A stretch of 37,261 nt of DNA, from positions 1 through 37,261 of the IMG/VR virus record IMGVR_UViG_3300046674_000295. One strand, 5' to 3'. The notes beneath the pieces were generated by a model. The model worked only from the letters and a program-made list of their open reading frames with translations, ran no database searches and had not been told where the DNA came from. How positions within the stretch are numbered: the first letter of the stretch is position 1; each line of letters starts with the position of its first letter. This document shows positions 1-37,261 of the stretch, piece by piece. The stretch comes from a virus. The position numbers were made by a program, and so were the translations under genes.

Positions 1-1400
1 CGTCCGGATCCCTGGCGGCGGGCGACATCTCCGGCGGCGGCTGCGGCTCGCTCGCCGTCACCCAGGTCGGTGCCGGCGGAACGCTGGAGTTCGGCACGGA
101 CGGGCTCGCGGACACGGGCGACACCAGCGTCACGTTCACACCCGCGTCCGGCTCCGCAGGCAAGTACTTGACGGGCGACCTGGGCGCGCAGTTCGCTGCC
201 GACTCGACGACGTACTGGCAGACCGTCGAGTTCTGGATCAAGACGACCACGCCGTCCAGGGCGATCCTCGGGATGTTCGAGTCGGGCCTCGACCACCAGA
301 TCGTCTACGCCCTGAGCGCCAGCGGCGTCCCGACCATCGAGCACACCGACTCGGGCGGCACGCTCACCGTCTACACCTCGGGCGGCGCCAGCGTCACCGA
401 TGGGAACTGGCACCACATCGTCCACGACGGCTACCCCACCAAGCAGCTGTACGTGGACGGCGTCGCGAGCTCCTTCACCAGCAGCATCGTCGACATGGTC
501 GGCCTGCGCTCCATGCACATCGGCGGATACCGCGGCGCCCGCCTCTTCACCGGACAGATCGCGCACGTGGCCGTCACCTCGGTCAACGGCAGCATCGGGG
601 CGACGATCTCCCCGTCCCACTACCAGGCGGCCACGACCGGGTTCTCCGGCGAGGACGCCGACGTCCGGATGGCGAGGCTGGCCCTGTACGCAGGCATCCC
701 GTCGGTGACGATCCTGGGCACCACGCACGACGCGATCGCCTCGCAAGGACCGGGGGGCACCGGCGTCGTGGCGCGCATGCGGGAGGTCGAGTCCACCGAG
801 TCGGGCAAGTTGTACGCCGAGCGGGACTACTACGGCCTGGCGTACCAGTCCCGCGACCTGCGCTACAACCCCGACCCGAGCACCGAGGTCTTCACGATCA
901 ACTATGCCGACCTGGAGCCGGGCAGCAACTACGCGGACGACGACCAGAAGTTGGTCAACTCGGTCGAGGCGAGCAGACCCGGCGGTGCCACGCAGAAGGT
1001 CACTGCGCCTGCCAGCGTCCTGGCGTTCGGCGAGTACCCGCGGCAGCTCGACGTCATCAAGACGTCCGACAACTCGGTGCTGGACGCGGCGTACTGGCTG
1101 GTGTCCCGCTACGCCAACCCCTTGCCGGAGATGCGCGAGGTGGTCATCGAGGCGTACACGATGTCCACCTACCTGGACATCCTCGACGCCGACATCAGCT
1201 CGTACTTCACCGTCACCAGCATGCCGTCGCAGGCCCCCGCGTCTAGCGTCCGCGCCACCATCGAGGGCTACACCGAGACGCTCAAAGAGAAGTCGCACGT
1301 CATCCAGTTCCACACCTCGGCGTCGGCCACCGACAGCGTGTGGGTTCTCGACGACGCGACCTATTCCGTCCTCGGGTCCACGACCCGCCTCGCCTACTGA
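1..1400 (+). CDS. Minor tail protein with LamG-like domain (5' truncated)
   Basis: The frame is open from the window edge (codons start at base 3), so only the last 466 residues are present. A concanavalin/LamG-like sandwich can be read at about residues 55-155, with the typical phrases DGNWHHIV, LYVDG and FTGQIAHVAV. LamG folds bind carbohydrates or proteins and are common in phage tail-tip or fibre proteins, so the inferred role is host-surface contact. The C-terminal half has no recognised motif. The gene lies in a run of same-strand genes that ends in the lysis cassette, the usual place for the last large tail proteins. The N-terminal part should lie downstream of the tape measure if the molecule is circular. 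The LamG call is fairly sure; the exact tail role is inferred. Confidence 0.75.
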   Translation, partial: SGSLAAGDISGGGCGSLAVTQVGAGGTLEFGTDGLADTGDTSVTFTPASGSAGKYLTGDLGAQFAADSTTYWQTVEFWIKTTTPSRAILGMFESGLDHQIVYALSASGVPTIEHTDSGGTLTVYTSGGASVTDGNWHHIVHDGYPTKQLYVDGVASSFTSSIVDMVGLRSMHIGGYRGARLFTGQIAHVAVTSVNGSIGATISPSHYQAATTGFSGEDADVRMARLALYAGIPSVTILGTTHDAIASQGPGGTGVVARMREVESTESGKLYAERDYYGLAYQSRDLRYNPDPSTEVFTINYADLEPGSNYADDDQKLVNSVEASRPGGATQKVTAPASVLAFGEYPRQLDVIKTSDNSVLDAAYWLVSRYANPLPEMREVVIEAYTMSTYLDILDADISSYFTVTSMPSQAPASSVRATIEGYTETLKEKSHVIQFHTSASATDSVWVLDDATYSVLGSTTRLAY

Positions 1401-1412
1401 AAGGGGGCCGTC

Positions 1413-1925
1413 GTGGCCATCCCCGTCATCCGGGCGGAAGCCTTCTATCTGCCGCCACCCGCCCGCCACCCCGAGGACTGGTCACAGGTTCCGCCGGCGC
1501 AGCGGGTGTTCCGGTGGGCCGAGCACCGTCAGCAGCGGCGCCTGGTCCCGCCCGACGGCTACATCCTCGGCCAGCAGGCCTACGCCCGAATCAACCACAA
1601 CCGGTGGGTGGCCGATTGTCCCTGCGGGTCGGCACAGGTGGTGACGCCGTCCGACCCGCGGATCGCCTGCACCGAGTGCGGGCTCGGCTGGATCAAGCTT
1701 GTCTTCCCCGAGGACGTCGCCACGGTGGAGGCGTCCGTCACGGACCAGCTGCCACACGACCGGAACTGGTGGCACCCCGACGACCCGAGCTGGGACCGGC
1801 CGCCACCGCCATCTGAGGATCCGGTCCTGGACGGCATGGTCGCCGAGGCCGCGGCTGCCGCCGGGCTACTGGCCGGCACTCCGCGGTTCTCGCTCTCGCC
1901 CGTGATCGAGGAGGCGACCCGATGA
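1413..1925 (+). CDS. Hypothetical tail-region protein with zinc-ribbon-like cysteines
   Basis: This 170-residue protein starts at GTG, preceded by an AAAGGGGG ribosome binding site. Four cysteines form two pairs, CPC (about residue 70) and CTEC (about residue 91), which resembles a small zinc ribbon. The C-terminal 40 residues are acidic and alanine-rich. The stop overlaps the next start by four bases (ATGA), so it is translationally coupled to the downstream fibre-like gene. I do not recognise a family. Position alone suggests an accessory tail or tail-tip protein. Confidence 0.6.
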   Translation: MAIPVIRAEAFYLPPPARHPEDWSQVPPAQRVFRWAEHRQQRRLVPPDGYILGQQAYARINHNRWVADCPCGSAQVVTPSDPRIACTECGLGWIKLVFPEDVATVEASVTDQLPHDRNWWHPDDPSWDRPPPPSEDPVLDGMVAEAAAAAGLLAGTPRFSLSPVIEEATR

Positions 1926-2419
1926 CGTTCGCTCCGCGCACCTGGGTGGTCGGCGAGGTCGTCACCGCCGCGCTCCTGAACCAAGAGGTGAGGGACCAGT
2001 TCAACACCTTCTTCGGAGCGTGGACGTCGTACACCCCGGCGTGGACCGCGGCCACCACCAACCCGGTCCTGAACAACGGAACGCTCCTCGGCCGGTACAT
2101 GAAGATCGGCCGGACGACGATCGCCGGGTTCACCCTCACCGCCGGCAGCACCACCACCTACGGGTCGGGCACCTACTCCTTCAGCCTTCCGGCGGCCGCG
2201 GCCGCGGCTGGCGTGGACACCATCGGCGGCGCCCGCGCCACCGCCGGGTCCACCTACATCGGGCAGCTGACCCTCGGCAGCGGGCAGTCCGTGGTGAACG
2301 CGACATTTCCGACGTCGGCCACCCCGGCGACCGGGTCGAACATGACGCCGACCACCCCCGCGACGCTGGCCGCCGGACACATCCTGCGCGGGTCCATCAC
2401 CTACGAAGCCGCCGCGTAA
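1922..2419 (+). CDS. Tail fibre-like structural protein
   Basis: This 165-residue protein is rich in Thr, Ser, Gly and Ala, with alternating short beta-type stretches and almost no charged residues after residue 30. That composition is typical of trimeric fibre or receptor-binding appendages. The first 30 residues (WVVGEVVTAALLNQEVRDQF) resemble the N-terminal docking segment seen in many Streptomyces phage and prophage fibre proteins. It starts inside the stop codon of the upstream gene and lies three genes before the endolysin. The function is inferred from composition and position. Confidence 0.6.
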   Translation: MTFAPRTWVVGEVVTAALLNQEVRDQFNTFFGAWTSYTPAWTAATTNPVLNNGTLLGRYMKIGRTTIAGFTLTAGSTTTYGSGTYSFSLPAAAAAAGVDTIGGARATAGSTYIGQLTLGSGQSVVNATFPTSATPATGSNMTPTTPATLAAGHILRGSITYEAAA

Positions 2420-2428
2420 GGAGCATTG

Positions 2429-2920
2429 GTGATCACATCAGCACTCACCCCGGTCCTCCTCGGCCTGCACGCAACCGACGAGGTCCCAGCCAAGACCCTG
2501 CCGATCGGCCTGGGCCCCGGCCTGGGCTACCGCACGCTGCTGCGGGTCACAGTCCCGGTCGCTGCGGGCGACGTACTCGACGTCACCGCCCGGGCGAGAG
2601 TCACCAATGACACCGCGCCGCCATACACGGTCGGTGTGGGTTATCACCTGTGGATGTACGACACGGACAGCGGCCTTGGCAGCAGCGGCCCCTGGACGCA
2701 GATCAGCTCCGACTGTGGCGACAACGTCACCCGTGATCGGCACCATATGCCGCTGGTCACCGACACCATCTACCAGGTCCCCGCGGGCTGGCCAGCCGGG
2801 CACCGGATGACGGTCGTCCTCCGCGGCGACGCCATGTCCACCGCCGCCGACGGCCAGTCCATCACCGTCGACCAGGCCTACGGGCAGCTCACCGTCCGCC
2901 GATATCAGCCCGCAACCTGA
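2429..2920 (+). CDS. Hypothetical late structural or accessory tail protein
   Basis: This protein has 163 residues from the GTG at 2429, which follows an AAGGAG site; a TTG one codon upstream is the alternative start. The sequence looks like a compact beta-sandwich, with alternating hydrophobic strands such as YRTLLRVTVPV, VLDVTARARV and RMTVVLRGD. It has no signal peptide or membrane segment. It is the last gene before the endolysin and a GC-rich hairpin. It may be a tail-tip decoration or carbohydrate-binding module, but I cannot name a family. Confidence 0.55.
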   Translation: MITSALTPVLLGLHATDEVPAKTLPIGLGPGLGYRTLLRVTVPVAAGDVLDVTARARVTNDTAPPYTVGVGYHLWMYDTDSGLGSSGPWTQISSDCGDNVTRDRHHMPLVTDTIYQVPAGWPAGHRMTVVLRGDAMSTAADGQSITVDQAYGQLTVRRYQPAT

Positions 2921-2937
2921 CCCGTCCCGCCCCTGCC

Positions 2938-2959
2938 GCCCCGAGCCGACGGCCGGGGC
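2938..2959 (+). terminator. Weak hairpin between tail genes and endolysin
   Basis: GCCCCG at 2938-2943 pairs with CGGGGC at 2954-2959, followed by GTTTCTC. The stem is short (6 bp), so it may be a partial terminator that separates tail and lysis transcripts. Confidence 0.35.
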
Positions 2960-2982
2960 GTTTCTCATGTCTGGAGATCCGC

Positions 2983-3744
2983 ATGGCCAACCCGATGACC
3001 GCGGCCGAGTGGCGCGCGGCCTTGAAGGCGGAGGGCGTCCGCTTCACCGAGTTCCACGGCTGGGAGACCAGCGGGCGCGACGCTGCCACCGGCAAGCCGT
3101 TCGGCCCCGTCCACGGCGTCCTCAACCACCACACGGCCGGATCCGACTCGCTGAAGGCGGTGACCACCGGCGGGGCGCCGAGCCTCCCGCCGCCGCTCTG
3201 CCACGCGTTCCTGCCCAAGTCGGGTATCGCCGTCCTGGTCTCCTGCCACCGTGCCAACCACGCGGGGCTGGCCGCCGCGAACGTCATGGCGGCGATCACC
3301 GCAGAGAAGCCGCTGCCCAAGCAGGACAAGTCGAGCACTGTCGACGGCAACGACCAGCTGTACGGCATCGAGACGGAGAACCTCGGCAACGGCCGCGACG
3401 CGTACACGAGGGCGCAGTACGACACCTGGGTCCGCTGGAACGCAGCGATCTGCAGGCACCACGGCTGGGGCGCGGGCTCGGTCGCTGGCCACCTGGAGAC
3501 CAGCGTCGAGGGGAAGATCGACCCGGCCGGACCGGTCGAGGGCTACGGCACCCGCGGCAAGTTCACCTTCACCATGGCCCAGCTCCGCAAGGACGTCGCC
3601 GAGCGGCTGACGCATCCGGCCTCGTGGTCGAAGCCGATCACTCTCCCCGCCCCGCTCCCGGGGCCGGCGCCGAAGCCGCAGCCCACCACCGAGCAGCGGC
3701 TCACCTCCCTGGAGCAGCGCGTCACCGAGCTTGAGAAGAAGTGA
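2983..3744 (+). CDS. Endolysin, N-acetylmuramoyl-L-alanine amidase (amidase_2/PGRP type)
   Basis: This 253-residue protein should cut the bond between N-acetylmuramic acid and the stem peptide of host peptidoglycan. The amidase_2 fold is seen as NHHTAG (His49-His50, first zinc ligand), GIETEN (Glu130), GHLETS (His170, second ligand) and KIDPAG (Asp180, in the position of the third ligand). After the catalytic domain comes a Pro-rich linker (about 213-233) and a short coiled coil (TTEQRLTSLEQRVTELEKK) that may oligomerise it. No signal peptide is visible, so release should depend on the membrane proteins encoded just downstream. The ATG at 2983 follows a GGAG site. Confidence 0.88.
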   Translation: MANPMTAAEWRAALKAEGVRFTEFHGWETSGRDAATGKPFGPVHGVLNHHTAGSDSLKAVTTGGAPSLPPPLCHAFLPKSGIAVLVSCHRANHAGLAAANVMAAITAEKPLPKQDKSSTVDGNDQLYGIETENLGNGRDAYTRAQYDTWVRWNAAICRHHGWGAGSVAGHLETSVEGKIDPAGPVEGYGTRGKFTFTMAQLRKDVAERLTHPASWSKPITLPAPLPGPAPKPQPTTEQRLTSLEQRVTELEKK

Positions 3745-3752
3745 GGACCACC

Positions 3753-3935
3753 ATGAAGATCTCCAGCATCGCCAAGTCGATCGTGGCCGGGCTCGCGGCC
3801 GGCGCCTCCGTCGCCGCCACCGCCGTGCAGGACGGGGCACTCACCACCGGGGAGGGCGTGACCATCGCGCTCGCCGTCCTCGCCGCCTGGGGCATCACCT
3901 GGGCGGTGCCCAACAGGGCGAAGGCTGACGCCTGA
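3753..3935 (+). CDS. Small holin-like membrane protein
   Basis: This 60-residue protein starts at the ATG after a GAGGA site. Residues 6-27 and 33-55 are hydrophobic segments, the second one clear (GVTIALAVLAAWGITWAV), followed by a short basic tail (NRAKADA). Its size, position directly after the endolysin and charged C-terminus fit a phage holin that would let the endolysin reach the wall. An earlier in-frame GTG at 3741 would add four residues. The stop overlaps the start of the next membrane protein. Confidence 0.6.
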   Translation: MKISSIAKSIVAGLAAGASVAATAVQDGALTTGEGVTIALAVLAAWGITWAVPNRAKADA

Positions 3936-4366
3936 TGTGGGGCGCGGCGGCGCGGCGGTTCTCCCACCGCCGCGCCTTCCTCGTCGTCCTCGGCCTCGGC
4001 TGGGCCGGGTACGGGGGGCTCGGCATCATCGGCCAGCCCCGGTACGGCACGGCCCGCGGGCTTGCCGAGCTGACCCGGCACGTGCCGGGCGGGCTCGACA
4101 CCCTCGGCTGGATGTGGGTGGGCTGCGGGCTGGTCGCCGCGGCGGCCGGGCTGCTCGTCGAGTGGCCGCGCGTACAGGCGGCAGGGTTCGTGGCGCTCGC
4201 AGTGCCGGGCGGGTTGTGGGCCGGGGTGTTCTCGGCCGCCGCGGCGAGCACCTTCCCCCCGGCGGTGGGCAGCGCCTGCGGGTGGGGGGCGTTCACCATC
4301 GGCGTGGTGCTGGTGTCCGGCATGGACGACCCGCCCCCGCCGTACCTGAGGAAGGCGAGGCGCTGA
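3935..4366 (+). CDS. Multi-pass membrane protein in lysis cassette
   Basis: This 143-residue protein has about four hydrophobic segments (roughly residues 14-32, 58-74, 83-103, 113-128), a basic N-terminus (RRFSHRR) and a basic C-terminus (LRKARR), and no signal-peptide cleavage site. It is coupled by ATGA-type overlaps to the holin-like gene before it and the coiled-coil membrane gene after it. Position suggests an accessory lysis protein or antiholin, but the family is not recognised. Confidence 0.55.
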   Translation: MWGAAARRFSHRRAFLVVLGLGWAGYGGLGIIGQPRYGTARGLAELTRHVPGGLDTLGWMWVGCGLVAAAAGLLVEWPRVQAAGFVALAVPGGLWAGVFSAAAASTFPPAVGSACGWGAFTIGVVLVSGMDDPPPPYLRKARR

Positions 4367-4638
4367 TGGACGTGGGCGCAATGGTTGGGGGCGCCGTCGC
4401 CCTGGTCGTAGGCCTGTTGTCGTGGGGGCAGTCGAGGGCGACCAACAGGCGCTCGGACTTCAGCACGATCGCAGCCGAGCTACGGACGGATCTCGACGCG
4501 GAGCGCAAGCAGCGCAAGCTGCTCACCTCATACGTCATCGATATCTGGCGGTGGGCCAAGCTCGTCGGCCCGGACACGCCGGCCGGACCGGCACCCGCGC
4601 CGCCCGAGCAGCTCGACCTGACACCCTGGCAGCAGTAG
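4366..4638 (+). CDS. Membrane-anchored coiled-coil protein, holin/spanin-like
   Basis: This 90-residue protein has one N-terminal membrane helix (about residues 3-21), then a charged helical segment (about 30-50: IAAELRTDLDAERKQRKLL), then a Pro-rich tail. This layout is common for class III-type phage holins or accessory lysis proteins. It is the last gene of the rightward tail-lysis operon and is followed within 10 bases by a very strong hairpin. The start overlaps the previous stop. The lysis role is inferred from position. Confidence 0.55.
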   Translation: MDVGAMVGGAVALVVGLLSWGQSRATNRRSDFSTIAAELRTDLDAERKQRKLLTSYVIDIWRWAKLVGPDTPAGPAPAPPEQLDLTPWQQ

Positions 4639-4644
4639 ACCGTC

Positions 4645-4680
4645 GCGGCCCCGCTCTCCCCTATGGGAGGGCGGGGCCGC
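4645..4680. terminator. Strong bidirectional terminator between lysis and GntR genes
   Basis: The arms 4645-4660 and 4665-4680 pair over 16 bp with one G-U-compatible mismatch and a 4-base loop, followed by TTTCG. It lies between two convergent genes, so it probably ends the late operon and the leftward gntR transcript. Confidence 0.85.
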
Positions 4681-4698
4681 TTTCGTGCGTCCGGGAGG

Positions 4699-4935
4699 CT
4701 AGGGCTTCGGCAGCTCAGTGACGAACGTGCCGATGCCCGGCTGCATCTGCGCCAGGCCCGCGTCCCGCAGCTCGGTCAACACCCGTCTGGCCGTCATCTG
4801 CGCGATCCCGAACTCTCCGTGGAGTGCCAGCACGCCCGGCAGCTGCGCGCCCGGCGGATACATCCCGTTCGCGATCCGCCCCTCGATCACCTCGTACACC
4901 TGCTGCCATCGCGGGACGTCCGGCTTCCAATCCAT
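4699..4935 (-). CDS. Short GntR-family transcriptional regulator
   Basis: This 78-residue protein consists only of the GntR winged helix-turn-helix: RWQQVYEVIEGRIANG (helix 1), PPGAQLPG, then QMTARRVLTELRDAG (recognition helix) and the wing GIGTFV. It lacks the C-terminal ligand domain of ordinary GntR proteins. Short GntR regulators of this kind are typical of Streptomyces conjugative plasmids and AICEs (KorA/KorSA/TraR group), where they repress transfer genes. The upstream region is rich in CCTAG motifs and carries a divergent promoter for the gene at 5089, so autoregulation is likely. The ATG at 4935 has no good ribosome binding site, and an upstream start at 4998 is possible. The target genes are inferred. 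Confidence 0.8.
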   Translation of the reverse strand: MDWKPDVPRWQQVYEVIEGRIANGMYPPGAQLPGVLALHGEFGIAQMTARRVLTELRDAGLAQMQPGIGTFVTELPKP

Positions 4936-4944
4936 GATCTCGAC

Positions 4945-5014
4945 GCTAGGCAGGACAGGCCTGCCGGGCGAGACGAGATTGCCTGACTCGCCTAGCAACC
5001 CTAGCTACCTAGGT
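4945..5014. promoter_or_regulatory. CCTAG-rich operator region of the GntR gene
   Basis: Four CCTAG(C/G) motifs lie in 70 bases: 4945-4950 (inverted), 4991-4996, 5000-5005 and 5009-5014. CTAG is rare in high-GC Streptomyces DNA. The cluster sits between gntR and the divergent gene at 5089, so it is a likely operator. The 8-mer AACCCTAG (4997-5004) recurs at 17641-17648 in front of the transfer block. Confidence 0.55.
4979..5007 (+). promoter_or_regulatory. Predicted sigma-70-type promoter for the gene at 5089
   Basis: TTGCCT (4979-4984) and TAGCTA (5002-5007) are separated by 17 bases. The predicted transcript start, near 5014, overlaps the CCTAG motifs, so binding of a regulator there would block it. 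Confidence 0.5.
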
Positions 5015-5088
5015 CTACGCTGCGGAGACAGACAGCACCCCCGCAGCCTGGCCGGGCTCGGGGGCGTGGACGACTGGATGGAGTCGAC

Positions 5089-5463
5089 ATGGCGCACCGT
5101 ACCGCCCCAGCCCCCGCGACGACAGGCACCGTCGAGCCACCGCCGGACATCGCCACGATGAGAGAGACGGCGCGCATCCTGCTCGCCGAGAGCGCCCCAC
5201 CCGACGCGGACCTACTGGAGACGCTGACTCTCCAGGTTCGCGGCCACATCGAGGTGCTGATGCCGGACGTACAGGCGGTCGCGGACGGGCTTCCGGACGA
5301 CGACATCCCCCGCTATTGCGCGCTCGCCTGCATCGGCGAGGCCCGGGGCAAGCTGCGCATCGAGGCGCGACCGGGGCTGGCCGCCGGCCTGGCGCACGCC
5401 CGCCGACTGGCCCGGGTACTGAGCGCCTTGTGCGACCACTACGAAGGATTGGCCGCCGCGTAG
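5089..5463 (+). CDS. DUF6415-like hypothetical protein
   Basis: This 124-residue helical protein has the pattern METARILLAE...LETLTLQVRGHIEVLMPDV...CALACIGEARGKL...AGLAHARRLARVLSALCDHYE. It matches what I remember of the Streptomyces DUF6415 family, whose function is unknown and whose genes often lie next to GntR or XRE regulators. The first 20 residues are Pro/Thr-rich and probably disordered. The ATG at 5089 follows a GGAG site and a predicted promoter at 4979-5007. It converges with the XRE gene downstream, leaving one base between the stops. The family assignment is from memory of the sequence pattern. Confidence 0.6.
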   Translation: MAHRTAPAPATTGTVEPPPDIATMRETARILLAESAPPDADLLETLTLQVRGHIEVLMPDVQAVADGLPDDDIPRYCALACIGEARGKLRIEARPGLAAGLAHARRLARVLSALCDHYEGLAAA

Positions 5464-5464
5464 G

Positions 5465-5719
5465 TCAGCGGACGAGTTCGGAGAGTGGGACTTCGAGAGC
5501 GTCAGCGATGCGCTGGAGCGTGGAGACCTGCACATCGGCGCCCGACTCCGCCCGCTGGAGGGTGTACCGGGCGATCCCGGCCGCGAGGTAGAGCGTCTCT
5601 TGAGTCTGGTTCTGCCGTAACCGCTCGTCTCGAATGCGGTCGCCGATCAGGCGACGCCAGGCGGCAAGCCGGTCAACGTCGTCGTCGGATAGGTCTCGCA
5701 CTGAGACACCGTCGGCCAC
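5465..5719 (-). CDS. XRE-family helix-turn-helix regulator
   Basis: The protein has 84 residues if it starts at the GTG at 5719; TTG codons at 5722 and 5728 are alternatives. The XRE/Cro-CI helix-turn-helix is complete: RLIGDRIRDERLRQNQTQETLYLAAGI, then RYTLQRAESG, then VSTLQRIADALEVPLSEL. There is no extra domain, so it could act as a small DNA-binding switch protein. It lies between the DUF6415-like gene and the attP region and is transcribed away from attP. No clear ribosome binding site is visible, which suggests leaderless translation. Its target is unknown. Confidence 0.75.
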   Translation of the reverse strand: MADGVSVRDLSDDDVDRLAAWRRLIGDRIRDERLRQNQTQETLYLAAGIARYTLQRAESGADVQVSTLQRIADALEVPLSELVR

Positions 5720-5829
5720 CAAGATCAAAAAGTCTGCCTAACAGATGAGGCATTGTGTGATCATGCTGGGGGCATAGGCCTGCTGAGGCGTTGGGGCTTA
5801 GGTCCCGGACAGGGCGCCGAGGCAGGGCG

Positions 5830-5856
5830 GGGCGGTCACCCATCGGGTGGCCGCCC
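5830..5856. terminator. Hairpin left of attP
   Basis: The arms 5830-5841 and 5845-5856 form a 12-bp stem with one G-U-compatible mismatch and a 3-base loop. It has no T-tract. It may act as a terminator or a structural element of the attachment region. Confidence 0.45.
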
Positions 5857-5876
5857 TCGCTCATGTCCGCCGACCT

Positions 5877-5900
5877 TTCGGGCCAGCAGCGGGCCAGCAG
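5877..5900 (+). repeat. 24-bp direct repeat flanking attP, left copy
   Basis: This copy matches 6162-6185 at 22 of 24 positions and contains TTCGGGCCAGCA and GGGCCAGCAG. The two copies lie 285 bases apart in the same orientation on either side of the att core. They may bind an accessory recombination protein. Confidence 0.5.
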
Positions 5901-5914
5901 GACGGTACGAGACG
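5901..5914 (-). promoter_or_regulatory. Putative integrase arm-type site (inverted copy)
   Basis: The reverse complement, CGTCTCGTACCGTC, is identical to 6125-6138 on the other side of the att core. An exact inverted 14-mer on the opposite arm fits an integrase arm-binding site of a complete attP. Confidence 0.5.
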
Positions 5915-5928
5915 CCACGAAAACGAGT

Positions 5929-5965
5929 GAGCCCCCGGCTCAGATTGCCTCTGAGCTGGGGGCTC
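5929..5965. terminator. Strong hairpin adjacent to the att core
   Basis: The arms 5929-5944 and 5950-5965 pair over 16 bp with one mismatch and a 5-base loop. It lies directly 3' of the tRNA-like sequence (read on the minus strand), where a tRNA gene terminator would be. It may restore a terminator for the host tRNA after integration. Confidence 0.6.
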
Positions 5966-5970
5966 TTCCG

Positions 5971-6014
5971 TAGACCCTGTGGGACTCGAACCCACAACCA
6001 ATGGATTAAAAGTC
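5971..6014 (-). other. attP: attP core: 3' portion of tRNA-Lys(UUU)
   Basis: Read on the minus strand, this holds the anticodon loop CTTTTAA, the variable region, a full T-arm (GTGGG-TTCGAGT-CCCAC) and the acceptor strand GGGTCTA. The 5' half of a tRNA is absent and the anticodon stem is not complementary upstream of the loop, so this is not a tRNA gene. Tyrosine integrases of AICEs and actinophages commonly use such tRNA 3' ends and restore the host gene on integration. It lies 242 bases from the int stop codon. The predicted host target is a tRNA-Lys(UUU) gene. Confidence 0.85.
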
Positions 6015-6034
6015 TGCGGCGCTCCCATCACGTC

Positions 6035-6152
6035 CCGTATCGCGCCGTGCCACTGAGGCTCGCACCGTATCGTCCGGTGCTGGTCAGAGGCGTTTATCGT
6101 CCGTTCATCGACGACACTTCACACCGTCTCGTACCGTCTCGTATCGCGCCGT
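6035..6152 (+). repeat. Arm-type repeat array between attP core and int
   Basis: At least five degenerate copies of CCGTMTCGNNCCGT occur at 6035-6048, 6065-6078, 6091-6104, 6124-6137 and 6140-6152. The 13-mer CGTATCGCGCCGT is exact at 6036-6048 and 6140-6152. They lie only between the core and int, plus one inverted copy at 5901-5914, as expected for P/P' arm sites bound by the integrase N-terminal domain. Confidence 0.6.
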
Positions 6153-6161
6153 TGCGCGGCC

Positions 6162-6185
6162 TTCGGGCCAGCACGGGGCCAGCAG
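6162..6185 (+). repeat. 24-bp direct repeat flanking attP, right copy
   Basis: This is the partner of 5877-5900 (22 of 24 bases identical). It lies just beyond the arm-site array. Confidence 0.5.
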
Positions 6186-6187
6186 TA

Positions 6188-6217
6188 AGGGCCTCCGACC
6201 CGCAGGTCAGAGGCCCT
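6188..6217. terminator. Terminator of the integrase gene
   Basis: The arms 6188-6200 and 6205-6217 form a 13-bp stem with one mismatch and a 4-base loop. TTTG follows on the plus strand. It lies 40 bases past the int stop and should end the leftward transcript. Confidence 0.65.
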
Positions 6218-6256
6218 TTGCTTGTTCGTCAATTCTATCCAGAGGCTTGGCTGTTG

Positions 6257-7921
6257 TCAGCGCTCGCGCGTACCGTGGCCGCTATCCACATCCGCGCTCG
6301 CTGGCTGCGACGCGGCAGGCCCCGCCTCCGGTACAGCGACCGGCGACGGGGCCTCGCTCTGTGCCCGCCGCGCGCGCGGGACGGCGGCCGCCGACTTCTC
6401 CGTCAGCTCTTCCTCGTACTCCGTGAACAGCGCCATGTACGTATCGCTGGTCAGCGTGATGGTCGAATGGCGCAGCTTCGTCTTCGCGTCGTGCAGGTCG
6501 CCGCCGCCGGCCTTCACGAGCGCCGCCGCCCCGTGGCGAAGGTCGCGGAGGTTGATCGGGGGGAGGCCCGCCGCTTCCGCGATCCTCTTGAACTCCCGGC
6601 TCAGCAAGTCCGGGTGCAGCCAGGTTCCGTCCTCTGCGGCGAGCACCTTGCCCGTGTCGGTCCAGTCCGCCGTGTCCTTGCCCTCGGCCCGCTCCCGCGC
6701 GGCCCGCGCGTTCCAGGCTTCACGCTCGGCAGCCTGGCGGGCGCGGTGCTCGCGCAGCACGACGACCGTCCCACGGTCGATCATCACAGAGGCGGCAGAT
6801 CCGTCCGTCTTCGGTGCCGTCTCGACCGGCTTCCACCCGTCGACCACCAGCTCGGTCGTCACGTCGACGCGGGGCGGACGCACGTCGAGGTGGCAGTCCG
6901 TCCACCCCTGGCCGACACCCTCGCCGCGGCGTAGCCCGTGATAGGCGATCAGGTGGTACCCGGCGTACAGCCGGTGCCCTTCTGCTGCGTCGAGGAACGC
7001 GCCGAGCTGCTCGGGTGTCCAGACCATGACCGGGCTCGGAATCTCGCCGGTTGCTCGCCAGCGCTCGACCCGCTCGTCCGTCCACAGCAGGCCCTTGGGG
7101 CGGGCGGCCGTCTCCAGCTCGACGTGCGCGGCGGCGTTGAAGGTGATGAGCTGCTCGCCGATCGCGCGGTTCAAGGCCGCACGCAGAGTGCGGCGGATCG
7201 CCTGCTTCGTGCTCGGTCCCGTGACCCGGCGGAACGGCGGCATGCCTTTGAGCTTGGCTCGCTCCGCAGCCAGCTGCGCGCGCTCGCCAGCCTTTGGTGC
7301 TCCGGGCTTTCCGCGCTTGCAGCGGGCGGCCTGCTCACTGCGAGCGGCGTTCTCCGCTGCAATGACGTCGTTGCGGTCGTTGATGCCGTCGAACATCGCT
7401 TGCACATGGCCGACCGACAGCCGGTCCAGGCGTAGGTGTCCGAGGGCGGGCTTGAGATGCACGCGGATGTGGGAGGCGTAGCCGCGGTTCGTGGTGACGC
7501 GCGTCTTCTTGTTCGCCATCCAGCGGTCGAGCCACTCGGCCACGGTCATCTTCCCGTCGAGCGGGACGCCCACGCCGAGCTTGCGCTGTACGTCAGCAGC
7601 CGGGGGGATGGCTGCGCGGCGGGCCATGACGTCGGCCAACAGGTCGCCGACGCGCCGCTGTTCGTCCAGGTCGTCACCTGGCAGGTCGAGGATCGCCTGT
7701 AGCCGGGACAGGTCGGCCGAGGCGTCCTTCACGCTGCCGTATCCAGTGCGCCGGAAGGTGCGGCGCTTTCCGTCTGCGTCGGGCGGCAACTCCTGGCGCA
7801 GAGATAGGGAACCGTGTGACTTCTTGCTGAACTGCGGGCACGCCTTGCCCAGCAGCTTTCCGCCTGGCCCACGGCACTCGCACCGCTTCGTGATGCTTCC
7901 GGCCCTACGCGCAGACGGCAT
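6257..7921 (-). CDS. int: Tyrosine site-specific integrase
   Basis: This 554-residue protein recombines attP with the host tRNA-Lys gene. The N-terminal segment (about 5-60) has the CECRGPGGK...ACPQ pattern typical of AICE and actinophage integrases, followed by an arm/core-binding SAM-like domain (MTVAEWLDRWMANK...). The catalytic domain shows Arg in GLRRGEG, the box RDLRHG, LRHSTITLTSDTY and Tyr495. The usual first His of the HxxR box is Arg here. A tail of about 59 residues after the Tyr is Ala/Pro-rich and disordered. The ATG at 7921 is chosen because GGGAGGAG lies just upstream, overlapping the stop of the previous gene. The gene is transcribed toward attP. Confidence 0.92.
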   Translation of the reverse strand: MPSARRAGSITKRCECRGPGGKLLGKACPQFSKKSHGSLSLRQELPPDADGKRRTFRRTGYGSVKDASADLSRLQAILDLPGDDLDEQRRVGDLLADVMARRAAIPPAADVQRKLGVGVPLDGKMTVAEWLDRWMANKKTRVTTNRGYASHIRVHLKPALGHLRLDRLSVGHVQAMFDGINDRNDVIAAENAARSEQAARCKRGKPGAPKAGERAQLAAERAKLKGMPPFRRVTGPSTKQAIRRTLRAALNRAIGEQLITFNAAAHVELETAARPKGLLWTDERVERWRATGEIPSPVMVWTPEQLGAFLDAAEGHRLYAGYHLIAYHGLRRGEGVGQGWTDCHLDVRPPRVDVTTELVVDGWKPVETAPKTDGSAASVMIDRGTVVVLREHRARQAAEREAWNARAARERAEGKDTADWTDTGKVLAAEDGTWLHPDLLSREFKRIAEAAGLPPINLRDLRHGAAALVKAGGGDLHDAKTKLRHSTITLTSDTYMALFTEYEEELTEKSAAAVPRARRAQSEAPSPVAVPEAGPAASQPASADVDSGHGTRER

Positions 7922-7925
7922 GGTG

Positions 7926-8156
7926 TTACTCCTCCCGGGGCGGCTCGCCGCTCCCCTCACCAGGCTGCCAGATTCCGATGCTGATCAGGTGCTCCGCCGA
8001 CTGGTTCAGCTCGGCCATCAGCTCATCCGTCATGTGCCCCGGGCGCACGGCGATGGCGGTCCCGTGCGGCGTCACGATCGGCATCATAAGTTCTCCATCC
8101 GGTAGGGCGTCGCTGAAGACGTACCAGGCTCGGGCTCGCCCCCTGGGTGACGTCAT
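7926..8156 (-). CDS. Small hypothetical protein coupled to int
   Basis: This 76-residue protein starts at the ATG at 8156, where GGGGGAGG lies 7 bases upstream; a start at 8183 would lack this site. The sequence is mixed alpha/beta (AWYVFSDALPDGELMMPIVTP, then HMTDELMAELNQSAEHLISIGIWQ). Its last codons (GAG GAG TAA) form the ribosome binding site of int, so the two genes are translationally coupled. That points to a role in lysogeny or recombination control. I do not recognise the family. Confidence 0.65.
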   Translation of the reverse strand: MTSPRGRARAWYVFSDALPDGELMMPIVTPHGTAIAVRPGHMTDELMAELNQSAEHLISIGIWQPGEGSGEPPREE

Positions 8157-8274
8157 ACAACCTCCCCCATCTATCGCATACACGTTCGACTTTCGCTCTC
8201 GACCTGCATCCCCTCATCCATAGGGGTCCGAACATGATCGCACCACCAGCCTCAGTTGGATACTCCCTGCTCGC

Positions 8275-8294
8275 GTTCACTACTCATAGTGAAC
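8275..8294. promoter_or_regulatory. Perfect 20-bp palindrome downstream of the repressor gene
   Basis: GTTCACTA (8275-8282) and TAGTGAAC (8287-8294) flank a CTCA spacer. It lies in the 156-base gap between the repressor and the int operon. It could be an operator for the int operon or the repressor terminator. Its half-site shares GTTCA with the operators at 8928-8995. Confidence 0.45.
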
Positions 8295-8312
8295 CGGAGG
8301 GGAATGTCCGAC

Positions 8313-8747
8313 TCAGCCGGTGTGGTCGTCTTCCGGCGGAACGATGCTGTCGATGAACGCCAGGAGCCTGGCTCGCTGCTCTTCCGGGAGCCTGTCGAGC
8401 TTGCGCACGTAGGCGACGCTCACCGCCGACCCGGCTCCGGAGCGCAGCGGATCCCTGCCGTGGAACTGTGAGCCGGCCGCATCCTGGAGTGCCTCCACCG
8501 GTAGATCGGCTGCGGCGGCAAGGGCGCAAAGCTCTTCGTATTCAGGTGACTTGACGGGCTCCCCCGTCTCCAGCCGGAAGATCCATCCGCGCTTCACAAC
8601 GGTCCCAGTCACGGGATCCACAGCCCTCGCCGCGAACGCGTCCAGGCTGAGATTCAGCTCGCTGCGACGCCGGCGGATCAAGTCCGCGAAAGCGGTCCGC
8701 CGTTCAGGGGTCTGGGTCGTATCGTCCCGGTCTGCCATGGGGGTCAT
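8313..8747 (-). CDS. XRE-family phage repressor (immunity candidate)
   Basis: This 144-residue protein starts at the ATG at 8747, which follows AGGAGTGGCAGG; an upstream start at 8765 is less likely. An XRE helix-turn-helix occupies about residues 18-85 (FADLIRRRRSELNLSLDAFAARA...KRGWIFRLETGE...EELCALAAAADLPVEAL), with an unusual insertion, DPVTGTVV, between helices 2 and 3. The C-terminal 40 residues (YVRKLDRLPEEQRARLLAFIDSI) form a helix that may dimerise. It has no LexA/CI-type peptidase domain, so induction would not be by self-cleavage. It is divergent from a Cro-like gene across a 270-base region with GTTCAG palindromes, the layout of a lysis-lysogeny switch. Confidence 0.75.
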   Translation of the reverse strand: MTPMADRDDTTQTPERRTAFADLIRRRRSELNLSLDAFAARAVDPVTGTVVKRGWIFRLETGEPVKSPEYEELCALAAAADLPVEALQDAAGSQFHGRDPLRSGAGSAVSVAYVRKLDRLPEEQRARLLAFIDSIVPPEDDHTG

Positions 8748-8851
8748 CCTGCCACTCCTGTGCACTGAGGTGGGGGTGCGTCCGTTCAGGCCTTGTGCGG
8801 TTCACAGAAACGTACGAGCAGGTCACCGACACCGTTCATCACGATCGCTGA

Positions 8852-8995
8852 CTGAAGTGTTCAGCAATCTGCACGAGGACGCCAGACGGGCACTGGTGAA
8901 TGGCTGGTTACGATTCCAAGCCTCGCCATTCAGGAAGCTGGACAATCCGTTCAGGTAGTGGAATGCTCACACTCACGTCGTTCAGAAAACTGAAC
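8852..8995. promoter_or_regulatory. Immunity operator region with GTTCAG-type palindromes
   Basis: GTTCAGAAAACTGAAC (8980-8995) is a perfect palindrome. ATTCAGGAAGCTGGAC (8928-8943) and GTTCAGGTAGTGGAAT (8949-8964) are degraded copies with the same 4-base spacer. CTGAAGTGTTCAG (8852-8864) is a related inverted repeat. They lie between the divergent repressor and Cro-like genes. A possible -10 (TACGAT, 8909-8914) is in the same region. Confidence 0.65.
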
Positions 8996-9016
8996 GAAGT
9001 ATCCCGTGGAGTGAAC

Positions 9017-9304
9017 GTGAGTCCAGAACCCACGATGTACGCGGTCGTCAGCAGCGACCGGCTCAAGCTCCTCATGGAGCGGACCGACACCGGCGAGGCC
9101 ATCACCAGCCGCGAACTCGCCGCGAAAGCGAAAGTGGCGCACGGCACGATCGGCGCGCTGATGGCCGGGACTCAGCGCATCGTCCCCGAGCCCAAGGCCA
9201 GGGCCATCTCCACCGCTCTGGGCGTGGGGCTCCTGAACCTGTGGATCAAGATGGAGCGGGCCGGCCGGACGTTCATCCCGGCCCAGACCCGGGTGACGTC
9301 ATGA
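9017..9304 (+). CDS. Cro-like helix-turn-helix regulator
   Basis: This protein has 95 residues from the GTG at 9017, which has GTGGAG 5 bases upstream; a GTG at 9011 and an ATG at 9035 are alternatives. An XRE-type fold is seen in DRLKLLMERTDTGEAITSRELAAKAKVAHGTIGALMAG...VPEPKARAISTALGVGLLNLW. It is the first gene of the rightward early operon and is divergent from the repressor, the classical cro position. The stop overlaps the next start (ATGA). It probably binds the same operators as the repressor to favour lytic growth, by analogy. Confidence 0.75.
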   Translation: MSPEPTMYAVVSSDRLKLLMERTDTGEAITSRELAAKAKVAHGTIGALMAGTQRIVPEPKARAISTALGVGLLNLWIKMERAGRTFIPAQTRVTS

Positions 9305-9624
9305 CGACCGCAACCGGTCTCTCCCCCGAGCAGGTCCTCGCCCTGCCCGCGATGCCGTCCGTGAAGGACGCGTTCGCCGCCATGAACATCGGGCTGACGA
9401 ACGGCTACGCGCTCGTCCGCGAAGGCCAGTTCCCCATCGAGGTCATCCCCTTCGGCCGCGCGCTCCGCGTCCGCCGCAGCGACCTCGTCCGCTTCCTCGG
9501 CCTGGCCGAGCGTGCGGATGCCGAGGTCCAGTCGGCATCCGCCAGCGAAAACGACGACGCCCCCGGGGTCCAGCCGGAGGCGCCGTCAGCAGAGCAGTCC
9601 GCACCCACAAGCGCCAGCAAGTAG
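9301..9624 (+). CDS. Winged-helix DNA-binding protein, excisionase-like
   Basis: This 107-residue protein has a compact helix-turn-helix at residues 19-68 (SVKDAFAAMNIGLTNGYALVREGQFPIEVIPFGRALRVRRSDLVRFLGL), the MerR/excisionase-like pattern. Residues 75-107 are an Ala/Ser/Pro/Glu-rich disordered tail. It is coupled to the Cro-like gene. In AICEs and actinophages such proteins act as recombination directionality factors or early regulators. It is one of two excisionase candidates in the window, the other being at 22672. Confidence 0.65.
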   Translation: MTTATGLSPEQVLALPAMPSVKDAFAAMNIGLTNGYALVREGQFPIEVIPFGRALRVRRSDLVRFLGLAERADAEVQSASASENDDAPGVQPEAPSAEQSAPTSASK

Positions 9625-9641
9625 AGAACGGGGTCCGCTCA

Positions 9642-10121
9642 ATGCGAGAGCTTCCCACGGCAGCCACGCCGTCCACCACGCCCGACGTCGCCCGAGCCCT
9701 GGCCGCCATCGAGGCGAGCAAGCTGCTCGCCGAGCCCGACGTCGCCGAGTGCCTCGACGCCATCGGCGAACTGATCAGGATCACCGGCGCCCCGGACACG
9801 ATCTACGCGTGGGTGTCGTCCTTCCTGGCACGCGAGTCCCTCCGCCAGGTCGCGGCCCAGCACCACATCACCCTGCACGAGTCGAGAGCCACCGACGAGG
9901 AGCAGCTCCCCAAGGCCGCCGTCATCTGGACCGCAGAGGGCACCGGCATGGCGATCGTCCCGCAGGGCCAGCACCCCACGACCACGCTGTTCCAGCTCCG
10001 CGAAGAGATCGCCCGCCGCGAGCAGGAGCTGAGGCTGGCCCGCGACTTCCAGGAGTCCGTCACGGCCGGCCACACCGAGACGCTCGACGCCTGGAACGCA
10101 CGCGTCTCGGGGGCCCGTTGA
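9642..10121 (+). CDS. Hypothetical early protein
   Basis: This 159-residue, mainly helical and soluble protein has a central stretch (HHITLHESRATDEEQLPKAAVIWTAEGTGMAIVPQG) that looks like a small beta unit. It is followed by a charged helix (LREEIARREQELRLARDFQESV) suited to a coiled coil. It lies between the HTH gene and the replication initiator, and its stop overlaps the next gene, so it is probably part of the early replication operon. The family is not recognised. Confidence 0.6.
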   Translation: MRELPTAATPSTTPDVARALAAIEASKLLAEPDVAECLDAIGELIRITGAPDTIYAWVSSFLARESLRQVAAQHHITLHESRATDEEQLPKAAVIWTAEGTGMAIVPQGQHPTTTLFQLREEIARREQELRLARDFQESVTAGHTETLDAWNARVSGAR

Positions 10122-10351
10122 CCAGCACCACCGTGCGCGCGCGGGAAACCCCGGGCCGCACGGCCTCCGCTCAGCAGATCGACGCCCTGCTGATCGTCGA
10201 CATGGAGGGCCGCCGCGCCCGCTACGACTGCTACCGCCCCGGCTGCCCGCAGCGCCGCGAGGGCCCGGTCTACGGCGTCGAGATTCCGGATTTCGCCCGC
10301 GCCATCAAGACCGAGCACCTCGCCCGGCACCACTACGGGGAGCAGCCTTGA
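10118..10351 (+). CDS. Small hypothetical protein upstream of Prim-Pol
   Basis: The protein has 77 residues if it starts at the TTG at 10118, which overlaps the previous stop; the GTG at 10133 is an alternative. It contains two cysteines close together (YDCYRPGCPQR), a possible half zinc knuckle, and later His residues (EHLARHHYG). This could form a C2H2-like metal site. It overlaps the Prim-Pol start (TTGA), so it is coupled to replication. The function is unknown. Confidence 0.55.
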   Translation: MTSTTVRARETPGRTASAQQIDALLIVDMEGRRARYDCYRPGCPQRREGPVYGVEIPDFARAIKTEHLARHHYGEQP

Positions 10352-13011
10352 CCGACGAGCAGACCCCGGACCTCCGGGCGGCAGCCCGCGAGCTGCACGA
10401 CGCCGGCCTGTGCGTCCTGCCCATCAAAGCCGACGGCACCAAGAAGCCGGCCGTGTCCTGGCTCCCGTACAAGGTCGCCCGCAGCACTCCCGATGAGCAC
10501 GACCAGTGGTTCAACGGCGACCGGCCGCGCGGCATCGCCGTGGTCTACGGCGGCGTCTCCGGGAACGTCGAGATGCTGGAGTTCGAGGGCCTCGCCGTGC
10601 GCGACCACGTCCTCGACGAGGTCACCGAGATCATGGAAGGGTCCGGCCTCGGCGACGTGTGGCAGAGCATCACCACCGGGTGGGCGAGCCAGTCGCCTTC
10701 CGGTGGCGTGCACTACCGGATCCGTGTCGAGGGCGGCGTCGCCGGTAACAAGAAGCTGGCCAGCCGCCTGGCGCGTGAGGATGAGTACAGCGCGGAGGAA
10801 CGACAGCGCGTCGCGGAGAAGCCCAACTCTCGAATCGTGCGCGTCCTCATCGAGACCCGCGGCGAGGGCGGCTACGGACTGGTCGAGCCGTCCGGCGGTC
10901 CGGTCCACGCGTCCGGGCTCCCGTACCTCCGCCTCGCTGGCGGCCCGAGCAGTATCCCGACCCTCGACCCGGACACGCTCGACGCGGTGCACGCCATCTG
11001 CCAGATGGTCGACGCGATGCCTCGCGAGGAGAAGGCGAAGACAGCGCCGCGCCCGAAGCGAGAGCTTCCCGCAGGCACCGTCCGGCCCGGTGACGACTTC
11101 GAGGCCCGCACCGACTGGCCGCAGATCATCGGTGACGAGTTCGATCCGATCTTCACGCGCGGCAACACCACGTACTGGCGGCGCAAGGGGAAGACCCAGG
11201 GGATCTCAGCGACGACCGGCCACGCCGCGGACCGGGACCGGCTGTACGTCTTCACCACCTCGACCACGTTCGAGTCCGAGACGCCCTACGACAAGTTCGC
11301 CGCGTACACCCACCTGACGCAGGGCGGCACCACCACCGAGCACTTCAAGCGCGCCGCCGCCGAGCTGCGAGGGCGAGGATTCGGGACCGACACCCGCCCG
11401 CTCAACCTCGTCTCGCAGCAGCAGCAGCCTCGGCACTTCAGCGACGGATCATCTGCGCTCGACGCCGAGCACGCACCCGACGAGGTAGCAGGAGACGGAC
11501 CCGGTCTGCGCCTCGTCAGCAGCACCCCCGAGCTGGACATCACCAACGAGGCCGACGCACTGGACGGCGTCCTGGGCCTGATGAACGAGGGCCGTCTCCC
11601 GGACCTCTACGCCCGGTCCGGTGGGCCCACGTGGGTCCACAAGGACGACGAGGGCAACCCGACCATGCAGCAGCTCGGCACCGACAACCTGCGGGCCTAC
11701 CTCGCCGAGCACGTCGCCACCTACACGGTCCGCCCCGACCCCATCACCGAGGGGATGAAACACGAGCGCGAGTTGCTCATGCCGAAGACGTGCAGCACGA
11801 TCCTCGGCCGGCGCACGTGGCCGCTGCCTCGGCTGCGCGGCATCGTCACCTCGCCCGTGGTCCGGCCCGACGGGACGCTGCTGCGCGAGCCCGGCTACGA
11901 CCGGGCCACCGGTCTCTACCTTGAGCCTCGCGTGCCGCTGCGCCGTCTCCAGCCCGACGTCACCAGCCAGAGCCTGGAGCGCGCGAAGTCGATCGTCCTC
12001 GGCGACATGCTCGCCGACTTCCCCTGGCAGGAGCCGTCCGACAGGGCTCACTTCCTCGGGGCACTGATCACGCCGATCCTGCGACCGCACTTCTACGGGC
12101 CGACGCCCATGTGGATCCTCACGGCGACCGCTCCGGGCTCGGGCAAGTCGCTGCTGAAGGACATCCTCAAGGCGGCATACGGGATCTCCGAGACCGCCTG
12201 GCCCGAGAACGACACCGAGCTGCGGAAGAGCATCACCACCCAGCTCTACACGACCGGGCAACCGGTCGTCGTCCTCGACAACCTGCCCAACGGGTTCGTG
12301 CTGAAGAGCCCGGTCCTGTCGTCGCTGCTCACCGCCGAGCACTGGGGTGACCGCGTCCTCGGCTCCACCTCTTCGGTGACCATGCCCAACGACCGCGTCT
12401 GGATCGTCACCGGCAACGCCCTGCGCACCGGTGGCGACAACGGACGCCGCGTCATGTGGGTACGCCTGGACCCCAACTGTCCCGACCCCGACCAGCGCGA
12501 CGGCTTCCGCGTGGGAGACCTTCGCCCGTGGCTGCGCGCCAACGCCTCCACGGTCGTGGCCGCCCTCGTCACCATGGTCCGGGCCTGGCTCGCCGCCGGC
12601 GCCCCGACCGAGCGCATCCGTAAGGGCGACTACTCGGAATGGGCCTCCATGGTGGCCGGGCTCCTGGCCTACCTCGGCGTCGAGGGATGGATGGCCGACC
12701 GCGACAAGGCCATCGACCAGGACGACGAGCAGCTGGAGTGGTCGGCGTTCCTTGAGTCCTGGCGGGAGAAGCTCGGCGACCAGGCGCAGACCACGAGCGC
12801 CGTGCTCGGTTCCGTCGCCGACCACGTACCGCGCCACCCGAAGACCGGCGAGATGCCGACCCCGAACGTCCTGGGTGGCTGGCTCAAGAGCCGCGCCGGC
12901 CGGTACTTCGGCACCCACAAGGTGGTCAAGGTCTGGGACGCGCACCGCCGCGCGAACGTCTGGCGCGTCGAGGTCCACGAGCAGCGCGGCACAGGACGGC
13001 ACGAGTCATGA
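10348..13011 (+). CDS. Replication initiator: N-terminal Prim-Pol with C-terminal AAA+ helicase-type ATPase
   Basis: This 887-residue protein starts at TTG. The N-terminus matches bifunctional primase-polymerase domains: AARELHDAGLCVLPIKADGTKKP (about 11-33), an acidic strand MLEFEG (76-81, catalytic position) and SPSGGVHYRI (about 114-123). The C-terminal ATPase has Walker A APGSGKS (about 594-600), Walker B VVVLDNLP (about 637-644) and a sensor-type VWIVTGN (about 683-689), like phage and plasmid D5/RepB-type helicases. Prim-Pol proteins are one of the known AICE replication initiator types. It should prime and unwind DNA at the repeat-rich region directly downstream (13029-13348). Its length suits the two-domain family. 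Confidence 0.85.
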   Translation: MTDEQTPDLRAAARELHDAGLCVLPIKADGTKKPAVSWLPYKVARSTPDEHDQWFNGDRPRGIAVVYGGVSGNVEMLEFEGLAVRDHVLDEVTEIMEGSGLGDVWQSITTGWASQSPSGGVHYRIRVEGGVAGNKKLASRLAREDEYSAEERQRVAEKPNSRIVRVLIETRGEGGYGLVEPSGGPVHASGLPYLRLAGGPSSIPTLDPDTLDAVHAICQMVDAMPREEKAKTAPRPKRELPAGTVRPGDDFEARTDWPQIIGDEFDPIFTRGNTTYWRRKGKTQGISATTGHAADRDRLYVFTTSTTFESETPYDKFAAYTHLTQGGTTTEHFKRAAAELRGRGFGTDTRPLNLVSQQQQPRHFSDGSSALDAEHAPDEVAGDGPGLRLVSSTPELDITNEADALDGVLGLMNEGRLPDLYARSGGPTWVHKDDEGNPTMQQLGTDNLRAYLAEHVATYTVRPDPITEGMKHERELLMPKTCSTILGRRTWPLPRLRGIVTSPVVRPDGTLLREPGYDRATGLYLEPRVPLRRLQPDVTSQSLERAKSIVLGDMLADFPWQEPSDRAHFLGALITPILRPHFYGPTPMWILTATAPGSGKSLLKDILKAAYGISETAWPENDTELRKSITTQLYTTGQPVVVLDNLPNGFVLKSPVLSSLLTAEHWGDRVLGSTSSVTMPNDRVWIVTGNALRTGGDNGRRVMWVRLDPNCPDPDQRDGFRVGDLRPWLRANASTVVAALVTMVRAWLAAGAPTERIRKGDYSEWASMVAGLLAYLGVEGWMADRDKAIDQDDEQLEWSAFLESWREKLGDQAQTTSAVLGSVADHVPRHPKTGEMPTPNVLGGWLKSRAGRYFGTHKVVKVWDAHRRANVWRVEVHEQRGTGRHES

Positions 13012-13028
13012 CGGCCGCCGCGCGTGAC

Positions 13029-13348
13029 GCAGGGAGTGCAGGGACCTGGCAGGGACCTGTGCAGGGACTTCCCCGCCTCCCTGCACAGGGCCTGGTCTGC
13101 GATGACGCAGGGAGGCGGGGAGTTGCGGGGAGTTCACGCCGCCCCCCTTACAGCGCGCGCGTCTCACATGCATCGCACACCACATCTGCGGTGTGGATCT
13201 CTCGACGATTCCGCCGGACCTCTCACCACGTAAGCCCATAGCTAACTCCCTGCAACTCCCTGCCTCCCTGCAAAACCGCAAATCAACGGCACAGCTACCT
13301 GACGCGGGACTCCCTGCACGCCTCCCGCCAAGTCCCTGCACTCCCTGC
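13029..13348. repeat. Putative replication origin: 12 copies of GCAGGGA
   Basis: This 367-base gap has no credible gene. GCAGGGA occurs directly at 13029, 13038, 13049, 13061 and 13107, and inverted (TCCCTGC) at 13078, 13247, 13257, 13265, 13311, 13333 and 13342 (first bases given). The left cluster is mostly direct and the right cluster all inverted, so they face each other across a less GC-rich centre (13145-13240). Copies are 8-12 bases apart within clusters. Iterons beside a replication initiator are the usual hallmark of an origin. Iteron binding by the Prim-Pol is inferred. Confidence 0.7.
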
Positions 13349-13378
13349 AAAAGCCCAGCAACCGAACCGAGGTGAACC

Positions 13379-15013
13379 ATGAACGCCACCACCATCGCCG
13401 CACCCGCGACCTTCACCCCCCGCCCGTACCAGCTCGACGCCATCGAGGCCCTGCGTAAGGGATGGGCCGACGGCCAGAACCGGTTGGCCGTCGTACTGCC
13501 CACCGGCGCCGGCAAGACCGTCGTGTTCTCCCACCTGGCGCACCAGATGCTCGACGCCCTAGGCGGCCGACGAGTCCTCGTCATCGCCCACCGGGAAGAG
13601 CTGATCGAGCAGGCTGCGGCCAAGCTCTTGGCCGTCGACCCGATGCTGCGGGTCGGCATCGTCAAGGCTCAGCGCGACGACCACCAGGACGCCGACGTGA
13701 TCGTGGCCAGCGTCCAGACCCTGGCCGTACCGCGGCGCCGCGAGGCCATCCGCGACATCGGCCTGATCATCGTCGACGAGTGCCACCACGCCGCCGCCCC
13801 GACGTACATGGAGGTGCTCCGCCACTTCGGCGCCTGGGACGGCGTGCCCGTCGCTGGCTTCACGGCGACGATGACGCGCACCGACGGTGGCCTGGCCGAG
13901 GTCTGGCAGGACGTCGTGTTCCGCCTCGACATCCTCGACATGATCAGCGACGGCTATCTCTGTGACGTCCGGGGCAAGGCCATCACGGTCGACACCCTGG
14001 ACCTGAACAAGGTGAAGACCCGCGGCGGCGACCTGGTCGACAGCCAGCTCGGCAAGGCGCTGGAGGACAGCGGCGCCTTGGACGCCATCGCCAAGGCGTA
14101 CGTGGACCATGCCGCCGATCGGGCGGGCGTCGTCTTCACACCGACCGTGGCGACCGCTCAGCAGGCCGCCGCCGCCCTGACAGCGGTCGGTATCAGCGCG
14201 GCCCCGGTGTGGGGTGACATGGGCCGCGACGAGCGCCGCGCCACCCTCGCCCGGTACGTGGCCGGCGACGTGCAGGTGCTCACCAACTGCATGGTCTTGA
14301 CGGAGGGGTTCGACGCGCCGCACACCTCGTGCATCGTCGTCGCCCGCCCGACCAAGAGCCCCGGCCTCTACGTGCAGATGGTCGGCCGCGGACTGCGACC
14401 GGCGCCCGGCAAGACCGACGCGCTGCTGCTCGACGTCATGGGCGCCGCGTCCCGCCACAAGCTCGCCAGCATGGTCGACCTCACCGAGCGGGAGATCGGC
14501 CCGGCCGAGGAGGGCAAGAGCCTGCGGCAGGTCGCCGAGGAGCACGCCGCCACAGAGCACCGCCGGACGCTGGCCGCGCAGGTCACGGCCGAGGAGATCA
14601 ACCTGTTCGGCGGCTCGTCCATCCGCTGGCTCCGCACGCCCGCCGGTACGTGGTTCATCCGCGTCTCGAACGCGATGGTGCTCTTCCTCGTCCGGGACCC
14701 GGGCTCACGCCTCTACCGGATGCGCCGCTGGACGGCGGAGGCCGGCGTGCAGCCGCCGCGCGAGGACACCGCCCGCCCGCTCGGCGAGGCGCTCGCCTGG
14801 CTGGAGCAGCAGGCCCGCGTCCTGACCCCCGGCGCCTTCGTCGACCGCCGGGCCCGCTGGCGCTCGGGCAAGCCCAGCCCCAAGCAGCTCGGTCTGTGCC
14901 GCCGCCGTGGGATCACCGTCCCTCGCCAGGCCACAGCCGGAGACATCGCCGACCTGATCGACACCGACCACGTGACGTCGGTCCTCGACTCCCTGCTCGC
15001 CCCCGCCGCGTAG
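13379..15013 (+). CDS. SF2 DEAD/DEAH-box helicase
   Basis: This 544-residue protein starts at an ATG preceded by GAGGTGA. The ordered SF2 motifs are PRPYQLDAIEAL (about 14-25), Walker A PTGAGKT (41-47), DECHH (about 132), a GFTATMTR-type motif III, TEGFDAPHT (about 308) and motif VI QMVGRGLRPAPGK (about 332-344). The domain order is like phage UvsW/RecG-related or type III restriction-like helicases, with no nuclease domain visible. The C-terminal 170 residues are specific to this group. It follows the origin-like repeats and the Prim-Pol, so a role in replication fork processing or origin opening is likely. Confidence 0.85.
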   Translation: MNATTIAAPATFTPRPYQLDAIEALRKGWADGQNRLAVVLPTGAGKTVVFSHLAHQMLDALGGRRVLVIAHREELIEQAAAKLLAVDPMLRVGIVKAQRDDHQDADVIVASVQTLAVPRRREAIRDIGLIIVDECHHAAAPTYMEVLRHFGAWDGVPVAGFTATMTRTDGGLAEVWQDVVFRLDILDMISDGYLCDVRGKAITVDTLDLNKVKTRGGDLVDSQLGKALEDSGALDAIAKAYVDHAADRAGVVFTPTVATAQQAAAALTAVGISAAPVWGDMGRDERRATLARYVAGDVQVLTNCMVLTEGFDAPHTSCIVVARPTKSPGLYVQMVGRGLRPAPGKTDALLLDVMGAASRHKLASMVDLTEREIGPAEEGKSLRQVAEEHAATEHRRTLAAQVTAEEINLFGGSSIRWLRTPAGTWFIRVSNAMVLFLVRDPGSRLYRMRRWTAEAGVQPPREDTARPLGEALAWLEQQARVLTPGAFVDRRARWRSGKPSPKQLGLCRRRGITVPRQATAGDIADLIDTDHVTSVLDSLLAPAA

Positions 15014-15070
15014 CCGGTCGGGCCTGTCGCTATCAGGCCCGTCCCTCCACTCACACCACGGAGGAACCCC
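15005..15070 (+). repeat. Duplicated intergenic spacer, copy 1 (before methyltransferase)
   Basis: The spacer runs from the last codons of the helicase gene (GCC GCG TAG) to the next start. It contains the hairpin GGGCCTG-TCGCTAT-CAGGCCC (15020-15040) and a shared ACACCACGGAGGAACCC ribosome binding segment. It is nearly identical to 16145-16212. Confidence 0.75.
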
Positions 15071-16153
15071 ATGATCGTGGACCTGTTCGCCGGCCCCCGC
15101 GGCTGGACCGAGGGACTCACCCAACTCGGCCTCGCTGACGTCGGCCTGGAGATCGATGCCGATGCTGCCCGCACGTCGCACGCCGCCGGGCACGCGACGA
15201 TCCAGTGCGACGTCACGCAGTACCCGACCGCTCCGTTCGCCAGCCCGCGCGTCAGGGTGATCGGCTCGCCGGTGTGCACGCCCTACTCGCAGGCCGGAAA
15301 GCAGAAGGGTGTCACCGACCTGCCACACGTCCACCAAGCCGTGCACGACCTCGCCCACGGACGAGACACCCGCGCCGTTCTCGCGACCTCCTGCAAGGAC
15401 AAGAAGTCCATCCTCGCCGCGGAGCCCATGCGGTGGCTGTACGACCTGCGCCCCGAGTGGGTGTGTCTGGAGCAGGTGCCCGGAGTGCTGCCGCTGTGGA
15501 AGCAGTACGCCGGGGTACTGCGCGGATGGGGATACAGCACTTGGACCGGCGTGCTGAACGCCGCGGACTGGGGGGTGCCGCAGACACGCAAGCGCGCCAT
15601 CTTGATCGCCTCTCGGGTCCGGTCGGTGACTGCGCCAGCGCCGACGCACGGCGAGCGCACCGAGGTGGATCTGTTCGGTGAGTCGCGTCTGCCGTGGGTG
15701 ACCATGGCCGACACCCTCGGCCTGGAGCCCGGCCTGTGGGTCCGCACCCGCGGCGAGCGCAAGACGTCCGGCGGCAACGAGTGGCCGTGTGACGAGCCTG
15801 CTCGAACGCTGACGGAGAAGGCTCGTTCGTGGTGGGTGCTTCGGCAGGGCAAGCGGTCGAACGCCACCGTGCGCCGGTTGGACCAGCCCGCAGGAACGCT
15901 GGTCGCTGGCCACTCCCGCCACGACTACGTGTGGGTCAAGGTCGACGGCCACGACGACCTTGAGAAGCGCCCGCTTCTCCTCGCCGAGGCCGCGGTCCTC
16001 CAGAGCTTCCGCGCCGACCACCCGTTCCACGGGAGCGAGTCGCGCCGCTTCTTGCAGATCGCCAACGCCGTCCCGCCGCGGCTCGCCGCGCACGTGCTCT
16101 CCGCCGCCACCGGCATCCCGGTGCCCGCCCCCGCTGCCCTCACCGCCGCGTAG
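15071..16153 (+). CDS. DNA (cytosine-5) methyltransferase
   Basis: This 360-residue protein transfers a methyl group from S-adenosylmethionine to C5 of cytosine in DNA. Motif I is DLFAGPRGW (4-12). Motif IV is GSPVCTPYSQAG with catalytic Cys69; the usual Pro before the Cys is Val. Motif VI is LEQVPGVLP with Glu134. Motifs IX-X are seen as AAVLQSFRADHPFHG and QIANAVPPRLAAHV near the C-terminus. No restriction endonuclease lies next to it, so it is a solitary methyltransferase, probably protecting phage DNA from host restriction. The gene is bracketed by two copies of the same 66-68-base spacer, which suggests cassette-like acquisition. Confidence 0.88.
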   Translation: MIVDLFAGPRGWTEGLTQLGLADVGLEIDADAARTSHAAGHATIQCDVTQYPTAPFASPRVRVIGSPVCTPYSQAGKQKGVTDLPHVHQAVHDLAHGRDTRAVLATSCKDKKSILAAEPMRWLYDLRPEWVCLEQVPGVLPLWKQYAGVLRGWGYSTWTGVLNAADWGVPQTRKRAILIASRVRSVTAPAPTHGERTEVDLFGESRLPWVTMADTLGLEPGLWVRTRGERKTSGGNEWPCDEPARTLTEKARSWWVLRQGKRSNATVRRLDQPAGTLVAGHSRHDYVWVKVDGHDDLEKRPLLLAEAAVLQSFRADHPFHGSESRRFLQIANAVPPRLAAHVLSAATGIPVPAPAALTAA

Positions 16154-16212
16154 CAGGCCGGGCCTGTCGCTATCAGGCCCGGCCCTCCGCCCATCACACC
16201 ACGGAGGAACCC
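16145..16212 (+). repeat. Duplicated intergenic spacer, copy 2 (after methyltransferase)
   Basis: This is the partner of 15005-15070: the same GCC GCG TAG gene end, the same hairpin (GGGCCTG 16160-16166 with CAGGCCC 16174-16180) and the same GGAGGAACCC ribosome binding site. The copies differ by a few substitutions and two extra bases. Confidence 0.75.
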
Positions 16213-16395
16213 ATGAAAGCGCGCTGCACCCGCGGCCACTTCCTCCCCGCCGCCGCCCAGCCCCACAGCCCCTGCGCCTGCACCCTCACCCCACGATCCC
16301 GCCCGCACGACCACGCCGACCTGTGGGGCCAGGGCCTCACCAAAAGGCAGGTCCACACCATCCGCACCGTCCAGCTGACAGGGAGCTACCTATGA
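16213..16395 (+). CDS. Small Cys/His-rich hypothetical protein
   Basis: This 60-residue basic protein starts at the ATG 3 bases after GGAGGAACCC. It has three Cys and several His (CTRGHF, HSPCACTL, RPHDHADLW), enough for a small metal site, and a C-terminal segment, GLTKRQVHTIRTVQLTGSYL. It overlaps the next gene by four bases. The family is not recognised. It is the first gene after the methyltransferase cassette. Confidence 0.5.
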   Translation: MKARCTRGHFLPAAAQPHSPCACTLTPRSRPHDHADLWGQGLTKRQVHTIRTVQLTGSYL

Positions 16396-16766
16396 GCCGC
16401 CTCGCCCGCGTCGCGTGCACGATCTACATCGCCGCCGCCCTGTTCCTCGCCTACGCCACCGTCCAACAGGCGCTCTACGGCGAGGCCTGGGCGGTCGCCG
16501 CCCTCGCCGGCTGCTCGCTCGTCCCGCTCATCGCCTTCATCCGCGAGACCGGACACGGCGACACCGCCGCGACCGCCCGGTCGCTCTTCGGTCCCGTGAA
16601 CGCCACCCGCGCCCGCAGGGGGCGACCGGCGCTTCCCCGCCGGACGCCGGGCGCCGAACTCACCGTCGCATCCGCCTTGGCCGCCGCCTGCTGCGAGGCC
16701 TGGTGGGCGACGGCCGGCGCCGAGCACGACCCGGCCACCTGCACCAGGAAGGACAGCACCGCATGA
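16392..16766 (+). CDS. Two-helix membrane protein, unknown function
   Basis: This 124-residue protein has two N-terminal membrane helices (about residues 7-26 and 31-50: CTIYIAAALFLAYATVQQAL and WAVAALAGCSLVPLIAFI). A basic middle segment (RARRGRPALPRR) and an Ala/Cys-rich end follow (AACCEAWWATAGAEHDPATC). The end carries His and Cys residues. It is coupled by ATGA to both neighbours. Position at the head of the transfer-like block suggests an accessory transfer or superinfection function, not proven. Confidence 0.6.
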   Translation: MSRLARVACTIYIAAALFLAYATVQQALYGEAWAVAALAGCSLVPLIAFIRETGHGDTAATARSLFGPVNATRARRGRPALPRRTPGAELTVASALAAACCEAWWATAGAEHDPATCTRKDSTA

Positions 16767-17005
16767 GCAAGCCCCGGCACACCGCGAGCAGCATCACCGA
16801 CGACGACCTCGACGCCCTGTACGAGAACGCCTCCAAGGGCTGGCGCCGCGGCGACGAGTGGAAGAAGCGCGCCCTCGCGGCCGAGGCGGCAGTCGGGCGG
16901 GCCGACCGGCTCGCCCGGCGGTGGGCAATCCTCCGCGCCTACGGCGGCGCCGCCGTCGAGCTGCGGGCCGCACTCGCCGAGCCGAAGGAAGAGAGCACGC
17001 CGTGA
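16763..17005 (+). CDS. Small helical hypothetical protein
   Basis: This 80-residue hydrophilic, mostly helical protein has strings of charged residues (ENASKGWRRGDEWKKRALAAEAAVGRADRLARRW), suited to a coiled coil or DNA contact. It starts within the stop of the previous gene and ends within the start of the next, so it belongs to one tightly coupled operon. The family is not recognised. Confidence 0.6.
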   Translation: MSKPRHTASSITDDDLDALYENASKGWRRGDEWKKRALAAEAAVGRADRLARRWAILRAYGGAAVELRAALAEPKEESTP

Positions 17006-17640
17006 ACGACTGTGGCCTGTGCGAGCGTCCGCTGGAGTACGGCTACCTGTGCCCCGGCGACACGCTCGCGCTCGTCGAGCGGCTCCAGCGGCTGCCTGCC
17101 CTCGCGGGGCGGCTGAGCGGGGCGCTCGCCCCGGTGGCCCGCGGCGCGATGGAGCGCGTCTCCGCGGGCCACCCCGGGCCCTCGTCGCCGCTCAACGACA
17201 GCGCGCTGGACCTCTGGTACGGCGGCATGGCCAGCGTCCTGGAGCGCTGGCGTTCGGACATCCAGTCGTGGCGCGGCTGGGGCCAGCCCGTCATCGAGCG
17301 GGGCGTGGACCGCCGCATCCTGGTCGCGGCCCGCTGGCTCTGGATGAACGTCGAGTGGATCTCCGCCGAGTACCCGTCATCCGGTGACCTGGCCAAGGCG
17401 GTCCGCAGCCTGGAGGGCGAGGCGCTGTCCGTGCTCGGTGAGGGTGACGACCGCGGCCGGCGGATCGGGCAGTGCGTCGCCGTCGTCGGCACGGACGGCG
17501 CGGTGTGCGGGGCGCCGCTGCGGCACCGGTCCGGAGAGACGAGCCTGGTGTGCCCGTGGTGCGAGTACGTCTACGAGGCGGACGACTTCCTGATGCTGCA
17601 CCACTTCCAGCCCGCCGACACGACCCAACCCGTTGCCTAG
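17002..17640 (+). CDS. Hypothetical protein with two zinc-ribbon-like Cys clusters
   Basis: This 212-residue protein starts at GTG. The first cluster is CGLCERPLEYGYLC (residues 4-17) and the second is near the C-terminus, with C..C (QCVAVVG...VCGAPL) and CPWC, followed by a His pair (LHHF). The centre is helical, with many Trp (LWYGG, RWRSDIQSWRGWGQ, ARWLWMNVEW). Proteins with this layout occur in Streptomyces phages and integrated elements, but I know no function. Two knuckles at the ends could form one bipartite metal site. It ends directly before a palindrome and a predicted promoter. Confidence 0.6.
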   Translation: MNDCGLCERPLEYGYLCPGDTLALVERLQRLPALAGRLSGALAPVARGAMERVSAGHPGPSSPLNDSALDLWYGGMASVLERWRSDIQSWRGWGQPVIERGVDRRILVAARWLWMNVEWISAEYPSSGDLAKAVRSLEGEALSVLGEGDDRGRRIGQCVAVVGTDGAVCGAPLRHRSGETSLVCPWCEYVYEADDFLMLHHFQPADTTQPVA

Positions 17641-17659
17641 AACCCTAGGGTTCGATACT
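17633..17659 (+). promoter_or_regulatory. Predicted promoter with embedded AACCCTAGGGTT palindrome
   Basis: TTGCCT (17633-17638) and GATACT (17654-17659) are 15 bases apart. The perfect 12-bp palindrome at 17641-17652 fills the spacer, an ideal repressor position. The GTG at 17669 lies about where transcription would begin, so the mRNA may be nearly leaderless. AACCCTAG is shared with the gntR operator region (4997-5004). Confidence 0.45.
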
Positions 17660-17668
17660 GTGGACGGC

Positions 17669-17917
17669 GTGCCAACCACCAATTGGCGCGAACGAGTTGA
17701 CGCCGAGGCACAGCGGCAGAAGCAGTTGCTGGAGGAGATCTCAGACAGCGCCCGGACACGAGCGGCAGCGCTCGAAGACGGGGTGCGGGAGCTGGGGACG
17801 ATCTCAGCAGTCGCTCGCGACCGAGGCGTCAGCCCGAGCGCAGTCCGTAAAGCCATCCGTGAGCACGGAACCGGGACCCTAACCCCGGCCCTCAGCTCCC
17901 CGACCACAACCGAATAG
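17669..17917 (+). CDS. Small helix-turn-helix protein heading the transfer block
   Basis: The protein has 82 residues from the GTG at 17669; a GTG at 17660 is possible. An N-terminal charged helix (RVDAEAQRQKQLLEEISDSARTRAAAL) is followed by a resolvase-like helix-turn-helix (GTISAVARDRGVSPSAVRKAIREHG, about residues 42-66). It sits directly behind a promoter with an operator-like palindrome and precedes the Spd-like genes, so it may regulate the transfer operon. The role is inferred from position. Confidence 0.6.
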   Translation: MPTTNWRERVDAEAQRQKQLLEEISDSARTRAAALEDGVRELGTISAVARDRGVSPSAVRKAIREHGTGTLTPALSSPTTTE

Positions 17918-17934
17918 GCCCGGAAAGCGGGCAA

Positions 17935-17968
17935 CCCCGGAGCAGGCGACCCTACCGCCCGTCCGGGG
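17935..17968. terminator. Hairpin after the helix-turn-helix gene
   Basis: CCCCGGA (17935-17941) pairs with TCCGGGG (17962-17968), and GGCG/CGCC extend it inside. There is no T-tract. It may be a partial terminator or mRNA end. Confidence 0.4.
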
Positions 17969-18002
17969 CACCACTTGATCACGAGAGAGACGGAAGCTCC
18001 TC

Positions 18003-18173
18003 ATGACCCAGCGGAACCCTATCGCCCCCGACCAGGGGGCCAAAGCGCGCGTCGCCGAGCTGCACCGCCTGTGCGACGAGGACTACGCCAGCAGCGCCGC
18101 CCGCCGCGCCCAGAACCACCGCGACGACGCCCACCTGATCGCCTCACCCGCCGCGGCGGTGGCCGCGCGATGA
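18003..18173 (+). CDS. Small hypothetical protein before the Spd-like gene
   Basis: This 56-residue hydrophilic peptide (TQRNPIAPDQGAKARVAELHRLCDEDYASSAARRA...) starts at an ATG with a GGAAG-type site. Its stop overlaps the Spd-like start (ATGA), so it is translated as a leader to that gene. No family is recognised; it is accepted as a gene because of the tight coupling and codon use. Confidence 0.5.
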   Translation: MTQRNPIAPDQGAKARVAELHRLCDEDYASSAARRAQNHRDDAHLIASPAAAVAAR

Positions 18174-19120
18174 AGAACCACCTGAAGAAGGCGGCGCCCT
18201 GGGCCCTGCCCGCGGCCCTCACCGCTGTCGCCGTCGTGTGGGCCGTCGCCGCGATCGGCGACATCCTCACCGCCACCGCCCACCCCGCCTTCGCCTACTC
18301 CGTCGCTGTCCTCTACGACGCCGTCTGGCTGTACGCCCTCGCGCAGGAGACGGCGCACCGCCGGCAGGGATCCAGTGCCCGGCTCCCCGTGGCGATCGGG
18401 TGGGTGTTCCTTCCGGTTACGGTCGCGGTGCTCGCCGTCCACGGCGCCCTCGCCGGAGACGCTCTCGCCGCGGCGGTCGGCGCGATCGTCCCCGTCCTCG
18501 CGAAGATGACCCTCGTCATGGCGATCGATCGGGAGCGCACCCGGATCAGCCCGCGGGCGCAGGCCGCCATCGACCGCACCCGTGCCGTCACCCGTGACCG
18601 CATCGCCGTCTCCCGTGCCGTGGCCGCGGCACGGGCGGACGAGACCCTCGCCGCCGCGGACATCGTGAAGACGTCCCGGGACGCCGAGGCCGAGGCGATC
18701 GTGACCACCCACGACGCGCTGGAGGAGTACGCGCAGATCGTCGACGAGCACCCCGTGCCGGACTGGCACACCGACCTCCCCGCCCTGATCTCCGACACCG
18801 AGCTGCAAGCCCTGCTCGCGGGGGGCGTGCCGGACGATGAAACCCCAGGTGGCGCAGGGGGTTCGGGCCTGGCGGTCACGCAGGGCGGTCACGGTTCCGG
18901 CACGCCCCCGCTGGAGGGGCCGCGGACAGCGAACAGCAAGGCGGTAGCGATGCTCGCCGCCGAGCTGTACGCGACGGATCCACCGCCCTCGAAGCGGCAG
19001 TTCCGGGCGGCGATGCGGGCCGAGATGAACGCCCAAGGCCTGACCGGGGCATGGGACACCATCGACGCCCTGTACGACCGGGAGAAGGCACTGGCCGGGC
19101 CGGACGGGAGCAACCCGTGA
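18170..19120 (+). CDS. SpdB-like intercellular spread membrane protein
   Basis: This 316-residue protein has four membrane helices at about 11-32, 40-58, 72-93 and 98-119. A long soluble part follows: a helical Ala/Arg-rich region (130-200) and a C-terminal winged-helix-like region (SKRQFRAAMRAEMNAQGLTGAWDTIDALYD). Four helices followed by a DNA-binding-like tail match the SpdB family of Streptomyces conjugative plasmids and AICEs, which spreads plasmid DNA through septa of the recipient mycelium together with TraB. It lies upstream of a TraB-type gene, as in those elements. Spd proteins are not standard siphophage components. Family assignment rests on topology and context. Confidence 0.68.
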   Translation: MKNHLKKAAPWALPAALTAVAVVWAVAAIGDILTATAHPAFAYSVAVLYDAVWLYALAQETAHRRQGSSARLPVAIGWVFLPVTVAVLAVHGALAGDALAAAVGAIVPVLAKMTLVMAIDRERTRISPRAQAAIDRTRAVTRDRIAVSRAVAAARADETLAAADIVKTSRDAEAEAIVTTHDALEEYAQIVDEHPVPDWHTDLPALISDTELQALLAGGVPDDETPGGAGGSGLAVTQGGHGSGTPPLEGPRTANSKAVAMLAAELYATDPPPSKRQFRAAMRAEMNAQGLTGAWDTIDALYDREKALAGPDGSNP

Positions 19121-19416
19121 GCGACATCGAGAAGGCCGCCCGGGACGCCGTCGAGGCCGCCGACAACACCGAGCTGATGCGGACGATCGCCGCGATCCTC
19201 GCCGTGCAGAAGGCCACCGAGAACCAGGCGCCCTCCCCGGCGCCGGCCCGGCAGGAGTTCGACGCGAAGAAGTGGCTGACGATCGGCGGCCTCGGTATCG
19301 CCGGGGGCCTGGTCGCCGCCCTGTTCGCCGTCGCGGTCGCCATCGGCGCCGTGTCCGTCGCCATCCTCGCCCTGGTCCTCCGCTCGATGTGGCGGGACTT
19401 CCAGAGGGGCCGCTGA
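19117..19416 (+). CDS. Second Spd-like small membrane protein
   Basis: This 99-residue protein starts at a GTG that overlaps the upstream stop. Its N-terminus is acidic and helical (DIEKAARDAVEAADNTELMRTIAAILAVQ), followed by a linker and a long hydrophobic region (about 53-88: IGGLGIAGGLVAALFAVAVAIGAVSVAILALVL) that spans the membrane once or twice. It ends with a basic tail. Small proteins of this type accompany spdB in Streptomyces plasmids. It is coupled to the larger Spd-like gene, so they probably act together at the membrane or septum. Confidence 0.55.
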   Translation: MSDIEKAARDAVEAADNTELMRTIAAILAVQKATENQAPSPAPARQEFDAKKWLTIGGLGIAGGLVAALFAVAVAIGAVSVAILALVLRSMWRDFQRGR

Positions 19417-19436
19417 CCTGCCCTTCCGTCCTCCGT

Positions 19437-19492
19437 CAGGTGACAACTTCTTGTCACCTGCGGGGGTGCGGTGGGGCCGGACAGTCCGGCCC
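19437..19492. promoter_or_regulatory. Two perfect inverted repeats after the Spd-like genes
   Basis: CAGGTGACAA (19437-19446) and TTGTCACCTG (19451-19460) flank a 4-base loop. GGGCCGGAC (19474-19482) and GTCCGGCCC (19484-19492) flank a single base. The first may be a terminator or operator; the second is operator-like, since its loop is too short for a hairpin. Confidence 0.45.
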
Positions 19493-19512
19493 GCAACCGA
19501 TCGGAGAACGAC

Positions 19513-19692
19513 ATGCGATTCCGCACGAGCCCTTCCCCCGCCGCCGCCGAGACGAAGAACCGCACCAGCGATGACCTGCGGAACGAGTACCGGCTGATCG
19601 ATCGGTCGCGGGCCCTCGGAGACAAGTCCGTAGGGGCCATCGCCGACCAGAACGACATCGCCCGCGAGCTGGAGCGCCGCGGCGAGCTCTAG
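19513..19692 (+). CDS. Small hypothetical protein
   Basis: This 59-residue soluble protein has a charged helical centre (SDDLRNEYRLIDRSRALGDKSVGAIADQNDIARELERRGEL). It starts at an ATG with GGAG upstream, just behind two palindromes. The C-terminal pattern repeats in other small actinophage proteins of unknown role. No family is recognised. Confidence 0.5.
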   Translation: MRFRTSPSPAAAETKNRTSDDLRNEYRLIDRSRALGDKSVGAIADQNDIARELERRGEL

Positions 19693-19749
19693 CCGGGGCG
19701 CCAACCGCCGCTGACCGGCTGCCCGATCCACACCACCGGAGGAACCACC

Positions 19750-19962
19750 GTGACCCGAGAACAGCGACTGAGCATGGCGGACGCCGCCAACACCCGGGCC
19801 GCCACCCTCGCCCGCGACGCCGAGCGCGCGGCCCGCGGCGACGCCCGAGCCATCGCCGTACCGCTCGCCGCCGCCGGCGGACTGTGGGCGCAGGTGGCCA
19901 GCAGCCACGCCGCCATCGCCGCCGCCATGACCAGCACCGACGACATCACCCCGGAGGCCTGA
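19750..19962 (+). CDS. Small Ala-rich helical protein
   Basis: This 70-residue protein starts at a GTG after CCGGAGGAACCACC, a segment very like the ribosome binding region of the duplicated spacers at 15058-15070 and 16198-16212. The sequence is almost all helix (ADAANTRAATLARDAERAARGDARAIAVPL). Function unknown. It lies two bases before the next gene. Confidence 0.5.
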   Translation: MTREQRLSMADAANTRAATLARDAERAARGDARAIAVPLAAAGGLWAQVASSHAAIAAAMTSTDDITPEA

Positions 19963-19964
19963 CC

Positions 19965-20300
19965 ATGCCTGCCTCGTACACCGCGGCCGAGAAGGGCCGT
20001 CTGGCCTGGCTCACCATCAGGGCCGCCAAGCAGTCCCTCGCCGGGGACCGGGACGCGGACACCATCGACGACCGGATCAAGCGCGAGGCCGAGCGGATCG
20101 GCGAGCGCGCCGAGGAGCGCGGCCGGGCCGAGGTCGCCGAGCTGGAGCGCCGCCTCAGTCAGGCCCGCCGGGACGCCGCGAGCGCCCGGGTGACCATGCG
20201 GACCAGCAGCGGCAAGGAACGCGCGGACGCCCGCCGCCAGATGCACGAGCACGAGCAGACCACACGGCGCATCGAGCGTGAGCTGCGCCGATACCGCTAG
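19965..20300 (+). CDS. Charged coiled-coil protein preceding traB
   Basis: This 111-residue protein is highly charged (Arg and Glu). From about residue 38 it forms a continuous coiled-coil helix (IKREAERIGERAEERGRAEVAELERRLSQARRDAA...EHEQTTRRIERELRRYR). It has GGAGG upstream of its ATG. It may be a DNA- or protein-bridging accessory factor of the translocase encoded next, but no family is recognised. Confidence 0.55.
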   Translation: MPASYTAAEKGRLAWLTIRAAKQSLAGDRDADTIDDRIKREAERIGERAEERGRAEVAELERRLSQARRDAASARVTMRTSSGKERADARRQMHEHEQTTRRIERELRRYR

Positions 20301-20306
20301 CTCCAC

Positions 20307-20349
20307 CCCGGGGGCGGCGTCCCACCGCCAAGCAGTCGCCGCCCCCGGG
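20307..20349. terminator. Strong hairpin between small genes and traB
   Basis: CCCGGGGGCGGCG (20307-20319) pairs perfectly with CGCCGCCCCCGGG (20337-20349) around a 17-base loop. It ends 36 bases before the traB start. Without a T-tract it may act as an attenuator that keeps translocase levels low. Confidence 0.55.
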
Positions 20350-20385
20350 CCCCGGACCGCCCATCGAGCAACCGGAGAGACCAGC

Positions 20386-22485
20386 ATGACCGACAGCCTG
20401 ATCAAGCCGCTACAGGAAGCCCCCGAGGACACCCAAGACGCTGCCGCGCGGCAGACCATCCTCGACATCATCCAGAGCGCCGAGCCGCGTCCCGTCGACC
20501 GTCCCGAGCCCGCCGCCGACGGCACCTGGATCGCCGAACGGCAGGCCTACCTCGCCGACGCCCCGCCCGTCGTCCCCACCTTCCTGCGTAACGCTGCCGA
20601 GTTCGTCAACGCCGCTCGCTGGACCGCTTCGTACTACGGGCACGTCACCGCCTTCCACGCCATCCGCCTGCCCGTCTACGCCCTGCGCCTGCTCACCCGC
20701 GCGCCCCGCGGCCTCGCCCGCATGGTCCTGCGCTGGGGCAAGTGGGTCGCCGACACCGAGGCCCGGCCCGTCGAAGCCAAGGCCGCCGCGTCCGCAGACA
20801 TCGACGCCTGGCTCACCCTGTCCCGCGAGCACTCCCGCCGCTGCCGCCCGCGCCGCATCGCCTCCCTGGCCGTCGCCACGACCACCGGCATCACCACGCT
20901 GGCCGGCTGCTTCCTGGCCCCCGGCTGGACGCTCACCGCCACCCTCGCCGCCACCACCCTCGTCGGCCTCAACGGCAAGAAGCGCGACGGGAAGCCGCTG
21001 GTCACCCGCTACGTCGCGAACAACATCCTGCGCCGCCTCGACTCCACCGAGGTAATCGACGCCCTCGCCGCCATCGGCATCGAGGGCAAGAAGGGCAAGC
21101 GGGGCGTCGAGTTCGCCGCCGAGGTCATGCGCGACGGGCCCGGGTGGCGCGCCGAGGTTGACCTGCCGCCCGGCATCGAGGCCACCGCCGTCATGGAGAA
21201 GCGGGCCGCGCTTGCCGCGGCCATGCGACGCCCCATCTCCACGGTGTGGCCTTCGGCCGACCGCACCGCCCACCCCGGGCGCCTCGTGCTGTGGGTCGCC
21301 CAGCGCGACCCGTCCAAGGCTGGCCGGAAGCTGTGGCCGCTCATGAAGGACGGCCAGGCCGACGTGTACGAGCCGCTGCCGTACGGCTTCGACCCGCGCG
21401 GCAACCTCATCGAGATCACGCTCATGTACTCGAACCTGCTGGTCGGCGGCATCCCTGGCTCGGGTAAGACCTCGTGCGCGCTCGCCATCGTCCTCGGCGT
21501 CGCGTTGGACCCCACCGCCGAACTATGGATCTACGAACTGAAGGGATCGGGCGACCTCGACTCCGTCAAGCCGGTCTGCCACCGCTACGTGTCTGGCGAC
21601 GAAGACGAGGACCTGGAGGCCGCCCTCGGCGGGATGCGGTCCGGCATCGCCGAGTACCAGCGGCGCGCCAAGTTCATCAAGTCCCTGCCCGCGTCCGAGG
21701 TGCCCGACGGCCGCCGCGTCACCCGCGCGCTCGCCGAGAAGTACCCCGAGCAGCAGCTGGGCCCCCGCGTCATCGTCATCGACGAGGTACAGGAGCTGTT
21801 CACCCACGCCGATTACAAGGACGAGGCCGGCGCTCTGGCCACCCGCCTCATCAAGAAGGGCCGCGCATACGGCCTCATCCTCATCCTGCTCACCCAGAAC
21901 CCGGACGCTCCGTCCCTGCCGTCGTCCGTGTCCAGCAGCGTCGGCACACGCCTGTGCCTGGCCGTCATGGACTGGCGCGCCAACAACAACGTGCTGGGCA
22001 CCGGCGCTTACGACCGCGGCCTGCGGGCCACGGACATCAGCATCGACGAGCAGGGCACCGGCATCCTCGCCCGCGGCCGCGAAGGCATCACCGTGAGGGC
22101 CGCGTTCATCAAGCAGACCGAGGCCGAGGACATCGGCAAGCGCGCCCTGGCGCTGCGCATGGCGGCTGGCACCCTCACCGGGCAGGCAGTCGGCGCGCAG
22201 GTCGAGGAGCAGGACGTCGAGACGGTCGTCGACCACCTGCGCGGGATCTGGCCGGACGGAGTCGAGACGGTCCACTCGCACCGGCTCGTCGAGGCCCTGG
22301 CCGCATACCGGGCCGACCTGTACCGGCCGTGGCTCGACATGGACGCCGCCGGGGCCTCCACCGCGCTGAGCGCCGCCCTGAAGCCGTTCAAGGTGTCCAC
22401 CCGGCAGCTCACGATCCGGGAGTGCTGCGGCGGCGCGAAGGGCCTTCGGTACGCCGATCTGCCCGTCGCCGAAGACGCCGAGTAG
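20386..22485 (+). CDS. traB: FtsK/TraB-family DNA translocase (Streptomyces-type conjugative transfer)
   Basis: This 699-residue protein starts at an ATG with GGAGAG upstream. The N-terminal part has hydrophobic helices near 80-110 and 160-190 (GITTLAGCFLAPGWTLTATLAATTLVGL) that should anchor it. The motor domain has Walker A GGIPGSGKTS (about 352-361), Walker B RVIVIDEVQEL (about 461-471), and LILLTQNP plus SSVGTRLCLAV typical of FtsK/SpoIIIE/TraB. The C-terminal 60 residues (LKPFKVSTRQLTIRECCGGAKGLRYADL) look like the winged helix that recognises clt repeats in TraB. In Streptomyces, TraB alone moves double-stranded plasmid DNA between mycelia. It lies downstream of Spd-like genes and just before a repeat-rich hairpin. 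A chromosome FtsK would be larger and have a different gamma domain. Confidence 0.8.
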   Translation: MTDSLIKPLQEAPEDTQDAAARQTILDIIQSAEPRPVDRPEPAADGTWIAERQAYLADAPPVVPTFLRNAAEFVNAARWTASYYGHVTAFHAIRLPVYALRLLTRAPRGLARMVLRWGKWVADTEARPVEAKAAASADIDAWLTLSREHSRRCRPRRIASLAVATTTGITTLAGCFLAPGWTLTATLAATTLVGLNGKKRDGKPLVTRYVANNILRRLDSTEVIDALAAIGIEGKKGKRGVEFAAEVMRDGPGWRAEVDLPPGIEATAVMEKRAALAAAMRRPISTVWPSADRTAHPGRLVLWVAQRDPSKAGRKLWPLMKDGQADVYEPLPYGFDPRGNLIEITLMYSNLLVGGIPGSGKTSCALAIVLGVALDPTAELWIYELKGSGDLDSVKPVCHRYVSGDEDEDLEAALGGMRSGIAEYQRRAKFIKSLPASEVPDGRRVTRALAEKYPEQQLGPRVIVIDEVQELFTHADYKDEAGALATRLIKKGRAYGLILILLTQNPDAPSLPSSVSSSVGTRLCLAVMDWRANNNVLGTGAYDRGLRATDISIDEQGTGILARGREGITVRAAFIKQTEAEDIGKRALALRMAAGTLTGQAVGAQVEEQDVETVVDHLRGIWPDGVETVHSHRLVEALAAYRADLYRPWLDMDAAGASTALSAALKPFKVSTRQLTIRECCGGAKGLRYADLPVAEDAE

Positions 22486-22493
22486 GGCTCTCG

Positions 22494-22585
22494 AACCGGT
22501 TTCGGATCAAGGCTGTGGTTTCACCTTGGTCCGAAACCGGTTTCGCCCCCGATATCGGGCCCGAGCTGGGAAGTTTCGAGTTTCG
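22494..22585. repeat. Hairpin and GTTTCG repeat region after traB: clt candidate
   Basis: AACCGGTTTCGGATCAAGG (22494-22512) pairs with 22524-22542 in a 19-bp stem with one G-U-compatible mismatch and an 11-base loop. A perfect palindrome, CGAAACCGGTTTCG (22532-22545), lies in the right arm. GTTTCG occurs at 22499, 22540, 22573 and 22580. It may terminate traB and may be the TraB recognition locus, since clt sites of Streptomyces plasmids are short repeat clusters near tra. The rest of the gap up to 22671 holds nothing else clear. Confidence 0.5.
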
Positions 22586-22671
22586 GGGCCTGCCGCCAGA
22601 GAGCCGGATCGCCCCGGAACCGGCCTCCGAGACAAGGCCCGTCGGCGACACCGCTGCCGCATCATGAAGGC

Positions 22672-22872
22672 ATGGAGTCGCAGATCATCCGCCCCGGCTA
22701 CCTGACCGCCCACCAGACGGCACGCGTCCTCCGTGTCGGCCTCCCCGCCGTCCGGAAGCTGGTCCAGCGCGGTCAGCTCACCCACGCTGGCGGCAGCACT
22801 GGTCAGCCGCTGTACGCGGTCGAGGAGGTCAAAGCCCTCGCACTGAAACGCCGGACACGCAAGGCCGCTTGA
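22672..22872 (+). CDS. Excisionase-like helix-turn-helix protein
   Basis: This 66-residue protein is almost only a MerR/Xis-type winged helix: GYLTAHQTARVLRVGLPAVRKLVQRGQLTHAGGSTGQPLYAVEEVKAL, with a basic tail (KRRTRKAA). The ATG at 22672 has no good ribosome binding site and may be leaderless. AICE excisionases look like this, so it is a second Xis candidate besides the gene at 9301. It could also be a regulator of the late genes that begin downstream. Confidence 0.65.
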   Translation: MESQIIRPGYLTAHQTARVLRVGLPAVRKLVQRGQLTHAGGSTGQPLYAVEEVKALALKRRTRKAA

Positions 22873-22941
22873 CCTGCGATCAACGGCCTGTCACGCTTTC
22901 CGCGTACAGCTGTGCCCACAAACCGGCACCACAGACACCGA

Positions 22942-22963
22942 GGCCCCGCCCACCGGCGGGGCC
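22942..22963 (+). terminator. Rho-independent terminator after the excisionase-like gene
   Basis: GGCCCCGCC (22942-22950) pairs with GGCGGGGCC (22955-22963), 4-base loop, followed by TTTGT. It separates the transfer block from the small genes before the packaging module. Confidence 0.75.
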
Positions 22964-22984
22964 TTTGTCGTACCCGGAGGCGCC

Positions 22985-23194
22985 ATGCCCGCCGACACTC
23001 AGGCGCCCCGGAGCGCCGCCGAGGCTGCCCACCTGCTGGCCAAGCAGGGCAAGCACGTCCACTACGTCTCCGACGGAGCGCCCGCGTGTCTGAGGGGCTC
23101 CTGCGGCACCTCGGCCGTCCCGCTCCCGATCGAGGTGCAAGAGCGCGCCCGGCTGGCACGCCTCGCCCTTGCCTTCGAGATCCGCCGGCTCTGA
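22985..23194 (+). CDS. Small hypothetical protein
   Basis: This 69-residue protein starts at an ATG with GGAGG upstream. A helix (AAEAAHLLAKQGKHVHYV) is followed by two Cys (ACLRGSC) and a C-terminal helix (IEVQERARLARLALAFEIRRL). Function unknown; small proteins of this sort are common ahead of the HNH and terminase genes in actinophages. Confidence 0.5.
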   Translation: MPADTQAPRSAAEAAHLLAKQGKHVHYVSDGAPACLRGSCGTSAVPLPIEVQERARLARLALAFEIRRL

Positions 23195-23206
23195 TCGGCC
23201 CAGGCT

Positions 23207-23250
23207 CACGGCGGCGCCCAGGAGGACCTGAACTCCGGGACGCCGCCGTG
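23207..23250. terminator. Inverted repeat between two small genes
   Basis: CACGGCGGCG (23207-23216) pairs perfectly with CGCCGCCGTG (23241-23250) around a 24-base loop. It may be a weak terminator or mRNA processing element. Confidence 0.4.
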
Positions 23251-23275
23251 CAAGACGCTCGCCCCGGAGGAAGCC

Positions 23276-23539
23276 ATGCCCCTGCCCACCATCGGCCGGA
23301 TCGTCCTCTACAGGCTCACCGAGGACGACGCGCGCCGCATCCAGCAGCAGCGCAGCCACGACGGCACCACGGCCAACCTGGCCGGAGCAGGCCGCACGTA
23401 CCCGGCCGTCGTCGTTGCCGCCTTCGGCGACGAAGCGCTGAACCTTCAGGTCCTGCTCGACGGACCTGACAGCTACTGGGCCACCTCCCGCCACGAAGGC
23501 GACGAGCCCGGCACCTGGGCATGGCCCCCCAGGGTGTAG
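23276..23539 (+). CDS. Hypothetical protein, small beta-rich fold
   Basis: This 87-residue protein starts at an ATG with GGAGGAAGCC upstream. Its layout (IGRIVLYRLTEDDARRI ... YPAVVVAAFGDEALNLQVLLDG...WATSRHEGDEPGTWAWP) looks like a small SH3-like or KOW-like barrel, a form I have seen in actinophage and prophage proteins near the terminase. Function unknown. Confidence 0.55.
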   Translation: MPLPTIGRIVLYRLTEDDARRIQQQRSHDGTTANLAGAGRTYPAVVVAAFGDEALNLQVLLDGPDSYWATSRHEGDEPGTWAWPPRV

Positions 23540-23634
23540 ACCACCTACGGGTTACAGGACGGCCACACGGCCACCACAACGCCCCCCAACGGCGCATGAT
23601 GCCCACTCAGCCGTCGAGCGTCCTTGGGGGGACC

Positions 23635-23886
23635 ATGGCCACCTACCGTGAGGTACAGACAGCAGTCCGCGTCGAGAAGCTGAGGCTCTGGTTCGCCTGG
23701 GCCACCGGCAACTTCATCGCCCTCGCCGTCGCCATCGCGACCCAGGACATCCACATCGTCAGCGTGATCACACAGGTGCTGCTCGTCGCCGTCCTCGGCG
23801 CCCTCACCTTCGCGCTCATGCGGATGAGCAACGCCCTCAACCGCAAGGCCGAGGCCGCGCGCAAGGACGTCCTCGGCGAGGCGTAG
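23635..23886 (+). CDS. Small two-helix membrane protein
   Basis: This 83-residue protein has two membrane helices (about 19-37 and 41-62: LWFAWATGNFIALAVAIATQ and IVSVITQVLLVAVLGALTFAL) and a basic C-terminus (NRKAEAARKDV). It starts at the ATG after GGGGG. It lies between early small genes and the HNH nuclease. It could be a superinfection-exclusion or host-takeover protein, but this is only positional. Confidence 0.55.
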   Translation: MATYREVQTAVRVEKLRLWFAWATGNFIALAVAIATQDIHIVSVITQVLLVAVLGALTFALMRMSNALNRKAEAARKDVLGEA

Positions 23887-23901
23887 ACACAGGAGGCGCC
23901 C

Positions 23902-24177
23902 GTGGCTGGCATACGCAACGGGCGCCCCTACCGCCGCCTCGTCGCCGCGGTGAAGGCCATGGGCCACCCCTGCTGGATCTGCGGCCACAACATCCCGGCC
24001 AACGTCGACGGCCGCCGGCACCCGCTCGCCTTCACCCTCGACCACCTCGTACCGCTCTCACGCGGCGGTGACCTGCTCGACCCCGCCAACGCCCGCAGCG
24101 CGCACCGGCGGTGCAACAGCAGCAGGGGCAACAGGACGGCACCCCGAACGCCACAGCGCGCCTCGCGGAGGTGGTGA
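23902..24177 (+). CDS. HNH endonuclease of the packaging module
   Basis: This 91-residue protein starts at a GTG with AGGAGG upstream. It has CWIC (Cys24, Cys27), the HNH core LDHLVPLSRGG (Asp47-His48), Asn63, and HRRCN (His68, Cys71), so a zinc-stabilised HNH fold is complete. Phage HNH proteins next to the terminase assist cos cleavage by the large terminase, as in HK97-like phages. That role fits the position two genes before the small terminase and argues for cohesive-end packaging. A free homing endonuclease is less likely at this size. Confidence 0.85.
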   Translation: MAGIRNGRPYRRLVAAVKAMGHPCWICGHNIPANVDGRRHPLAFTLDHLVPLSRGGDLLDPANARSAHRRCNSSRGNRTAPRTPQRASRRW

Positions 24178-24183
24178 CCCACC

Positions 24184-24621
24184 GTGCTGATCGTGGTCAC
24201 CGGGCCACCCGCCGCGGGCAAGTCCAGCTGGATCAAGGCGCACGCGACAGCGCGGGACATCGTCATCGACCTGGACCTGATGGCGCTGGCCATGGCCGGC
24301 CCCGGTGCTGACCACCACGCCCACACCGACGTGCTGACCCGGGTCGTGCACCGTGCGAGGTACGCGGCCATCGACGAGGCGTGCCAGCACCTCGACACGA
24401 CCGACGTGTACTTGATCCACACTCAGCCCAGCGCCAAGGCCCTCGCGAAGTACAAGCGCCTCGAAGCGCGCATCGTCACGGTCGACCCAGGGCGGGACAT
24501 CGTCATGCAGCGCATCGCAGCCATGCGCCAGCCGGGCATGGAGCGCGTCGCGACCCGGTGGTACAACGCCCGGCGCGGGCAGCCACGGACAGCGATGCCC
24601 CAGGCGTCGAGGCCATGGTGA
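24184..24621 (+). CDS. P-loop kinase-like ATPase
   Basis: This 145-residue protein starts at a GTG with GGAGGTGG upstream. Walker A is GPPAAGKSS (residues 7-15) and VIDLDLMAL follows (about 27-35), like small-molecule or polynucleotide 5'-kinases and zeta-toxin-like kinases. A lid-type region (DPGRDIVMQRIAAMRQPGMERVATRWYNARR) carries Arg residues suitable for phosphate contacts. It lies between HNH and terminase genes. Its likely substrate is a nucleic acid end, but this is not shown by the sequence. Confidence 0.7.
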   Translation: MLIVVTGPPAAGKSSWIKAHATARDIVIDLDLMALAMAGPGADHHAHTDVLTRVVHRARYAAIDEACQHLDTTDVYLIHTQPSAKALAKYKRLEARIVTVDPGRDIVMQRIAAMRQPGMERVATRWYNARRGQPRTAMPQASRPW

Positions 24622-24676
24622 TCGGTCGTGATCATGGCACCCCGAGGGGGGCTATGACCTGACGGGCGATGAAGAC

Positions 24677-24711
24677 CGGGCGACCCAAACGCCCTTCTCG
24701 CCCGATTTTTT
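24677..24711 (+). terminator. Rho-independent terminator before the packaging operon
   Basis: CGGGCGA (24677-24683) pairs with TCGCCCG (24698-24704), followed by ATTTTTT. A shorter alternative stem, GGGCG/CGCCC, is nested inside. The T-tract is the best in the window. It separates the early and late transcripts. Confidence 0.8.
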
Positions 24712-24728
24712 GCGCGGCCAAAATCCAT

Positions 24729-24838
24729 CGCTAATCCACGCGAACTCAGTTCGACAACATTAGTGGCTTCACCCTCCGTGATGTCACGCTCCGTGACTGC
24801 CGCTAATTCACGTGAACTCGGTTCGAGTGAATTAGTGG
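24729..24838. repeat. Tandem dyad repeats upstream of terminase: cos or late operator candidate
   Basis: Two 38-base units, 24729-24766 and 24801-24838, are identical at 31 of 38 positions and exactly 72 bases apart. Each has an outer dyad (CTAAT...ATTAG, 9 bp and perfect in the second copy: CTAATTCAC/GTGAATTAG) and an inner dyad (GAACTCRGTTC). CTCCGTGA occurs twice between them. The stretch is AT-rich compared with the rest. It holds no gene, and lies just before the small terminase. Confidence 0.6.
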
Positions 24839-24869
24839 CGGCCGCGTCCACGCCAACCCGGGGGTGGTC

Positions 24870-25145
24870 GTGAGCATCGTCGACAAGATCACTCACGAGC
24901 TCGAAGACCTGCACGCCGACGAGACCTCGCCCGGTATGGCGGCCGTCGCCCTCGACCTGGCCAAGGCCATCGATGGCACGGACGTGCCGACCGCCAAGGC
25001 CGCCGTCGCCGACAAGCTCCGCTCGATCATGGCCGACCTGCGGCGCCTGGCCCCCGTCGGGGAGAAGGGGGACGCAGTCGATGACCTCAACCGTCAGCGA
25101 GAGAAGCGTCGAGAGGAAGCCCGGAAGCGCGCTGCCGGTGGCTGA
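24870..25145 (+). CDS. terS: Small terminase subunit candidate
   Basis: This protein has 91 residues from the GTG at 24870; a GTG at 24864 is possible. It is all helical and acidic in its first half (VDKITHELEDLHADETSPGMAAVALDLAKAIDG) and strongly basic at the end (LNRQREKRREEARKRAAGG). Small terminases recognise the packaging site and feed DNA to the large subunit. The call depends on position directly before, and overlapping, the large terminase, and on the helical character; no clear helix-turn-helix is seen. The repeats at 24729-24838 would be its natural binding site. Confidence 0.6.
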   Translation: MSIVDKITHELEDLHADETSPGMAAVALDLAKAIDGTDVPTAKAAVADKLRSIMADLRRLAPVGEKGDAVDDLNRQREKRREEARKRAAGG

Positions 25146-26646
25146 CGGTCCCGTACACGGCTGGCAGAAGCCGCCGATCGAGGTTGCGCCGCCGTCGGTG
25201 ACGAGCGCGGGCCAGGAGGCCATCGACCTCGCCGCGCGTGCTGGGCTGAAGCTCGACCCGTGGCAGCAGCACGTACTGCGCATCGGCATGGGCGAGAAGC
25301 CGGACGGCTCGTGGGCGTCGTTCGAAGTCGCCGTCAACGTGCCGCGACAGAACGGCAAGGGCGGGATCATCGAGGCCCGCGAGCTTTGGGGTCTGTTCAT
25401 CGGCGGCGAGCAGTTGATCCTGCACTCGGCGCACGAGTTCAAGACGGCGAAGAACGCGTTCAAGCGGATCGAGCGCCTGATTCGCGGGTGCCCTGACCTG
25501 CACAAACGTGTCAAGGCGTACAGGTACACGGTCGGTGAGGAATCGATCGAGCTGCACTCCGGGCAGGTGCTCCGGTTCATTGCTCGCTCGAAGGGCAGCG
25601 GACGAGGCTTCACCGGGGACTGCAACATGTTGGACGAGGACATGATCCTCGGCGACGAGGCGATGGATGCCCTGCTGCCCACGATGGCCGCGGTGGAGAA
25701 CCCGCAGATCTGGTACCTCGGTTCGGCGGGCATCGGCGCCCTGTCCGTACAGCTGGGGCGTCTGCGGCGCCGGGCCATGGCCGCGATCGAGGCCGGGTTG
25801 CCGGATCCGTCGCTGGCCTACTTCGAGTGGTCCGCGAACCTGCACGTCGCCGAATGCGCGCAGGGTTGCACCGAGCACGATGACGCGGCCTCCGACGACG
25901 CCGTCCTGAAGGCCAACCCTGCCGTCGGGTTCCGGCTGACGCTGGAGAAGGTGGCCAACGAGCGGTCGACGCTGAGCGCTGCGGGATATGCCCGTGAGCG
26001 GCTCGGCGAGGGCGACTACCCGTCCGACACCGAGGACACCTGGCAGGTCATCGGAGAGGACGTCTGGCGGGCCCTGGCCGACGCAGACAGCCAGCCGGAG
26101 GGCGTCGGAGAGGACGGGGCGACCACGCCAGGGTGCGTGGCCTTCGCGATCGACATGACGCCCGAGCGGACTCACGCTGCGATCGCGGTGGCGGGGCGCT
26201 GGCGGGGCGGGGCGCACGTGGAGGTCCCGGAGCACCGGCCCGGTACGGGTTGGATCCTGGACCGCGCGGAGGAGCTCCATGAGAAGTGGAAGCCGCGCTG
26301 CTGGGTCATCGACCCCGGCGGCCCGGCCGGGTCCCTGATCCCCGCCCTGGAGGAGCGGCTCGGGATCACGGTCGTGCAGACCAAGGCCCGCGACGTCGCC
26401 GCGGCCTGCGGCCAGTTCTACGACGCGGTGACCGAACAGTCCCTGTCCCACCTCGATCAGGCGCCGCTGGCCGCCGCTCTGGCGGGCGCACAGAAGCGCC
26501 CCCTGGGTGACGCGTGGGCGTGGGCCCGGCGGCTCGTCTCCGTGGACATCAGCCCGCTGGTGGCGGCCACGCTCGCCAAGTGGGGGCTGAGCGCAGAGGT
26601 CGAAGAAGAGTCGGAGGACGTCACACCGTGGGCGGAGTACGGATGA
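25081..26646 (+). CDS. terL: Large terminase subunit
   Basis: This protein has 521 residues from the ATG at 25081, inside the small terminase gene; a GTG at 25138 would reduce the overlap. The ATPase has a Walker A-like PRQNGKG (88-94), Walker B CNMLDED (181-187, Asp185-Glu186) and a coupling motif WYLGSAG. The RNase H-like nuclease shows acidic residues Asp358 (FAIDMT), Asp411 (WVIDPGG) and Asp477 (LGDAWAW). The terminase powers DNA into the procapsid and cuts genome ends. The sequence pattern is the actinophage cos-type terminase family. It is coupled to the small membrane gene downstream. Confidence 0.92.
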   Translation: MTSTVSERSVERKPGSALPVADGPVHGWQKPPIEVAPPSVTSAGQEAIDLAARAGLKLDPWQQHVLRIGMGEKPDGSWASFEVAVNVPRQNGKGGIIEARELWGLFIGGEQLILHSAHEFKTAKNAFKRIERLIRGCPDLHKRVKAYRYTVGEESIELHSGQVLRFIARSKGSGRGFTGDCNMLDEDMILGDEAMDALLPTMAAVENPQIWYLGSAGIGALSVQLGRLRRRAMAAIEAGLPDPSLAYFEWSANLHVAECAQGCTEHDDAASDDAVLKANPAVGFRLTLEKVANERSTLSAAGYARERLGEGDYPSDTEDTWQVIGEDVWRALADADSQPEGVGEDGATTPGCVAFAIDMTPERTHAAIAVAGRWRGGAHVEVPEHRPGTGWILDRAEELHEKWKPRCWVIDPGGPAGSLIPALEERLGITVVQTKARDVAAACGQFYDAVTEQSLSHLDQAPLAAALAGAQKRPLGDAWAWARRLVSVDISPLVAATLAKWGLSAEVEEESEDVTPWAEYG

Positions 26647-26846
26647 AGCGCGTGCGCTGGCTGACAGCGCTGGCGATGTCCCGGATCGGCTACGCGGCCG
26701 GCTGCCTGACGACGGCGACCGGCGTCGGCATCGAGTTCGGAATCGGCTGGGGCCTGACCGTGGGCGGCGCGATCGGCGCGGCCTCGTGCCTGCTGCTCGT
26801 CGACGTCGAAGAGAAGGGAGCTCCGATGGCCAGTGATGACTCGTGA
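26643..26846 (+). CDS. Small membrane protein between terminase and portal
   Basis: This 67-residue protein has one or two membrane helices (about 18-52: YAAGCLTTATGVGIEFGIGWGLTVGGAIGAASCLLLV), a basic N-terminus (MKRVRWLTALAMSR) and an acidic tail (VEEKGAPMASDDS). It overlaps terminase and portal by ATGA and GTGA junctions. Similar tiny membrane proteins occur at this place in Streptomyces phages. Function unknown. Confidence 0.55.
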   Translation: MKRVRWLTALAMSRIGYAAGCLTTATGVGIEFGIGWGLTVGGAIGAASCLLLVDVEEKGAPMASDDS

Positions 26847-28171
26847 ACCTGCTACAGCGCGCGTTCCGGCGCTTCGATCTGGCGTCGGCCCTCGATGACG
26901 CGTCTTGGTCGACGGGCGGCAACACCTACTTCGGCATGGGCCGCCCGGTGGGGGGCGAGGAGCGGTCCTCGGCGTGGGACTTCGAGGCCGCTGTCCGCTT
27001 CGCATACAAGCGCAACGGGCCCGTCTTCGCCCTGATGCTGGTGCGGCAACTGGTCTTCTCCGAGGCGCGGTTCCAGTTCCGGCAGATCCGCAACGGCCGG
27101 CCGGGCGAACTGTTCGGCACGAACGCCCTGGAGGTGCTGGAGAAGCCGTGGACGGGCGGCACGACGGGCAAGCTGCTGTCCCGGTTCATCCAGGACGGCG
27201 ACCTGAACGGGAACGGCTTCATCACCAACTACAACCCGGGCCGGCTGAAGCGCCTGCGCCCGGACTGGGTGATCATCGTGACCGCGTCCGAGGAGGAACC
27301 GCACCTCGCCGGTGACGCTATCGACAGCGACCTCATCGGCTACGGCTACGCCCCCAACGGCAACTGGGACAACCCGGTGTTCCTGCTGCCCGAGCAGGTG
27401 GCGCACTTCGCCCCGATCCCCGATCCGGAGTTCAACTTCCGCGGCATGTCGTGGCTGACGCCCGTGGTCCGCGAGATCACCGCCGACAGTGCAGCAACGT
27501 CGCACAAACTGAAGTTCTTCGAGAACGGCGGCACCCCGCAGCTGGTGGTGTCCTACGGCAAGGAAGTCACCCCGGAGAACTTCGCGAAGTTCAAGGCGGC
27601 GATGGATGCGGCGCACGTCGGCGTCGACAACGCCTACCGCACGCTCTACCTGGGCGGTGGCGCCGATGTGACGGTCGCGGGCAAGGATCTGCACCAGCTC
27701 GACTTCAAGGTCACGCAGGGCGCCGGGGAGTCCCGGCTCGCGGCCGCCGCAGGCGTGCCCCCGTCCATCGTCGGATTCTCCGAGGGACTGGCCGGGTCCA
27801 GCCTGAACGCGGGCAACTACACGGCCGCACGCCGTCGTTTCGCAGACGCCACGATGCGCCCGCTGTGGCGGGAGGCGGCCGGAGCACTGGCCACCCTCGT
27901 CGACGTCCCGGCCGGCGCCGAGCTCTGGTACGACGACCGCGACATCGCGTTCCTGCGCGAGGACCGACAAGCCGCCGCCGAGATCCAGGGCGTCCAGTCC
28001 CGCACGATCCGCGCCCTGGTGGACGCCGGGTACGAGCCGCCGTCCGTCGTGGCCGCCGTCGAGGCCGAGGACTTCAACCTGCTCAAGCACTCGGGCCTGT
28101 ACAGCGTGCAGCTGCAGAAGCCCGGCGCGGGGCAGCCCGCACCCGAGCCACAGCCCACGGAGGAGCCGTGA
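26843..28171 (+). CDS. Portal protein
   Basis: This 442-residue protein starts at GTG and overlaps the previous stop. It has the features of the HK97-type portal family: an N-terminal region with FALMLVRQLVFSEARFQFRQ, DGDLNGNGFITNY, a central GMSWLTPVVREITADSAATSHKLKFFENGGTPQLVV, and AGVPPSIVGFSEGLAGSSLNAGNYTAARRRFADATMRPLW near the C-terminal third. The tail is Pro/Glu-rich and disordered. The portal forms the dodecameric channel at one capsid vertex and is the motor docking site. It lies between terminase and protease, as expected. Confidence 0.92.
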   Translation: MNLLQRAFRRFDLASALDDASWSTGGNTYFGMGRPVGGEERSSAWDFEAAVRFAYKRNGPVFALMLVRQLVFSEARFQFRQIRNGRPGELFGTNALEVLEKPWTGGTTGKLLSRFIQDGDLNGNGFITNYNPGRLKRLRPDWVIIVTASEEEPHLAGDAIDSDLIGYGYAPNGNWDNPVFLLPEQVAHFAPIPDPEFNFRGMSWLTPVVREITADSAATSHKLKFFENGGTPQLVVSYGKEVTPENFAKFKAAMDAAHVGVDNAYRTLYLGGGADVTVAGKDLHQLDFKVTQGAGESRLAAAAGVPPSIVGFSEGLAGSSLNAGNYTAARRRFADATMRPLWREAAGALATLVDVPAGAELWYDDRDIAFLREDRQAAAEIQGVQSRTIRALVDAGYEPPSVVAAVEAEDFNLLKHSGLYSVQLQKPGAGQPAPEPQPTEEP

Positions 28172-28983
28172 TGGAAGCGTTCACGCGCAGCTTCCCGCTG
28201 GAGGACATCCGTGTCCGCGCCGGCGGGGACGGCCGCACCGTCGAGGCCTACGCCTCGGTGTTCGACACCCCCTCAGAGATCCACGACCAGGACGGCCACT
28301 ACAACGAGGTCATCGACCGCCGGGCCTTCGACCGGACGCTGACGCAGCTGGCGCCCGCGGGCAGCCGGACCAACTGGCGTGTCGGGGTGCTCTACAACCA
28401 CGGCCGCACCCTGTTCGGCACGCCATCCGAACGGGGGGCCATGCCGATCGGCGCTCCGGTGGAGATCAAGGCTGATAGTCGCGGCCTGCTGACGATCACC
28501 CGGTACAACCGGACCGAGCTGGCCGACGAGGTACTGGAGAACATCCGCGAGGGCTCCATCACCGCGCAGTCCTTCTCCGGCGGTTTCCTGCGCTCCGACC
28601 CCGGCCGTGCGCCCCGCGGCGGTTACCGGCCCGACGCCGGCGGCAAGCTGCGCACCGTGCGCCGCCAGGAGATCGCACTGCGGGAGTACGGGCCCACCCC
28701 GTTCCCCGCGTACCCCGACGCCGCTGTGGTCGGCGTCCGCGCCGAGCAGGCCGTGCGCCTGCTCGCCGACCTTCCCCCCGACGAGCGGATGCGGCTCGTC
28801 GACATGCTTCGGACCGGCACCCCGCTGGAGACGCCCCAGGGCGAGCCTCCCGCGGGCCCGCCGGCCAACGGCGACCCCAACCCGGGCTCCGCCGCCGAGG
28901 ACCCGCCCCAAGGGCACTCCGCTCGGCAGAAGATCGCGTGGGCCAAGACCCGCGCAGAGATCATGGCCAGGAGGGCCCTGTGA
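28171..28983 (+). CDS. HK97-family prohead protease
   Basis: This 270-residue protein starts at an ATG with GGAGGAGCC upstream. The protease core is seen as VEAYASVFDTP, YNEVIDRRAFDRTL, LYNHGRTLFGTP with His77, and REGSITAQSFSGGF with the catalytic Ser region at 129-136. It matures the capsid by cutting the delta domain of the major capsid protein. The C-terminal 70 residues are Pro/Gly-rich with a final basic helix (KIAWAKTRAEIMARRAL), which may be a scaffold or targeting segment. It overlaps the capsid start. Confidence 0.88.
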   Translation: MEAFTRSFPLEDIRVRAGGDGRTVEAYASVFDTPSEIHDQDGHYNEVIDRRAFDRTLTQLAPAGSRTNWRVGVLYNHGRTLFGTPSERGAMPIGAPVEIKADSRGLLTITRYNRTELADEVLENIREGSITAQSFSGGFLRSDPGRAPRGGYRPDAGGKLRTVRRQEIALREYGPTPFPAYPDAAVVGVRAEQAVRLLADLPPDERMRLVDMLRTGTPLETPQGEPPAGPPANGDPNPGSAAEDPPQGHSARQKIAWAKTRAEIMARRAL

Positions 28984-30437
28984 CCACGACCAAGAAGAAG
29001 AAGTCCGAGAAGCTCAAGGAACAGGTGGAGGCGATCCGCGCCGAGCTCCTGGAGCTGGAAGAGGTCGAGGAGCCGACCGACGAGCAGGCGTCCCGGGCGA
29101 CCGAGCTGCTCGGCGAGTTCGACACCGCGCAGGAGGCGTACACCGAGCAGGTCGAGCACGAGCGCCGCGTCGACGCCGTCCGCTCGGCGGCCCTGACGCC
29201 CGGTGCGCAGGAGCGGACCCCGGGCGAGGGCCCCGGGTTCATGCGGCACCGCGGCAACCCGTATGAGGAGCTGGACCGCGTGCGCGGCGCCAACCTCAAC
29301 GAGCGGTCCACGGTCGCCGACCTGCGCACCCGCGCGATGTACGCGGTGGAGCTGGCGGGCGAGCACCTGTCCGCCGACCAGCAGGAGCGCGCCGAGCTCC
29401 TGGTCCGCGGCGACCGCCGGGGCCGGATCGCGCAGCACCTGCTGCTGACCGGCTCGGACGCGTACCAGCGGGCGTTCGAGTCGCTGCTCGCCAACGCCGG
29501 GAACCCGGCGCTGCTGGAGGACGACGAGTACCAGGCCTACAAGCTGGCCGAGGCGCACCGCCGGGCGATGACCCTCACCGACGCGGCGGGCGGCTTCCTG
29601 GTGCCGTTCACCCTGGACCCGACGATCATCCTGACCAACGCCGGGTCGGCGAACCCCTACCGCCAGGTGTCCACGGTCAAGACCATCACCACGGACACGT
29701 GGAACGGTGTCTCGTCTGCCGGCGTCACCGCCGAGTGGCTCGGCGAAGCATCCCAGGCGGCCGACGCGTCCCCGACGTTCGCTCAGCCGTCCATCACCCC
29801 GAAGAAGGCCGCGGCCTGGGTGCAGGGATCCTTCGAGGTCCTCGCCGACTCCGGGTTCGGTGCGGAGGTCGGCCCGCTCCTGGCGGACGCCAAGGACCGC
29901 CTGGAGGCGACCGCCTTCACCACCGGCAACGGAACCAGCCAGCCCAAGGGCGTCATCACCGCCGTGTCCGCGGTGTCCGGATCGGTCGTGAACTCGGCGA
30001 CCACCGACACCTACGCGGTCGCCGACGTGTACGCCGTCGAGCAGGCGCTGCCGCCCCGCTACCGGCTGACCGGCTCCCCGTCGTGGATGGCCAACAAGGC
30101 CATCATCAACAAGACGCGGCAGTTCGACACGGCCGGCGGGTCCAGCTTCTGGGCCAACCTCGGCATGGGCCAGCCCGAGCAGCTGCTCGGCGCCCCGATC
30201 TACGAGGCCTCCGCCATGGACGGCGTCATCAACGCCGCCGCCGAGAACTACTCGCTGCTGCTCGGCGACTTCCGCAACTACTACATCGTGGACCGGGTCG
30301 GCATGACCATGGTGTACGAGCCGCTGGTCAAGGGCGCGAACGGCCGTCCGACCGGTGAGGCGGGCTGGTTCGCCTACTGGAGGGTCGGCGCGGACGTCGT
30401 CAACGCCGACGCCTTCCGGCTCCTGGACATCACCTGA
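28980..30437 (+). CDS. Major capsid protein (HK97 fold)
   Basis: This 485-residue protein starts at GTG. Residues about 1-60 form the coiled-coil delta domain (KKKKSEKLKEQVEAIRAELLELEEVEEPTDEQA), expected to act as built-in scaffold and be removed by the upstream protease. The mature part has the HK97-type pattern TDAAGGFLVPFTLDPTIIL, STVKTITTDTWNGVSSAGV, AWVQGSFEVLADSGF, FTTGNGTSQPKGVI, and LLGDFRNYYIVDRVGMTMVYEPL. It follows portal and protease and precedes a strong hairpin, which would uncouple its high expression from downstream genes. Confidence 0.92.
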   Translation: MTTTKKKKSEKLKEQVEAIRAELLELEEVEEPTDEQASRATELLGEFDTAQEAYTEQVEHERRVDAVRSAALTPGAQERTPGEGPGFMRHRGNPYEELDRVRGANLNERSTVADLRTRAMYAVELAGEHLSADQQERAELLVRGDRRGRIAQHLLLTGSDAYQRAFESLLANAGNPALLEDDEYQAYKLAEAHRRAMTLTDAAGGFLVPFTLDPTIILTNAGSANPYRQVSTVKTITTDTWNGVSSAGVTAEWLGEASQAADASPTFAQPSITPKKAAAWVQGSFEVLADSGFGAEVGPLLADAKDRLEATAFTTGNGTSQPKGVITAVSAVSGSVVNSATTDTYAVADVYAVEQALPPRYRLTGSPSWMANKAIINKTRQFDTAGGSSFWANLGMGQPEQLLGAPIYEASAMDGVINAAAENYSLLLGDFRNYYIVDRVGMTMVYEPLVKGANGRPTGEAGWFAYWRVGADVVNADAFRLLDIT

Positions 30438-30451
30438 TCCCCATCCGTTCC

Positions 30452-30486
30452 ACGGGCACGGCCGGCTTCCTGCTGGCCGTGCCCGT
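30452..30486 (+). terminator. Strong hairpin after the capsid gene
   Basis: The arms 30452-30466 and 30472-30486 pair over 15 bp with one mismatch and a 5-base loop. It has no T-tract. Such hairpins after capsid genes commonly cut or stabilise the mRNA so that capsid is made in excess. Confidence 0.7.
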
Positions 30487-30505
30487 CCCAGTTCCAGGAG
30501 CTGCG

Positions 30506-30757
30506 ATGTATCGCGCGAAGGACACATTCTGGGCGCCGGACAACCGGCGCATCGTCAAGGGCGACCTGGTCGCCCCCCATGACCCGGTGGTGGAGGGACG
30601 CGAGGAGCTGTTCGAAGCCGTCGTCATCCCCGAGGCGGCCCCGCCCGCCGCGAAGCCCACGGCCAAGAAGACCGTCGCTCGCAAGCCGGCGCCGAAGGAC
30701 CCGGCGACCGAGGGCGACACCATGGAGAAGCCCGCTGACGGAGGTGACCAGGAGTGA
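30506..30757 (+). CDS. Small Lys/Pro/Ala-rich head protein
   Basis: This 83-residue protein starts at the ATG after AGGAG. The first 45 residues have a small folded unit (YRAKDTFWAPDNRRIVKGDLVAPHDPVVEGREELFEAVVIPE), the rest is a low-complexity Ala/Lys/Pro tail. The N-terminal unit resembles short capsid-associated proteins next to major capsid genes, and the gene at 32244 has a similar opening (VRYVGSDPV...GDRLVEPDTVVEVPD). Role in head assembly is inferred. Confidence 0.6.
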   Translation: MYRAKDTFWAPDNRRIVKGDLVAPHDPVVEGREELFEAVVIPEAAPPAAKPTAKKTVARKPAPKDPATEGDTMEKPADGGDQE

Positions 30758-31176
30758 AGCGCAGCGTCTACAACCACGTGCGTGCCAAGGCCACCCTGGC
30801 GATCGCTACCCGCAACGCCACGGCGAACGGCACCGCCGTGGACCGCCAGCTGTCCGGGGCCAGCGGCACCAACGAGTGGTTCTCCTCGGCGACGCTCCTG
30901 GTCCACACCGGGACCATCACCGACGGGACCCACGCCATCACCCTGGAAGTCAGCGACGACAACAGCTCGTGGGCTGCGGCCGCGAGCGGCGACGTCCAGG
31001 GTTCCCTGCCCAGCATCGCCGCCGCGAACGACGACGCGCTGTACGAGGTCGGCTACACCGGCCCCAAGCGGTACGTGCGCGCGGTCACCACGGTCACCCC
31101 GGGCGCCACCGGCGGCATCTACGGCGCAACCATCCTGCTCGGCTTCCCGAGCGTGCTGCCGCTCAGCAGGACCTGA
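30754..31176 (+). CDS. Head decoration or head-tail protein candidate
   Basis: This 140-residue protein starts at a GTG in the previous stop, with GGAG close upstream. It is beta-rich with Ser/Thr/Gly/Ala repeats (LSGASGTNEWFSSATLLVHTGTITDGTHAITLEVSDDNSSW...RYVRAVTTVTPGAT). It resembles small phage decoration or spike-like domains. It lies between capsid and head-tail connector genes. The family is not certain. Confidence 0.6.
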   Translation: MKRSVYNHVRAKATLAIATRNATANGTAVDRQLSGASGTNEWFSSATLLVHTGTITDGTHAITLEVSDDNSSWAAAASGDVQGSLPSIAAANDDALYEVGYTGPKRYVRAVTTVTPGATGGIYGATILLGFPSVLPLSRT

Positions 31177-31186
31177 GAGGCCGACC

Positions 31187-31750
31187 GTGGCGCTGCTGAC
31201 ACTGGCCGAGGCCAAGGCCCAGCTGGACATCGAGACGACCGCGAGCGACACCGAACTGCAGGTCTACATCGAAGGCGTCACGGCTGCGATCGAGGCGCAC
31301 GTGGGCCCGGTGGAGAACCGCTCGGTGACCGAGACCCACGACATCCCGTCCGGCGGCGCGCGGGTGCTGGTCCTGCGCCAGACGCCTGCGGTCTCGCTGA
31401 CCAGCGTGACCGCGATTCTGGCCACCGGGACCGAGTACGACCCTGCGGGCCTCGACCTCGACCCGGACACCGGCACGGTGCGGCGGGTCGACGGCGGGCG
31501 CCTGTACGGCCCGCTGCGGTTCACGTACACGGCGGGCCGGGGCGACGTCCCGGCCGCCATCAACCTGGCGGCCCGCATCATGGTGCAGCATCTGTGGCGC
31601 ACCCAGTTCGGGGCGTCGCGCGGCATGTCCTCCATCGGCGGGGGCGACGACTTCAGCGTCACCGAGGCCGTGCCGGGCTGGGGCTACGCGATCCCGAACC
31701 GGGTCCTGCAACTCCTGGAGCGCTACAAGCTCCCGCCGGCGGTGCTGTGA
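31187..31750 (+). CDS. Head-tail connector protein (HK97 gp6-like)
   Basis: This 187-residue protein starts at the GTG at 31187. The N-terminal opening LLTLAEAKAQLDIETTASDTELQVYIEGVTAAIEAHVGPV is the helical pattern of gp6-like connectors (LxxAKxHLR-type). A beta hinge follows (RVLVLRQTPAVSLTSVTAI) and then a long C-terminal helix region (AAINLAARIMVQHLWRTQFG). It should form the ring below the portal. Coupled by TGATG to the next gene. Confidence 0.8.
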   Translation: MALLTLAEAKAQLDIETTASDTELQVYIEGVTAAIEAHVGPVENRSVTETHDIPSGGARVLVLRQTPAVSLTSVTAILATGTEYDPAGLDLDPDTGTVRRVDGGRLYGPLRFTYTAGRGDVPAAINLAARIMVQHLWRTQFGASRGMSSIGGGDDFSVTEAVPGWGYAIPNRVLQLLERYKLPPAVL

Positions 31751-32217
31751 TGGCCACAACCTCCCGCGTCCCGGCCGCTCTTGCTGCACTCTTGGCGATC
31801 CTTCGTGCAACGCCTGCACTGGAGGAAGTCCGGATCGTTGACGGGCCGGAGGCCGTGAACCTGACCGACCGGACCCGCATCCATGTGGGCTGGTCGCCGG
31901 GCGCCGAATCCGCGGTCGAGCTGACGCAGGACTTCAACAGCGCCGGTGCCCGAACCCGCGATGAAGCGTTCGAGATCGTCTGCTACGCCGAAGCGCGGGC
32001 GGGCGACACGGACATGGCCCTGCGCCGCGCCAAGGTGTTCGAGCTGGTCGCCGCTGTCGAGGCCGCACTGCGCGCCACCGACGCGGCACCCGAGGCACCG
32101 ACCCTGAACGGCACCGTGCTGTGGGCGCACCTGACGACCGGCAATCTCCTGCAAGCCCAGAGCGAGGGTGCCGTCGCTGGCCTCGCGTTCACGGTGACCT
32201 GCCGGGCCCGTATCTGA
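31750..32217 (+). CDS. Tail terminator or head-closure protein candidate
   Basis: This 155-residue mixed alpha/beta protein (VPAALAALLAILRATPALEEVRIVDGPEAVNLTDRTRIHVGW ... AFEIVCYAEARAGDTDMALRRAKVFELVAAVEAALR) ends in a beta strand (GAVAGLAFTVTCRARI). This is the typical layout of gpU/gp9-type tail terminators, which cap the tail tube. It lies between connector and tube protein genes. No separate head-closure gene is visible, so it may serve one of the two roles. Confidence 0.6.
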   Translation: MATTSRVPAALAALLAILRATPALEEVRIVDGPEAVNLTDRTRIHVGWSPGAESAVELTQDFNSAGARTRDEAFEIVCYAEARAGDTDMALRRAKVFELVAAVEAALRATDAAPEAPTLNGTVLWAHLTTGNLLQAQSEGAVAGLAFTVTCRARI

Positions 32218-32243
32218 TCCACCCACCTAAGAGGAGTACAGCC

Positions 32244-32459
32244 ATGGCGCGAGTGCGCTACGTGGGCTCGGACCCGGTCACCGTGCCTGAGCTCGGCGAC
32301 CGGCTTGTCGAGCCGGACACCGTGGTCGAGGTACCGGACGCCAGGTTCGACGGCTACGTCTGCCAGACCACCAACTGGGAGCCCGTGGAAGAGCCGGGCC
32401 TCAAGGCCGCGGCCGAGGCGAAGAGGGCGGCGCGTGCCGCGAAGGGAGCTGATCTCTGA
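32244..32459 (+). CDS. Small protein upstream of the tail tube gene
   Basis: This 71-residue protein starts at an ATG with AAGAGGAG upstream. A short beta unit (RVRYVGSDPVTVPELGDRLVEPDTVVEVPDARFDGYVCQ) is followed by an Ala/Lys/Arg-rich helix. Its stop overlaps the tube protein start (TGATGG). Similar small proteins precede tail tube genes in Streptomyces phages. Function unknown. Confidence 0.6.
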   Translation: MARVRYVGSDPVTVPELGDRLVEPDTVVEVPDARFDGYVCQTTNWEPVEEPGLKAAAEAKRAARAAKGADL

Positions 32460-33445
32460 TGGCGATCGGTTCGGGCCTTGGCGCCCAGCTCGGTATCAGT
32501 GCGGAGAGCACCTACGGGACGTTCGTCGCGCCGTCGAAATTCGTGGAGTTCACCAAGGAGAGCCTGGCTCTCAAGAAGACGACGGCGCAGTCCGCGGGGA
32601 TCGCGGCCGGGCGTCTGCTCGCGCTGTCGTCCCGGCGTGTGCTGACGCGCCAGGAGGTGCAGGGCTCCATCGACCTGGAGATCGTCAACAAGTCCATGGG
32701 TGTCCTGCTGCAGGCGCTCATGGGGACGACGGTCACGCCGGTGCAGCAGGTGGCGACCAGCGCGTACCTGCAGACCCACACCCTCGCGGACACGGCCGGC
32801 AAGAGCCTGACGATCCAGAAGGGCGTGCCGCTCACCACGGGCACGGTGACGGACAAGACGTTCTTGGGCTGCAAGGTCACCAGCGCGGAGTTCGCGTGTG
32901 AGGTGGGCGGCATGCTCACCGGGTCGTTCGAGTTCGACGGCAAGACGTGCGACGAGGCGCAGACGCTGGCGACGGCCGCGTACCCGAACATGAGCCCGTT
33001 CCACTTCTCGCAGATGGCCGTCAAGACCGGCACGTATTCCTCGGAGACGGCGCGCGACGGCGTCCGCAAGGTGTCCGTGAAGATCGAGCGGCCGCAGGCG
33101 ACGGAGCGGTTCTACGCGGGCCAGGCCGGGCTGAAGAAGGAGCCCATCTCCAACGACCAGGTGAAGATCACTGGTTCGCTGGAGACCGACTACATCGACA
33201 CGATCCTCGACGACCTGCACACCAGCGATGGCGCGACGTCCCTCGTCTGGGAGTTCGTCGGCCCGATCATCGCCTCGACCTACGCCGAGACGTTCCGCAT
33301 CACGCTGCCCGCGGTCAAGTTCGACGAGGGCCCCCCGGTCGTCGACGGCTTCGACGTCATCCGGCCGACGTTCAACTTCACCGCCCTGTACGACGGCACC
33401 AACCCGGTGAAGATCGAGTACATGTCCACGGACATCACCCTGTGA
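32459..33445 (+). CDS. Major tail (tube) protein
   Basis: This 328-residue protein is beta-rich, with openings and repeats typical of the two-domain tail tube family in actinophages: GLGAQLGISAESTYGTFVAPSKFVEFTKESL, VQGSIDLEIVNKSMGVLLQALMG, GKVTSAEFACEVGGMLTGSFEFDGK and SLVWEFVGPIIASTYAETFRITLPAVKF. It polymerises into the tail tube through which DNA passes. Its position before the tail chaperone and tape measure genes supports the call. Confidence 0.85.
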   Translation: MAIGSGLGAQLGISAESTYGTFVAPSKFVEFTKESLALKKTTAQSAGIAAGRLLALSSRRVLTRQEVQGSIDLEIVNKSMGVLLQALMGTTVTPVQQVATSAYLQTHTLADTAGKSLTIQKGVPLTTGTVTDKTFLGCKVTSAEFACEVGGMLTGSFEFDGKTCDEAQTLATAAYPNMSPFHFSQMAVKTGTYSSETARDGVRKVSVKIERPQATERFYAGQAGLKKEPISNDQVKITGSLETDYIDTILDDLHTSDGATSLVWEFVGPIIASTYAETFRITLPAVKFDEGPPVVDGFDVIRPTFNFTALYDGTNPVKIEYMSTDITL

Positions 33446-33454
33446 GGTGACCTC

Positions 33455-33961
33455 GTGGTCTCCGACATCCGCATCACCAACACCGGCAGCCTGATCGAAC
33501 TGCAGCGCCGCCTTCGGGCTGCCGGCCACGAGAACATCCGAGCCTCGATGCAGCGCCGCCTACGGCACGCCGCCGAGCCCCTGCGTGACGAACTCCAGTC
33601 CGCGATCCGCGGCCTGGACATCAGCTCGCAGGGGCGTCGCGGCAGGCCCGGCGGACCGTCACCGACAACCCGGCCGCTGCGCGCCACGATCGCCGACGCC
33701 ATCCGCATCTCCGTGCGGACCTCCGGCAATCCGGGCGCCAAGGTCTGGCTCGACAAAGGCCGCCTGCCGGCCGACCTGCGCAAGATGCCGGCCGCCATCA
33801 ACACCGGCCGCATCCGCCACCCCGTGTACGGCAACCGACGCCGGTGGGTGCAGCAGAACGCCACCCCCCTGTGGTGGGACGCCACCGTGCGCAAGGCCCG
33901 CCCCCGCATGGAGCGCGACGCCGCGCGCGTCCTCGACGACGTGCGCCGCCGCCTCGAATAG
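33455..33961 (+). CDS. HK97 gp10-like neck or minor tail protein candidate
   Basis: This 168-residue basic protein starts at the GTG at 33455 after GAGGTGACCTC. The opening is IRITNTGSLIELQRRLRAAGHENIRASMQRRLRHAAEPLRDELQSAI, the helical start seen in gp10-type proteins, followed by a poorly structured Arg/Pro/Gly section and a final helix. Gp10-type proteins normally lie before the tube gene, so its place after it is unusual. A minor tail protein is the alternative. Confidence 0.55.
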   Translation: MVSDIRITNTGSLIELQRRLRAAGHENIRASMQRRLRHAAEPLRDELQSAIRGLDISSQGRRGRPGGPSPTTRPLRATIADAIRISVRTSGNPGAKVWLDKGRLPADLRKMPAAINTGRIRHPVYGNRRRWVQQNATPLWWDATVRKARPRMERDAARVLDDVRRRLE

Positions 33962-33975
33962 ACCAGGAGCAGCAC

Positions 33976-34455
33976 GTGATCGTTTCCTACCGCCACGAAG
34001 ACGGCACCGTCGACGAGGTCTCCACCGACGACCTGTCCGCGATCGAGTCGTCCGTCATCGAGTCCGCCACCGGTCTGGACTGGGACGACGTCGACAGCGC
34101 CCTGCGCCAGCAGCAGCCGACCGCGATGCGCGCCGTCCTGTGGGCGTTCCGCAAGCGGCAGCAGCCCACACTGCGGTTCACCGAGTTCGACCTCCCCGGC
34201 TGGAAGAGACGGACCAAGGCCCGGCTGGAGTACCCGGAGATCCTCGACATGGCCGAGGCGCTGGTGAAGAACCCGGAGTCCACCGACGAGATCGTCGAGC
34301 GGATGACCGGCTTCATGCGGACCCTGGCGCACGACGAGGCCGACGTCGACAAGGCGTTCGAGGAGCTGGCCCCAAAAGGCCAGGGCATCGCCACGCCGCC
34401 CGCTCCGGCGCCGGACGCCGCATCGGAGACCTCCTCGACGACTACTGGCCCCTGA
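33976..34455 (+). CDS. Tail assembly chaperone, upstream product (G-like)
   Basis: This 159-residue protein starts at the GTG at 33976 after CAGGAGC. It is mainly helical and acidic (SAIESSVIESATGLDWDDVDSALRQQQPTAMRAVLWAFRKRQ ... DMAEALVKNPESTDEIVERMTGFMRTLAHDEAD). It ends in a low-complexity Ala/Pro/Ser/Thr stretch, since the zero-frame stop is at 34455. Its place before the tape measure is the classic one for the frameshifted chaperone pair. It binds the tape measure during tail assembly. Confidence 0.75.
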   Translation: MIVSYRHEDGTVDEVSTDDLSAIESSVIESATGLDWDDVDSALRQQQPTAMRAVLWAFRKRQQPTLRFTEFDLPGWKRRTKARLEYPEILDMAEALVKNPESTDEIVERMTGFMRTLAHDEADVDKAFEELAPKGQGIATPPAPAPDAASETSSTTTGP

Positions 34456-34583
34456 TCTCCCATCTCCTGCACATCGGCCCCGCCGAACTCGAAGCGCTGC
34501 CACGGGCCCGCTTCCTCCAGGCCGTGGCCTGGGTCGACCGACACGTGGCCGCGCAGGCCCAAGCAGCAGCTGGGGGTGAGTGA
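33976..34583 (+). CDS. Tail assembly chaperone, frameshift fusion product (GT-like)
   Basis: A -1 shift at CCCAAAA (34371-34377) joins the first 134 residues to a second frame of 68 residues (from 34377, including RRIGDLLDDYWPLISHLLHIGPAELEALPRARF ... stop at 34583), giving about 202 residues. The second part is helical and runs exactly up to the tape measure start. Lambda-like tails make such G/GT pairs in a set ratio. The slippery heptamer is canonical (C CCA AAA in the zero frame). Frequency cannot be read from the sequence. Confidence 0.72.
34371..34377 (+). other. Programmed -1 ribosomal frameshift site
   Basis: The heptamer C CCA AAA fits the X XXY YYZ rule in the reading frame of the upstream chaperone gene. 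Slippage moves the ribosome into the frame that continues without stop to 34583. GC-rich sequence follows and may fold as a stimulator. Confidence 0.72.
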
Positions 34584-37261
34584 TGGCCGGGACGCATCTC
34601 ACGTTCACACTGGAGGGCCGCGACCGGCTGAGCCGCGTCCTGGACAAGGCAGGAGACTCGGCGGGCGACCTGCACAAGAAGCTCCTGCTCGCCAGTGCAG
34701 CGATCCCTGCAGCGGCCGCGCTGGCACCGCTCGCCGCCGGGGCGGGTGCGGCGGCTGTCGCGGTGGCCGCGTTCGGTGCGGCGATCATCCCGCAGATCGG
34801 TGCGCTGTCCGACGCGAGCGAAGCGCAGAAGAAGTACGAGGACGCTGTCGCCAAGTCAGGCGCCACGTCCGAGGCTGCGATCACGGCGCAGGCCGAGTTC
34901 CAGCAGCAGATCGAGAAGATGCCGTCCGCGTCCCGCGAGGCGGCGGCCGGCCTGTCGACGCTGAAGAAGGAGTACCGGGCCTGGTCGGATGGGCTGGCCA
35001 AGGACACGATGCCCGTCTTCACCAAGGGCCTGGCGGTCGCCTCGGCGATGCTGCCGAAGCTGACCCCCCTGGTGAAGGGGGCGTCCACCGAACTGGACCG
35101 CTTCATGACCACCCTGGCCGGCGGCATGATGAGCCCGGCCGTCGACGGCCTCTCGAAGAAGTTCGCCGACTTCGCGACGGGTTCGCTGCGCAGCGCGAAC
35201 GACGGACTCGTGCACCTGATGCGCACCCTCGACACGGGCAAGGTCGGCGGGGCGCTGAGTGAGTTCATGGACTACGCGCGCGCCCAGGGCCCGCTCCTGG
35301 CGGAGACGCTGAAGAACGTCGCCACCGCGGCGCTGCACCTGCTGCAGGCGGCATCCGGCGTGGGCGGTGGTGTGCTGCAGCTCGCGAACGCGGCGGCCTC
35401 GCTGGTGGCTTCGCTCCCGCCCGGATTCATCACCGTCCTCATGCAGACGGCCGTCGCGATCCGGGCGGTGAAGCTGGCAGGCTCCGGGATCCAGCTGCTG
35501 GTGGGCGGCTTCGACGCGGCAGCAACGGCGATCCGCGGTATGGGCACGGCGGCGCTGGGGTCGGCCACCACCATGGGGTCGCTGCGCAGGGCGGCCGGGA
35601 CGCTGTCGACTCAGGCCAAGCTGAACATCGCGGCCGTCGGCATCGGCCTGTTCACGGTGGCGATGATCCAGCTGTCGAAGGTCGGGAAGCAGGCGCCTCC
35701 GGACGTCGACAAGCTGACCACCTCGCTGGGCAATCTCGCCCGCACGGGCAAGGCGACCGGCGAGGCAGCGCGGGTGTTCGGCGACGATCTGTCGGGGCTG
35801 TACGACAGCGTCCGCAACATCACCGACCCGAGCACTGCTGACAAGGCTCAGCAGTGGATGGTGAAGATCGGCTCGTTGGGGATCTCGGATTCCACGCCCC
35901 ACAACGAGGCCAAGGAGCGGCTCGACGCGATCGACAAGAGCCTGACCAGTCTTGCCCGCGGTGGCAAGGCTGACCTGGCGGCGGTCGCGCTGAAGCGGCT
36001 CGGGGCTGAGTACGCCAAGAACGGGCGCTCCGCAGGCGAGTTCACGAGCCAGATGAGCAGCTACAAGTCGGCGCTGGCCGACGCGGCGTTCGAGCAGGAC
36101 CTGGCGGCCGAGGCGCAGGGACTGTTCGGGAAGCAGGCGCAGAAGGCGCAGGAAGCTCTCGCCGCGCAGAAGCTGAGCGCCGACGGGTTGCGGCAGTCGA
36201 TCCAGGCGCTCAACGACGCGCAACGCGCCGGCATCGGCGGGATGATCGGTTTCGAGGCGAGCATCGACGCCGCAGCCAAGGCTGCGAAGGAAAACCACGG
36301 CGCCCTGCACATGATCAATGGCGAGCTGGACCTCAACTCGCCGAAGGCGCAGGCGGCCGCGACCGCGCTGAACGACCTGGCCGCGAAGACAGACGAGGCC
36401 GCGGCGCAGACCCGGCAGTCCACCGGATCGTGGGAGGCCGCCAACCGGGTCTACGCCCGGGGCCGCGAGAAGCTCATCGAGTCGGCCAGGGCGATGGGTC
36501 TGACCAAGAGCGAGGCCAAGGCCCTCGCCGACCAGATCCTTCGGACCCCGGACAAGACCGCCAGGTTGAAGGGGAACGTCGACGACCTTGAAGCGAAGGT
36601 CACCGCGGCGAAGAAGAAGCTCGCCTCTGTGCCGGCCTCGAAGAAGGCGGCTGTCAAGGGTGACATCTCCAACCTGCTGTACGAGGTGTCGCGAGCCCAG
36701 CGGCGTCTGAACGAGATCGACGGGAAGACCGCCGTCACCTACATCGTCATGCAGACGAAGACGTCGAACGCGGGCACGGTCTTCCACGAGGGCGGCAACT
36801 ACGCGAGTGGCGGCCCGGTCGGCTTCCCGGGGGGCGGCCCGATCAGCGGCCCGGGAACCGGTACTTCGGACAGCATCCCGATCATGGCGTCCAACGGCGA
36901 GTACATGATCAACGCCAAGAGCACGGCCAAGTACCGCAGTCTGGTCGAGGCCATCAACGCCGACCGCCTCGGCAGCGGCCGCGGCATGCCCGGCGCGGGT
37001 GCGGCTGTGGCGCAGGGCCTCATGTCCGGTATGGCCGGAGCAACCTCCGGGGTCGACTCGGCCGCGCGCGCCATGGCGGCGGCTGTCGTTACCGGTATCA
37101 AGGCCGAGCTGGAGATCGCCTCTCCGTCGAAGAGGACGAAGGCCCTGGCCAAGGATGTGGGCAAGGGGTTCATCAACGGTCTGACCGACTCCCGCGACAA
37201 GATCAAGTCAGTGTCGAAGGATCTCGCGGCCGATGTCAGGACGGCCTTCTCCGGCAAGAAG
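34583..37261 (+). CDS. Tape measure protein (3' truncated)
   Basis: This frame runs 893 codons from the ATG at 34583 with no stop, and leaves the window at its right edge. Early residues (about 35-75) form two hydrophobic helices (AAIPAAAALAPLAAGAGAAAVAVAAFGAAI). A long helical region rich in Ala, Lys and Gln follows, with another hydrophobic stretch near 350 (AAVGIGLFTVAMIQLSKV). Near 735-790 lies the Gly-rich ASGGPVGFPGGGPISGPGTGTSDSIPIMASNGEYMINA motif often found near the C-terminal part of actinophage tape measures. The full protein sets tail length, and its remaining part should lie past the window. It starts in the stop of the frameshifted chaperone. Confidence 0.88.
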   Translation, partial: MAGTHLTFTLEGRDRLSRVLDKAGDSAGDLHKKLLLASAAIPAAAALAPLAAGAGAAAVAVAAFGAAIIPQIGALSDASEAQKKYEDAVAKSGATSEAAITAQAEFQQQIEKMPSASREAAAGLSTLKKEYRAWSDGLAKDTMPVFTKGLAVASAMLPKLTPLVKGASTELDRFMTTLAGGMMSPAVDGLSKKFADFATGSLRSANDGLVHLMRTLDTGKVGGALSEFMDYARAQGPLLAETLKNVATAALHLLQAASGVGGGVLQLANAAASLVASLPPGFITVLMQTAVAIRAVKLAGSGIQLLVGGFDAAATAIRGMGTAALGSATTMGSLRRAAGTLSTQAKLNIAAVGIGLFTVAMIQLSKVGKQAPPDVDKLTTSLGNLARTGKATGEAARVFGDDLSGLYDSVRNITDPSTADKAQQWMVKIGSLGISDSTPHNEAKERLDAIDKSLTSLARGGKADLAAVALKRLGAEYAKNGRSAGEFTSQMSSYKSALADAAFEQDLAAEAQGLFGKQAQKAQEALAAQKLSADGLRQSIQALNDAQRAGIGGMIGFEASIDAAAKAAKENHGALHMINGELDLNSPKAQAAATALNDLAAKTDEAAAQTRQSTGSWEAANRVYARGREKLIESARAMGLTKSEAKALADQILRTPDKTARLKGNVDDLEAKVTAAKKKLASVPASKKAAVKGDISNLLYEVSRAQRRLNEIDGKTAVTYIVMQTKTSNAGTVFHEGGNYASGGPVGFPGGGPISGPGTGTSDSIPIMASNGEYMINAKSTAKYRSLVEAINADRLGSGRGMPGAGAAVAQGLMSGMAGATSGVDSAARAMAAAVVTGIKAELEIASPSKRTKALAKDVGKGFINGLTDSRDKIKSVSKDLAADVRTAFSGKK

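Follow-up and report, generated by a model that had tools for sequence, protein, structure and literature searches.

A mirrored iteron array 3' of a Prim-Pol helicase gene is the probable replication origin of a temperate Streptomyces phage

What is the function of a dense cluster of a single 7 bp word lying between two replication genes of a viral genome, and which protein reads it? The DNA analysed here, referred to as the window, is the 37,261 nt stretch of IMG/VR virus record IMGVR_UViG_3300046674_000295. The initial annotation drew attention to positions 13029-13348, where it counted twelve copies of GCAGGGA in 320 bases, and an exact motif scan of both strands recovered the same twelve. 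Dinucleotide shuffling predicted about 0.07 copies per 320 bp, in line with the earlier estimate of far fewer than one, and the 23 copies found in the whole window compare with 8.3 in shuffled sequences (0 of 100 shuffles reached 23). The array is the top-ranked 7-mer cluster of the window, with no other comparable. Three variant copies, GCGGGGA, also lie inside the array and had been left out of the original count. As described previously, the array adjoins a Prim-Pol/AAA+ gene and a helicase gene: it fills the 367 bp gap between the stop codon of the former (10348-13011, plus strand) and an SF2 helicase gene (13379-15013, plus strand, ResIII/Helicase_C).

The array consists of two halves that are mirror images of each other, in register nearly to the base. 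The left half-array (13029-13131, plus strand) reads + + + + - (+ + +), with GCAGGGA at 13029, 13038, 13049, 13061, 13078 (minus strand) and 13107, followed by GCGGGGA at 13115 and 13125; an extra GCGGGGA is present at 13070 on the minus strand. The right half-array (13247-13348) carries GCAGGGA at 13247, 13257, 13265, 13311, 13333 and 13342, all on the minus strand, so that the clusters were correctly described as mostly direct on the left and wholly inverted on the right. Counted from the outer end, the sites of the left half start at 0, 9, 20, 32, 49 (inverted), 78, 86 and 96, and those of the right half at 0, 9, 19 (degenerate), 31, 77, 85 and 95. The inverted single copy of the right half, kept in the related loci L006-L008, has been lost in the window, and two of the three GCGGGGA variants stand in mirror register. 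The centre between the half-arrays (13137-13243) is a candidate unwinding place. At 64% GC it is poorer in GC than the left arm (72%) or the window as a whole (70%), though not poorer than the right arm (62%), and the earlier description of a less GC-rich centre is only partly borne out.

The array lies directly downstream of the gene for its putative initiator, an 887 aa protein composed of a Prim-Pol domain (residues 15-193; PF09250, E=3.6e-7), a D5/SF3-like AAA+ helicase (residues ~392-790) and a C-terminal winged helix (residues 793-878, codons 12724-12981 on the plus strand). An AF2 model of residues 392-887, built with 25 sequences, had a pLDDT of 84.8 and a pTM of 0.80. In Foldseek and VIA comparisons this model resembled D5/E5, the SaPI5 primase-helicase and the C-terminal region of NrS-1 (VIA Z of 13.6 to the SaPI5 primase-helicase and 13.7 to D5; Foldseek E of 2.8e-7 to 7ola_A), with the winged helix at its end. 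The model of the full 887 aa, built with eight close sequences, reached a pLDDT of 35, and its C-terminal domain alone was usable. The sole matches in a sequence-profile search of solved structures, designed 'Cake' proteins, covered a 25-residue stretch and were taken as chance.

The closest parallel is plasmid pWTY27, in which the iteron directly 3' of repA is essential for replication and is bound by RepA, which footprints the inner repeat pairs; a 300 bp region supports replication, a 149 bp inner part does not, and replication is bidirectional (PMC3583192). The AAA+ part of the window protein (residues 392-861) is 47% identical to RepA, and the Walker A motif and the winged helix align. 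In our reading, the repeats that immediately follow repA in pWTY27 run ++-++ / --+--, with the word GTGGGAA. Facing clusters of a single word directly 3' of an initiator gene, which the initial annotation regarded as an unfamiliar pattern for AICEs, were already published in 2012 (PMC3583192). Both systems have a homologous AAA+ initiator with a Prim-Pol partner, iterons directly 3' of the initiator gene, facing half-arrays of one word and a CTGACCTGCG element on both sides. They differ in word (GTGGGAAC in pWTY27, GCAGGGA in the window) and in array length (~230 against 320 bp), and the inverted single copy is found in each half in pWTY27 but only in the left half in the window. Prim-Pol (RepB) and helicase are separate genes in pWTY27, whereas in the window they are fused, with PF09250 in the same protein; the second element is intact in pWTY27 and degenerate in the window, and pWTY27 is a conjugative plasmid while the window is a temperate phage.

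The putative window origin is also structurally akin to the self-loading helicase origins of SaPI and SCCmec. In SaPI Rep and SCCmec Cch2, the C-terminal domain reads iterons directly downstream of the protein's own gene (PMC7581432). The D5/SF3-like helicase fold, the directly downstream iterons and a primase that is either fused (as in SaPI5 Rep) or adjacent are shared (PMC7581432), and the C-terminal winged helix of the window protein is a candidate counterpart of their DNA-reading domain, but there is no close sequence relation, the words and layouts are different, the hosts are Staphylococcus and Cch2 has only a few iterons. In PMC3218068, the replication module of AICEs such as SLP1 (SCO4617-SCO4618) likewise comprises a Prim-Pol gene followed by a RepPP-type replication gene, and pWTY27 is counted among excised AICEs; a term search of that paper found no origin layout. 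The window differs from AICE RepPP elements in having virion genes.

The array had initially been placed in an AICE context. The integrase, Rep/Prim-Pol and FtsK-type Tra genes of AICEs are all present in the window, but AICEs are conjugative and without a virion module, whereas the window carries terminase and major capsid genes (PHROGs). A tyrosine integrase, a helix-turn-helix regulator and a cytosine methylase are also encoded. The nearest complete relative is the circular 34,477 bp plasmid NZ_CP108372.1 of Streptomyces sp. NBC_01335, a phage-plasmid with terminase, portal, protease, capsid, tape measure and integrase genes. Its array lies between the Prim-Pol and helicase genes, with the SF2 helicase gene again directly following, beside the terminase, portal and capsid genes. 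For relative L012, the annotation lists portal, protease, capsid and tape measure genes. Given the virion genes of the record, and a circular phage-plasmid as the closest relative sequenced in full, the window element is a temperate Streptomyces phage and not an AICE. Other relatives (G085 and G313) sit in multi-megabase contigs, and integrated copies therefore also exist; given the tyrosine integrase of the window, origin activity may be confined to infection or to the time after excision. The title of one further contig, that of a related element (L011, Streptomyces sp. DH37, 37.8 kb), gives cov_573, a high coverage that might reflect a multicopy phage-plasmid, and concerns that one contig only. 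Within the window, the replication module's helicase gene is directly followed by a gene for a C-5 cytosine methylase (15071-16153), and an FtsK/SpoIIIE-like translocase gene (20386-22485; phrog_1358, PF01580), possibly AICE-derived, is found within what is a tailed-phage genome.

Examination of the sequence immediately downstream of 40 related AAA+ genes revealed a significant array (equalled in 0-1 of 200 shuffles) at 31 of the 40 loci, some of which are near-duplicates. Arrays were weak or absent 3' of L020, L021, L040, L041, L045, L051 and L055, and the absence of an array at L020, L021 and L051, despite their related AAA+ genes, speaks against a general rule; the genes of L036, L039 and L082 are broken or cut short, and the sequence of L054 reads as N. 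Arrays occupy this place in about 30 related prophages. The same place and orientation recur in L004-L012, with the full set of sites, ++++-++ / ---+----, in L006-L008, and in about 30 further viral contigs, most of which have near-identical array offsets. The words include GCAGGGA, GCGGGGA, GTGGGAA, GCGGGGT, CGGGTAC, CTCCGCA, CTACCCG and CATAGTT, among others. Across 16 representatives with 15 different words, 104 of 171 sites had a mirror partner within 1 bp, compared with maxima in 1000 shuffles of 88 (orientation) and 78 (intervals). The layout and its position beside the initiator gene are conserved across lineages that differ in word, and the copies of an array vary in concert, the behaviour expected if a single protein binds them. 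This conservation, together with the characterized homologue in pWTY27, lends strong support to the original proposal that the iterons belong to an origin served by the adjacent initiator. A region in Arthrobacter phage Peas (L013), with eight copies of AGTGACA in mixed orientation at 8562-8783, directly 3' of the Prim-Pol gene and in place of annotated gene 61, is a probable unannotated origin.

Base 3 of the iteron is A or G among window-type loci. The A3 and G3 states are not monophyletic on the initiator tree, forcing at least two changes, and L065, with mostly A3 sites, is nested in a G3 clade. Eight of the 13 residues that discriminate A3 from G3 fall within 800-887, compared with 27% for clade splits (P=0.009), although the independent switches are few and sequence variability in the protein is in any case higher in the winged helix. 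At residue 841, 22 of 23 G3-type rows have Q, whereas A3-type rows have V, A or K; Q is also found at this position in pWTY27, L014 and L038, all of which have G at that base of the word. Residue 868 is K in all 23 G3-type rows, against R or C in A3-type rows. The structural model puts residue 841 close to where the predicted recognition helix begins and 868 at the predicted wing tip. The covariation of base 3 with both residues suggests that the C-terminal winged helix is the likely iteron reader; the motif scan in itself is compatible with other binders as well. The initial annotation had favoured the Prim-Pol part as the repeat binder, but the binder in pWTY27 is the helicase part (RepA), and the covariation points to the C-terminal winged helix.

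We conclude, with a probability of about 0.88, that 13029-13348 is an iteron origin of the pWTY27 type in a temperate Streptomyces phage or phage-plasmid, operating as follows. The winged helix of the initiator would read each GCAGGGA, and the mirrored half-arrays would hold AAA+ rings in opposite directions, facing each other across the ~110 bp centre. The centre duplex would then open, two helicase rings would load, and the fused Prim-Pol domain would prime both strands, so that the excised circle would replicate bidirectionally by the theta mode. Everything in this scheme that comes after docking is modelled on the bidirectional replication of pWTY27 and on the self-loading helicases of SaPI and SCCmec (PMC7581432). 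None of the DnaA box 9-mers searched for was found anywhere in the window. Cumulative GC skew, which had been proposed as a check, showed no turn at the array and is uninformative. The origin type itself was already known from pWTY27; the conserved mirror layout, the predicted reader and the second element described below are new. On this reading, an origin type characterized so far in one plasmid extends to a widespread group of Streptomyces phages and phage-plasmids, and a portable pair of origin and initiator becomes available. How Prim-Pol helicases select an origin and open it would become a testable matter of two residues (841 and 868) and one invariant paired element.

Other roles for the repeats were weighed against this origin reading. 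In one alternative, the inverted halves form a long hairpin or cruciform recognized by the initiator, in the manner of the stem-loop (IR2) recognition suggested by the authors of the pWTY27 study (PMC3583192), or act as a structured RNA within the prim-pol/helicase transcript. The plus strand does fold far better than its shuffles (z = -8.3), and a stem could arise locally from the pair 13061/13078, whose two arms changed jointly in L010. However, strong folding is expected of any facing repeat. Pairing of the spacers between mirrored sites was about 0.43-0.65 against 0.40-0.50 in controls, a slight excess, and at mixed-word loci mirrored copies were of the same variant in 41 of 70 cases, with 45.7 expected. 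Selection for hairpin pairing of the arms is therefore unsupported; with spacers that are hardly complementary and mirrored variants unmatched beyond chance, reading of duplex sites is favoured over the stem-loop model. Rfam gave sub-threshold matches only, with none at the gathering score, and a promoter/terminator scan found no terminator-like site. We consider a folded-structure role unlikely.

In another alternative, the FtsK/TraB-like translocase would read the array as a conjugative clt/TRS locus. That protein does belong to the FtsK/SpoIIIE family (PF01580, 28 bits against a cut-off of 24), and Streptomyces plasmid transfer proteins read short repeats, as TraA of pWTY27 binds its own clt; in pWTY27, however, clt lies apart from the repA-adjacent array and has a different word (TGACACC), and it is this array that constitutes the replication iteron (PMC3583192). 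Moreover, the arrays examined follow initiator genes, the window array being ~7 kb from the FtsK-like gene, and NZ_CP108372.1 keeps the whole array, yet gave no tblastn match to the FtsK-like protein. A transfer locus is extremely improbable. The iterons of iteron plasmids often double as copy-control sites, and this general precedent would allow incompatibility/copy-number or transcriptional control to be the main role of the array, with the start of replication located elsewhere. Such a role is very doubtful, given that no second 7-mer cluster of similar strength is present in the window or in NZ_CP108372.1, that no sigma-70-like promoter was found at 12900-13500 and that the homologous region is needed for pWTY27 replication (PMC3583192).

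Besides the iterons, arrays of unrelated words have in common a second mirrored element, CTGACCTGCGG (consensus TGACCTGCG), which also occurs at loci with unrelated iteron words such as L056 and L089. Its exact core, TGACCTGC, was found in 24 copies in 33 array regions, against 0.6 in shuffles, one in upstream coding stretches and three after arrays. In pWTY27 and several others there is one CTGACCTGCGG copy per strand, beside the inner clusters; in L019 the orientation of the element is reversed. After conversion of the positions given in PMC3583192, the pWTY27 element falls immediately outside the RepA footprint. In the window both copies are degenerate relative to the consensus: the left copy, TGGTCTGCG, is at 13093-13101 on the plus strand, and the right copy, TGATTTGCGG, reads on the minus strand at 13276-13285. 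We tentatively speculate that these origins carry two separable mirrored codes, the iterons, which change quickly and would be read by the winged helix, and an invariant CTGACCTGCGG pair, one per strand and flanking the RepA footprint in pWTY27, which might provide Prim-Pol priming starts or a host-factor site and so fix where the two forks begin. The ssiA/ssiB sites of RSF1010, a pair of priming start sites, are a model for such an element. A CTGACCTGCGG pair is present in L015 (13763-13770 and 13901-13908), and the element occurs in the array regions of L014, L019, L038, L056, L089 and L090.
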